Part shown: piece after piece, positions 1 to 64,000 of the stretch
How positions within the stretch are numbered: the stretch's first letter is position 1
Layout of the letters: every line of letters begins with the position of its first letter
NCBI GenBank assembly: GCA_033060915.1
Contig: CM065387.1
Coordinates: 39,226,501 to 39,290,500, forward strand
Length of the DNA stretch: 64,000 nt
Reading direction: 5' to 3'
Source: Euryodendron excelsum
Taxonomy: Eukaryota; Streptophyta; Magnoliopsida; Ericales; Pentaphylacaceae
Made by a program: the position numbers and the translations under genes
The notes under the pieces: generated by a model
Database searches by the model: none
Seen by the model: the letters and a program-made list of their open reading frames with translations, nothing else
What the model was told of the DNA's origin: nothing

Positions 1-2196
1 CACAAGTCCCTGTTCAACATGAAACTGCAGCAAGAAAGTAACAGAACATCATAATTGCAATCTATATTCGATAGCTGTTTTCTACGGAAGAAGGCATACG
101 CAAAGTGCCATAGTCTTCAAGTAAGGAATGTGCTACAAAAGTAAAACCATACCTGCTCAAATATTAATATTCCATTATAAGTAGATCCATCTCAGATTGC
201 AGACTTTATCAGGAAATTACGTTATGTAATTCCAAAGTACATCTGAAGCTCAAGTACTCACAACACGTCATTCACTTTTAAAGTAGGGTTGCACAACAGG
301 AAGACCCAGAGGTTCTTCTCATATTCTTGCTATTAAACGTCATGTGCCTAAAAATATAACAAATACATCAAATAAATGCAGAAAAATGAACCAAGCTTTT
401 ACCTGCCAAAGCCAGCTTGCACAAACAGCCAATGGCTGAAAGTATAAATGCAATTGTTATCCGAGATTAAGGATTAGAAAATCAGTCATTCAATTGCATA
501 GAAAGAATACATTTCTAAGTAAATAAAGCGCTAGCCTTACTAGAATGGCATCATAACTGTAGCAAGAGGAACATTCTAAAACAAACAAAAAAAACATAAA
601 GCAACTATGCACCCCAACAAAAATCCATAAATTAAAGTGAAAAAAGAAAGAAAGACAGAATTTAACTTGGAAAAGTCAGTGCTTATCACCACCATACTGT
701 TTAAGTCACAAAGCCCATCACAGTCCATAGCTCTGACACAGAACATGGACCACAGCTATGACAAAGAACATGGACAACAGCCCCACTTTTCTAGCAAATA
801 CTGATTCAACATCGGATAAATTACGGCATCAACCAATAAATATACCTCCCTTCCCTATTTCCATTTTTATAGCAATACTAAATGGATTCATGAATCGCAT
901 AGCAAGTCCGAACCCAGCTCTTGCAAACCAAGAGAAAGCTTTCAATCCAGCCCTTGTACATAACAGGAGCTACTCTCATTACGATCCCCTAAATCATGAG
1001 TTTTTTTATGTTGTTACTGCCCAAAAGAAGTAGTGTTCTTTGAATTTCAAATAGAAGAGCAATGGTGAAGACCTTAGTTAATGGAAGAGCAGATATCAGA
1101 TTTTCAGCTACAAATATCAATTGAATAATGTACAAATCCCGATTTAGGGGGCAGCAGGGAGGATTGGGGAAATATATAGAACCATTTTGACTGCACATGC
1201 ACAAAAACACTTATATATGCATTATTGTGGAGATTCTACCACGGTGATCTTAGTTTCAGATAGAAATTATTGCAGAGCTTGGCGCTACAGGTGCCAGAGT
1301 TTTTTGATCCGAATATACCTACTGTCTACTGAAACAGACGTTATACAGTGTAATTTGTACGTACAACAGAATATAAAAAGTGTTTATCGAACAAACCCCA
1401 CTACAATGAAGTATAGAACCATTTCGTAGATCTAGAATTCAGAGATGTAGGGTTTCTAATCTGAATTTGATCTTAACAAGTATAAATGCATTTAAATCTG
1501 GGGTTAAATAATTTCAAATACCTATATACGTGGACATCGACAACCAGAGAAAGGGAAAGACTAACGTGCAGGGTTGTCGATGGACGTCGAACATATGTCA
1601 TCGTCGTCAACTTCTTCTTAGCCGCCACATCTTCACCGTCAGAAGGGAGAGAGAGGGGGACTGATCTCAGAGTGAGTAAGAGGTCACAGGGGTGTTGCTG
1701 AACTCATGATTTAGGAGGGGGACTGATCTGAGAGACAGAGAGAGACAGAGAGAGGTGGTCGGGAGAAGAAAGTGAGAGGAGGCGAGTGGCAGGTGACAAC
1801 AACGTAGGAAAAATACATGAGATGTTATTTTAGTAAGATTTAAAAAACGACGTCCCTCATTTGTCGTGATGAGGTGGGGAGCTAACGGCATAATCGCGTA
1901 TTTTTAGCAAGAAAGATTATTATAAATACGACTAATAGAGAATGATTCAATCAGATTTGAAATAAACAATTTTTGACTTGCTTGACCTTATTTTTAGGCT
2001 TTGTCTTGCGTCTTGACCTGATCTTTCATATTTGTGGCTATATATATATATATAGTTAGCGTATACATATACTTAAATTAATCATAGTTATTAATGTCTT
2101 GATTTAATCTCTCTCTAAACACATATTTATTTGTTATACATACTTCTTCTTGTTATTTTTGTCTGAATTATAATTTCAAGAATAAAATCTTGATTA
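1..2196. other. Unassigned region, possibly 5' part of a minus-strand host gene
   Basis: No transposon protein and no long ORF is visible. Some features suggest the beginning of a spliced minus-strand gene. A CT-rich stretch on the minus strand at about 1640-1830 resembles a plant 5' UTR, and further into the gene there are splice-like sites, including a possible 33-nt exon at 403-435. There is a TA microsatellite near 2041-2054 and an AT-rich run up to 2196. The right border is where homology to a downstream LTR begins. Assignment to a gene is an inference; no protein family is recognised. Confidence 0.3.
403..435 (-). other. Candidate 33-nt micro-exon
   Basis: On the minus strand this segment is preceded by an acceptor-like sequence (tatactttcag) and followed by a donor-like sequence (gtaaaag). 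It is 33 nt, a multiple of three, and reads through without a stop in one frame (beginning CC ATT GGC TGT). Splice-like motifs occur by chance at this density in AT-rich plant DNA, so this is weak evidence without transcripts. Confidence 0.25.
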
Positions 2197-5100
2197 GGCG
2201 TCACTGCAACAAGCGTCAAGTCAATTCTTTCACTATAAATAAAGAGCCTCTTCAGCATGAAAGAGATCCGCAAACTCAGTCTAAGAACCCTACTCTTCGA
2301 CATACAGAGTCCGTAGTCTCCCTAAACTCTAGTTTTCTTTAGGTTTTCCAAACCCTAGCCCCCATACACAAACCCTAGCTCTCATATACTCTCATACACT
2401 AGCCTCTATTAAAGACTTGAAGTGCTGCAACCCCAAGCTCTCGAAGATCAATACAAGTTCCCGAAGATCAAGACGAAGACTGAAGCAAATACCGAAGCAA
2501 AGTAAGGAAAACAAAGCAAGCGAAACAAGGCAAATAAAAGAAGACGCAAAGTAGGCTCCCTATTTAAGTTTACGCATCTTCTCCCTCTCTTTTCTCCCTC
2601 CAAACCCACTTGAGTTTTCTTCTATTTTAATCCCTCATTTTCTTCTCCTCCCCCCCCCCCCTCTTTGCATGCTTGAAACAAGGGACTTCTCGGTCCATGT
2701 ATAAGATTAGGCTATTGAAGGTTACCGTGCCGGGGGCTTTCTTTTAGTCTAACCGGAGACCACGTGGGTTCAACCCCCTTGGTTATGTGGTGAAGCCTTT
2801 AACCTTGTATATTCACGACCCCAACTTGCATTATGCATATCATGATCTTGCATTCCTCCAAAATTCGTTTTCCAACTTGTTTTCAAAATTTGCATTAAAA
2901 TCTTTTTCAAAACTTATGTTAAAATTTTCTTCTTCAAAACTTATTTTCAAAATCACAATTCTAAGGTGATTCTAACCTTTCCATGGCTAAGGTTGCTTTA
3001 AAGAAGTATTATATTTAAAGTGACTAATATGATCCATATTTTCAAAATCATTATTATTTTCAAAACCATTATCTTAAAGTGATTCTAATCTTCTTATGGT
3101 TAGAATCGCTTTAGAAAAGTGAGATATTTTTATGGACTTTCTAAAAACTCTTTTCTCAAATCTTTCCTTCTAAAAATCCCTTTTTCAACATGCTTTCTAA
3201 AAATTCTCTCCAAAATTCGTTTCCAAAATTGTTTTCTAAAATATTCCCTTCAAAGATCTATTTTCCAAAACGTCTTCTTAAACTCCTTTCCAAAACGCTT
3301 CTTTCAAATTCACTGTCTAAGAACACTACCTAAACGCTCTCCTAAAAACTCTTTTCAAAAATCACTTTCTAAGATCTCCTTTCAAAAATCTTCCTTCCCA
3401 AAAATTCACTTTCCAAAAACCCTTTACCTTGGTGCCTAAGTCAAACCTTAGAGCTAATAATTAGGAAACCCTAATCTTCCTTTCCAAAAACATGATTTTC
3501 AATCTGACCTCAAAACCTAGGTTTCCAAAATCTTCTTTTTTTACATCAAAATCATAAATTTTCAAAATTTATTTTTTCTATATCAAAACTATAATCTTCC
3601 TAAATCTAGGATTTTCAAAACTTTACCTTTCCAAATCCACGCCAAATCAAATCTTCTGTTTTAAGAAACCAAATCCAATCTCCCATTTAGGAAACTAGAT
3701 CCAATCCTCCGTTTTCGGAAATAAAATCAAAGCACCTCTTTTAGAAACAAAATCCAATCCTTCGCTTTAGGAAATAAAAATCTCAATCCTTCCAAATCCA
3801 AATATTTCCTAATGCAAATCTTTTCTAATCTCATACCTCCCTAAACTTTAAGTTTTCCAAACTTAAACTTTTAAATCTTTCCTTAAACTTTAAGCTTCCA
3901 AATCTTTTCTAATTTAACCATTTCCTAATTTCATACATTTCCAAATTTCAACTTTTCAAATTCAAATCTTTAAATCTTTCCTAAACTTAAATCTTTCTTA
4001 ACTTCAAGTGTTTTCGAAAACTCAAACCTTCAAACATTTTCTAAATTCTAAACTTTCCTAAACTTCAAATCTTTTTAAATCTAAAACTTTCTAAATTCAA
4101 AACTTTCTTACTTTCAAAACTTCCCTATTTCAAAACATTCCAAATTCAAAACTTTTTAATTTCAATACTTTCTTAAAATGAAACATTTCCTATTTCAAAA
4201 CCTTTCTTATTTCAAAATTTTCCTAAATGAAAACTTTCCTAATTTGAACACTCTCCTAAACCAAAACTTTCCTAAAACAGAACTTTCCTAATTCGAATAT
4301 TTCCTAAATCCAATCTTTTCTTAAATCTAACATTCAAGTCAAATCTTTTTTAAAATCCTTCCAAGTCAAATCAAAATTTTCTTAATCTCAAGTCTTTCCT
4401 AAAGTCTCATCTTTTCTAAGTCTAGGTTTCCTAAAACCAGGCTTTCCAAAACCAATCTTTTCAAATTTTCCAATCAAAGTTCAATCTCTCAATCTTTCAA
4501 TCCAAATTCCAATTTAATTTCTTTTTCTAATCAAATATTCTATTTTCTATCGGACTCTTGTCCAAACCACGACTAACTTGATTCCTCCAAAGGGATACGT
4601 AAGCAACCCTCATAGGTGCAGTCACCACCTTTTTTAAATCTCAAATTCCATAATCTATTTCAAACTTCCAATTCCAAATTTCTATTTCCAAATCTCTATT
4701 TCCAATCTCCAAAACTTTCTTTCAAAATCAAATTTATCTTTTCAAATCTCTTTTCAAATCAAATCAAATCAAATCTATTTTCAAAATCAAAGTATTTTCT
4801 TACACTTGCATATCATGCATCATGTTAAATTTCTTTTTAAAAATTCTTTTCTAAAGTGGATAGTTTTAGATATAGATGAATTGAAGACTCTCATAGATGA
4901 ATCTAGGGTGGATAGACATGTAGGTACTGCAAGGGCGGGGTAGAGTGATGGCTTAGTACGTCTTTCCTATACGTAACTAGCCTCCAAACCTAAGATCACT
5001 GTTTTTAAAGATCAAATGGAGTTTATTTTCAAAAAATGGCTTAAATATTTTTCAAAGGTTGCCAAACAACCTATTTTCCTAAAAACCTTCTCTTGAGGAA

Positions 5101-5353
5101 GTATTTTCAAAATTGTTTTCAAAAACCCTAAGTGTAATCTTCGGATTGTGCTTAGTTTTTAGGTGACTTAACTCACCTTAATTAAGTTAGGTGGCGACTC
5201 CAAATTGTTTTCCAAAAGCCATTTATTCAAATCAATTTTCAATTCAAATCTAGTCGCACTCATTCTTCTAGGAGGATGAGTTCAAACCAGAGAATATAAT
5301 ATTTTTCCCGCTTATGTGTGTATTCCTCGAGTGCGAAAAATATAGGCGGGACT
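2197..5353 (+). repeat. 5' LTR of the Tat-like element, 5'-truncated
   Basis: Matches 16027-19142 over its whole length. The first ~1.46 kb of the LTR (14567-16026) has no counterpart upstream of 2197, and the solo LTR at 30955-34909 shows that the missing part belongs to a full LTR. A TATA-like box TATAAATA lies at 2234-2241. The middle of the LTR (about 2850-4800) is a G-poor, degenerate array of short TTTCCTAAA/TTCAAAAC words. The end aligns with the ...gcgcaaca terminus of the 3' LTR but is mutated (gcgggact). Confidence 0.8.
2234..2241 (+). promoter_or_regulatory. TATA-like box of the LTR promoter
   Basis: TATAAATA sits near the position where the LTR pair resumes homology; the 3' LTR has TATTAATA at the equivalent place (16064-16071). 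Two AAACCCTAG telo-box-like words follow at 2350-2358 and 2370-2378, about 110-145 bp downstream, the kind of element found near the start of many plant promoters. Promoter activity is inferred. Confidence 0.45.
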
Positions 5354-5354
5354 G

Positions 5355-5373
5355 TTGGCGACTCCACTGGGGA
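5355..5373 (+). other. Primer binding site of the Tat-like element
   Basis: Immediately after the 5' LTR is TGGCGACTCCACTGGGGAC. It begins with TGG, as expected for complementarity to a tRNA 3' CCA end, and lies one or two bases from the LTR end. This sequence at this place is characteristic of Tat/Ogre-type plant elements. I have not matched it to a specific tRNA. Confidence 0.65.
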
Positions 5374-6902
5374 CACTTAGAAGGTTAGGCCATAGTCATA
5401 TCTTTTCACCTTTCACCCATGTAGAGTCTTTAATTAACTTGTCCAATTCTATCCACTTTCCATTTTCAAAAACATTTATTTAATTCCATTCATATTATCT
5501 TGTATTAAGCTTGCCATCTACGTACTAACTCTTGCATCTTTGTTTTATAGGTGCACTTTTTGTTTACATTTTAATAACTGCTATGCATGAATGTGATGAA
5601 CAGGATGGATGGGAGTTGTTGGGCTGTTTCTTCTGCTTTCAAAAATCACACACACACTGCACGTGCACTTGCATTCTGCATACTTGTATTTTTACTTTGA
5701 TATGACCCTTCTAGTTAGAAAGGGGGAACAGTATATTGGTTATGGGCAAGATGCTGTGTCAGTTTCTTCGCATACGGCCTCTTGATGGTTTCCCCGCTCG
5801 GATCACCAATCGATCATGGCACCATCTTAAGGAGTGGGCCTAGGTTTGAAGATCCGAGGACCGAGCCTTTTTAAAACGCATTAGTCAACTCTCAACCTCA
5901 TGCTCATATAGACACCTTGCATAGCCGAACCTCTATCGGATTTAAGACACGCGCACTGTTTTCAAAACTATGGAGGAAAGGGCGACTGCTCTTACTTTCA
6001 TTTATACCTGTTTACTCCTGTTGTTATAATGACTATATTCTTACTGTTATAATACCTGTCTAATTGCTCATGCATGCATGCTTATTTTACCATTGCATTC
6101 TCTTTCCTTATGCTCTTTGCATATCCATGTTCATGCATTCCATATTCCATGTCAAGACAAGAGTTCCAAAGTAACTCAAGTCATTGCATTCTCATGCATA
6201 TGATCAACCCATTGAGAGTGACACCAAGGTCACTCTCCCTTGCATTAAACCTACCACAAACCCTAAGAGTTCCCATGTAACCCTAAGGAATCATTGCATG
6301 TATTTCAAGTCATTCCATAAGAGGGCCCCCAATCCCTTTATGCTCAAGGAGATACGGTTGCCAAGAAGACAAGGGGCAATCGATCAACAAGGTCTCTCAG
6401 TGACCTCATCGACATCGAATCTAAGGAAGGCGAATCCGAAGACTCAAGAGTAATTTAGGACCTCTTATGTAGAACTAGATAGGTGGAACCCCAAAGGAAA
6501 ATGTTTTTCCTCCTCCTATTAAAATGTATTTCAATTCTTTTGTATCTTAAACCCAAAGTTAAATATATTTCTTTATTTTCCTCAAATGAGTGGATGGTTA
6601 AATATATGAATGGATGAAGTTCCTCACTTGACGGTAAGGTATCTGTATATAGGGGCAAATCCCCTATCTCCAAAAGTGAGCCAATTCATCATGATTAGTC
6701 TCCCTCCTAAATAGAGACACCTTAGGACATGCATCGCATAGAGCTCTCTAAAAACTAGAAACTGACTTGTAATTTGTGTTTTTGTTTTTCTGTCGATTTC
6801 TTTTCATTTACAGAGATCACCCTGCATTGAGTCAATATTGCTCCTAAGAAGGGACAACATCCACCTAAGGACCCCATTATCACCCAACAAAGAGCATCAC
6901 TA
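5374..6902 (+). other. Untranslated leader with candidate intron
   Basis: About 1.5 kb without a supported ORF between the primer site and gag. A strong acceptor-like sequence (a T-rich run at 6777-6809, then cag ending at 6813) lies 89 bp before the gag ATG, and a weaker one (ttgttttatag) ends at 5550. Ogre-type elements are known to splice their long RNAs; a spliced leader here would be in keeping with that but is inferred. Confidence 0.4.
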
Positions 6903-8906
6903 ATGGCTGCCAACCCTGAAGAATCATCTCAGGTCTCTTGGGAAGAGGTCAACGAAATGAGAACCAAGATGGATGAAATGCTCAAACTCATTCAAACTAT
7001 GGCTATGTAGGATACTACTGCAATCCCATCGTCATCCATAACCTCATCCAAGGACCCTGAACCCACCAACCCAAGGATCACACTGCAATCTGACAATACT
7101 GGGAGGAACAAAGAAGATGCCAAAGTGATCAACGTTGAAGAAGAGAAAACCATATTGCTCTCGCCTACCATAAAAAGGACTCCCTTAGAGCCTCTCAGTC
7201 TGAAAATCCAAGGGCTAAAGGACTCACTGCGAAGTCTCCATGGTCATAACACCTACGGGTTTACTTCTTATGACGAGCTTTGTTTCTTTCCAGACCATCC
7301 GAGACCTGCTAGGTTCAAAATGCCTGACTTCCAGAGGTATGACAGCACCGGTAACCCCATTGCTCATCCTCGTCTCTATGTTGGAGCACTGAGCGGTCAC
7401 GGTAATGATCTGAAGTTTCTCATGGAGTTATTCCAACATAGCCTTACTGGGTCTGCTCTATAATGGTTTGCCTGTCTGGACCTAAGAAAGATCACGACTT
7501 GGATCGAGCTGTTTAAAGCATTCAAAGCTCAATATCGTCACAATATTGATCTCACTTTTGACCGATGGTCTCTGATGACTATGAGTAAGGGCGAAAAAGA
7601 AGGTTTCAAGAACTATGCCTTGAGATAGAGAGAAGTCGCTGCACAAGTCAATCCCCCACTTGAAGAGAAGGAGTACGTCCAATTGTTCGTACATACTTTC
7701 CCAGGTATATTCTACAAGAAGCTCTGCACAAGCGTGGGGAAAAGTTTCTCTGAGGTCATCATGCAAGGGAAAATGATAGAGAATGACCTTAAGACTGGAA
7801 GGACCACCGATTCCTACACAAAGACTGGAGAAAGTTCTGTTAACATAGCTAAGAAGGTGGCTACTACAAGGGGAATAATCAAGAAGGAAAGCGAGGTGTT
7901 TGCCATTTTGCCGGGCTAACCACCCCAATGCCATCCATCGCTACAATCACACCCTGTCCTGCCCTTACCTACTTTAACCATACCTGTTCTAACTCCTAAC
8001 TATGGCCCTGCTGGGGCACGACCCAACTTTAATAGACCTGTTCGATGCATCTGTACCTTTGACACCTTGGCTTGCACCCAAACTGAGGCCTATCATAACC
8101 TGTTGAAAAACAATATCTTGAAGCCCATACCTGCTCGCCCATTGTCAAGCCCTCTACCCCCGACCTTCAATGTCGCTCTCACTTGTGAGTACCATTCGGG
8201 TGGCCAGGGGCACGACACAGAAAGTTGTTTCTCTCTCAAGCACAAAATTTAGGACCTGATAGACAACAAGACCATTAATCTGCAACCGATGAATCATGTT
8301 CTAACCCCCAATGTGACCACCAACCCTCTGCCGGACCACACCGTCAGCGTGATACTTATATAAATGGGAGGTGAGGGAGAGTTCGACGAGCCCAAGGCCG
8401 AAGGTTATAAAAACGATTGGGAGACCGATAAAGAAGATCACTGGGAGGAGGATCTCCCATTGTGCCCGATTTATCTCTATAACCCTGATGAGGTGCTTGA
8501 TGCGTCTGACTGGCCAGTTGAGGAGCCAATGTTTCCAGAAGGAAAGCTTGTTGAAAACATTGTTGTTGATGGATGGGGTGCTGAGTTTCTGCAACCAAAG
8601 TATGTCGCGGCGGAATGTCACTTACTAGATAACCCTTGGCTCGTGAACGAGTACAACTATGAAAACCTGGGCTGGGAGCTAGAAGAGTGAAAAGCATAGA
8701 CGGAACCGTTCGAGTTAGAATGAGGTGAACTAGCCGTCCTATTTACAGAAGAACCCGCTGCAAAGAACAAAAAGAAGGTTAATAAGGCTGACAATCGTGC
8801 CATGTTTGGAGCTCTAGAAGAAGCCTTTACTTGTGTTACCTTGGCCAAGGACCCAAATCATGAATGGAGTATCAAAGATGTGGGCATTGTTCCAAGGCCT
8901 TACTGA
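6903..8906 (+). pseudogene. Ty3 gag-like pseudogene with novel C-terminal part
   Basis: One frame runs from the ATG at 6903 to the stop at 8904-8906 (667 codons), broken by several in-frame stops (for example TAG at 7008, TAA at about 7461, TAG at 7626, TAA at 7917, TAG at 8250). Capsid-type text is clear: a coiled N-terminus, then the region RFKMPDFQRYDSTGNP at about 7312-7360, a WFACL-type segment after 7463, and a segment with GEK/NYALR and EVIMQGKMIENDLKTGR that is typical of plant Ty3 gag. A Cys-His segment CEYHSGGQGHDTESC at about 8188-8232 resembles the zinc-binding region of this gag type. After it come about 180 codons rich in acidic residues, ending DVGIVPRPY, that I do not recognise. 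At least two stops look like tryptophan or glutamine codons changed by C-to-T transition. Nucleocapsid function is family knowledge; this copy is dead. Confidence 0.75.
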
Positions 8907-10849
8907 AATGGTTCCCTTCCAAAGCGTACAAGAGAGGGGTGTTTGTACTCACTTTCTTTCTATCCCTTTTACATTTTGTTCTTAAATTAATATCTGCACT
9001 TTTATTTCTTTAAAACAGAACTATATGCTTTTACTGATATAATAAAATGATTAAGTCTTTTTATTCATTGTTGTTGCCTTATTTTCTCTTGTGAATGGTA
9101 AAAATTTTCCTACATAAGGGGGTATGGTCTATCTTGTGGAATGATCTGACTTGAAGGGATGATAACATGAGTTAGCTGCTCGCCAAATGATCAGCTTTTC
9201 GAAGAGAGAGAGAGAGAGAGGATAAGGATGAGTGAGGAAACTATCCAGAGGCAACACTTGCAAGACACCGAAGCTAGGCGATGAGTGGCCAGATTATCGA
9301 GATGAAGAGGAGTCATTTTTCATTTCCCCTTATAAAAGTGTTTATATTCCCTTTGCTTAGCCCCTAGTGCCTCGCATCAAATGAAGTTTTCCTTGTCAAC
9401 CCCGATCTAAGACTGTTCTCCCCACATTGGGGCAGACAATAGTTAAGAACTCTAGGAATGGTATCCACCTCCAACGTGATAAGGCAGCATTGAAGGCTTT
9501 ATGGATCAAGCAATCTAGTTCAAAGTGAAGAGAGGCCCTCATTTTATTTCCATACAGTCAGAAGCAAGCCCCTTGTCAAACCCATTGAGCCATTTATCTT
9601 TTTCAAGAAAACCCCAACCTAGGGATCACCGCCCACATTGTGTTAGATTGAACTGCTAAAAAGGAGAAAGGGTTGTAGAATTATTTGTTTCATAAAAGGA
9701 AAGAAAATAGATAAAAAAAAAAAAAACAAAGGAAAAGAATTGCCAAGGGGCAAGAGGCCAAAAAAAAAAAAAAAATGATATTTAAGAAAAGGCCTGAAGA
9801 ATACCATGATTATGCCATCTTATAAGTCATAGTAAGAAGACTGAAAGAGAAAAGAGTCATGTTTATCTCAAAAAGCATCGATCGAAAGGAAAGAGTCATT
9901 CTCACCCTGAGAAATACATAGTAAGGTAAGGGAGAAATTTAAAGGTGATCCTAGGTTACAAAGAAGCCTAGTAAAAACAATAGGTTCGAGAGCTTACCCT
10001 TTCTTGTAAAACCCCGAAATCATGGCCTACATTACAACTTTACTAAAGTCCACTTTGATTGAAAAACGGATTGCTTGATCTAAATGAGCTGAACACGCTA
10101 CCAAAGCCAAGAACGGATGCTAACCCTACTGGAAGAAAAATAGTCAAGGATGATATGGATCTAAACCCTGTTGAAAACAGCATTGAATTTGAGCCTACAT
10201 ATCCCATTGCTTCAAAAACCCCATAACCTAGCCTACATTACAGTCCTAAAGCAAAGTCTCCTAAGATTGAAGGATTGGCCATTTATCGCTCTGCTAAAGG
10301 TCAGGTAAGCTATTGCTAAAACCCCAAAAGTTGAGAGTTTTAGTCCAATAATCATATACACTAACCCCGAGGCAGAGAATCGGAGGCGGTCAAAAAGTTG
10401 AGAAAGGTGTGAAGTGCTATCATCCAGTCAAGGTAAGGTTGAGCCAAAGGAGAAGCCGAGCACCCCCAAAAAGGAAAGAATTACCATTCTGAAGATAATG
10501 AGCTTGACAGAATCCCTTGTCATTTCGTTAATTAGTTTATTTCTAATATGTATATGCATTTTCTTTAAAAAAAAAAAATCGGCATGAGCTTTGCATACGT
10601 GGGACATAACTCCCTGTAGAAACAGAAGTCACCAATATAGTTTAATATCAACTCATGTAATAAATACACAACATCATCATCCATCACATGCATCTGATCA
10701 TGTACTTAGCTGTAAAGATCATAAATGTCTTTGCCTATCCATGCATCTAAATATCATAAATATCTATCAAAATAAAATTGTCTAACAAAAATATATCTTA
10801 GGGATAGGGGCAAAAGCATATCAGGGCCTATGGCAAGGGGCATCTGTCA
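8907..10849. other. Non-coding internal region where pol would be expected
   Basis: Roughly 1.9 kb with no ORF of note. It contains short A-runs (about 9713-9726, 9760-9774, 10566-10578), a GA microsatellite near 9205-9220, and scattered phrases such as ccccacattggggcaga at 9421-9437. No reverse transcriptase or integrase motif is visible in any frame. Confidence 0.6.
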
Positions 10850-12691
10850 AAGGTCAAAATCAATATCCTCCGGATTGAAATCTCTGAAACCTGGTATCGG
10901 GGGAGGTGGATAACTACTAGAAGCACCAGCATCCTGCAAAGAAGACAGAGTCGAAATCATCCACATGAAAGAATAATTAAACAACAGCAAAGCGAAAAGA
11001 AGGAGAGAAAAGACAGCATACCCCACCACCTCCCATCTAGGCTAACCGAGCCGTCAAGGAAGCCACCTCTGCCTAATACTGATCTCGCTCCGTTCGGTAC
11101 CAATCTCTCTGATCCCTCACAGCAGTAAACTCAGCCTAGGGCAGGTATCCTCTGGCACGGCGCCACAAGTCGGCCACCTCCTGGCCCACATCGTATTCGC
11201 TGACTACTACCTCAAACTGGGTGAAGGCATCAACAGAATGAGCCCCGAAGTGAGTAGTGTAGTCCGTATCCAGAAGAAGTAAGAACTTGGTACCCAGCTA
11301 GCACTCCTGATAGGGGATAGGCACTCTTGCCAGCAAAGCTCCAAACATATACTCCAGCGGATCTCCTGTTGATCGGAACTCCTCATGAAACTACCACCAG
11401 TGTCGCTCTCCTAGATAGGACTCCCAAGTATCGTCACTGAGAAAAGCAGCCCTCGACAGGGACAATGGGACCAAGTGCCGCACCGTCTCATGATGAACTA
11501 ATCCAATGAAGGGTTGCTAAGTCACGTCCCTTGCCTCAATCAACTTTAGGTTCGCCAATAGCGTCACGAAGTCAGTAATCTCCGATCGTTGGGCCACCTG
11601 GTCACGAGCCCACCTCAAAGCATGAGGACAAAGGTCATCCTCAATAATTGTGAGGTGACGAACAAGTAGGTACTCGTAGCTCCACCAGACAAGGAAGGGC
11701 CAAAAACTAGTCATACTGCCCCAATGAAAAGAATTTCGGACCTGCATCGATTGAAGGAATCAGCTAAAGGAAAAGGACACCCAATCCAGCTCAGATAAAG
11801 CCCCAAGATCAGCTACTATGCTCACTAACCGAAAAGGCACAAGTGACTTGTTGTTGTTGCAGAAGCAGCTGAAGATGATAAGCAGAACAAGTTGTCGCCT
11901 CATGATGTTGCGTTGAGCAGGGGATGGCTCAACAACAAAGGTACTGTCATCTCGACTGAGCCAGGAAACTGGAAAAGCATAACGTTTGGGAGGGGGCAAG
12001 TCCAGTAGAATGCATGCCTTGTCTTTACTGATTGATTGTAAACTGATCCGCCGGTCGACGAAGGAAAGTCCTGTAATGATCACCCAATCCAAGAGGGTGG
12101 GACCCAACTCAAAGCCAACAAAATGGAAAGTTCCAGTCTCTCCAAATCACCTCTTAATCAGCGCTAGTACAAGGTGTCTGTTCAGGCGGTTAGCTTGCAA
12201 TCCCATAAAAGCTCCGAACCCAATCTCAGCCAAGAAAGGACGATATGATAGAGTAGCTTGCTGCCTAGTCATGAAGACCTGATGAACAGCCCCTCTAAAA
12301 GCTGTGTGTTCTCGCGGAGGGGCAAATGCTGTCTAGAATATACACTGGGGTGATAAGCAAGATCCCCGAGCGGTGGGATGTTCGATATCTTCAGGTCGCC
12401 CAAATCAGCATCTGTGTGTCTATGTCTAGAGGAGGCTCTCCCATAACCAGTCACCTGATCCCCAAGACCCGGTATCTCCTCATCAGTACCAACTTCCTCC
12501 GCAAAAGTCTGCTCAACCAAAGGAAAGGGGTCGACAGGTGGCCTACTCCGTCGTCTACTCTGACTAGACGATGCCTATCTAGTAGATCGTTGGCTACCTT
12601 TGGATCGACTAGAACCACTGGTAGAATCTGTCCAGGCCGCCTTCCCGGAGCAACGTCTCCTCTCGAAACCATTATCACCCGCATTTGCCAT
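10850..12691 (-). pseudogene. Antisense captured ORF, plant-mobile-domain-like
   Basis: On the strand opposite to gag, an ORF can be followed from the ATG at 12691 down to about 10850, with one frameshift near 12275 and stops at about 12575, 11760, 11517 and later. After a charged, arginine- and serine-rich N-terminus of about 130 residues comes a hydrophobic core containing LALIKRWFGETGTFHF followed by GFELGPTLLDWVIITGLSF (about 12180-12065). The pattern 'RW..ET..TFH...E..PTL.D....TGL' resembles the aminotransferase-like plant mobile domain or a related retrotransposon-borne domain. Such domains are known inside plant LTR elements as well as in the host MAIN/MAIL proteins. The function in elements is unknown. 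The family assignment is by eye and could be wrong. Confidence 0.5.
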
Positions 12692-12819
12692 CCTGAAAAG
12701 GTAAGCCAAGTAAAGAGATGTTAATATATGGTATATGCAGATAAAAATAATAATAAAATAAATAAATAAATAATCAAAACAAACAAAAAATAATAAAATA
12801 ACATAAAAAATCTTTTTCA

Positions 12820-13125
12820 AATTCTAAGTCAAAATGAATTTCCTACACATTTTGATTTTAAATTTTTCATGTTAACTCAAAATGAATTTCCTACATATTT
12901 TGATGTTAAATCTAATTCTAAGTCAAAATGAATTTCCTACACATTTTGATTTTAAATCCAATTTTAAGTCAAAATGAATTTTCTACACATTTTTATTTTA
13001 AATCCAATTCTAAGTCAAAATGAATTTTCTACACATTCTAATTTTACATCCAATTCTAAGTCAAAATGAATTTCCTATAAACTTCCCGTTCCGAGTCAAA
13101 ACGAATTTTCTATACGTTTTGTCCA
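12820..13125 (+). repeat. Tandem repeat, unit about 49 bp, six copies
   Basis: The phrase aagtcaaaatgaatttcct, followed by a cattttgattttaaat-type tail, recurs six times at near-regular spacing between 12820 and 13125 and decays towards the right. It lies just upstream (in the antisense sense) of the captured ORF's start at 12691 and about 1.4 kb before the polypurine tract. Nothing coding is visible in it. Confidence 0.8.
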
Positions 13126-14550
13126 AAAATTCCAAATGAGTCCTAAGTCAAAATTTCAAAACCTTCCTGTCAAAATTCATCCCAAACTTTTTCTATCCTA
13201 ATCAAGATTTTCTAAAAACTTCTTCCTCCAAAAATTTTCTTCAAACTCAATTCTCAAATTTTCAATCTTTCGAAATTCTCATCAAAATCCCGAGTTTTCC
13301 AAAGTGAAAATATGTTTTCAAAACATGTCCCTTTCCCAAATTTTTCTTCCAATAGTTTTAAAGCCCTTGAGTTTTAATGGTCTTCTCCGCCAAAAAGGCC
13401 CCATCCTCAATGGTTTTATATCTTTTTCCTTCAAAAAGATCTTATTTCTCCAACTCTTCCTCTGAATTTCTAAAAATTTTAACAGAATTTTGTTTAAAAA
13501 TGGTCCCTACAACACCCACAACATCAACACAAAACACAAGCCATGCACTCTACAAACATCACCATCACATAGCACCAACACCTGCACACCCTTATAAAAT
13601 TTTTAAACTTCTCAAAAGACTCGTTTCATTTTCAATAAATCAATGGTTTTCAAAGATGTCCTAAAATTCCTCAAAATCATTTCAAATGTTTTATAAAATA
13701 TTCCCGGAGTTTTCTAAATTTTAAACTCTAAAATTTCATCAATTTCTTAAATTTTCTTAATTTTCTAAGTATTTTTTTATTTTTCAAAAAATCAAAAATT
13801 CACCGAGTTTTTAAAAAATCACAAAACTTCGTACGGCTGTTAAACACATTTTTTTAAGGCACACAGTATAAAAATCTAGACGAAAAACTCAACACCCAAG
13901 CCTGTAGGAACAAACCTCCAATTCTCGTAGAAACCCCTTTCCCATAATTGTGCAAAATCACTCAAGTTCAATCAAATAAGCACCGAAATGCAAAAAGAAC
14001 TTCACCATAGTGTTCAAAACATATCGAAACATAAAGTTCCACTATTCACATGGCTCAAACAGAATTCTACACATCAAAATCAATATAAAATAAAAAACTC
14101 ACCTCTTGGAGTTCTCCGACGAAATCTTCTCTTCTAGCGACTTTTTCGGCAACGGGGTCTACTTCCAGCAATCCCTCGTGGTCCCTACAAAGCACGGTTG
14201 CAATGTCCATGTCGGTTTCCTCGCAATGCCTCCCGGTTTTGTGAAAATCCTTCAAATCCCGCAAGTGTTCGAATCAGAAAATGTTGCTGGTTTTGATCCC
14301 AAGCTTGGTGCCACTAGCAGTGGCGCCAAGCCAATTCTTCCAAAGTCGCTACTACTAGTGGCGGTAGTTCCAAATTCCGGGCAACTTTACCCTTTTTCCC
14401 GCCAAAACTCGATTTCAAAAGCCTTTTAGGCCCAATATCCATTTCTAAACTCCCGTTTTGGAAAAATTTTCAAAGTTCGTCCCTTCGACAGCCTCACAGT
14501 CAACATAGGACTCTTACTCTATCGTTTTTTATCTTTGACAAGCAAATACA
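13126..14550. other. Pre-LTR spacer of the Tat-like element
   Basis: A C/T- and A-rich, G-poor stretch without supported coding. It connects the tandem repeats to the polypurine tract. Several short open stretches are present but show no family resemblance. Confidence 0.5.
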
Positions 14551-14566
14551 AAAAAAGTGGGGCAGC
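14549..14566 (+). other. Polypurine tract of the Tat-like element
   Basis: The purine run aaaaaaagtggggcagc directly precedes the TGTAAGCACTCC start of the 3' LTR. This is the expected primer for plus-strand DNA synthesis. Confidence 0.75.
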
Positions 14567-17500
14567 TGTAAGCACTCCATTTTTGCCCGTTCGGCAGTCT
14601 CCAGTCTATCTAGACTTGTATTCAAGTCAATATGGACGTATTCCAATCTAAATCAACTTTCCAAGTCTAATCCTGTTAATCAATCACTTCGCAGGCCCTT
14701 TAGGCCTAAACAGAGGCAAAATGACCAAAATGCCCTTGGGGGCATTGATCGGTCCAATTCCAATAGGCGCGTCTTTCCGAAGACGAAAAGTCCCTTTTCC
14801 AATTCCAATTCTAATTCAAATTCCAATACGTCCATCGAGAAAGTTGATTCTTCAAGGCGGTATGTCCATCCAATCCAGCACGTTTCCGAGTGAACTCTTC
14901 GGAAGGGTAAGTCCCTTTAAACCCGTCGACCAGGACGAGACCCCAAGTCCCCAAGATGGTAGAACAGTCCACCTTTGGCGCCTGCTGGCCCGCCAATGCA
15001 TAAATATCCGTTTCAGCATGCTTTTCAAGAAAGTTGATTCCTCAGGCACTAAGTCCATGTTAGCAGTTTCCCAAGATCAAGCAGTTTTGGGAATGATCGC
15101 GAATTGTTAGAGTAGCGGAAGTACTCGCAAACATCGCAATCGTCAGAGTGGTGGAAACACTCGTAAACAGGTCGATATAGAGAATTGCCAACAAACCCCT
15201 GTATTATAGGACTGCTATCAGAGTGGCAGAAACTCTCAAACCCAAGTCAACACCGGTACCTGCTAGCCCACTTCGGTGAAAAATGACCAAACTGCCCATA
15301 GGGCCATTTTTGGCACGCTTCTCAAGAAAGTACCTAAGTCCTCAAAATGATAAGTCCACATTTCCAATATTGTCTTAAGGGCAATCCGGCATGATTAGGT
15401 GCCTTCTAGTCAGTTTTGGGCCAATTCCGAGACTTTTCGGTTAAGATGACCATTTTGCCCCTAGGCATTTGAACGCCCCGGGAACCACACTGGCTTTGCG
15501 TATCAAACTGGTAACCTACTGAGAATGCTTTTTATAGTATTCCCGACCTTTCATTATCTTTCCGGATTATTTCGAGTCAATTTCGGCAAACCCAGTGCAA
15601 AATGACTGTTTTGCCCCTAGTGGGCTGATCAACTTTTTCGACCACACCGGCTCTGGATATCAAACCGGTAACATTTGGGAACATTCTAAATAATGTTTCC
15701 AAACCTCGAGTCTTCTTTCGGGACATTCTGAGTCCGTCTTGGTAGCTTTTCGGCACGGTTGACCGTTTTGCCCCTAATAGCCCGGTCAACCCTTCCAACA
15801 CATCTTGTCATCATTTTTCAAGTCTAATAACTTTGGGACTCTATTCTAAGGGTTCTTATTTCTTCCTAGCCTTCCAGGCTATTCCCAGCCCCTCAAATCA
15901 TTTTTGAACTTTTCAAAGTCACTCCCAGTGAAGCCAAGCTAAAAATTGTTTGGTAGTCACTAGTACAGGTGCCCAAATCTTCAAAAGATACGTTGCTTGC
16001 CAATCTTAAAACTTTCCTAAATGGCTGGCACCACTGCAACAGGTGCCAGGTCAATCCTCTCTCTATTAATACAGAGCCACTTCTAGCATGAAAGGGGTTT
16101 GCAAACTCAATCTAAAAACCCTACTCTTCAATATACAAAGCTTGTGGCCTCCCTAAACCCTAGTTTTCTTTAGGTTTTCCAAACCCTAGCCCCCATACAC
16201 AAACTCTAACTCTCATATACTCCCATACACTCATATATACTCATACACTAGCCTCCAAAGCATCCATTGAAGACTTGAAGTGCTGCAACCCGAAGCTCTT
16301 GAAAATCAAAACAAGTTCTTGAAGATCAAGATGAAGATTGAAGCGAATACCGAAGCAAAGTAAGGAAAACAAAGCAAGCAAAACAAGGCAAATAAAAGAA
16401 GACCCAAGGTAGGCTCCTTATTTAAGTTTATGCATCTTCCCCCTCTCTCTTCTCCCTCCAAACCCACTTGGGTTTTCTTCTATTTTAATCCCCCATCTTT
16501 TTCTCCCCCCCCCCCCTCTTCTTGCATGCTTGAAACAAGGGACTTCTCGGTCCATGTGTAGGATTAGGCTATTGAAGGTCACCATGTTAGGGGCTTTCTT
16601 TTAGTCTAACCGGAGACCATGTGGGTTCGGCTCCCTTGGTTATGTGGTGAAGCCTTTAACCTTGTATATTCATGACCTCAATTTGCATTATGCATATCAT
16701 GATCTTGCATTCCTTCAAAATCCGTTTTCCAACTTGTTTTCAAAACTGGCATTAAAATCTTTTTTGAAACTTGTGTTAAAATTTTCTTCTTTAAAACTTG
16801 TTTCAAAATCACAATCCTAAGGTGATTCTAACCTTTCCATGGCTAGGGTTGCTTTAGAACAGTGTTATATTTAAAGTGACCAATATGATCCATATTTTCA
16901 AAATTATTGTTGTTTTCAAAACCTCTATCTTAAAGTGGTTCTAACCTTCTTATGGTTAGAATCATTTTTGGGAAGTGAGATATTTTTATGGACTTTCTAA
17001 AAACTCTCTTTTCAAACCTTTCCTTCTAAAATCCCTTTTTCAACATGCTTTCTAAAAACTCTCTCCGAAATTCGTTTCCAATATTGTTTTCTAAAACATT
17101 CTCTTCAAAGATCTATTTTCCAAAACGTCTTCTTAAACTCCTTTCCAAAACGCCTTCTTCAAATTCCCTTTCTAGGAACACTCCCTAAATGCTTTCCTAA
17201 AAACTCTTTCCAAAAACTCAATTCTAAGATCTCCTTCCAAAAATCTTTCTTTCTAAAAATTCATTTTCCAAAATCTCTTTACCTTGGTGCCCAAGTCAAG
17301 TCTTAGAGCCAATAATTAGGAAACCTTAATGTTCCTTCCCAAAAACATGATTTTTAATCTTGCCTCAAAACCTAGGTTTTGAAAATCTTCTTTTTTTACA
17401 TCAAAATCATAAGTTTCTAAAATCTATTTTTTCTACATCACAACTATAGTTTTCCCAAATCTAGGATTTTTAAAATTTCACCTTTCCAAATCCATGCCAA

Positions 17501-19142
17501 ATTAAATCATTCGTTTTAGGAAACCAAATCCAATCTCCTGTTTAGGAAACTAGATCCAATCATCCGTTTTCGGAAACAAAATCAAAGCACCTCTTTTAGA
17601 AACAAAATCCAATCCTTCGCTTTAGGAAATAGGAATCTCAGTCCTTCCAAATCCAAATCTTTCCTCATGCAAATCTTTCCTAATCTCATACCTTCCTAAA
17701 CTTTAAGTTTCTCAAACTTAAACTTTTAAATCTTTCCTTAAACTTTAAGCTTCCAAATCTTTTCTAATTAAACCCTTTCCTAATTCAAATCTTCAAATCT
17801 TTCTTAAATTTAAACCTTTCCTAACTTCAAGTGTTTTTTAAAACTCAAACTTTCAAACATTTTCTAAATTCTAAACTTTCCTAAACTTCAAATCTTTCCA
17901 AATCTAAACTTTCTAAATTCAAAACTTTCTTACTTTCAAAACTTCCCTATTTCAAAACATTCCAAATTCAAAACTTTCCAAATTCAATACTTTCTTGAAA
18001 TGAAACATTTCCTATTTCAAAACCTTTCTTATTTCAAAACTTTCCTAAATTGTAACTTTCCTAATTTGAAAACTTTCCTAAACCAAAACTTTCCTAAAAT
18101 GAAATTTCCTAAAACAAAACTTACCTAATTCGAATACTTTCTAAATCCAATATTTTCTAAAACCCTTCCAAGTCAAATCAAATCTTTCTTAATCTCAAGT
18201 CTTTCCTAAAGTCTCATCTTTCCTAAGTCTAGGTTTCCCAAAACCAAGCTTTCCAAAACCAATCTTTTCAAATCTTCCAATCAAAGTTCAATCTCTCAAT
18301 CTTTCAATCCAAATTCTAATTCAATTTCTTTTTCCAATCAATTATTTTATTTTCTATCGGACTCTTGTCCGAACTACGACTGACCTGATTTCTCCAAAGT
18401 GATACGTAGGCAACCCTTATAGGTGCGGTCACCACCTTTTTCAAATATCAAATTCCATGATCTATTTCAAACTTTCAATTTCAAATTTCTATTTCCAAAT
18501 CTCTATTTCCAATCTCCAAAACTTTCTTTCAAAATCAAATTTATCTTTTCAAATCAAATCAAATTTATTTTCAAAATTAAAGTATTTTCTTACACTTGCA
18601 TATCATGTATCATGTAAATTTCTTTTCAAATATTCTTTTCTAAAGTGGATAGTTTTGGACATAGATTAATTGAAGACTCTCATAGGTGAATCTAAGGTGA
18701 ATAGACATGTAGGTACCGCAAGGGTGGGGTAGGGAGATGGCTTAGTGCGTCTTCCCTACACGTAACTAACCTTTGAACCTTGGATCACTTTTTTCAAAGA
18801 CCAAATGGAGTTTATTTTAAAAAAAAGGCTTAAATATTTTTCAAAGGTTGCCAAACTACCTATTTTCCTAAAAACCCTCTCTTGAGGAAGTATTTTCAAA
18901 ATTTTTTTCAAAAACCCTAAGTGTAATATTTGGATTTTGCTTAGTTTTTAGGTGACCTAACTCACCTTAATCAAGTTAGGTGGCGACTCCAAATTGTTTT
19001 CCAAAAGCCCTTTATTCAAATCAATTTTCAATTCAAACCTAGTCACACTCATTCTTCTAGGAGGATGAGTTCTAATGAGAGAGTGTAGTATTTTTTCTGT
19101 TGGTGTGTATAATACTCGAGTGCGAAAAATCTGGGCGCAACA
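14567..19142 (+). repeat. 3' LTR of the Tat-like element (about 4.6 kb)
   Basis: Begins TGTAAGCACTCC after a polypurine tract and ends gggcgcaaca at 19142. From 16027 it matches the 5' LTR; its first part matches the right half of the minus-strand solo LTR at 30955-34909 (start TGTAGGCACCCC). It contains many short segments of the type 'gaccgttttgcccctag' around 15290-15780, and the same G-poor TTTCCTAAA array as the 5' copy at about 16700-18340. Confidence 0.85.
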
Positions 19143-19359
19143 GCCAGCAAACAAATTAGGTAATTAGAAAAAATTCTAATTTAACCTATTCAACCTTCAT
19201 TATTTGACTAATGTAGCTTTGACAAAAGAGGAAATTTGTTACGAGAATCCACGGGTAAGTGTAAGGGTAGTCAATGTAATTTTTTTAATCGTGAGGGGTA
19301 TGCAGTGTATTAGTTAGAAACCTCAGAGGTAATTTGTGTAATTTGTTCAAAAATAATTA

Positions 19360-19830
19360 ATAATGTGGCTAGCTAAAATAGAGAGTATGGTTGGATATTT
19401 TTTTTTTAAAATGACTAGTTGAAATAAAGAATTAAAGCGATGCTCTTAGAACAACTCCAACATGTACTTTAAACTTGGCATGTAAGCTATTTTAGCTAGT
19501 CAACTGCTTGAAATTCATATCCAACACTCTAACTATTCCACTAGCTAAAATAACTAACGCTATTTTGGCTCTCCAAATATAGAGAATCATTGTTCAACTC
19601 TATAAACTTTAAATAATGATTTCTTCCTTAATCTCTCTCTTTCTCTCTCTTGTTTTTTCTCTTTTCTTGGAGTGTGTGTTAAAAAGAATAATTATTTAGG
19701 GAATAGCCAGTCAAAATAAGGAGCATTGTTGGAGAATATATTAAAAAGTTGCTAGCTAAAATAGAGATTTTAACTTTCTAGTATATTTTGGCTAGCTATT
19801 TAGCTAGTAGTCTTGGAGATGCTCACACCA
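19360..19830. mobile_element. MITE-like sequence, probably two adjoining copies
   Basis: An AT-rich stretch with repeated gctagctaaaata / tattttagctag words in both orientations and ends of the form gatgctc...gagcatc-type (gcgatgctcttag at 19438-19450; cttggagatgctc at 19813-19825). The words 'ctccaaca' and 'gttggag' flank the core in opposite orientations. This looks like a short non-autonomous DNA element family with no coding capacity. I could not fix clean terminal inverted repeats or target duplications. Confidence 0.4.
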
Positions 19831-19952
19831 TTAGTAAGTAACAACAAAAATGACCTGTACAGAGAGTATTGAGACAATCCCTCTCATTCTATATACCTAG
19901 AGGCACAATATTAAAAGGTAATGGTATACAACTAGAAAATTTAAATAAATTT

Positions 19953-20922
19953 TGTAAGGTTATGTAATTTGCTAAATTTTGTGCCAAGTCTTGTTTAATA
20001 TATTTAGGGAATTGGGATATTAATCACAAGCATTCGGAAAAGATTTGAGGCTTATTCATGCAAGCTCGTGCTAAGAGAGACTGGCATGATACATCTTGAG
20101 TAGATATATGGACTTCGAGAGACATAGATGGATTTCGAGGGATCTCGCGGGATCCTCGCTGGACGTCGCGGGATGTCGCAGGATGTCGAGGACAAAACCA
20201 GTGAGTATGCTAAATAGGCAGGATTTCGCGAGATCCCTATAGGATGTCAAGGGATGTTGATGGCAAAAACAGTGAGCATGCAAAATCTGGGGATTAAGCT
20301 CGTGGGATCCTCTCGGGATCTCAAGGGATCGAGCCTGAGCTCGCGAGTTCTTGAGAGATTAAGTTGCGAGAAATTTAAATTCTTGGGAATCGTGCAGTTA
20401 GGATTTTTGTGCCTATTTAAAGCTCAGCACACTTTCTCAAACCTAATCAAGTAAAAACACCTTGAGAGAAGTATTTTCCATCTTCCAAAGAGCTCAAAAA
20501 CGTGTCTTAGCAACAATTTTCTTCAACCCAATTGAAGAGATAGAGAGTCTTGAAAGAGTTCAAGGCATGAAATCTGTTCTAAGGGAATCTAAAAGGTGGT
20601 TAAGCATAGAAACGGTGAATCGTGGATACGAGGAACATCCAAACATTCATTAAATCAAGGAGTTGATATGTTTTGATTGTAAAGAGTCTTGTAACTGTTT
20701 AAACTACAAGTTATAGTGCATTATTTTTGTCCGGCAAAGGGGACACGTGGTTTTTTCCCATTTAAGGGTTTTCACAACAAAAGGCTGGTGTGTTCTTGAT
20801 TGAATGGTTTGTTCTTTATTTTGTCTTGGATTGTACAATATTGCTCATTGCCATTACATCTTGACCTAACATTGTAGAGTTTAGTCTCTTGGACAAAACA
20901 TAGACAAATGCTAGGTTTTTCA
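19953..20922 (+). repeat. 5' LTR of the copia-type element
   Basis: Starts TGTAAGGTTATGTAATT and ends gctaggtttttca, matching 24884-25837. A TATA-like box TATTTAAAG lies at 20414-20422. Upstream of it, about 20125-20330, is an array of words of the form GGGAT(C/G)TCG, several with CGCG in the middle. Confidence 0.9.
20414..20422 (+). promoter_or_regulatory. TATA-like box in copia LTR
   Basis: TATTTAAAG is conserved in the 3' LTR (25317-25325) and lies downstream of the GGGATSTCG array, so the array would occupy the U3 promoter region. Transcription is inferred. Confidence 0.5.
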
Positions 20923-20924
20923 AT

Positions 20925-20937
20925 TGGTATAAGAGCA
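20925..20937 (+). other. Primer binding site, initiator tRNA-Met type
   Basis: TGGTATAAGAGCA two bases after the 5' LTR matches the usual plant copia site TGGTATCAGAGC at all but one of its 12 positions. Confidence 0.8.
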
Positions 20938-20985
20938 GGACACTCAAAATTTTTTATTTTTTAAAGAGTGAGATCCTGATTGCCT

Positions 20986-23268
20986 ATGTCTATGGATTGG
21001 ACTAAAGAAGGTAGTTCTACTGTTAGACCTCCATTGCTTGACGGAATCAATTACCCCTATTAGAAAGCAAACATAAGAGCTTTCCTTAAGTCAATCGATG
21101 AACGCGTTTGGCTTACTGTAGTTAATGCTTGGACTCCACCCACAGTCACAACTAGAACTGTAACGACTTTAAAATCAACCACGTTGGGGGATAAAACTGA
21201 TTTTGACAATTATGGGTGGAATAATAAAGTCATGAATGTCATCTATAATGGTATCAAAGATAAGGAGTTTCGACGAATCTCAAACTGTGAAATCATTAAA
21301 GAGGCATGAGATATTTTACAGATTACCCATGAAGGTACTATAACTGTAAAAATTGTCAAATTGGAGTGATCGAGTACTACTGCCTTTGAAACTATGAGAA
21401 TGGAAGACGACGAAAATTTTGATCAATTTTATTTTAAACTTATTGATACCATCAACTCAAGTTTCAATCTTAGTGAACAAATCTCTCCATCTAAAATTGT
21501 TTAAACAATCTTGAGATCCTTACTGGAGAGATTTTAAGCCAAGGTTACAACAATAGAAGAAAGTAAGGATGTTGACTTTATGAAAGTAGAAGACTTAGTG
21601 GGTTCCTTACAAACTTTTGAAACTAATTTCTACCAACCTAAAAGAAACAAAAGCATTGCTTTGAATTTCATTAAGGAAAGTGTGAATGAAGCTAGTGATA
21701 GCAATTCTGAAATGAATCCTAAAGATATGGCTATTTTTGTCAAAAAATTTAAGAAATTTTTTAAAAAGAAATAAGAAGGTCAATCTTCTGTTGTTGATAA
21801 AAACAAAGGAAAATATTTTGACAAGACTAAGTTTGTAAGTAAATCATCTAATAAGTCTGGTCAGAAATGATACTTTGAGTGTCATGGCTATGGACATATT
21901 ACACATGATTGTTCTAACAAGAAGAAGAACAAATAAAACAAAGTTTTGACTATCGCATGGTGTGATTCTAAAAAAGAAGAAGAATCTAACAAAGAGGATG
22001 ACTATGAGAATTTCACGGTTTTTATAGATTCTACATCTGAGCCAATTCAATCTTCATTAAAGCCTTAAGAATGTGAAAAATTCAATGAGTCTGATGGTAC
22101 TATGGGGTCTCTCGAGGAAGATGAAGGATAATTTAATGATTAAGATAAGAGTGAGCTCCAATTGGCCTATGATCAACTTTATCAATAATACTACAAATTG
22201 ACAAAAGTCATTGTCAAACTGGTAACAAATATGAAAAAGGTATTAGATGAAGTTGAAGGTCTGAAAAAGGTAAACATTGATGCTCAAGCTGATGTTAGTC
22301 AATTGAAGACTAACATATTAACTTTGATTGATAAAGTTAAGTTTCTTGAGAAAAATGCACATGACAGAGAGGAGTTCAAAAAGACACTTGAAGAAAAGGT
22401 GAAAACGCTTGAAACTAAACTTGCAAATGTTTGTCTGTCTTTTAAGAAATTTGATGCAGGTTCACAAAAGATTTATGAAATTTGGAATGCACAAATGATC
22501 TCTTGTGACATAACTAGGATTGGATACACAGAGAAGTATTCTAAATCTTCCAAACCGGTAAGTAAGCCTAATTCTACAAAGGCTTAAGGTAAGTCTTCCA
22601 TACCAAGTGAGGCTAAGCAAGCTAAGGCTGTTTTCTCATGCCACCATTATGAAACTAAAGGGCACATGAGGCCTCACTATCCTAATTTGAAGGCCAAGGC
22701 TATGACTTCCAAGAAGAACACCACCGTATATGCACGTGTTGTGCCAAATGTTTAAACTAAGCCTACTAGGTTTGTTCCCACTTGTCATCAATGTGGTGTT
22801 AAGGGTCATATTCTGACTCATTGTCCTAGATTGGAGACTAAGCATGTGCCTTCTCAATTCATCACCTCTCATGTGAAGCACAAACATTCTAAGGTTGTTC
22901 AATCTTCAAAGTTTAACCCTGTTTGTCATCATTGTGGTGTGTTTGGTCATATTAAACCTTATTGCCATAAATTAAATAGGGTTTCTAGATCTTATACTCA
23001 TCAACAACCTAGGAATGACTATGAGAGGTTGAAAAATTAGATTAGAGTCCTCACCAATCATGTGAACATATTTGCACTAAAGCCAAGGCAAGTTCCTAAA
23101 AATCATGGCGAAAGAAGGAACAATAATGTTATGACAAGACCTAGGACTACACCCACAACTCATGAGTTTATTGACAAACCTAAGGTAAATATTATGTGGG
23201 TGAGAAAATTTGATTTGGAATATTTGAGAACCCTTAAGAAATTTATAGGGGTAAGCCTTGTTGAGTAA
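20986..23268 (+). pseudogene. Copia-type gag pseudogene
   Basis: From the ATG at 20986 the protein can be followed to about 23268 with many stops. The first is TAG at 21061, where this gag family normally has tryptophan. The N-terminal part carries the LDG.NY....A.. phrase of plant copia gag proteins, followed by the region up to 21560. A CFECHGYGHITHDC-like knuckle lies near 21870-21915 and two more, CHQCGVKGHILTHC and CHHCGVFGHIKPYC, near 22783-22830 and 22924-22970. Between them, 22198-22587 is open and predicts a lysine- and glutamate-rich coiled coil. The end (WVRKFDLE) resembles the junction where protease and integrase normally begin, and nothing of them follows. Structural nucleocapsid role is family knowledge; the copy is inactive. 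Confidence 0.8.
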
Positions 23269-24883
23269 AGGCTTGTTGAAACATAGACTAGGAGGTTCAT
23301 CTTGTTTATCTTTATCCTGGTGCTTTGATTCCTTTTGTTGTTTTTCTTATAAATATTTTTGAAAAAAAAATAAAAACACCAAAAATATTTGCTTTTGTCA
23401 TGATTTGGTTGTGCTTGTCATTGATTTAAAACATTTCACATGTGTTGATTGATGTAATGACATGTTTAAAGTTGAATCTTGTGTGTTTCATTAATTGCAT
23501 TATGATGAGTTAATAGATTTGGTGATCATTATCATACTCGTGATTCATGTTTAAAGGTGCATTCCTCATGAGATCTCTTAGAATGTGGAATCTAATTTTT
23601 ATAATCCTTTTGTTGCACTCATCATGGATGACTTCCCTTGTACTCGAAATGTCTAGATTGACCTTGTTCACATGTATACCCTCTCTTGTGATATATTCTT
23701 GTGTTGGGTCGAATGGGCTACCAGTGAGTGTGTGAGAAGCTACCCTTGTTATGTGATAAGAGGAGATTACTACCTGCTTATGTGTGTGAAAGCCACCATC
23801 TCTGTGCTTATTTCTTAATTCAATTTGGGGAGATAGGTTGGAACTTCAAAAGATGAACAAAAGAGTCTGTCCTAAAAGAAAAAGAGAATACTTAAAAAAT
23901 TAAGATTAGGATGACATGGAGGTTTGATTTTTATAATGTTCTTGTCTAAGAGGAGGTTTCCATGATGAACCCTAGTTTTAATCTTGGCTAGGGTCTTTAT
24001 TCTCATTGATCTTATTCGAGTATTTGCATTCATTATACATTGTCATGGATATATTTTTAACGACCTCATGATCAATTGTTCTCAGTCTTTTTGTGATCTT
24101 TGAGCATGTTTGATGTTGATATTTTCATGATTATGTCATCTTAAGACTTGCATGGTATATTTTAGGTTTTGATGATAAGCATGCTGAGTCTAACATGCTT
24201 GTAGCTTTGAGTTTGTTGCTAGCCAAGTGTTGTTTTATTAAAGGCTAGTCTAGTTTTTTACTGGTTGTTTTGCATGAATAATATTCCTCTTTTTAGCATA
24301 TCTCTCTTTATCCTTGCTTGTATGATTGTTTGATAATTCTTTATCATTTTGAGACAAAAAGGGAGAAAGTAAATTTATGTGCTTTTATGTTATTTAGAAG
24401 GAGAATACATTAAGGGGGAGACATATTGTTTATATCTAGTTAATTTCCCTTACCTCCTGTACTTACTTTGTCAATTTGTTCCAAAAAGGAGGAGAGAATT
24501 TATGCTTGATGTAATATATACTGATATATACCTTTTATCATGATATCTTGCACTTGATGGTATTTTTGTTTCTTGGTTATTTAGTGTGTGTAGGTACAAG
24601 CGTTGTGGATATTATACATGTTTCCATGGTTTCCATTTTGGTTTGGTTTGTTTCCCGTGCTTAGTTTGTCAATTCATTCCCAAAAAGGGGAGAATTCTTT
24701 ATGATACTACTTTTTATATCTTATATCTCTCTTGCACTTGATTGGCTTGATTGTTTGCTTATAGTATGTGCAGGGATGATTCTAAGTGCTTGTGATTGGT
24801 ATTTGATTGTATTTTTCAGTTATTTCCCTGTAATGTGTTTTGTAGCATAGCATTTTGGTCATAAAATTGCCAAAGGGAAAGAT
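23269..24883 (+). other. Non-coding 3' internal region with repeated polypurine-like tracts
   Basis: No coding sequence. Three purine-rich phrases of the same type occur at about 24351-24368 (gagacaaaaagggagaaag), 24482-24498 (ccaaaaaggaggagaga) and 24679-24695 (cccaaaaaggggagaat), and a fourth (caaagggaaagat, 24871-24883) directly precedes the 3' LTR. Only the last is in the correct place to prime plus-strand synthesis. Confidence 0.6.
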
Positions 24884-25837
24884 TGTAAGGTTATGTAATT
24901 GGAAATATTTCGTGTTAAGTCTTGTTTAATATAATTTGGGGGATTGAGATATCAATCACAAGCATTCAGAAAGGATTTGAAGCTTATTCATACAAGCTCG
25001 TGTTAAGAGAGACTTGTATGATACACCTTAGGCAGATATATGGACATTGAGAGACGTCAATGGACTTCGAGGGATCTTGCGGGATTCTCATGGGATATCA
25101 CAGCATGTCATAGGATGTCAAGGAAAAAAACAGTGAGCATACTAAATAAGCAGGATTTCCCGGGATCCTCGCGGGGATGTCGAGGGATGTCGATAGCAAA
25201 AGCAATGAGTATGCAAAATTTGGAGATTGAGCTTGCGGGATCTTCGCGAGTTATCGAGGGATCTTGTTGGGCGAAATCTAAATTCTTGGGAATCGCGCAA
25301 CTAGAGTTTTTGTGCCTATTTAAAGCCTAGCACACTTCCCCAAACCTAATCTGAGCTGCCACAAGTAAAAACACCTTGAGAGAAGTATTTTCCAAACTCC
25401 AAAGAGCTTAGAAATGTGTTTTAGCAACAATCTGCTTCAACCCAATTGAAGAGATAGAGAGTCTTAAAGGAGTTCAAGGAGTGAAATCCGTTTTAAGGGA
25501 ATCTAAATGGTGGTCAAGCATGGAGACAGTGAATCATAGATATGAGCAAGATCCAAACAATCATTAGATCAAGGAGTTAATAGGTTTTGATTGTAAAGAG
25601 TCTTGTAACTGTCTGAACTACAAGTTATAGTGCATGATCTTTATCTGGCAAAGGAGACATGTGGTTTTTCTCCCATTTAAGGGTTTCCACAGCAAAAGGC
25701 TAGTGTGTTCTCTATTGAATGGTTTGTTCTCTATTTTGTCTTGGGTTGTACAATATTGCTTATTGCCATTACATCTTGACCTAACATTGTAGAGTTTAGT
25801 CTCTTAGACAAAACATAGACAAAGGCTAAGTTTTTCA
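24884..25837 (+). repeat. 3' LTR of the copia-type element
   Basis: Starts TGTAAGGTTATGTAATT, ends ggctaagtttttca. It follows a polypurine tract and is matched by the 5' LTR with scattered substitutions and a few short indels. Confidence 0.9.
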
Positions 25838-27628
25838 AACTTGCTATACAAAATCGTTCACCTTTTCTTACTTTTAGAAGTGCTAATTAATTCAATAGGG
25901 TAGATAACTTAGTAAGAAGCCATATGTTTGAAATTGAACACACCATGGTTGATGGTGGAAGCATAGCTATCTTTGGCTTGTTAACATGACACTAAAGTAA
26001 GCTTTTGTGTGGAAGATAATGAAATATTTACTTAATTTGGGAAAAAAATTCCTAACATGAAGAAGATCGCCTATTGTTTATAATTATGTAAAGACGTAGG
26101 ACTAGTTCACTTGTTTTGGGGCAGGGTAATTATACATAAGCAGAAAAAAATATTGAATGATATGGTTGAGTTGTGTGCTTGCTTATCATTGGAAAAAAAA
26201 GTTTTAAGGCACCATTTAATTACAAAATACACATTTGTGGGGAATATAAAAAAAGTTAGAAAAATGCAGATAAAGACAAACAAAATCCAACTAACCATTA
26301 AAAAATGAAAAATGTTATTCTTTCTCAAGATTTGTAGAAAAAAATCCACTAGAATAATGTGACAGTCACATATTGTAATAAAAAGTACCATGATGAGTTT
26401 TTTGTTTTACGATCAGTGACTCTCATTCAATGATGATATTTTATATAAATTTTCTTATGTATAGCATTACCCTTAAAATTTAACAACAGTGCCCCTAAAA
26501 CATAATTGTGTTATAATCCCACTCCTTTCCATATTCATTGAGGCATAATATTAAAAAGGTGCAATACACTTAGAAAACTAATATATCATTTCTATAGAAA
26601 AATAATATGGTTAATTATGAATCTTTGTTTTCAAAACAAAACACCCATTACGATTGACTTTTAATTACAAAAACAAAATAATAATCTATCATAAAAGTTG
26701 TATAAAAAATAATATCAAAATGACGTAGCAATGACATTTTTGTAATTAAGAGTCATTGTAGTGGGTGTTTTATTTTAAAGTGGAAAGCTCTCGATCAAAC
26801 ACCTTAATCTATACATAAATTTTGTATGAATTTTCTACTTGTGTAACATTACTCTTACAAAGATATCAACCCCAGATCGTTTTTGTGGGATTTTCTATAC
26901 AATTTTTATAAAAAACAAATAGCATGTCCATGTCACAAATAGGTGCAGTATAAGTAGAATCTAACATGGTTAACTTGTTTAAGTAAATAGTTGTTTTATA
27001 TTAGTGACGCTCCTACCTATAATTGAGGTTATCAGTTCGATTCATCATCCTCTTTTTCGATTCTTACAATCTAGTCTATGAGAAGTCAGGATTGGCTTAC
27101 TCAATTCTTATAGTGGAGTGGGTGATGGAGTGACCCAAAACAAACAAAGAGGGAATTGAGAGAGGACCCATGAGAAATTGGTTGTTGCCGAGGCTGAACC
27201 ACAGAAGTGGTAGGAGTCTTAAGTTGACGAGAGATAAGGACCTGAGAAAGTTGGAAGATGAGCTATTTGATGGCCAAAAGAATAGACAGAGTGATAACCA
27301 AGTAGTGCTTTAGCCCTCCAATGGACAAAAAAAAAATTTTGTTGTCTCATATAGCGGTTAGTTGCTTAATTTTGTGGTTAAATCCCACCTATATTCCTTC
27401 AATTCATAGTATATATTCTACAATTAATAAAGAATTTTCACCATAAAATTCAAATTAAGGCAAAAAAAATAAAAATACAATTCATTCATCTCCACCATTC
27501 ATTGATGTCCAATCATTAGAGAAGAAACCTATAGCCCCCTCTTAAAGGCACATTGCAAAGCTATAACTGGAGGCATGTAGATCTAAGCAGATCTTGCAAC
27601 AACTCTTTCTGAAAAGAATATTTATTAA
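25838..27628. other. Intergenic AT-rich region
   Basis: No gene or clear element is seen. Near 27003-27050 there is a tRNA-like phrase (gttatcagttcgattcatc) that could be the B-box of a SINE head, but no complete A-box or tail was found. Confidence 0.4.
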
Positions 27629-28989
27629 TGATTACACTCCAAAAGTATACTCAAAATTCCTTAAATAGTGGATTGTTAGCCCTAGTTTAGGTGTCAGAAT
27701 AGTGCTTTAACTATGTATTATTTTAATATGCTCTTTTTACATTTTTGTAGGAATTTTGGGCTAACAACAGTCAAAAGTGGGCTAAATTGAAAAGGCGGGT
27801 TCGAACGGTCCAATGAGCGTTCAAATGGTCCACCAAGCATTCGAATGCCCTATCAAATGTAGGCCACCATTTGCAAACTTCATAGAACAATTTCAGCGTT
27901 AGTGACAGGTTTGAAGACCGTTTGAGAGTTACAGAGGCTTGCAATCACCGTTTGAAAAACGTTAGAAGACCATTCGAACAGTTCGAACGGTCCCCTGTAC
28001 CTTTCAAATGCACTTACAGTGCTCTGCATTTTCCTGAAGACATAAAAGCTACTTTGGCCGAGAATTCGATAGAGAATTTAGTTTGTACTTGTTTCTAGAG
28101 AGAGAGATAGTTAGTTAGAGAGCTTTGTAGAGAGAAAGTGTATTTTCTTACCTTTTCTTCTACTTTGTTTGTATCTAAACATTAGATTTACTTCAATATA
28201 ATGCAAAATCTTCATTTCTTTATGCTTTCTTCCATGGAATCTAATAGCTAATCTTCTACTTGGAAGCAATTGTGAAGATCTACCAAGGAATTCAAAGATC
28301 TCAATGGAGGTATCTGGATTACAATGATTTATCCTATGATTTCTCTAAATTCATTTTAGTTGGGTTGTAGATCTATAGAAAACTTAGATTGATAATCACT
28401 ATTGGTAATTTCTATGCACAATTCTAAAATTGGTATAAGAATTGCACAATTGTTGGTTTGCTTCTACGATTCTTTGAATTGAATCCAAATGTAAGCTCTA
28501 TTAAGTGTGAATTCATAGTTTTATGGTCAAAATATTCCGAATGAAGGATCCATGGAGTGATCCTTGATTTGAGTTACACAATCCTCTATTGAATTCCTTG
28601 TAGGAATTGGAAGATTGAATTAATTGTATCCAAGCCCCTTTTTAATTGCCTTTGAATCCCGTCTTAATTGATTTTTATTGTTTATACTTGTAGTTGTTGG
28701 TTATTTCTAATTTCTTAATGTAATCGACTTAGAATCTAAATTGGTTAGTTAAATTGATTAGATTAGTTGTTAATTGCTCTTAGAATCAACCTTATCAAAA
28801 CTAAAAGATTTTTGGTTTACTTTTGTTACTCTTATATTCAATGTCACTTGTTTTGCAATTCAATTCAAATGAGTCCATAGTGAGTTGAGTGTCATTTCTA
28901 TATTGGTATCAATCCCATAGGAAGAACGATAATTGGTGATCAACTGGTAAACTACATTGCGAAACTATACATTTGCACGATCGAAGTCA
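27629..28989 (+). repeat. 5' LTR of the Athila-like element
   Basis: Starts TGATTACACTCCAAAAGTATA, similar to the starts of the LTRs ending at 35961 and 58495 on the minus strand, and ends ...cgatcgaagtca two bases before the primer site. It carries an array of TTCGAA-containing words (gttcgaacggtcc, cattcgaatgcc) at about 27798-28015 and several CT/AG-rich words around 28096-28140. Confidence 0.75.
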
Positions 28990-28994
28990 AGTTT

Positions 28995-29012
28995 TGGCAC
29001 CATTGCCGGGGA
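28995..29012 (+). other. Primer binding site, tRNA-Asp type
   Basis: TGGCACCATTGCCGGGGA, two to five bases after the LTR end. The same sequence with one change is found in the minus-strand element at 63195-63212. It is the usual Athila-type site. Confidence 0.8.
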
Positions 29013-29490
29013 TTGAAAGCATGAAGCACTCATTGGACAGAGCCTAGAGTTAGTTGCGGATAGGTGGAATTGGATCTCCATATCCACCTCGAATGAAGCA
29101 CCTACAACTTAGGGCCAAGGGTACATTCTTCTTCCTTTTTTTATGTGAATACTTGTGCTAGATTTCGGTTGTTCTTTTCTTAGATTGTTTTATTTAATTG
29201 ATTAGTGTAATTGGATTGCATTTTGCTGGGAGTCCAATTGGTGGCATAGTTTGAAGGATAGGTTAGTGTGTTATATTTTTGAATTGGTGGTATTGTCTTT
29301 ACATATAGAGATTGAAGGATTTGAATTGAATTGAAAAAGCTATTGTTTGGTAATTGCATTGAGAAAAAGCCATTGTCCGGCATTGTGAATTGTGCATTGT
29401 GTATGGTGTGTTAATAAGACTTTGGTGGTCCTTTTAGTGTGCATTCATACTTGCACGTCATATTACATTTGGGACACACACAACCGTTTT

Positions 29491-30373
29491 ATGAGAATTG
29501 AGAGCACTAGCACTTCTTCACCGATTAGAGAGCCTCCTCCCGGACTTCCCTTAGTTGTTGATCTCGGTTTCATACCAATGGCCAATATCAACGAATGAGG
29601 ATTACCTAACATCTTTCTAACAAATCCTAATGGCATACCAAATGTCCATAATCAAAATTTCATCCCCAACCTTCAACCAAACCCTCCTAATGAAATGGGG
29701 GGTGATGAGCTTGACAGAGGGAGCAATCATGGTGACAAGACAGCTCCCTAGCAAAGGACCTTAAGAGACTACATTATCCCACAGAGACAAGCACCAACAT
29801 CTTGCATTGTCTTCCCGCCTCACCATAACACGTTGAACATAAGACTATGAATGATGCAAATGTTACTCCAATTTCATGGTATGGACCACGAGCAACCATA
29901 TACATTCATCGAAGAGTTTGAGGATACTTGTTCTCTTGCAATGGACAACTCATGTCCAATGGAGGTGTTTTTGATGAATCTCTTTCCATTTTGTCTTAAA
30001 GACAATGCTAAGATGTGGTTTAATTCATTAAGACCTTGGTTTATCCATTCTTGGCCCACCCTTTAAGGGGAGTTCTTGAGAAACTTTTTTCCAAACAATC
30101 GAACCGAGGTTATTAGACGCCACATCTCTTAATTCTCCCCCATGTAGGGAGAATCTTTTTTTCAATGTTAGGAAATGTTTTAAGGACCTACTAAATTCTT
30201 ATACCATGGCTTTGTCGATTGGCATGTCATCAATACATTATATTTATCCCTAACACCCCAACTAAATCAATTTGTTGAGTCTATGTGTGTGGGGACATTC
30301 TTTGATAAAACCCTAAGAGGCAAACAATTATTTTGACTACTTGGCAAATTTGGCTAGGGATTGGGCAACTACT
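29491..30373 (+). pseudogene. Athila-like gag pseudogene, first segment
   Basis: From the ATG at 29491 gag can be read through several stops and at least one frameshift. The segment QFHGMDHEQPYTFIEEFEDTC (29868-29931) and the following LFPFCLKDNAKMWFNSL (29977-30027) are the conserved centre of Athila/Tat-type gag proteins. The last readable part is ANLARDWATT, ending at about 30373, where a minus-strand LTR begins. Reading continues after that LTR at 35962. Confidence 0.8.
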
Positions 30374-30524
30374 TGATTTAACCTCAAAGGTGCTCTATTA
30401 TTTGCAAGTGCACGGTTGACAGTTGTAGTTTTATCTGGGAAATCCGAAATCGTATTTCCTTAAATACTGAGCCTAATATAGGCCATAGCACTCAACTCGC
30501 ACTAGACTAACTCAAAATTGAATT

Positions 30525-30707
30525 GCGATTAAAGAGGAATTGAATCTAAAATTAAAAGATAAAAGAAAAGAGACCAAAAATCTCTTGGGTTTTGATGAGA
30601 GTTTTGGATTACTAATGCGATTAAAGAGGAATTGAATCTAAAATTAAAAGATAAAAGAAAATAGACCAAAAATCTCTTGGGTTTTGATGAGAGTTTTGGA
30701 TTACTAA
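30525..30707. repeat. Recent 92-bp tandem duplication
   Basis: Positions 30525-30616 are repeated at 30617-30707 with only one visible base difference (aaaagagacc versus aaaatagacc). Such identity shows that it arose late, after the insertion of the surrounding LTR. Confidence 0.9.
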
Positions 30708-30954
30708 ACTATTGCAATGAAAATAAAAGTGATTAACAACTAGACAGTTAAATCAAAACAAATTGAAACTAGATTTCAAGCAATTAAAAGAGATTTGAGT
30801 GCAATTGATCCAACTCACCAAATCCTACACAAATTGCAATGGAGGATTTTATATCTCAAATCAAGATTCTCGTCGTGGACCCTTGATTTGGGAGATTTTA
30901 ACTTTAAATCCTTGGGTTCTCTCTCAATTAAAATTTGATTTAAAAACCTTTGTT

Positions 30955-33900
30955 TGTCGCGCCCCGATTTTTGAGGTCCAAGGTCCTTTTGGCTCAAAGA
31001 CAAAAGCACAGAACTCTGTCACTAGAACTCGTCCTCCTAGAAGGACAAGTGTGACTAGGTTTGAATTGGAAATTGGTTTGATTAAGGGCTTTTTAGAAAA
31101 ATAGGAGTTGCCACCTAACTTGATTAAGGTGAGTTAGGGCACCTAAAACTAAGTGTTAATCCGAAGATTAAACTTAGGATTTTTGGAAAAGATGTTGAAA
31201 ACTCCCTTAAGAGAGGGTTATTAAGAAAATAAATTGTTTGGAAACCTTAGGAAGGATTTAAGCCCTTTTGAAAAATGACTCCATTTTGGTCTTTCGAAAT
31301 CAAAAATCTATAGTCCGGGGGTTGGTTATGTGTAGGGAAAATATCTTAAGATCATCATCCTACCTCGCCCTTTCGGTACCTACATGTCTAATCACCCTTT
31401 TGCTCACTCACTAGAATAATTGGTTACCATTGTCCACTTAATATCCACTTAATATCCACTTTAGAATTTTGAAAAGGGGGGTTTAGTCATCACTTTTTGA
31501 ATTAATGATGCACGATGCAAATTTTGAAAAAAGTTTGAAAAGATGGGAGTTTTGAAGGGGTTTGAGATAGAAATTTTAAATTGATAGAAACTTTTGAAAA
31601 AGGGATTGGGGTTGAAATTGAAGTTATGACCGCACCATTTTAGGTTACCTATGTATCTCATTCAGTGAGAATCAGGTCATTCGTAGTTCGGGCAAGAGCT
31701 CGATGGAAAATAGGCACATTAGGGCCTTTGGAAAGTTTGAAGACACTTTGAGGTCTTTGGAAAAATAGAACTTGGGTGTTTTAATTTGAAATCAGGTAGT
31801 GGAGTGGTTAGAAACAGAACTTTGGAACTTTTGAAAGGAGGTTTTGAAGTGTTTTGAAATGTTTTTGGAATAACTCAATAGAGTTTTGAAAATGTTTTGC
31901 AGTTTTGTTTGGAAACCTTAGAAGTACGATTTTGGAATGTTAGGGTGTAGGAGGAGTTGGTTTTTGAAATCTCAAGAGAAGGATAGGGACACCATAGAGT
32001 TGTGAGTTCTTGAAGACATGTTTAGAAATGATTTAAAGATAGGGTGTAGGAGGAGTTGGTTTTTGAAATATCAAGAGAATAAGAGGTCTTTCAAAAATGG
32101 GAGATGAGAATAGTTTTAGATAGAAAGATCATTTAAAAAGGGTCCATGAGTTGGAACCTTGAAGTATACTAACCTAGGTTAGGTTGGTCTAAGGTTAGCT
32201 AGCTCGGGTTAGGTTATCCCAGGGTTAAAGTGACTTTGGGTTAACTAACTTGGGTTTGGTTAATCTAGGGTTTGATAACTAGGGTCAAGTTAACCTAGGG
32301 TTGGATTGGAAGATGGTTTTGAAAGGTGGTTTAATGTATTTTTGGAAAGAGTTTTGAAAAACGAATCATGTTATGCAAAGGACTTTGGTTGACAACCTTT
32401 TTGAAGATCATTTCCATAAAAATTTGACTCTAACCAAGAGTATGGTTTATATGGTTGGTGTTTGAAGACCATTCCAAAGAAGGTTTTCTTATGACCATTA
32501 TAACTATTATCTTAACAAGAGTATGGAGTCCAAGAATCAATATGGTGATGAAAACTTTTTGAAATACAATTTCAATGCAAAGATGAAGAGAATAAATTTT
32601 TGAAAACCCTTTTTAAGGAGGAGATGTTGAAAACCATTTTTAAAGGAAACCATTCCAACAAAAGAGGGTTCCTATGGCCAAATAAAAGGGAGATCACTCA
32701 AGAGAGGGTTCCGTGGGGCCATTTAGACCACTAAACTTGAGGGAATGGAAGCCTTGGAAATTAGAGAGTTGGAGAACAACTTTTATGCAAGTTGAAATGC
32801 AATGATGCAAAAGTATGAGTTAGAGGGTTAGTGGAGGATTTTCTAAGGCATGATTTCTAAGATTTCATCCTAAGCTTCAAGTAGCCAACTCTTGGAACCA
32901 TTTTAAGAGGGGCATTAAACTTGAAATTGACATGGAAATAAGAGTAGTGTAAGCTTTGTAGAACATGATTATAAGCACAAAAAAGAAGCCAAGCACACAA
33001 AACATGATCAAGTTAGCAAAATATAAGGGGTTATGAATACATACAAGACTTTAGGCTACACTATCTAGACAAGGGGCTCCTAGGCCATGCCATCTTAAAA
33101 TAGGCTAGTGAGAGACCCCCCTACATGGTGGCTCCCACTAGCTTTCCTCTATGCATGAACTACGAGCCCTCTTGGCTCAAGCATGCAAGAAAGGGGGGTT
33201 GAAGATAGGGTTTAAAATAGAGAATAGCTTAAGTAGGCTAGGAGGGAGAAGAGAAGAGTGGGGGGAGACAAAAATGTAAAAGAGATACCACCTTTTGCCT
33301 TCAACACACATTTGTAGTCTTCAATGGATGCCTTGGCTTGAACTTGAATGACTTCAAGAAGGCTTGAGGGGGGTGGAAGGGCGGTGGACTTTCGTGTTTT
33401 TGAAAAGTTTAAAAGGTGTTTGGAATTGTGAGATATCTTCTTGGAAAACATGCATAAAATGGCATCTTTTCGGAGCGTCTGTGATACACTCCGTAGGGGT
33501 TTGAAAGTAGCTATTTTCATGTCGTATGATCAAGGCCTTCGAGAAGTGATCTCCTTGATCGGACCTTACCAATGAAAAGTACTCTGAAAATACTTTCGAA
33601 AATTCCCTGATTTACGTATTTCTCAAGTCGTTTGACTGTGCGTTGCAATAAGGGAATCGGTGGAAAAGTCAATCTTGGCGGAGTGTCTACGAGACGCTTC
33701 AGGGGTTGCCGGAAGTTGTAGTTTTTGCACCATACGATGAAAGGCTTTGGGAAGCGATCTATTTGATCGAGCCGTATCAATAGAAAGACCTACGGACGAG
33801 GTTTCGGGAATTCCCTAGTTTACGCATTTCTCGAGTCATTTGACGGTGCGTTATAACCAGGGAGTCGGGAAAAAAGTCAATTTTGGCAGAATGTCTGCGA

Positions 33901-34909
33901 GACGCTTCAAGGAACTTTTATCGAGTCATGGGTGTTTAACGTCGTAAGGTCTTCCTTAGGTTAAACAGAGACGTATGGCCAGGTCCGCTGTTCAGTAACT
34001 TAGGACCGGTATTGTTTTGGGGGTGCGTTCGGGTTGCTAGGGGTAAAATGGTCATTTTGGCTGAAAAATGGTCAGGAATGGATTGGAATATTATATTAAG
34101 CATGACGGGTCGTTCAGCGATATTTTCAGGAGAGTCTTTTATCGTTCGGTGGGGTTTGTGCAGTGTTAGGGCGTTTAGGGGCAAAACGGTCATTTTGATC
34201 GGGGTCAGCCAGAATGGGACCGGAATTGAACCGAATAGCATGTAGAGTACGCATAACTATTTAGTAACATTTTGGAAGGGTGGACTTACCATTTTGAGGG
34301 ATTTTAAACTTTTCAAAACTTGCCTGGAGGCCCAGGGGGCAGGTTTGGTCATTTTTCACTGAGTCGGGCTAGTAGGTGCTGGTGTTGACCTAAGTGTTGG
34401 TTCTTGAGACTGCCCGGTCTCGAAAAACTACATGTGCGGTATTAGTCTCTAAGAACGCCTGGTCTTAGAGAGCTACCTGTATGGTTGTGTTGGTTCCTGA
34501 GAACGCCTGGTCTTAGAAAGCTGCCTGGTCTCAGAAAGTTACCTGCGAGGGTGGTGTTGGTCTCTGAGAACGCCTGATCTCAGAGAACTATCGAATGACA
34601 GATATTCTACATTGGCGGGCTAGTAGGCACCAGAAGTGAACCGTTTGTAATTTGATGAGGTGCTGGTCCCCGAGATCGCCCGATCTTAGAAAGCTACATG
34701 TATGGCATTGGTTTCTGAAACCGCCCGGTCTGAAAAACTGCCTGGAATGATGGTGCTGATGGCTCCAATGGGCCCTTGGGGCCCGAGAAGTGACTAGTTG
34801 ACTGGATTGGAGTTTGCAAGACCCGTTGGGTTTGCACGTGGTGTGGTGTTTGAAAACTGAACCCGATCGGGCTGGAGATTGCCGAGCAGGCAAAAATGGG
34901 GTGCCTACA
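30955..34909 (-). repeat. Nested solo LTR of the Tat-like family
   Basis: On the minus strand it starts TGTAGGCACCCCATTTTTGC (right end 34909) and ends ...aaaaatcggggcgcgaca (left end 30955). Both ends match the 3' LTR of the + strand element at 14567-19142. It is 3955 bp and lies inside another LTR. No internal sequence accompanies it. No convincing target duplication is visible (ttgtt on the left, agatt on the right), so recombination or later deletion at an edge is possible. It contains the G/A-rich equivalent of the TTTCCTAAA array. Confidence 0.85.
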
Positions 34910-35961
34910 AGATTCTTAGAAATAAACCACAAGTTCATCAAACCATGATTATAGATCTAAGTTTTCTAGAGCAATCAATTCTAAAAGAGTAGAGAAAAAT
35001 AAATCGAAAGATAAATCTATAAAGTTCTTATACCTCCATTGGAATCGATATTGATCTTTGGCAAATCTTCACAATTGCACCCAAATTGAGAAGCTAGCTA
35101 CTTGAATCAATTATAAAAGCATGTAGAGCTGTAAATCTAAACTTTACTTGAACGATAAAAGTATTTGGTTGCAAGGAAAATAAAGGAAAGTGCAAGAAAA
35201 TAAAGAAAAATACAAGGAAGTGAAGGAAAATTACAAACCCTAACTCTATTCTACTTTTATAAAGCTAAATCTAAGCAAAACATAAAGAAAAATGGGGGAG
35301 AACCCCATGGATGAACTGCTCCCACCACCCTCTCTTCTAAAACTAACCTAAAAACTAAAAAAATCCTTAAAACTTAGCCAGATCTAGGTTTAAAACTCAT
35401 TTTCTCTACAGTGTCCGATTGGCGTCTGACGGCATCCAAAAAATGCAATCTAGAAGTTGAACTACTATCCGAATAGATTTTGGACGCTCGTCAGATGCAC
35501 CATTCGTATGGGCACTGTTCACCGTTTGGACGGTATTGTTCATGGTTCAAATGGTACTGTTCACCGTTCAGATAGGTACTGTTCACCGTTCGAACAACCA
35601 ACAACCTTGAAGCTTGATTTTGACCATATTAGAGGTCGATTCAGCAGATGCACATTTAAGCAAAGTTATAGATCTTGAAGTCTTCTTTCCAATGAAGTAA
35701 AACTCAGATCAATCAGAAATTGGACTAAAAAGTTATTGCCATAATACCAAGACCGTTTGGAATTCTCATCACCGATTGGTTCGTTTTGAACCCGCTTTGA
35801 TCAATTTTGCTTGTTTTTGCCTTTATTAGCTTCTATAACCTACAAAACACATACAAAATATAATCAAACATATATCTAACTAAAATAAGATAATTAACAC
35901 TAATCTAAGTCTAATAAAGTGCGAATTAAAGGCCTATGATTATACTTTTATGGTGTAATCA

Positions 35962-36233
35962 CTACCGGGGCCCAAAATCCCAAGGGTCACCAAAACCAAC
36001 AATGATAATGTTAACACTAGGCTTGCCACCTTGATAAGAAAACTAGAGGCCCTTGAAGTTAAGAAAGTTCATGCAATAAAGAGTGAGGTGATAAAAGATA
36101 TGTGTTGTCTTGTGTGTGAGACCACAGATTATGGCATTGCTTCATGTCTGGTCATTCCAGGTGTGAAGGAAGTATTACATGGCCAAGTCAATGCCATTGG
36201 CCAATAAGCAATGGATTTTTAAAAACGTCTTTG
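35962..36233 (+). pseudogene. Athila-like gag pseudogene, second segment
   Basis: Directly after the solo LTR the gag frame resumes (TTGAQNPKGHQNQ), and further on, in a shifted frame, NTRLATLIRKLEALEVKKVH followed by a cysteine-rich segment (CCLVCETTDYGIASC) and QVNAIGQ. This is the zinc-binding part of Athila-type gag. A TAA follows QVNAIGQ and the element ends at about 36233. Confidence 0.75.
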
Positions 36234-37436
36234 GACATATAACTTTGAGGAATTTTTGGAATGTTTTGGAATGACTTAAGAAAGCTTGAAAAATGCTTTT
36301 TGAAATAGAATTTGGAAAATTTTTGAAATGTTTTGGAATGAACTCATGAGAGTTTTGGAATGTTCTTGAAACAACTCAAGGGAGTTTTGGAAACTTTTTG
36401 AAGCAACTCAAGGGAGTTTTGAAATGCTTTTGAAAATAACTGAAAAGAGTTAAGGGATGTTTTGAAATCTTGATAATGAATTTTCAAAATAGAGTTTGGA
36501 TTGGAATAGTATTGGAGTTCTTGCAAACTTGTTTTTGAAAAGGTTTTGAAAACCATTTTTGTACACCTTATGAAGGGCATGTTGAAATATTTCATCACCT
36601 TTAAGAGATTAGCTAATGAACAATTAAACTTTTTTAAGGCTATGATTTTTGAAAAATATTTTTAGAGAAGGGTCTAGAAACTTCACTTAGGGTTTTAAAA
36701 AAGCTTTGGGGTTATAGAACCCTACTTGATATCTCACTTTCCTTGGGAACCATAATCATGAGATGACTAAGATTGCCCTATGGATGTGACTTTTGAAAAG
36801 CATTTTTAAAAAAGGTTTTTGAAAATACTTAGGATTTAGAACCCTAATATGAATCTTGGAGGTTTCATTCCATACATCACTCTCCTTTATAGGCCATAAC
36901 CATGAGAGAGTTAAGACCACCTTAGAGTTGTGAGCTTTTGGAGAATATTTTGAAAAATTGGTTTTGAAAGTGTTAAGGGTATACTCATTTTTGGTTAAGA
37001 CAAGTTTAAGATGGCTCTTGAAAATATTTTGAGAGGAGCATGGATGCATTTGAGGCAACTTTTGAGTCAATGATTTTTTAAAACTCAAGAAAGTGAGGTG
37101 CTTTGAAAACATGCATTTTGAAAAAATGGTTTTGAATTGAGTAATGACTTTTCATGGTCTTGAAATTGGAACCTTGAAGTCCACTCATCATGGTTGGGGT
37201 AACCTAGGATTAACTGACTTGAGTTAGGTTAACCTAAGGTTGGATTGACCTAGAGTTAGCTAACTTGGGTTAAGTTAACTAGCGTTGGACAACTATGGTC
37301 AAGTTAACCTAGGATTTTGAAAGGAGTTTTGAACTAGGGTTTGGTCCTAGTGATATTTGAAAGGTGGTTTTGAACCCTAATATGAACCTTGAAAAAGGGG
37401 TTTTGAAAACCATAAAATGAATAGGAGATTTAGGAT
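36234..37436 (-). repeat. Fragment of a Tat-like LTR
   Basis: Rich in gttttggaa and gggagttttgaaa words, and containing at 37190-37320 a series of ggttaacctagg-type words. The same order of words occurs in the nested solo LTR (31840-32300), so this is an internal piece of the same LTR family in the same orientation. Neither LTR end is present. Confidence 0.7.
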
Positions 37437-39842
37437 GCTATGAGAAATATTAGTGCTTTTAAAGCGCTTGGCGGAGATGGTTATCAAGCTATTTTTTCAT
37501 AAATTTTGGAATATTATTAGTAGCTCTGTGTGCGAATTTATAAGAAAATGTTTTCTTAATAGGAATTTTCCTGCTGAAATGAATAGGACATTAATCACCC
37601 ATATTCCTAAGATTGATAATCCTGAAAATATAAAACAATTTAGGTGCATCAGCTTATGTAATGTTTTTTATAAGATGTTGTCTAAAATCCTTGTTAGGAG
37701 AACTAAACCTCTTTTGGGAAACACTGTTCATCTTGCCCAAAGTAGTTTTATTTCAAGAAGAATGAACATTGATAATATTTTCATTGCTCAAGAAATTATT
37801 CACAATCTAAGAAACAAAAGAGGTTATAGTGGTGGTATGGTGATTAAAACAAATCTTGAGAAATCCTATGATAGGATTTCTTGGGATTTCTTGAGAAACA
37901 CTTTAGAGATCCTTAATCTAAACCAATTTTGGATAAACCTTATTATGCAATTTGTGACTACTGCTAGTACGTCTATCCCTTGGAATGGTGAAAGCCTTCC
38001 CGAATTTTACTGAGAGGGCTCTTAGACAAGGTGGTCCCCTGTCTCCTTACCTCTTTGTCCTTTATATGGAAAGATTATCTATGTTGATTAACAAAAGTGT
38101 TAATGAAGCGGATTGGAAAGGTATCAAAAGCTTCCAAAAATGGTCCATCTATAACACATTTATCTTTTGCAGATATTTGCTATTATTTGCTAAAGTTAAC
38201 ATTGGTAATTGTAGTAGTGTTAAAGAGGTCCTCATGAATTTTGAGATTGCTCAAGTCAAAGGATTAACCTTACCAAGTCCAAAATTTTTGTGTCCCCGAA
38301 TATACCTAGAAGTTAAGCCACAACCCTTAGCTTGCTAAGCTGCATCCCCCTCACGTAAGATCTAGGTAACTATTTAGGTGTCCCTATCCCCCATAAGAGA
38401 ATTAATGCTAATTATTATAGCTACATTCTTGAGAAAATCCATAAGAGGCTGGTAGGGTGGAAAGCAAATGTGCTCTCCCTTGCTAGTAGAGCCACCCTTG
38501 TTCAAGCTGTTACTGTAGCCATCCCTTCTTATACCATGTAGACTTCAGAGTTACCTAGAAACATCGCCAAGAACATTGACAAGTTCAGTTGGAATTTCCT
38601 ATGGGGGATAATGGAAATAATAAACATATCCATTTAGTTAACTGGGATAATGTCTACAATAAGAAAGACAAATATTCCTTAGGGATTAGAAAACCCAAGG
38701 AACAAAATATTGCTATATTGTCTAAGTTGGGTTGGAAAATCAATAGTGGGGAAAATTGCCTGTGGACTTAAGTTTTAAAACAAAAATTCCTTAGGAAACA
38801 CTCCCTATTCGAATGGCTTGCTAAGAGGAGAGCATCTCATACATGGAAAAGCATTATTAAGAGTAGAGACCTTCTTAAAAAAGGAACTAAATGGATTGTA
38901 GGAGATGGAAAAACCATATCTTTGTGGCAAGACAAATGGTGTGGCAATGATATTTTGGCTACCACTTTCCCAATAGCTCAAATGCATGATAATGTTAAAG
39001 TGTCAAGCATCATTAATAAGGATGTTGACTGGCAATAGTTCTATCCAGAATTTTCTTTCACTTTCAGATATGGAGGATATCTAGAGAAATCTTATCCTGA
39101 TACTCCTACTTGGCTTGCTGACTCAAATAATAAGTTTTCTATTGTTTCTGCCTATGATAAATTAACTGATGCTAACTATGTTCTTAATGGTTGGAACTAG
39201 GTTTGGAAAATGAAAATTCTCCGAAAACTTAAGACTTTTATTTGGAAGATTATGCACGAAACATTACTTACCAACCGAATGTGTGTTGTTAGGGGTCTTA
39301 CTACTAATGATTTGTGTCCTAGATGCAATATCCATAGTGAGTCTCTAAGCCATGTGCTTAGAGATTGCTACAAAGCTAAAGAAGTCTAGGACATATTAAT
39401 GAGCAGCCATTGGTTCTCAAGAGATAGAGGGAAGCTAATTATAGAATGGATATCCTCTAATCTTAAAAGGAAACATATCAATTAGGGTGACCTAAACTGG
39501 AACACCCTCTTTGTCACTTTCATGTGGAAAATCTGTAAAGATAAAAATAAGAAAGTTTTTGAAAATTAAGATAATGATACCCATGGAAGTATCACCCGGG
39601 TGAGAAAATATGCTAATGAAATTCTAAAGGCTTTCCTCCCTTTCAAGACCAAGGATCCAGTAATACCTAAACTAATGAAATGGAACTTTTTTGCTGCATG
39701 TAAAATTAAGCTCAACACTAATAGGAGCTCAAGAAAGAACCTAGATCTAGGAGGATTTGGTGGACTCTTTCGAGATGAAGGAAGAATATGCATTCATGGA
39801 TTCATAAGGAAACTTGGTTCACTCCCAGTTGTGCTTCACAAA
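37437..39842 (+). pseudogene. L1-type LINE fragment: reverse transcriptase, zinc finger, RNase H start
   Basis: The reading begins inside reverse transcriptase (FKALGGDGYQAIF, one base indel, then FFHKFWNIISS) and continues with the L1-clade blocks: AEMNRTLITHIPK, NIKQFRCISLCNVFYKMLSK, QSSFISRRMNIDNIFIAQE, then RQGGPLSPYLF near 38020-38055 in a new frame. The catalytic F-A-D-D block near 38165-38185 is broken: only F-A-D can be recovered, in another frame. Afterwards come the post-RT region (YLGVPIPHKR at about 38370-38400, WKANVLSLASRATL), the zinc-ribbon domain at about 39200-39400 (VWKMKILRKLKTFIWKIMH and CPRCNIHSESLSHVLRDC), and the start of an RNase H domain (KLNTNRSSRKNLDLGGFGG) cut off at 39842 by an LTR. 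The 5' end is missing. Confidence 0.85.
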
Positions 39843-41313
39843 TGAAATCACCTCGTAAGAATACAGGGGCCGCGATGTAGTAAAAATCGAAAAATTCGGT
39901 GTCATTCTCTCTCAAGAGAATTCTGCAAATACAGCAAACAACACTCAACTAGCATGGAAACTTATCATTATGGATTGCAAATGAAAATTCTTTTCTTTTT
40001 CTAACATAAAAGAGACTGAAAACTTGTTGGTTTTGAGATAATGGGTGTTCTATGACTAGTACAATTACTTAACAATTAATAAAGGCAATAAAATCTAGTT
40101 TTTATGCAATTGTGGAAAAGCTTGGATATGGTTGATTCAATTCACCAATTCACAACAAGGGTTTCAAATGAGAGTTTTATAACTCAAATCAAGAATCACA
40201 CATTGGATTCTTGATTCGGAAGATTTTGACCATAAATGCTTGGGTTTATGTTTGATTAAGTGTAAAGATGAAATCTATGAGTAGCACCCAAGAATCAAAC
40301 CTTAGAAATGTGCAATACCTATAACAAATATCAAGTTGTGCATAAATATTATCAAGAAGAGTTATGAAGCTAAGTTTTTCAATGAATCTCACGCTCAATC
40401 AAATGAAACCATAGAAGTCTAGAGGTAAAGCTTTAAAGTTCATACATCTCATTTCTAAACCCTTGAAGATCCTTGGTGGATCTTCACAACCACATTCAAG
40501 AGATGTTTAGTTACTAGAATCCATAATAAAGAGCATAAATAAAGGTAAATTTAGTATTAATCTAAGTAAAACTAGTGTTTGGTTGCTAAGAAAGTGAGAG
40601 AAAATGAAAAAAAAAGTGAGAAAAAATGGCAAGAAAGTGAGAGAAACATCCACTTCATTCATAAACATGCATTTACAACAATCCAAAGAGAAATAAATGA
40701 CAAGATGACAAAGCTATTATGAAAACCTATTTAAAAAACCTTACAAAATCTCCCAAAAGTTCATTGAAAAGCTTCTTCCTACTATCCAAATCTGCAAATT
40801 CCCGAACATCCCCTTTTATCCCCGCACACACAGCTTTTATATTCTACAGAAAATCAGACTGTGTACAGACCAATCGATCGGTGGAGAATTGTGATCGAAC
40901 GGTTGATCGAACACCCATGGCGATCGAACGCGCTATCGAACGGAAAAACACACTCGCTAAAGGTTTGCTTTGTATTGTCTGTGGGAGGGGTTCTGACGTT
41001 GCCGATAGATCAAAAAAATGCCCTTTCTGAAGTTTGCTGCAGAAGGTCGAACAGAGCCATTTCCGACGTCGCCGATCGAACGGGATGTGCTGCGATCGAA
41101 GGACTATTTGATCGGTCGATCGATTGGTATGTGGCCCGATCAAATGGTCTTCCTAATTTTTGCCCATTTGCCTCGTCTTAAGCTTTGATTCCTGTAAAAA
41201 GTGCACAAAAGGGGTTTAATACATTTTAGGAGATAAAATACTAAATTAACACTTAAATTCAACTAATCAACTACTAATTTAGGCTTAGAGATTACTATTT
41301 CCGAGAGTAATCA
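39843..41313 (-). repeat. 3' LTR of the truncated Athila-like element
   Basis: On the minus strand it starts TGATTACTCTCGGAAATAG (right end 41313), preceded by the polypurine tract agttgggggttgt, and ends ...cgaggtgatttca (left end 39843). It shares the internal word order (attttataactcaaat, tagatcttcacaa) with the LTRs at 30.4-36.0 and 49.3-58.5 kb. At 40866-41130 it holds an array of GATCGA/CGATCG words (more than ten). Confidence 0.8.
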
Positions 41314-42959
41314 ACAACCCCCAACTAAGCCTTTGATAGTCACTATCAAAGTACAAGAGGAAAAACAGATATGTACACGACATGTATTAACCTTATTCAA
41401 GTCAAATCTCAATCCACCTATGTTGTGAACCATCGCAAGGTAAAGGTATAAAGCATAGAAGAAATGAAACACAATGACGCGTACTACCAATGGCATATGA
41501 TCCTAATGTCTCGAAACTCGTACAATAATGTCCTTGATGCTTCGATCCAAGTCTCACAAGGCATACACTCAACTTTGAACATGAACACTTAAGGTCTCTC
41601 AATGGAAAACTCATTTAACGAGTAATTGTACAAATCATGCAAGTAGAGCAATTCCAAAACCAAAAAAGAATAAATTGTAAGTGTATATACTTGACATAGC
41701 TTCATGAAAGAATATTTACAGTTTAAGCATAATTTAGAAAATTGATATTGATGACTTATACACAATTGAATTAAAGATTCATGTATCTTCGGATATCGAG
41801 CCCATAAGGATGATGAATGAAAGAAGAGCCATGTAAGAGGATAGAAAGCGGTAATATGTTTCAACATATGCATGCGCATTACACATGACGATCAATGACA
41901 TTCACTTTCAAACTTTCCATCATTTGTATAACTTTTGAAAATTTTCATCTTCCTCCACCTCACTTCTATTGCATTTGATGATTTTTTTTTTTAGACTCTT
42001 TTTCATCCCTTTTTTTCTTTTCTTTACTCTTCAACTCCATACACTTCTAACTTTACAAATGTAAGAGCAATGCATCAACTAGCATTGACAAGCTTTTAAG
42101 CTTAAGTGCATGTATATGAATATCGAGAAGAAAAATATACACGTGGAATGGCTCAAAGGAATGGAATTGCCTATGCTTATATAATCTGAAGAATACAATC
42201 AAATCAAAACTTCAAGAACGTATAAGAGGTCAATAAATCTATCTAACACTTGAACATGTAAACCAAAATCAAATATAATGAAGCTATTCAATGAATGAAG
42301 ATCAACAAAAATAATTTTGAATAAATGTGAATCACTCTCCAAAGGCGATAAGTAGACTCTAAAGCTCATACAGTAAAAATCTCCACCTTATAAGGACATG
42401 CATGCATAAGAACGAAACATAAAGTATCATATAACATGTTAGTGCACAATAATGTAAATTGTCTCTTATAATGGTTTTATGACAAAAACTTGCAATGCAT
42501 CATAGTCACTAAGGTGGATTAATCATCAACTCAAATTTAATAAAAACCAAGGTATGGTACTTGTCTGAAATAACTTTAACACCGCTATCACAAAAATTCA
42601 AAAAGAAAAGACATCAACAATCAACAACATGGCAAGAGTGTCAAGTTATAGTGAAGAGCGATACTGATACCATACAATACTCATTACCTCGGTCGAAACA
42701 ATACATGTCATATGAATATCAATAAAAAAGGATACCTGTAATTGAAATGCCAAAATATACTTGAGATAGACAAAAAAATACAATAAAGGTACATAAAAAG
42801 GGGGGCATGCCAAAATAAGAAAGATCACTATACAAACAGCTTAAAAATAAATGCATCTACTATAATAAAAAAAATTTAGATACATCATCATGAAATGAAA
42901 TGCTATGGAGTGCACAATACATTTAATCTAACTGGAGATAAAAAAAGAAGTCCCTATTA
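41314..42959 (-). other. Non-coding 3' region and polypurine tract of the Athila-like element
   Basis: The polypurine tract is at 41314-41327. The rest is AT-rich and shows no coding capacity, though its layout resembles the equivalent part of the element at 58498-60640. Confidence 0.6.
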
Positions 42960-44207
42960 TCATTCGGAGGAGGCTGTCCAAGATGCTGGATAATCTCCTC
43001 GAGTCAAGTGGACTATGTTTGCTGCTGCTGCTGAATGTTTGTCAGCTGAGTCTGAAGCACTGTAATGGCAGTGTCCTGGAGATTTAGTCTAGCCACGATG
43101 TCGATCTGCCACTGCTGGCGCTCTATCTGCTGAGTAGTCAGCTGCTCCTGGATGGCTGCCAAAGTCTGAAGTATCGTCTGCTGAGGTGGCACCTCCTAAC
43201 CCTGAGGCTAGGGCTGTGCCGTGTGCTCCGGCTGATCCTACTATTGCTCCCCTGACTGGGTCTCAGCCTGTGTCTGAGAAGGCGACTGCTGCGAAGACGA
43301 GTGAGCTAAACTAGCTGCTCCCCCCTTCTTTGTCAACTGCCTTGCCGCCCTTTTCTTTGTCACCCAGTCTATAGCGGTTGAAGAGGATAGTAGGACGACA
43401 TCTGCTGTGCTAACCCCAGCCGCCTTGATCCTCGCTGTTAGAAAACAACCAAAGGGGATGTCGGACTAGGAAGTAGCCACTTGGGACCAGGCCCACAGTG
43501 CCATATACATGAAGTGGGGCAAGTCAATAGTCCTGGCTGTCCCAATAGCCCACATCAACTGCCCCCGCAACCTACTACACTCCACCATCCTCCCCTGTGA
43601 AAAAATCTAATAGCATGTCTAGAGGAAAAACGGGTTGTTTTTGGGGGCAATCTGCCTAATCTTGATTTGGGAAGAGGTCCATGTCTCTCCCGGTGCTAGA
43701 ATCTCGACGCATATATCCTCATGAGATGGCAAGTGCTCCTCGTCATATGAGAACTGAGGATTAGCAACCCTCAATAAACCAAACTACTCGGCAAAGGAAT
43801 CCAGGGTGATAACAACATCTCTACCACGAAACCCAAGAGCGAATAATATGTTTGTCACCACTGACGGGGTCCGAAGATATGTTGGCCATGAACTCTGCCA
43901 CGAGGGTGGCTGAGTACTAGCCTCTAAAGGAAGCTAATCCTAACCACTGGTGATCAGTCAATGGCTCGAGCCAATGGTATGGCTCCTGATCGAACTGAGT
44001 CACGACCCAACACCTCTCCACTACCACGTTACGACTGCTCCACATGCTACCAAACTCACGCTCCTAATCTCTACCTCTGAAACAAGTAGCATCATACTCT
44101 CCCTTTCTCTCCAATCTAGCTAGCTCTCGCTGGAGCCGCTGGGCCTAAGCCCAAGTCTGAGAAGCCCCCTCTCCATATGTATCTTGCGTACTCCTAGTCT
44201 CAACCAT
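42960..44207 (-). pseudogene. Post-integrase ORF of the retrotransposon (plant-transposon-protein type)
   Basis: From the ATG at 44207 (MVETRSTQ...) the protein can be traced through several stops and a frameshift near 43880 to about 42960. The recognisable centre is LLGFRGRDVVITLDSFAE (about 43845-43790), followed by HLPSHEDICVEIL and a hydrophobic helix region (MYMALWAWSQV, about 43515-43480). The C-terminus is glutamine- and serine-rich (HSSSQQSPSQTQAETQSGEQ, about 43290-43235) and ends in a Q-rich coiled coil. Proteins of this kind are common as an additional ORF between integrase and the 3' LTR of plant Athila-type elements; no biochemical role is established. Confidence 0.6.
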
Positions 44208-44439
44208 CAACCTCTAACTAGGCTAAGTAAAGCTGAAAATGAAATAATGGACCAAGATCAGTGGAAGGAATAGCTCTCGAAGAGCAGAAAACGGTGAAAA
44301 GATGAAGCTAGGTCCACCAAAGTGAGCTGGCAGGGCCTCGGTGCTCCAATATAAGAAAAGGCTCTCAAAACTTTATATTTCTCGCGATCGAACACAAATG
44401 AACAGTGAACTCACAGGTTTATATAGGTAGCTCTCCTGA

Positions 44440-44645
44440 CCGATCGATCGCCTCACGTACCAATCGAAGTGAAGCGCCAGCGATCGAGCGGCCAATCGAT
44501 CGATACCACTTCCTTTCGATCGGTGCGGTAATAAATGTGCACGTGGCCGATCGATCAATACAACTTCACCGTTCGATTAGCCGTTTGATCGCATAAAGTG
44601 CGATCAATCGGCGGATCAATTGGTTTGGTGCACCGATCGATCGCA
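44440..44645. repeat. GATCGATCGG palindrome array before the extra ORF
   Basis: At least eight copies of GATCGATC/CGATCGA-type words (for example ccgatcgatcgcc at 44440-44452, atcgatcgat at 44493-44502, ccgatcgatc at 44634-44643). They lie in the 5' flank of the extra ORF and are the same words that form the array in this element's LTR. A 22-base C run follows at 44708-44729. Confidence 0.7.
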
Positions 44646-44933
44646 AAAACTGCCTCTCTGAAGTTTTGTAGAAATTTTCAGAATTTCCATAGCAACATGC
44701 AAATGGTCCCCCCCCCCCCCCCCCCCCCCAAAAAATAAATAAATAAATAAACTAGAATCATGCCATGACCTCAAGGCATGAGAAACATGGGTGAGAAAAA
44801 GAACAATGGGGCGGGCAGGACTCTTAGGAACACGAATGTACACAACTAAACTACCAAAAAGATAAGAAAAACAAACCTATGGAAAGGAAAACAAAAGAAC
44901 TACTCCTAAACTATGAAACACGACAGGCCAATG

Positions 44934-45842
44934 TCACTCAAAGGCCAGTGGATCAATGAGATCCACGCAATTCAACTTCCCTTGGAAAGACTCAAAATAC
45001 GGCTTTAACCCCTAACCATTCACCTTAAATGTCGAGCCATTCGTGAGATTTTGCATCTCGACGGTCCCATGGGGAAATACTTCTTTCACAAGGTATGGTC
45101 CAGCCCACTTACTCCGCAATTTTTCTGAAAATAAATGCAAGCGTGAATCATATAATAACACTTTTTGACCAACTTTGAAAGTTTTTTTAATGATATGTTG
45201 GTCATGAAAGTGTTTCATCCGGGCTTTAACAATTTTTGCATTCTCAAAAGCATCATTGCGGAGTTCATCTAGTTCATTGAGTTGGAGTTTGCGGTGGGTA
45301 CCCGCAACATCAATATCTTCATTACATTGATGAATCGCCCAATAAGCTTGATGCTCAATTTTGATGGGAAGATGACAGCTCTTCCCGTATACAAGTCTAT
45401 AGGGTGATCCACCAAGAATGGTTTTATAACCCGTGCGGTAAGCCCACAACCCATCAGTCAATCGAAAAGACCAATCTTTCCTATTTGGATTGACGATTTT
45501 CTCAAGAATATGCTTGATTTTCCTATTAGCCAACTCTACTTGGTCTTGCGTTTGAGGATGGTATGAGAGTCTAACCTTATGGACCACTCCACACTTATGC
45601 ATTAAAGATGCAAAGAACTTGTTACAAAAATGTGAACCGACATCACTTATCACGGCTCGAGGCATGCCATACCTACAAAATATGTTCTCTTTTAAAAATC
45701 TCAAAATCACTTGGTGGTCATTGCTTCGGGTGGCAATTGCTTCCACCCATTTTGAGACATAGTCAACCGCAACAAGAATGAAAAGGTATCCACATAAATT
45801 AGGAAATTGTCCCATGAAAGTGTTCCCATTCACACAAATCAT
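44934..45842 (-). pseudogene. Athila-like integrase and pol C-terminus
   Basis: The open part is 45842-45012 (276 codons); after an in-frame TAG the family's usual C-terminus (LKPYFESF...LIDPLAFE) goes on to a TGA at 44934. The integrase core is readable: LVAVDYVSKWVEA, the second catalytic Asp in VISDVGSHFCNKF, HPQT and the third catalytic Glu in QVELANRKIKHILE, then WAYRTGYKT and the SPYRLVYGK..HLP block typical of Athila. The first catalytic Asp, usually in IDFMG, is not present: the copy reads NTFMG just where homology begins, at the truncation. The enzyme would be inactive. Integrase inserts the element's cDNA into nuclear DNA (family knowledge). Confidence 0.9.
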
Positions 45843-47973
45843 TTAGAATATTTTCCCGATTGATATATTAGATAATATAGGTGTATAAAATTTACAAAAT
45901 CCTCAACCTTGTACAATTTTATTTTCCTTCTAGGAGATACAATCTAATATTCCTAAGAAAAAAACCACCACTTCTATTAGCACTACTCCCTTAAAATATG
46001 CATGCCTTCTTTACTCAAACATATTGCAGTACGTTGTCCATTTTGTTCGCATCATTTGGTATTTTAAATATTGAATGAGATGTTCAATCATCAGAAATGA
46101 TTGAGGCAAATACCCCTAATGCATCTCACTCAACAATAGTCGAAAAGAAAGGGAAAAAAAACCCTTCAATCTATCATTTTTTATTCAAAAATTTAGACAT
46201 TAATTCATGAATCATGACAAGAATTCTATCTCTCTAAAGTTGTATATAGGAAAGAAAAAATAAGAGCTCTCTTTTTTCAATTCCATTTTGAAAAAACAAA
46301 GAAGCAAAATAACATGACGAAGTTATAAAATAATGTGATGATCACTTTGTTTCACCTAATGCCCATCGTTATCTATGTCATATATCACAATACGTATCTT
46401 CCATTGGCGTATCACTCTCCAATCTAGTTTAATGCATCTATAAATGCATTCCTGCGTTGAGCCTAACTCGGTAAGAGAAATCAAATCACATAATATATCA
46501 GTCCATTGCTCTTTGAAATTCTGCAATTCTAATAAAAATTGTACTGGTCTAGGCATCCAAAAGAAGAAAACCAAAGTGAAGGAATAGTTAGAACACAATG
46601 GTTTAATTCCTTGATTGTTCTTTTCTTTTTGCTCCACCGATAGATCATTAGCACAAATAATACTAAATAATATCAGATATCACACTAATGCTTATAACGA
46701 CATTAACAGCAGCAACAAGATGTCATTGTAAGTATAGAATAACGTACTAATACAAAGAACTTACTATCTATTATCTCAACTTTCCTAAAGTCATGTTAAA
46801 TTAATATCAATGGGCTTTCTCCCCCACCTCAAATATTACCACCTAGGAAATGCAAAAGTACATGATCATTTAAATCAAATTGGGGAAACACTCAACTAAA
46901 ACATATCTCTTAAAGAAAGAAATATAATACATAACTGGTATAGTAACTTAACAATGTCATCGGATCTACCAGTCAACTTGGAAGAGTGCAAGTGACTTGA
47001 TTAAGAGGAATGAAGACAGTAGTGGGAAAACATGGAGCTAGGTCTTCTGATGTCAGTTCACTTATGCCTTCACCTACATAAGTAAAAACTTTAATTTACA
47101 ATAAAACAAAGAGGCAGAGCAAAAGTATTAGTCAACACATGAATTTAATATGAATACACCAATAGATGGGAATTATTACTTAAGATTATAAGGTATGAGT
47201 GAGCTATTTTTATTTTCAACACAGATAAATGAGCTGGTTGCTTTTCTCTGACAGATGGGGGAATAAAGTGTGTTCAAGATTTCAAAATGTTCCTTGGATT
47301 AAATAATCATACAACTCCACTCAAATAGACACTACTTTGGTTATTTGATTATCAGTATTGATGGCCATGTAGTGATAGATTGAAGTGTGGGCAGATAAGT
47401 ACAGTAAGCACTTATTGACATGCTTTGGACCAATAGACTATGTTTTACGTAGATGATTGCAATTGACAAATACCATCATAGATCCTTTTGTGAGAAAAAA
47501 AACTCACATACTTCTCTTAATCCTATTTGCTTCAACAATATACAAATATGCAACACAGAGCAGTTTTCTTTTAGAAGAAAAACCAATATCTTTTTTCTTT
47601 TGACAGCCAAACAATAAGAGGAAAATTATTAAAAGATAAAACGTCAAACATCTTGCCTCCTCATCCATCATCACAGGTTTTAACCATAAAAGATTTTCTT
47701 CTAACCAGTCCTCAAAACCAGCAAAATAGGAGGGGAAAATCAGCATCTTCCACCTACAGTAGTTCTATTTAAACTGTTTGCCTGGCAGAGAGAAAAAAAA
47801 CCAGGGTCAGGACATAAATGCACCATTTTGTAGGCTCCCATGATTTTGTAATGTCTATGTATTTTCTTTTCTTAAGCTTTCCATTGAACATGTGATCTAC
47901 AAGAGCAACAAATATACAACGGCATAGAAATACGTAAAATCTACTCGCCTATATGTAAAATCTGTTCTCTTAC
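45843..47973. other. Unassigned AT-rich region, host-like
   Basis: No transposon motif is visible. An open stretch of 93 codons on the minus strand (46637-46356) has no recognisable family. The region may contain introns or a 3' UTR of a minus-strand gene whose duplicated exon-like units follow to the right. Confidence 0.3.
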
Positions 47974-48046
47974 CTTTGCTGGTTAACTTAACTGAGGAAG
48001 GACTGACTTGCTGCAGCTAGGTGTTCCCAAAAGACAAGTGTTTCCA
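47974..48046 (-). other. Exon-like unit, copy B
   Basis: On the minus strand it is bounded by an acceptor-like cttgcag and a donor-like gtaagag. It matches 48236-48305 at an offset of 262 bp, with flanking intron-like sequence also duplicated. All three frames contain a stop, so it would be untranslated or decayed. Confidence 0.4.
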
Positions 48047-48235
48047 CTGCAAGAGATTTAGCTTTTTTTTTTTTTTTTTTTCCTCCTGAAATATAAAAAG
48101 TCAAGAAATCTATATGTTTACCTCTGTTCTGAAATATATAAAATCTGTTTGATTACCTCTGATGGGCAATGTATACGAAGAGAGGATAGAAATATGTAAA
48201 ATCTGCTCTCTTATATGCGAAATATGTTCTCCTAC

Positions 48236-48305
48236 CTTTGCTAACGTAACCGAGGAAGGCCTGAATCACTTGTCTCTGCCGGTTGTTCTCAAAAGACAAG
48301 TGCTT
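48236..48305 (-). other. Exon-like unit, copy A
   Basis: Bounded on the minus strand by acceptor-like acattag and donor-like gtaggag. One frame is open throughout (KHLSFENNRQRQVIQAFLGY...). No family is recognised. Together with copy B it indicates a tandem duplication of 262 bp in which both splice-like borders were kept. Confidence 0.4.
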
Positions 48306-48384
48306 CTAATGTAAGAAATATAACGGTTTTTTCTTTGCGTACCCATTGCCGGTTACAGTAGCGTGCTGGCGGACATCCTCGCCG

Positions 48385-48610
48385 ACTATCCACCACAAGC
48401 GGAATGATCCTCACCAGAGTTTTTCTTCGACATCCACAGTCGAAATGATCCTCACCGGAGTTTTTCTTGGACACCTACTACTACGACAACACTCCGGCAG
48501 TGTCCTCATAACATAATCTGGGAATCGAGAAGGCGAAACGATCGTCAGCGGAGTTTTTCTTGGACACCTCCTACCCCGACAACTCTCCAGCAGTATAATC
48601 ATAACAGAAT
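48385..48610 (-). repeat. Internally repeated segment in a possible minus-strand first exon
   Basis: The phrase ccaagaaaaactccg with its flanks occurs twice as ggtgtccaagaaaaactccg (48450-48475 and 48553-48575, minus strand), and a shorter third copy lies near 48415-48430. The minus-strand frame 48602-48411 is open for 63 codons and shows the protein repeat CPRKTPLTIVSPS / CPRKTPVRIISTV. It ends at TAG. No family is recognised. Confidence 0.45.
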
Positions 48611-49088
48611 CTGGGGAGCCCTATCAGCAACATAGAAACGACGTCTTATGTGTTGAAAGATATGGGGAAGTGTCAGCCTACTCGTTGAGTCATCAGGAGT
48701 GCCTCCATTAAATACCTCCGTGAATTTAATCGTCACGTCCTTTCTTGAGTTTTCTGGACAGGCGACTTTAGCGGGTATCTAATTTCATTTTCTATCAGGG
48801 ACATTTTTGGAACACAGCGTGGGAAACACTTTTGGTGCTTCGTTCTTTTAAAATAGTAGAGAGATATATATACATCACAAGCATATATCCAGTTAGTTAT
48901 TTGCTATATATGGCAATGTAGGCATCAAAACAGCTTCTATAATAACCCTGACGTCTTGAGAAGGAAAAAAGCAAGTATTCATAGACATCATCTATAGAAT
49001 TTTGGAAATGGAGATGGCATTGACGGAGTGGTAAGACTGTTTCCTTGAGATTTCCACGGAAACAGTGGTACAAGGTAAGCTGCAAAGA

Positions 49089-49294
49089 TGGGGAGGTTAA
49101 GCTCTACCCTGCTCGTATCACTATACAACATAGTGGTGGCTGTAATTTTGCTGATTTGGGGTTATTCAAGTTGTAGTCATTTTCTTCCGCGACGTAATTT
49201 GGCATATGGAATCTTTATGTTTATACTCTTCTTGGTAGGATTAATCTCTGCAACACGAAAAGTCAAGCTCCTGCTAACGATTTATCTAACGGTG
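49089..49294 (+). pseudogene. Tetraspanin-like first exon cut by a retrotransposon
   Basis: From the ATG at 49089 the frame is open for 68 codons up to 49294; the stop is supplied by the inserted LTR. There is a first membrane helix (LVSLYNIVVAVILLIWGY), then a short loop with a cysteine, a second helix (GIFMFILFLVGLISA), then RKVKLLLTIYLTV. The run 'G.....LFLVGLI.A....K..LLL.IYL.V' is the second membrane segment and following turn of plant tetraspanins. These are small four-helix proteins of the plasma membrane that organise membrane microdomains. Only the N-terminal quarter is in the window; the rest must lie beyond the element, outside the window, or be lost. The similarity is by eye. Confidence 0.5.
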
Positions 49295-50441
49295 TGATTC
49301 ACTCTCCCAAATACACGTTGAGTTGGAGTTTTCCCCGCAAGAGCATGGGTGCCAATCGAAGTAAAACCGGCGAAGCCCGGTATCGTTCTCTCCCAAGGAC
49401 CGAGCCCAATATAGGCGTGGCACAAAGTGAAACCAACACAAACGGGAAGAATTAGCGAACTACTTAACAAATCGGAACTATACTAAAAATGAGACCGAAA
49501 ATTGTTTGGTTGGAGGTATGTTGTAAACTACTTGAACTATGCTAATTACACCTAGAATTGAAAGTAATTACGCTAAATTGGTGACAATTGATAAAAGGGG
49601 CTTGGATACAATTGATCAAATCTACCAATTCTCTAAAAGTGTCTCAATGGGGGGTTTTATAACTCAAATTAAGGATTCACTCCGCGGAACCTTCATTCAG
49701 AAGATTTAGACTATATAAATTGGGATTCATGCTCAATTGGTTGTAATTAATGATCAATTGCTAGGAATCTTAGGTTCAAATCATAATTTGTGCAATGCCT
49801 ATACCAATCAATGAGTTGTGCATAGAAATTACCAAACGTGATTATGAATCTAAGTTTTCTTAAGAATTACAACACAATTGAGATGAATTTGAAGAATTCA
49901 AGAGATGAAACATTGAAGTGTATATACCTCCATTGAAGACTTTGAAGATTCTTGGTAGATCTTCACAATTGCATCCAAGGAAGAGTCTAGCTACTTGATT
50001 CCATAAGACTAAGCAAGAGTGATTGAAGATTTCTCATTGAATTAAGAAGAAATGAGTGTTTGTTTACAAGGAAAATACGAGAAAATGTGAGAAAATACAA
50101 GGAAATATAGATCTAACCCACTTTCTCTCTCTATATCTAATCCTAACAGAAAATCTAAGCTAAATCTGATGATTCCCCCAAAAATCGTGTCATTTTCCGG
50201 ATATATAGCTGAAAAATAAGCACATGGGGGGCCGGGACCGTACGTACGGTCCAAAATACCGTACGTACGGACTTCGTACGGTGCCCAATACGCTGAAAAC
50301 AGCCTTTTGAAGTTTGAAAATTTGGCAGACCGTACGTACGGTTGCACCACAGTACGTACGGTGGAAAACAACGTACGTACGGTGAAAACAGCGTACGTAC
50401 GGTTGGCTTCACCGTACGTACGATCAAGCCACCGTACGTAC
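49295..50441 (-). repeat. 3' LTR, distal part
   Basis: Begins on + with TGATTCACTCTCCCAAATAC and matches 63218-64000 at a constant offset of 13923. From about 50238 to 50441 it carries eight GTACGTAC-containing words, mostly accgtacgtacggt. It continues at 58147 after the viral insertion. Confidence 0.9.
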
Positions 50442-51044
50442 TAACCCAGGTAGTAAGCCTCAACGATTTATAGGCACGCCCAGAGGGTCAACCAGACGTT
50501 GTTTGCGGCTTATAACAAATAATAAATAATGAAAGCAATTAAAACCAACCAATAAGGCGGTATAATCATAAAATAAAAGAAGATAATGAACAAGCAAATA
50601 ATTATTAATACTAGATTTTGCAGCATTGAATATTGAAATTGAAATTAAAGATTGAAAATAAAATTACATAAACAAATTGAAAATTACATAAACATTTGAA
50701 GATTACCAGGTAATATTTGGAAATCACTGATACTTGAACTTGAGATCTTGATTACAGAAGAATTCTAGAGAGAGAGAGAGAGAGAGGTTGGACTCGAAAC
50801 TTGGCCTGGGCTCCAAATGGGAGAGTCAGTGCTTAAATAGACAGAAAAGGAAAACTGGAACTGTTGAAATAGTGACGGTTTGTCGGTTGCCAAACTGGAA
50901 CTGTTGAAATAGGAATTGTCGGTGGCCGCAAGTTGTTTGTCTCTTGTGAATAGTGAATAGTGAACAGTAAAAGTCACTTTTATTGTAACAGTGTTGACTT
51001 TTTGCTGAAATTTGTCAAAAGAGCACCGAAAGTTGATGGTTTGA
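50442..51044 (-). promoter_or_regulatory. Viral promoter and leader region
   Basis: On the minus strand a TATA-like box CTATTTAAG (50840-50832) is followed after about 45-65 bases by a CT microsatellite (50786-50767). Upstream of the box there are two identical 21-bp direct repeats (50852-50872 and 50892-50912), placed like an enhancer. Transcription from here would run off the left end of the insert into the LTR, because the genome was opened just in front of the primer site. In the circular form the leader would continue at 58138. Promoter role is inferred. Confidence 0.5.
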
Positions 51045-52391
51045 TCAGTGGGGTGTCTGTCTTGCTTTGATCACTTCCTGTCGACTTTTGGAGCGAGTTT
51101 TGACTGGAGTGAAAATGCCAAAACAGTCATCTTCATTGTCCTGGGCAAGATCTGTAGAAGATACTTGAGAATCTTGATCTGGATTGGATGGAGAAGCCTC
51201 ATCATCACTATCAGAGAGAGATGATAAGGTTTCAAGCAAGTGTTGGCGAAGCTCCTTCTTGGATTTGGCTGCAGCTAATTGAGGAATTAATTGGCTACGA
51301 TTGAGGAGAAATTGGGGATCAGATGCCATAGCAATGGCTGGGTGTTGTTGAAAGAATTTGTGAACTGTTTGAGAGGTGATAGTTTGGGCAGCAGGCCAAT
51401 TATCCCACCATTTGACCTGAAAGCTTTGGGCAAGATAGGAAAAAGAATTTTGAGAAATGATGGTATAGTTCCAAGCACAAATCCATGGAATGGAAAATTG
51501 AATCATAAAAGGTAAAATGCAAGGGAATTTGGATAAAGCCCGATCAGGTATGAACTGGGTTTGACAGAGAAGGAATGCTTCATGGATAGATGGAGAAAAA
51601 ATTTGAGGTACGGACCCAAAGTGATTCCACCACAAAAAGAACCAATTTGGAAAAATGAAAGGAAAGTCCTTTTTGAAGGTAAACATCTAAGAGTGACTGA
51701 ATTTGGGATTTTGAAAGAAGAAAGTATTGAACCAGGCTTGTTGGTAATCATAATAATTGAAAGTAGGAGGGTTGTAAACTTCAGAAAAACGGCGGGAACG
51801 GAGAGGATGAGGCCCCCATTGTTCTTGGGTTAAGATTTGGTTAATGTAAACAGTAGAATAGGCAATGTGGGTTTTATCAGGATTATAATGATTTTTGAGG
51901 GAAATGGAATCAGTGTCAATGAGGATAAATTCATAAAATTGTTGGGTATGTAAAGGGGAGATTTGGAGAAAGTGTGTGTTCTGGGCAAACACTCTAGGAG
52001 AAATTTGAAATGGATCCTCATTCCATGTTTGATTTTCCAAAAAGACAATAGTTTGTTCACATTGAGTTTTGAGAAAATATTTAGATTTGACTATGGGGTT
52101 ATTAGCCACCACAGAAGAAGAAGAAGCAGAAGTGGGGTGAGAAGCCACCACAGAAGAAGCAGTAGAGGGGCGAGGAGCCACCACTTGTTGTTGTTGGGAA
52201 ATGGCGGTAGTTTGAGCATAAGTTTGAGATAATTGTTGAGTTTGGTCAATAAGTGTTTGGTTATACCAATCACTGGGAGACATGGGAGGAGGTGTTTGGA
52301 GAGGAATTGGTTTCATGGCATAAGAAGCTTTGGTTTTAGGTTGAGTTTGAGCAGGGGCTTTGCCGGGATCTCGACTGGGTTTAGGAGGCAT
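51045..52391 (-). pseudogene. Viral ORF2, function unknown
   Basis: One frame from the ATG at 52391 to the stop at 51045, about 448 codons, with a single in-frame TAG at 51687. It overlaps the end of the pol frame by about ten bases. The N-terminus (MPPKPSRDPGKA) is proline-, glutamine- and serine-rich up to about codon 95. The centre is rich in aromatic residues (WFFLWWNHFG and KWWDNWPAAQ). The C-terminus is acidic and serine-rich (SSLSDSDDEASPS). An additional ORF after RNase H is described for many Florendovirus genomes, and no role is known for it. The frame is the best-preserved in this copy. Confidence 0.7.
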
Positions 52392-54655
52392 GGTGTGAAT
52401 CTCCCTGTAAGAATTCTCGAGTAAGAAAATCTGGAAGTGAATTATCAGTGCCTTTAATGTAAGCGATTTTAAAATCAAAAACAGAAAGAATAGCTTGCCA
52501 TCGAGCAAAGATTTGTTTAGAAGCTATATTTTCTACATCTTTAAAAATAATATTTTTGGCAGCTTGACAATCAATACGAAGTAAAAATTCTTGATTTAAC
52601 AAATCACTTTGAAATTTGGAAATACATAAAACAATTGCTAATAATTCCTTTTTAATAGTGCTATAATTCTTTTGAGTAGGATTCCAAGTACCCGAGGTAA
52701 ACCTAACTAATTGTTCTTTGTTATTGAGGACTTGTTTAAGAATACCACCATAACCTATATCAAAGGCATCTGTTTCAACTATTTTGAAAGCAGTAGGATT
52801 GGCTAGGGTGAGACAAGGCAGGGTTTGAACGTATTGCTTAAGGGTTTGAACGGTCTTAGTATGTTCATTAGACCAAGCAAGAGGGTCTTTCTTAAGACGT
52901 TGCCTGAGAGGAGCAGCAATTTGACTTAAATTGGGATAAAAGTCAGAGACATAATTGAGACTTCCTAAAAACCGTTGCAATTGATTTTTATCTTTAATTT
53001 CATCAGGAAATTTATTAGCAAATTGGATAGATCTTTCAATAGGCGTAATTGTACCTTGATAAATATAATGTCCTAAGAACCTGACACGAGTTTGAAATAA
53101 ACTAATTTTCTATGCAGAAAGAACTAAACCAGTGTGTTTAACAATTTTAAAGAATTGTTCAAGATGTGTCCAGTGTTGAATAATAGAATTAGAAAAAATC
53201 AAAACATCATCAATATAAACAATTGTGAATTGAGAATGGGGATTGAAAATATCATTCATAATTTTTTGAAATTTAGAGGGAGCATTTTTTAAACCGAATG
53301 GCATTACATTCCATTCATAATGTCCAAAAGGTAAAGTAAATGCAGTTTTATATCGATCTTATTCAGCTAATTGAATTTGCCAAAAACCAGATTTCATATC
53401 AAATTTTGAGAAGATTTTTGCATGACAGAGATGTTGAAGAAGATCTTTTTTATTGGGAATAGGATACCGAATCCATTGAAGAGCATCATTTAAAGGTTTA
53501 TAATTAATTACTAAACGGGGAGCACCTCGTTCAATCTCAACATTTTTATAAACATAAAAGGCAGCACAACTCCATGGAGATCTACTAGGGCGAATTAATT
53601 TTTTATCAAGTAAATCCTGAATTTCTTTTTTACAATATTCAAAAATTTCATGGTTCATTTGGATTGGACGAGTTTTGGTAGGAATTTTGGCATCAGAAAA
53701 ATCAGAAGAATAAGGTAAAGTAACAACATGTTTGTGCCTAGACCAGAAAGCATTGGGTACATCAGAACAAACTTCTTGTTGTAATTTGGTTAAAAATTTA
53801 CCGATGGCTAATTGTAAAGTACCATTTTGTAAGCTACGTTCAATTTGAGTATTAATTTTTTCTTCTTTTAAAAATAATAAGTGTTTTTCTTTTCGAATGA
53901 TAAGATTGAGAGTTTTATGGGAAATAGCAAAATTTTTTAAAGTATTGAGATCTTTGGTACGAGGAGGACTTACAAAGGGAAAAATAATTTGATTATTATT
54001 AAGAGTAGTAGTGATACCTTTAGTAGTAACTTGAAAGGGTTGTAGAAGACTAAGGAAAGGAGTCCCTAATATAACTTCTCTGGAAAGGTTTTTGACAAGG
54101 ACAAAAGGAGTTTTGATACATACATTATTATTGCAAATATGAGCAGTAGAAAGTTTATATTATATTTGGAGTGGAGTTCCACTAGCAGCAGAGAGACATT
54201 CACGTGTTTTTTCAAAATATTTAGTAGGGATCAAACCTTCTTGAATACAAGTAAGATCTGTACCAGAGTCAAAAAGGGCAATAGTGTCAAATCTAAATTC
54301 TTGGTTAACAACAAGAGTAATTTTAACATTCCATTTTTGATAAGAGATTTGGGAAAGTAAGAAAATATCTGTAGGATTGGGAATATTAGGCTGGCTAGAA
54401 GAAAAGGAAGAGTGTTGAAGTAATAACACTTGATTCTTAAGATTATCAAGATTAATTTTGGAAATATTATGTTCAAGTTTTAAATCACGTAATTCTTTTT
54501 TCACAGAGTTGATTTCAGTTTGTAAGTCTTGAATAGTTATAGGGGAAGACTTAGAAGTTTGATCAAATCTTTTGAGAATATCATTAAGATTATAAGGGTT
54601 ATTTAATAATGAAATATCTTGGGTAGGTTTGTCAGCAGAAGTTAAACTTTGTTAA
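52381..54655 (-). pseudogene. Viral protease, reverse transcriptase and RNase H
   Basis: Pol continues in one frame from about 54655 to the stop at 52381, broken by stops at about 54160, 53359 and 53110. The N-terminal part is a coiled coil (about 54560-54420). The aspartic protease motif LFDSGTDL lies near 54275-54250. Reverse transcriptase blocks: LVINYKPLN (about 53515), FSKFDMKSGFWQI (about 53395), MPFGLKNAP (53304), and the catalytic YIDD at about 53217-53206, all intact. RNase H shows ETDAFDIGYGG, the Glu in KKELLAIV, DCQAA and a final Asp in DNSLPDFL. The enzyme would copy the pregenomic RNA into DNA (family knowledge). The stops make the copy inactive. Confidence 0.9.
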
Positions 54656-57167
54656 GTTGGAGTAAATAATCTTTTTTAACTTGAGAATCAGAAATTTTAT
54701 CTATAACATCAAGAAGTAATTCTTGTTCTTTTGTAATAACATTAATAGTACGTGTGGTTGGACATTGACAATTGGTTTTTATAATTTGGTCAGGTTCAGG
54801 AGAAGAAGAAGAAGTATGAGGTTCGTCTTCGTCAGAAGAAGATTGGGATACAATTTCATCTATTTGTAATGCATCATCAGAGAGGGAAGGATTATCAGAA
54901 GCATCAGAGTTTAAGAATAAATGCATAAGTTGTTGTTTAAGTGTTTCATCAATATCTAAGGAATTAATTTTTTGATTCATTCGACACTGATTTTTATAAC
55001 GGCCAACTTTACCACATTTGTAACATGTGGGGACTTTTCTGGTGTGTTTAGAAACATGTTTAGGTTTAGATGGAGAAGTTTTAACAGGAGGTTGTGCATG
55101 GGGTTTCTGGTAAAAAACATTAGAACTTGGTTTGGGTTTTCGAAAGAATCATCGTGCAGAAGTAGTGCGAGGTTTACGTCGGGAAGGGGGTATGATTTGT
55201 GTGGTATTTTCAAATCCAAATTGTTGGCAAAAGGTACCTAATTCACATTTGGAAGTGGCTAAATCCTTTTATAATTGTTAGTTAAGTTTGAAGTTGGTAC
55301 AAAGTTCAAGACCTTGGGTTTGGATGGCATTAATTAAGTCACCATAAGTGAGTTGTTCATAAGGGACAACGCCATTGTTGTTTTCTTTGAGTTTGTCTTT
55401 GACTTTTTGAGAAAATAGTTTGAGAAGACCATCTAAAAATTTTTCTTTCCAATGTGTTTGACGGCAATCATCACGTAACATAACTTTAGTTAAGAAAACA
55501 TCTTTATACCAACGAAAATCTTGAAGTTTTGGACATCTAAGATTATTGAGGATTTCAGAGGTAACAGCTTGGACTTTGGAAGGACGCCCTAAGAAGTGCC
55601 TAGAAATGGAACAGATAAGGGTACTAACTGCATCTTCAATTGTTTGATTGTTTTCAGTTTTGATGGGTGTACCATTTGAATCAGTTTTGATTGCAGTAAG
55701 GATTTGAGTACGTTCACTAGAGGTGAGAAAATGATCCCACTATCCTTTAAGATGACTAGTAAAACCAGCAACTAAAGCTTGAGCAACAGCAAAATCAGAA
55801 GATTTTTGTTTAGTTTTGTAGGCTAAAGCAACCATTGTCATTTTTTGGAGTTTGTTAAGAATATGATATTCAGTCATACCATCAAAATTCCATTCATAAA
55901 TAGTACCACCATGATAAGCAGCTTGATTGAATTGATTTCTTTCTTCATATTGCATATCAGGAAGAGTATGACGAGGATAATAATTTTTAGTGGTATTGGA
56001 TTCATAGCGGTTTTGATATTTCCATTTTTATTTTTTATTCTGGGTAGCATTAAGTTCTAAAGGTTGGGAATCATTAATGGTTTGTTCAATTGCTTCAACT
56101 TCAGAAAGGGTTGGTTGAGATAAAGTATTAATAGTTTTAGAAGTAGATGGAGGTGTGTCAGGTGCAGTGATACCACGGAGAACATGATCAAGTTGTGCAA
56201 GTTTGTGATCAATTTGAGAAGAAAAGTCTTGATTACTTAATTCATTTTGAAGATGTGAAGGGACTTCATGTGGTGTAAATAGAGGGGTTTCAGTAGTGGT
56301 GAGTGTAGTGACTTGATCTTTGCTGATAAAGTTTTCTACAAGAGTTAATTGGTTACCTATAGTTTTAAGTGTTTGATTTGTAAAATTATTTTGTTGTAAA
56401 ATATTAGAAATATCTTTGGTATTAGGAGGTGAAGTATCAGGCTTAAGTTTGAAAGGGGAAGCAGTAATAATACCAGATCGGTGTTGAATATGAATTTCTT
56501 CTAGAGGGGGATGAATATAAGGTTTAATAATATCGTTGGAAGTAACCCATTGATTTTCAATAGTGGTAATAAATTTAAATTGGTCAAAATAATTAGAATA
56601 ATATTCAAACCAGTCAAAGAAACTTAAATAAATTTTGTTATTTTGAACAAACTGATAATATTCTTCACGTATAGGAAGGCGAGCAATTTCGTCAAAGGTT
56701 TTTAAAAACCAATTCTTCTTTTGTATATTTTGGGGAGAATTAAAATCACAAACTAAAATAGATTTGTCAAAAATAAATTCTTGTTCTATCATATTTATTT
56801 GAGGATCAAGAGGAGGATCTGGAAGCATTTGAGATAGTGTGGGAGATTGGGGAAAATCATCTTGTGTATAAATAGGTTGTGCAACATTAGAAGTTGTGAC
56901 AGATTGTAAGACAGGAGATCTAAAATGCATTGAAGAAGAATGAACAGAGGAAAAAGAACTCCTAGGTCGGAAAGATTGAAATTGAGTGCTAGCAAATGAT
57001 CCAATATCTGAGAATCGTGGTCGAGATGACCCTGCCGTAGTATTGGTGAATTTGATACGAACACTGCCATCAGTGCTTTCATGAATATATTCTAAATTTT
57101 TGTTTTCTATGGTTGTAGATGGAACTTCATTGTTTAAAGTCCATTCTAATGGGAGATTAACATCTTC
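54642..57167 (-). pseudogene. Viral capsid region with zinc knuckle
   Basis: Continues the movement-protein frame after a TGA at 57168-57170. Stops occur at about 56028, 55740, two near 55265-55278 and one near 55150. The capsid core is recognised by the block YKDVFLTKVMLRDDCRQ..WKEKFL (about 55515-55440) and the following GL..L...KVKDKL. The knuckle CYKCGKVGRYKNQC near 55030-54990 keeps three cysteines in the C-x2-C-x9-C spacing, but the zinc-binding His is Arg. Downstream is an acidic, serine-rich tail (SSSDEDEPHTSSSSPEPD). Two of the stops are TAG or TGA where a Trp codon is likely. This is where the frame shifts to pol. Confidence 0.85.
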
Positions 57168-57860
57168 TCAACGTATGGTCTTGGGAGTACTAATATTGGA
57201 GTCACTATTCGTATAAATAAGGAGTGTTTCGCCTTTGGGGCTTGTGATCTTACAACGTGGATCTATAAGTGTAGTCATGGCTTTGAGATGGATTCGATAA
57301 ATAATGGAAAAAGGGATATTGCCTGGTCCTAAGTCATAACCAGAAATTTTAATTTTAAGTGTGAGGACTTTAAGAATACCAGTATCTTGGAGACATACAG
57401 CATATCTGGGATAACAATCAAAATGGACAGGCCCACTATAAAGACTTGTTTCAATTAAACCTAAGGTACTGTTGATAAATGTTGTGTGTCTTTTATCTTG
57501 TAAAGTTAAAAGAATTGCAGTATTTTGACCCTGACGGGTTAAGGGAACAACAACTACTTGTACTAATCCTAAGTGTAAATAATTGTATTTTTGTTGTTTG
57601 TATTTGTTAATAAGATTTTGATTGAGAAGTTGAATTTGTTGAGATGATTCTATAAAAGGAATTGTTTGTTCGACAGTTTTAATAGTATAATTGGACAAAA
57701 AATTAAAGGGTTTAATTTGATAAACTTGACGAACTGAGACACGAGGAGGTGTCCAATTGAGAGGAGGAAAACATTGTTCTTCTTGGTTAAGTATTGAAGT
57801 GTCATTACTACTATGAGATTGCCTAGATACAGAAGACATGGTTCTCATTAAATGATTCAT
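57168..57860 (-). pseudogene. Viral movement protein region
   Basis: Opens at the ATG at 57860 and ends at a TGA (57170-57168); the capsid region follows in the same frame, so the TGA is probably a damaged Arg codon in a longer polyprotein. The central part has the look of the 30K movement-protein superfamily as found in Caulimoviridae: LHLGLVQVVVVPL, LLTLQDKRH, a GLIETSLYSGPVHFDCYP block and SGYDLGPGNIPFSI (57320-57280 region). Such proteins open plasmodesmata for virus spread (family knowledge). This piece is free of internal stops. Confidence 0.85.
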
Positions 57861-58120
57861 TAGGGAACTTAATTGTTTATCATTTAAGTATTTAGATTCA
57901 AAATTATATAAAGATTAATACCTATGGGTGATCTAGATGTATCCTAGCCGATCAACGTTTTACACCTACTGCCTCAACCTTGGGACTTACAACGGCTATG
58001 CGACTAGTTGGTTTACAGGTTCATCAGATAACACAGAGGATAAGAATCAGATATATAACTTGAAAACAAATACATGAAAGATTCATAATAAGTGACTAAT
58101 AAATACAATTACAAAGAACT

Positions 58121-58134
58121 TGGCTCTGATACAA
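58121..58134 (-). other. Viral primer binding site, tRNA-Met
   Basis: On the minus strand the sequence TTGTATCAGAGCC matches the initiator tRNA-Met complement TGGTATCAGAGCC at 12 of 13 positions. It lies four bases from the right end of the insert, so the virus genome was opened almost at its minus-strand start site. Confidence 0.85.
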
Positions 58135-58146
58135 TTATGTACGTAC

Positions 58147-58495
58147 GGTCAACTTATTTTGATAAATTTTCAAAAGTTATATGAAATCGATATATTATGG
58201 ATTCCGGTAGCCTTTCTGGTTTGGGAGATATTGCCCTTCAAAGTTTCAGCTTTGTGCGCTTTAACTAGTTGTACCACAGCTTTAACAGATTGTACCTTGA
58301 CAGCATTGTCTTGAAAAACACATTCTCCTTTCAGCCGAAATGCGCCCGAAACCCTCCACATTAAGCTCAAAACCTATACAAAGCAAAATATCTTTATTAA
58401 TACTAAAATCTAATTAAAGAGGCATATAAACTCCTAAACTAAGGCTAACAAATGGCAAATTAAGGTGTTATAATTGCACTTTTGGAGTGCAATCA
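58147..58495 (-). repeat. 3' LTR, proximal part
   Basis: Continues the LTR from 50441. On the minus strand it starts TGATTGCACTCCAAAAGTG (right end 58495). Together with 49295-50441 it makes a LTR of about 1.5 kb. The polypurine tract (aagttggggggtg on the minus strand) is directly next to it. Confidence 0.85.
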
Positions 58496-58497
58496 CA

Positions 58498-60646
58498 CCC
58501 CCCAACTTACTTTTTGCTAGTCCCTAGCAAAATACTAAAGCTAAAACAAATATGTACAAATGATAATCTCCACTTTCGTGGGAGTCCCGAATGCATTTAG
58601 CCTATGCATCAAACCTTTAAACCCCTAGGTTGCCCTAGTGGATGAGTGGTGTCTCATGAGGGTTTCCATTGATGATACCCACAAACATCCCTTTATGAGT
58701 TGCAACATTTAGAGGAGATTAAGGAACAACAACTAATCACGCCTCAATCAATGCATTCCACTCTCACTTCTTAATACTTACAAGATCATGCAACATGCCA
58801 TGTAAAAGAGAGGTTTGAGTGAGTGTGTGAAATATCATGATGAAAAGTTCAATTCGAAATATCTCTACACATAAGTCCATCTTTTAAAGTTTTGATCCAA
58901 ACCTCACTAAGAGTACACTCTCAATTAAAAGACTCACATGGTTCTCACAATGATATGTTCAACAATAGAGTAAATGTAAAGAGACACATCAAGTGAACAT
59001 ACCAATTACAAAAACCGACAAGATAGAAGTGTATCGACATTAGCATAGCTCTATGAAAGAATGTTCAAAGTTAAGTATTGATTCAAAGAAATTGACAAAA
59101 TATACTTATACTCTATTGAAAACTTCAATCAAATACAACTTGGATCACCAATCCATGTAAAGGTAGAAATAGCAAGGTAGAAGAGGTGAAGGGTGAGGGC
59201 AAAGAGATAGTAAATGGTCATATCATGTGTGATCAATACATGAAATGGTAAATGCAAAGCAACTATAACTCCTTCCCTTTTTAATCATTTGATACACTCT
59301 TCTCTACTTATTGCCCTTCCTCGAAATATTTTCGCATCAACTTGTTTTTTTTTTTTTCTCGTTTTTTTTTTCGTAAAGAACTCCTTTTTCATTCTTTTCT
59401 TCTTTTCTTTCATCATCCCCCTTTTTTTTCAACATCTAATTTTTTTATACTTCAAGATGTACTTTTTGTGTTGAAATTTCCAAATTGATCTCCCTCTCTC
59501 TTTTTTTTTTTTTTCAACTTTAGTAATGAAGCAATACTCTCTTTTCTCACATAGGCGTCCCTTTGTAATACAAGAGAAGAAATTACTTTGCATTTTTCAA
59601 ATGATAAAAGCAAAATATCAACAAGGGTCAAGGGAAATGTATGGTTTGGTAATGGAAGACTAATGGCTATAAAGAAGAATATGGTATAAGATCATTTCCA
59701 AAGTTGTATAATCGAAGCATTTCATAGAATACAAGTGTCAATATTAAGATCAAAACTCAACTCATGAACCAAATACAAGTATAATGAAGCTATTGAATTA
59801 AATGAGGGTGAAGAATCTATCATTGAGTAAATGTAAACGCTCTAAAAGGCGATAAATGCTCTAAAGCTCACAAGGTAATAATCTCCACTAGTTTAAAGAT
59901 GAATATGCTAGAGGTAGTAAAGATTGATGCTCGTCATCATAATTGTGTACAATAAAGTGGTCCCCTCTACTTAAGCATGAATGAAGCAGAATCTATAAAG
60001 AGATCAAGTATAGAGAGATAATGCATCAATCTTAGCAAAATAAAAGCACATGTTCCTCTCTTCTCATCTCAAATAGCACTCTCTCAAGTTATGTCATGGT
60101 ACTCGGAAGCAAAGAGTCAACACATCCACCATGCAAACTAGATATCAATATAGAAGAATGTGGAAAGAATGTGCTAGACTGTAAAAGGAAATGATACCGA
60201 GACCGTAAGATACTTCAACCTCTTTCCAAGATCCCAAGTAATTGAAAGATCATCATTCAACAAAATACCTGAGAAGAATCAATATACCACAAAGAGATCA
60301 AAGTGTAACAAAAGATATATATGCAATCTAAACTCTACCTCTAACTAAAGGAAATCATGAATTTTTTTTTTTCCATATAGAATAGGGAGCAACACAAATA
60401 AACAAAAATCAAAGTGCAAAATCAAAGAAACAAAAACACAAATAGAAGCAAAACCTCTACTCTCCCCCTAACTAGAAGGATGCATTGTCCTCAATGCATG
60501 AAGACAAGACATGGAATGACATGAAAAGATGAAGGAAGAGGAGTTAGGGTGCCGAATGCACCCCCCCAATTAGGCTAAAAAAAACAAACTAAGAAAACAA
60601 AGAAACAAAAATAACTACTCCTACTCTACATGACTTAAAAAGAATA
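58498..60646 (-). other. Non-coding 3' region of the element
   Basis: AT-rich, with T-runs near 59344-59370 and 59500-59514 and A-rich tracts. No coding capacity is seen. Its layout (polypurine tract, then a long non-coding part, then the 3'-most ORF) resembles that of the element at 41314-42959. Confidence 0.5.
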
Positions 60647-62689
60647 TCACCCAATACCACAAAGTGAAAATTTGTCAACATCCCACACATCGACGCATGC
60701 AACTTGTAAAGAGTTCAAACACACATAGGAATAGACAATGGTAACCCCTTTGATGAACTCAATAATAAAATATGTAAGCACACAAGGGTAAAAGGGGTCA
60801 TAAAATGTAGAAAATGCAAAATGATCATACACAAAAGTGCTAATGAAACTCATGCTATAAGGAAAATGACCGTCACCTTCTTTTTGTTGGTCGGCAATGG
60901 GAAGGATGATTGGCTCTAATGTTGGGGCATGGAGATCCAACGGCTCCGGAGGTATAAGACTAGGTGCTAGAGGTAGAAATGTATGGATCTCATGACCTAT
61001 AAATATGATAGGAATGACCTCTAGACCAACATCATCCTCTTTGACATGCACATCCCCAACATTTGAGAAACCAAAATCCTCACTCTTCTCTTCTTGTTTA
61101 GAGTCCTCAATCTCAAACTTCTCTCTCTCAAGTTGTCTGCCTAGGTGAAAGGTAGTTAGTTCAAAAAGCAGGGGTTCAAGCTTCAAAGGAGTTGTTATAC
61201 TAAGACTAAATTCTAGAGGTTTAAGGGTAGAGGTTGCTTGACCCTCTAACATGGTGGACACATTCTCTAAAATAACAACATCCACATTCACTTGATCATC
61301 CCCAACAACAAAAGGTTTAAGACCTTCATCAAAGGCAATTGTTCTCTCTAGAGGGTCCTCAATATGCTCTTCATCATTTGTGACCTTCTTGGACTTCTCT
61401 TCTCTCTCACTAGTTCCTTTATCACCCTCTTCCTCACTCTTGTCTTACTTGGAAACCTTAATCATAAACTCCTCTCTCTTGGGTTCCGCATCACTAGTGA
61501 GATGTTCAACAACTTCTTCACTCACCGTAAGAACTTCTTCCCTAGACTCACACTCTTGGGGAAAGGTGATATGTTCAATGATGTCCTCATTCTTAAGGGT
61601 AAAGATAGGATGGATTTGCTCAATTTAATGGAAGGTGAGATTGGACTCACTTGTAACCTTATTTGGCTCCTCTTTTCTCTTATTATCTTCCTTTCCCCTA
61701 GGCTCACTCTCCTTTTTCTGAGGGTCCTCAATCTTGGACTCCTCTTCACTCTCACTAGATTCTTCATCCTTAGAGACATTTTCAATAATGTCCTCACTTA
61801 CCTTAAGAACGTCTTCCTTAGACTCAAAGGCTTAAGGAAAGGAGGTTTGATCAATGGTGATGCTCTCATTCCCAAGGTTAGTGATAGGGTGGATGTGCTC
61901 AATTGGATGGACTTGCTCTTGGTGAAGAGTTAGATTGGACTCACTTCCAAGCATTTGTTCATGAGAATTAGGTTGAAGTTGAGTGAAAATCTCTTTCCCC
62001 TCTTGAACACCTAAGGTTTGCATTAATAGAGCCAATTGACCCTTAATATCATCAAGAAGTTGACCTTTGTGTTCAAGGCTTTTGTCTATCCTAGAGTTTA
62101 CACCATTTTGCATTTACATGAATGGTTGTAAAGCGTCCTCTAGTGTATCCTCAAGAATGAACTCTATTGTGCCATTGTGGGGAGAGGTGGGATAAACTTG
62201 TTCTTGGTGGGGATAAAAATTAGGATGGGATTCACTAAAGTTCTCATGATGAGGATAAATTGGTGGTGAAGCTTGGGAATGGTTAAAGGGTTCTTGATAG
62301 TGATAAAATAGAGGTAACACATGGTAATAGTCAAAGGGCTCTTGGTAAGATTGAGGTGAGTCGAGATAATGATGTGAATATATGCTCTCATGTCCCCTAC
62401 CAAGGTTGGATTGATTACACCACCCGAGATTGGGAGGTGGGCTAGGAGGCTCCCTTTGGCTATTGGCTTGAAGACACTCTTTAAAATACATGTTGGATGG
62501 TTCTTGGTTTCTCATTGCATTAGCTTGAATATAGTCTCTAAGAGACCAACATGGAGGGGCGTCTACACCACCATTCTCAATCCATTGAGAATAGTAGTTC
62601 ATTGTGCCTATGCCAACGTGGTGAGATGGTGATGTGTGTGAAAATGAGCCACCAAACATAATGAAGTGCACAATAGAAGATACATGCAA
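60647..62689 (-). pseudogene. Acidic accessory ORF in place of gag-pol
   Basis: A single frame of about 680 codons from the ATG at 62689 to the stop at 60647, broken by TAA at 62114, 61832, about 61625 and about 61447. The N-terminal 190 residues are aromatic and proline-rich with short repeats of the form YHYQEPFNHSQ. Then comes a helical segment (NSRIDKSLEHKGQLLDDIKGQLALLMQ, about 62100-62020). The middle part is acidic and holds two diverged copies of an approximately 80-residue unit (ESNLTLHQ...HPI...NE.I / ESNLTFH...HPI...NEDI). The C-terminus is hydrophobic and ends KFSLCGIG. I recognise no family. It occupies the whole coding space of a gag-pol-less element. Confidence 0.6.
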
Positions 62690-63194
62690 TGTACAAACAA
62701 ATTGGTAATCCGCGCCTCAACAAATCAATTCACAATTCCCTTCCACCAATTTGCCTTCCGAACCCTCCAATCTCCACATAAATGTACCCCTAATTCGCAA
62801 TTCAATTCAATTCAAACCAACCAAAACCTCCAATCTCCTTAGGCAATAGCAATACCACCAATAAGCAAATAGTACACAAGCCTATCCACCAATTACTATC
62901 CACCAATTGAGTTCTCAATGCAATGAAAAATTCTACACTAATCAAACAAAAATAATCCTAAAATAAAAGAGAAAATCAAAAATCAAAATCTATCATGCTA
63001 TCACACAAAATAGTGGAACGAAGTTACCTATGGCCTTAGCCGAAGATTTTTCCATCGAGGGTGAGTGATCAACTCCCACCTGTTTAGTTTTCTTGTGCTT
63101 CTTTATTTGCTGTTTTTTTGTGTTTTTTTTTCTATGCAATTCGCCAAGTGCTTCTCCAATCCACATCTTATTGGTGTTCGCCTTATGCTTTCGA
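62690..63194 (-). other. Leader between primer site and accessory ORF
   Basis: About 500 bp without supported coding, with T-runs near 63111-63131. It separates the primer site from the ATG of the accessory ORF. Confidence 0.5.
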
Positions 63195-63212
63195 TCCCCG
63201 GCAACGGTGCCA
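63195..63212 (-). other. Primer binding site, tRNA-Asp type
   Basis: On the minus strand TGGCACCGTTGCCGGGGA lies five bases after the 5' LTR end. It is one base different from the site at 28995-29012 and characteristic of Athila-type elements. Confidence 0.85.
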
Positions 63213-63217
63213 AAACT

Positions 63218-64000
63218 TGATTCGCTCTCCCAAATACACGTTGAGATGGAGCTTTCCTCGCAAGAGCACGGGTGTCAATCGAAGTAAAACCGGCGAAGCC
63301 CGGTATCATTCTCTCCCAAGGACCGAGCCCAATATAGGCGTGGCACAAAGTGAAACCAACACAAACGGGAAGAATTAGCGAGCTACTTAACAAATCGGAA
63401 CTATACTAAAAATGAGACCGAAAATTGTTTGGTTGGAGGTATGTTGTAAACTACTTGAACTATGCTAATTACACCTAGAATTGAAAGTAATTACGCTAAA
63501 TTGGTAACAATTGATAAAAGGGGATTGGATACAATTGATCAAATCTACCAATTCTCTACAAGTGTCTCAATGGGGGGTTTTATAACTCAAATTAAGGATT
63601 CACTCCGCGGAATCTTAATTCGGAAGATTTAGACTATATAAATTGGGATTCATGCTCAATTGGTTGTAATTAATAATCAATTGCTAGGAATCTTAGGTTC
63701 AAATCATAATTTGTGCAATGCCTATACCAATCAATGAGTTGTGCATAGAAATTACCAAACGTGATTATGAATCTAAGTTTTCTTAAGAATTACAACACAA
63801 TTGAGATGAATTTGAAGAATTCAAGAGATGAAACATTGAAGTGTATATACCTCCATTGAAGACCTTGAAGATTCTTGGTAGATCTTCACAATTGCATCCA
63901 AGGAAGAGTCTAGCTACTTGATTCCATAAGACTAAGCAAGAGTGATTGAAGATTTCTCATTGAATTAAGAAGAAATGAGTGTTTGTTTACAAGGAAAATA
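63218..64000 (-). repeat. 5' LTR, partial (continues beyond the window)
   Basis: The first 783 bp on + match 49295-50077 with no gap and about 16 substitutions by my count. The remaining half, including the palindrome array region, lies outside the window. Confidence 0.9.

Follow-up and report, generated by a model that had tools for sequence, protein, structure and literature searches.

How does the DNA of a pararetrovirus come to lie inside the promoter repeats of a retrotransposon? The 64,000-nucleotide stretch analysed here (the window) raises this question, as it carries a caulimovirid genome with the same 8-bp word on both sides, set in a palindrome array of a long terminal repeat (LTR). 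Excerpts of a 2023 review call caulimovirid entry into plant chromosomes speculative (PMC10377300). In the published passages available, the integrase-less caulimovirid DNA of florendoviruses and rice tungro-like elements lies beside palindromic (TA)n repeats, which at some Oryza loci pre-exist the insertion (PMC4241990, PMC526188, PMC10377300). With (TA)n as the published clue, a further class of palindromic targets that vary in sequence would make it possible to tell the effect of hairpin formation from that of AT-richness. Moreover, an LTR that exists in many similar copies offers natural empty sites, so that break-and-capture becomes directly testable.

Results

The inserted DNA is an endogenous caulimovirid that has decayed (Table 1). 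Searched piece by piece, its minus strand gave, from first to last, movement protein, coat, protease, reverse transcriptase and RNase H domains, which upholds the placing of a virus here by a sequence-only reading of the window. Coding frames, followed by hand, are interrupted by a number of in-frame stops, and at least once the frame shifts from one piece to its neighbour. Relatives of the RNase H piece were at most 72% identical and, where named, came from eudicots (best 120 of 1008). No integrase family was found across the ten viral pieces searched; the movement, reverse transcriptase and RNase H pieces, single or aligned, had no match in IMG/VR, and the coat piece had none among solved structures at E up to 1. 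The search for further viral fragments in the window gave just one 31-bp match at 84%.

Table 1. Features of the window, with positions counted from its first letter
Feature	Position	Strand	Basis or remark
3' LTR of host retrotransposon, portion downstream of insert	49295..50441	-	LTR pair
LTR palindrome array	50238..50441	.	most units 20-21 bp apart
Left copy of doubled target GTACGTAC	50434..50441	.	
Endogenous caulimovirid, 7697 bp (roughly the length of one genome)	50442..58138	-	Pfam on separate pieces
RNase H piece	52381..53109	-	PF17919, E 4.7e-26; PF17917, E 1e-21
Reverse-transcriptase piece, partial	53359..54159	-	PF00078, E 3.3e-4, 20.9 bits, below cut-off 29.6
Aspartic-protease piece	54160..54651	-	PF00077 RVP, 20.4 bits, just below cut-off 20.7
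Coat-protein domain piece	55278..55739	-	PF22909 Caulimovir_coat_dom, E 1.9e-10
Movement-protein piece	57168..57914	-	PF01107, E 3.4e-19
tRNA primer-binding site	58123..58134	-	differs from TGGTATCAGAGC at one letter; right junction 4 bp away
Right copy of doubled target GTACGTAC	58139..58146	.	
3' LTR, upstream (U3) portion	58147..58495	-	match to end of sister LTR
Retrotransposon primer-binding site TGGCACCGTTGCCGGGGATC	63193..63212	-	read from sequence
5' LTR, cut through by the window end	63218..64000	-	runs on to C11:39291232; carries empty site

Close to its right end the insert carries a motif, matched at 11 of 12 letters, which we take to be the initiator tRNA-Met primer-binding site of Caulimoviridae. 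With up to two mismatches the motif occurs seven times in the window, against 3.6 expected by chance; in other copies of the virus the site is a full match (GGCTCTGATACCA). Head-to-tail copies elsewhere contain the closed junction GCTCTGATACCATTACTAACCCAGG (CATTAC/TAACCC), as expected of a circular genome. The window copy ends in ...GATACAATTAT and starts with TAACCC, with no visible loss relative to the native junction, which places the opening of the circle just upstream of its primer site. Two letters near its right end are unlike those of other copies. Two leader forms exist beside the primer site (L036, L038 and L039 against L040, L044 and L050), AGTAAGTGAAAGC... replacing AGTAAGCCTC... 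right after a common start.

The virus lies within the 3' LTR of a host retrotransposon oriented on the minus strand; if it entered in place, the viral copy must postdate the element. In a self-comparison of the window, 49295-50077 is 98.0% identical to the other LTR over 783 bp, with 16 differences (12 of them transitions), so that the name LTR given earlier to the DNA holding the array was correct. The U3 portion starts with TGATTGCAC, which a purine tract precedes. The primer site of the element (TGGCACCGTTGCCGGGGATC) is presumably of the Ty3/gypsy type, and three internal ORFs gave no Pfam domains. On its two sides, the element's own target duplication takes the forms CGGTG and TGGTG (49290-49294 and L001:1534-1538). 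Elsewhere in the window lies a 3.1-kb direct repeat (2202-5348 and 16032-19137, 88% identical).

The array is the most hairpin-prone host DNA in the window (rank 1 of 561 scanned segments; z -8.99). In the empty-site reading it has eight exact cores about 350 bp into the host LTR, and it sits just upstream of a TATA-like box, GCTATATATCC. It thus shows the features of Sirevirus-type boxes, namely at least eight palindromic copies per element, mostly from 200-400 bp into the LTR onward, upstream of TATA. Most units are spaced alternately by 20 bp and 21 bp, close to two turns of the helix, an arrangement that might align bound factors along a single face. The array sequence had no match in IMG/VR.

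As the sequence-only reading had stated, GTACGTAC directly adjoins the insert on either side, and the left flank holds eight copies of it (50240-50441). Besides the copy at 58139, the sole other one in the window is at 1357; ten copies in 64 kb compare with 0.10 expected, and none of 100 shuffles reached ten. Also as stated, the right flank goes on with GGTCAAC, and the host flanks joined over one 8-mer give ACCGTACGTACGGT. At the junctions the direct repeat stops at 8 bp; to match 9 bp one has to turn to the neighbouring unit. We set aside blunt breakpoints falling at random in the array without any duplication, which gave a repeat of at least 8 bp in 2.2% of simulations.

Empty copies of the LTR show what stood at the site. 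For the window LTR family we scored 40 of 3161 first-look candidates and fetched 30 loci: the window copy, its sister, 20 others readable at the site and 8 unreadable there. The sister LTR (L001) carries no virus and reads ...ACCGTACGTACGGTCAAGCGACCGTATGTACGGTCAACTTATTTTG, that is, one unit and then GGTCAACTT; the 20 further copies (L015 among them) likewise have a unit directly before a GGTCAACTT-like end. The last unit of the sister is one letter off GTACGTAC, and its array is one unit longer than that of the window, at the far, TATA-side end. The idea that the array had once been longer here, so that the flanks would simply be two of its units, is rejected on these grounds, as a single unit occupies the insert's place in the sister and in all 20 readable copies. 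The flanks are hence two halves of one unit with the 8-bp core doubled: a single unit (ACCGTACGTACGGT) took in the virus, and GTACGTAC became duplicated. The duplication may measure anywhere from 5 to 9 bp, because the letters TAC stand both before TAACCC in the circular viral genome and at the end of the host half-unit at the left junction. The two routes originally proposed, a target duplication of up to 8 bp or joining by microhomology at a palindrome prone to breaks, are both supported and do not exclude each other here.

Further integrants were sought with a 299-bp query from the right end of the virus (41 matches; 40 of 199 first-look candidates scored), and the reading of ends covered 41 of the 199 candidates. 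Twenty-five of the 41 right ends continue into virus, 15 exit into host DNA and one (L057) lacks an anchor; the exits were set by eye and later confirmed against insert pieces. They represent 14 loci, the window copy included, since L048 and L066 are two ends of one locus. The set was enlarged from nine to 14 by adding L049, L052, L058, L059 and L068 once outer host DNA had been seen. Flank limits were set by eye at nine loci and, on the left side of the other five, by BLAST, where they may be some bases off.

The junctions of these loci vary widely. L055 has an 18-bp direct repeat at both ends (CCGATCGATTGGTTTGGC, which includes CCGATCGATTGG) and lies in a palindromic CGATCG unit; viral TTGGC and TACC match the host there, as judged by eye. 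L072 combines a 14-bp direct repeat and 9 nt of filler, the 8-bp repeat of L056 lies 10-11 bp inward, and a terminal repeat is absent at L053, L035, L043 and L048. At L042 two 16-bp inverted arms meet at the insert, and at L068 the insert is one base off the centre of a 22-bp palindrome found by eye, TTGGCGCCACTAGTGGCGCCAA. L049 lies inside a (TA)n tract, and L043, L052, L058 and L059 lie in unremarkable DNA. Six loci (L035, L048, L053, L056, L068 and L072) fall in one LTR family with GGCGCC boxes; L035 is within another inverted repeat, its own GGCGCC boxes being more than 300 bp off.

Such variable duplication, filler and microhomology appear to fit end joining of breaks better than the action of one integrase. 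It is very improbable that a retrotransposon integrase inserted the viral DNA, or that the insert came in as a virus-retrotransposon chimera made by template switching, with a 5-bp target-site duplication. Although the duplication in the window could be 5 bp if the TAC of the left junction is counted as viral, and both ideas appear in print for other viruses (excerpts of PMC10377300), the repeats of 18 bp, of 14 bp with filler, or of no length at all argue against them, as do viral ends that are not TG...CA and the ten viral pieces that yielded no integrase family.

Elsewhere, viral copies are clustered in both orientations within about 20 kb at two places, L044-L047 (C7:26.90-26.92 Mb) and L051 with L063-L065 (C23:7.38-7.39 Mb).

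Hairpin energy was computed for the 14 loci on 200-nt sites with both host flanks joined. The 830 control segments overlap one another; 550 were taken from the window and the other 280 from 20 stretches set at fixed fractions along ten contigs. Their 5% threshold is -24.4. Eight loci were at or below it (window copy -40.3, L053 -38.8, L056 -38.3, L072 -37.7, L042 -36.9, L068 -30.8, L035 -27.9, L048 -27.3) and six above it (L052 -22.4, L055 -20.0, L059 -17.8, L058 -14.9, L049 -14.4, L043 -7.3). In a test designed after the flanks had been seen, 8 of 14 loci, or 7 of 13 without the window copy, thus fall among the most hairpin-prone 5% (binomial p = 1.0e-6 for the 13). Rank tests without the window copy gave p = 1.5e-4 against the random stretches and 7.4e-5 against host DNA of the window. 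In the 150 bp past the 15 right ends energy was again below controls (p = 0.005-0.03), and perfect palindromes of at least 8 bp containing G or C were not in excess there (p = 0.18-0.22). Most of the extreme hairpin-prone stretches in the sample are boxes of LTR promoters.

Roughly half of the other copies examined thus lie in hairpin-prone stretches, which suggests that fragile DNA traps viral DNA. The expectation that further integrants would show palindromes at their flanks was borne out in this sample: besides the seven extreme cases among the 13, L055 occupies a palindromic unit and L049 a (TA)n tract, and the four loci in unremarkable DNA show nothing of the kind. The targets are palindromes of several sequences, not GTACGTAC itself.

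Could the preference reflect nothing but chance and abundance, that is, a single LTR family that is very common, or a small number of insertions multiplied together with that family? The large number of first-look candidates for the window LTR family, and the 6 of 14 loci in another single family, lend this some weight. When the GGCGCC family was cut to one representative, p rose to 0.033-0.035 over eight non-window loci, and the support from other loci is strongest in that one family. Copying is at odds, however, with breakpoints and flanks that differ between the loci of the family. Abundance is at odds with the matched flanks 300-1100 bp off, where the signal is missing: the first nine loci, without the window copy, differ from their own flanks (p = 1.0e-3). 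Against a preference at the insertion sites, 6 of 66 segments (9%) that far out also pass the threshold. We regard this explanation as improbable.

Open promoter chromatin, rather than the palindromes, might also draw viral DNA, through transcription-coupled breaks or accessibility. It would predict much the same places, and promoter position and palindromes are confounded in the present data: in the GGCGCC family the TATA box is preceded by five junctions, at distances of 53, 69, 136, 244 and 431 bp, the window array has its TATA-like box just beyond it, and of the seven loci that are neither in that family nor the window copy only L042 passes the energy threshold. Accessibility fits less well, however, with inserts at the centre of an inverted repeat (L042), one base from it (L068) or inside one unit (the window copy), and with energies that are less extreme 300-1100 bp along the same flanks than at the site itself. 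On balance this explanation is unlikely, if less so than chance and abundance.

Discussion

The reading that we favor, with a probability of about 0.6, is that viral DNA was captured during break repair inside one palindromic unit of the LTR promoter array. Palindromes would extrude hairpins or stall replication forks and then break with staggered ends. There, viral DNA that is gapped and has its free end at the primer site could be taken up by end joining, aided by short microhomology, and fill-in of the overhangs would produce short duplications. More tentatively, and in our estimate at somewhat under even odds, one could envision that LTR promoter palindrome arrays of any sequence act as fragile landing pads, where hairpins are cut, primer-open viral DNA is captured and the promoter is broken alongside. 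If this is true, the regulatory repeats of one transposon family would shape the landing place of another retroelement.

Capture at break-prone LTR promoter palindromes is best read as an extension of the published (TA)n bias. That bias, together with empty sites and breaks, is treated in the available portions of PMC4241990, and those of PMC526188 report 93% of ends at AT repeats and junctions at viral discontinuities. Breaks are the explanation offered for the palindromic (TA)n bias in excerpts of PMC4241990 and PMC10377300, and end joining has also been proposed. L049, in its (TA)n tract, resembles the florendovirus and rice tungro-like loci. In contrast to florendovirus targets as described in these excerpts, most targets here are G+C-containing LTR promoter palindromes of several sequences. 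(TA)5 occurs within 150 bp at 1 of the 14 loci, a figure not directly comparable with the florendovirus count, for which the published excerpt uses a distance of 1 kb. The sequence-only reading had considered that a preference for such palindromes would be new for these viruses. This needs to be narrowed, since palindromic (TA)n is already on record in those excerpts; among the open-licence papers listed, no title or opening of an abstract names LTR promoter palindrome arrays as pararetrovirus targets. Related work, likewise available in part, includes PMC5491270, PMC13308828 and PMC9794742.

Nested LTR retrotransposons, according to excerpts of PMC6911290, show a slight preference for palindromes and insert into other elements. 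They differ from the present loci in having an integrase and mostly 5-bp duplications, and in seldom hitting LTRs.

The array has a parallel in the Sireviruses, whose LTRs, in the portions of PMC2829016 available, carry palindromic boxes from 200-400 bp into the LTR and upstream of TATA; the host LTR agrees with these in both position and placement. Those portions call the palindromic motif Sirevirus-specific and do not treat viral insertion. With TGGCACCGTTGCCGGGGATC, the host element probably has another primer site than the Sireviruses.

Palindrome boxes with other cores (TTCGAA, CGATCG) are found at 27790-28010, 40860-41140 and 44400-44700, the first two in or beside DNA related to the LTR of the window, and 44401 marks the next most hairpin-prone region of the window after the array itself. 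Boxes with element-specific cores may reflect a shared promoter design.
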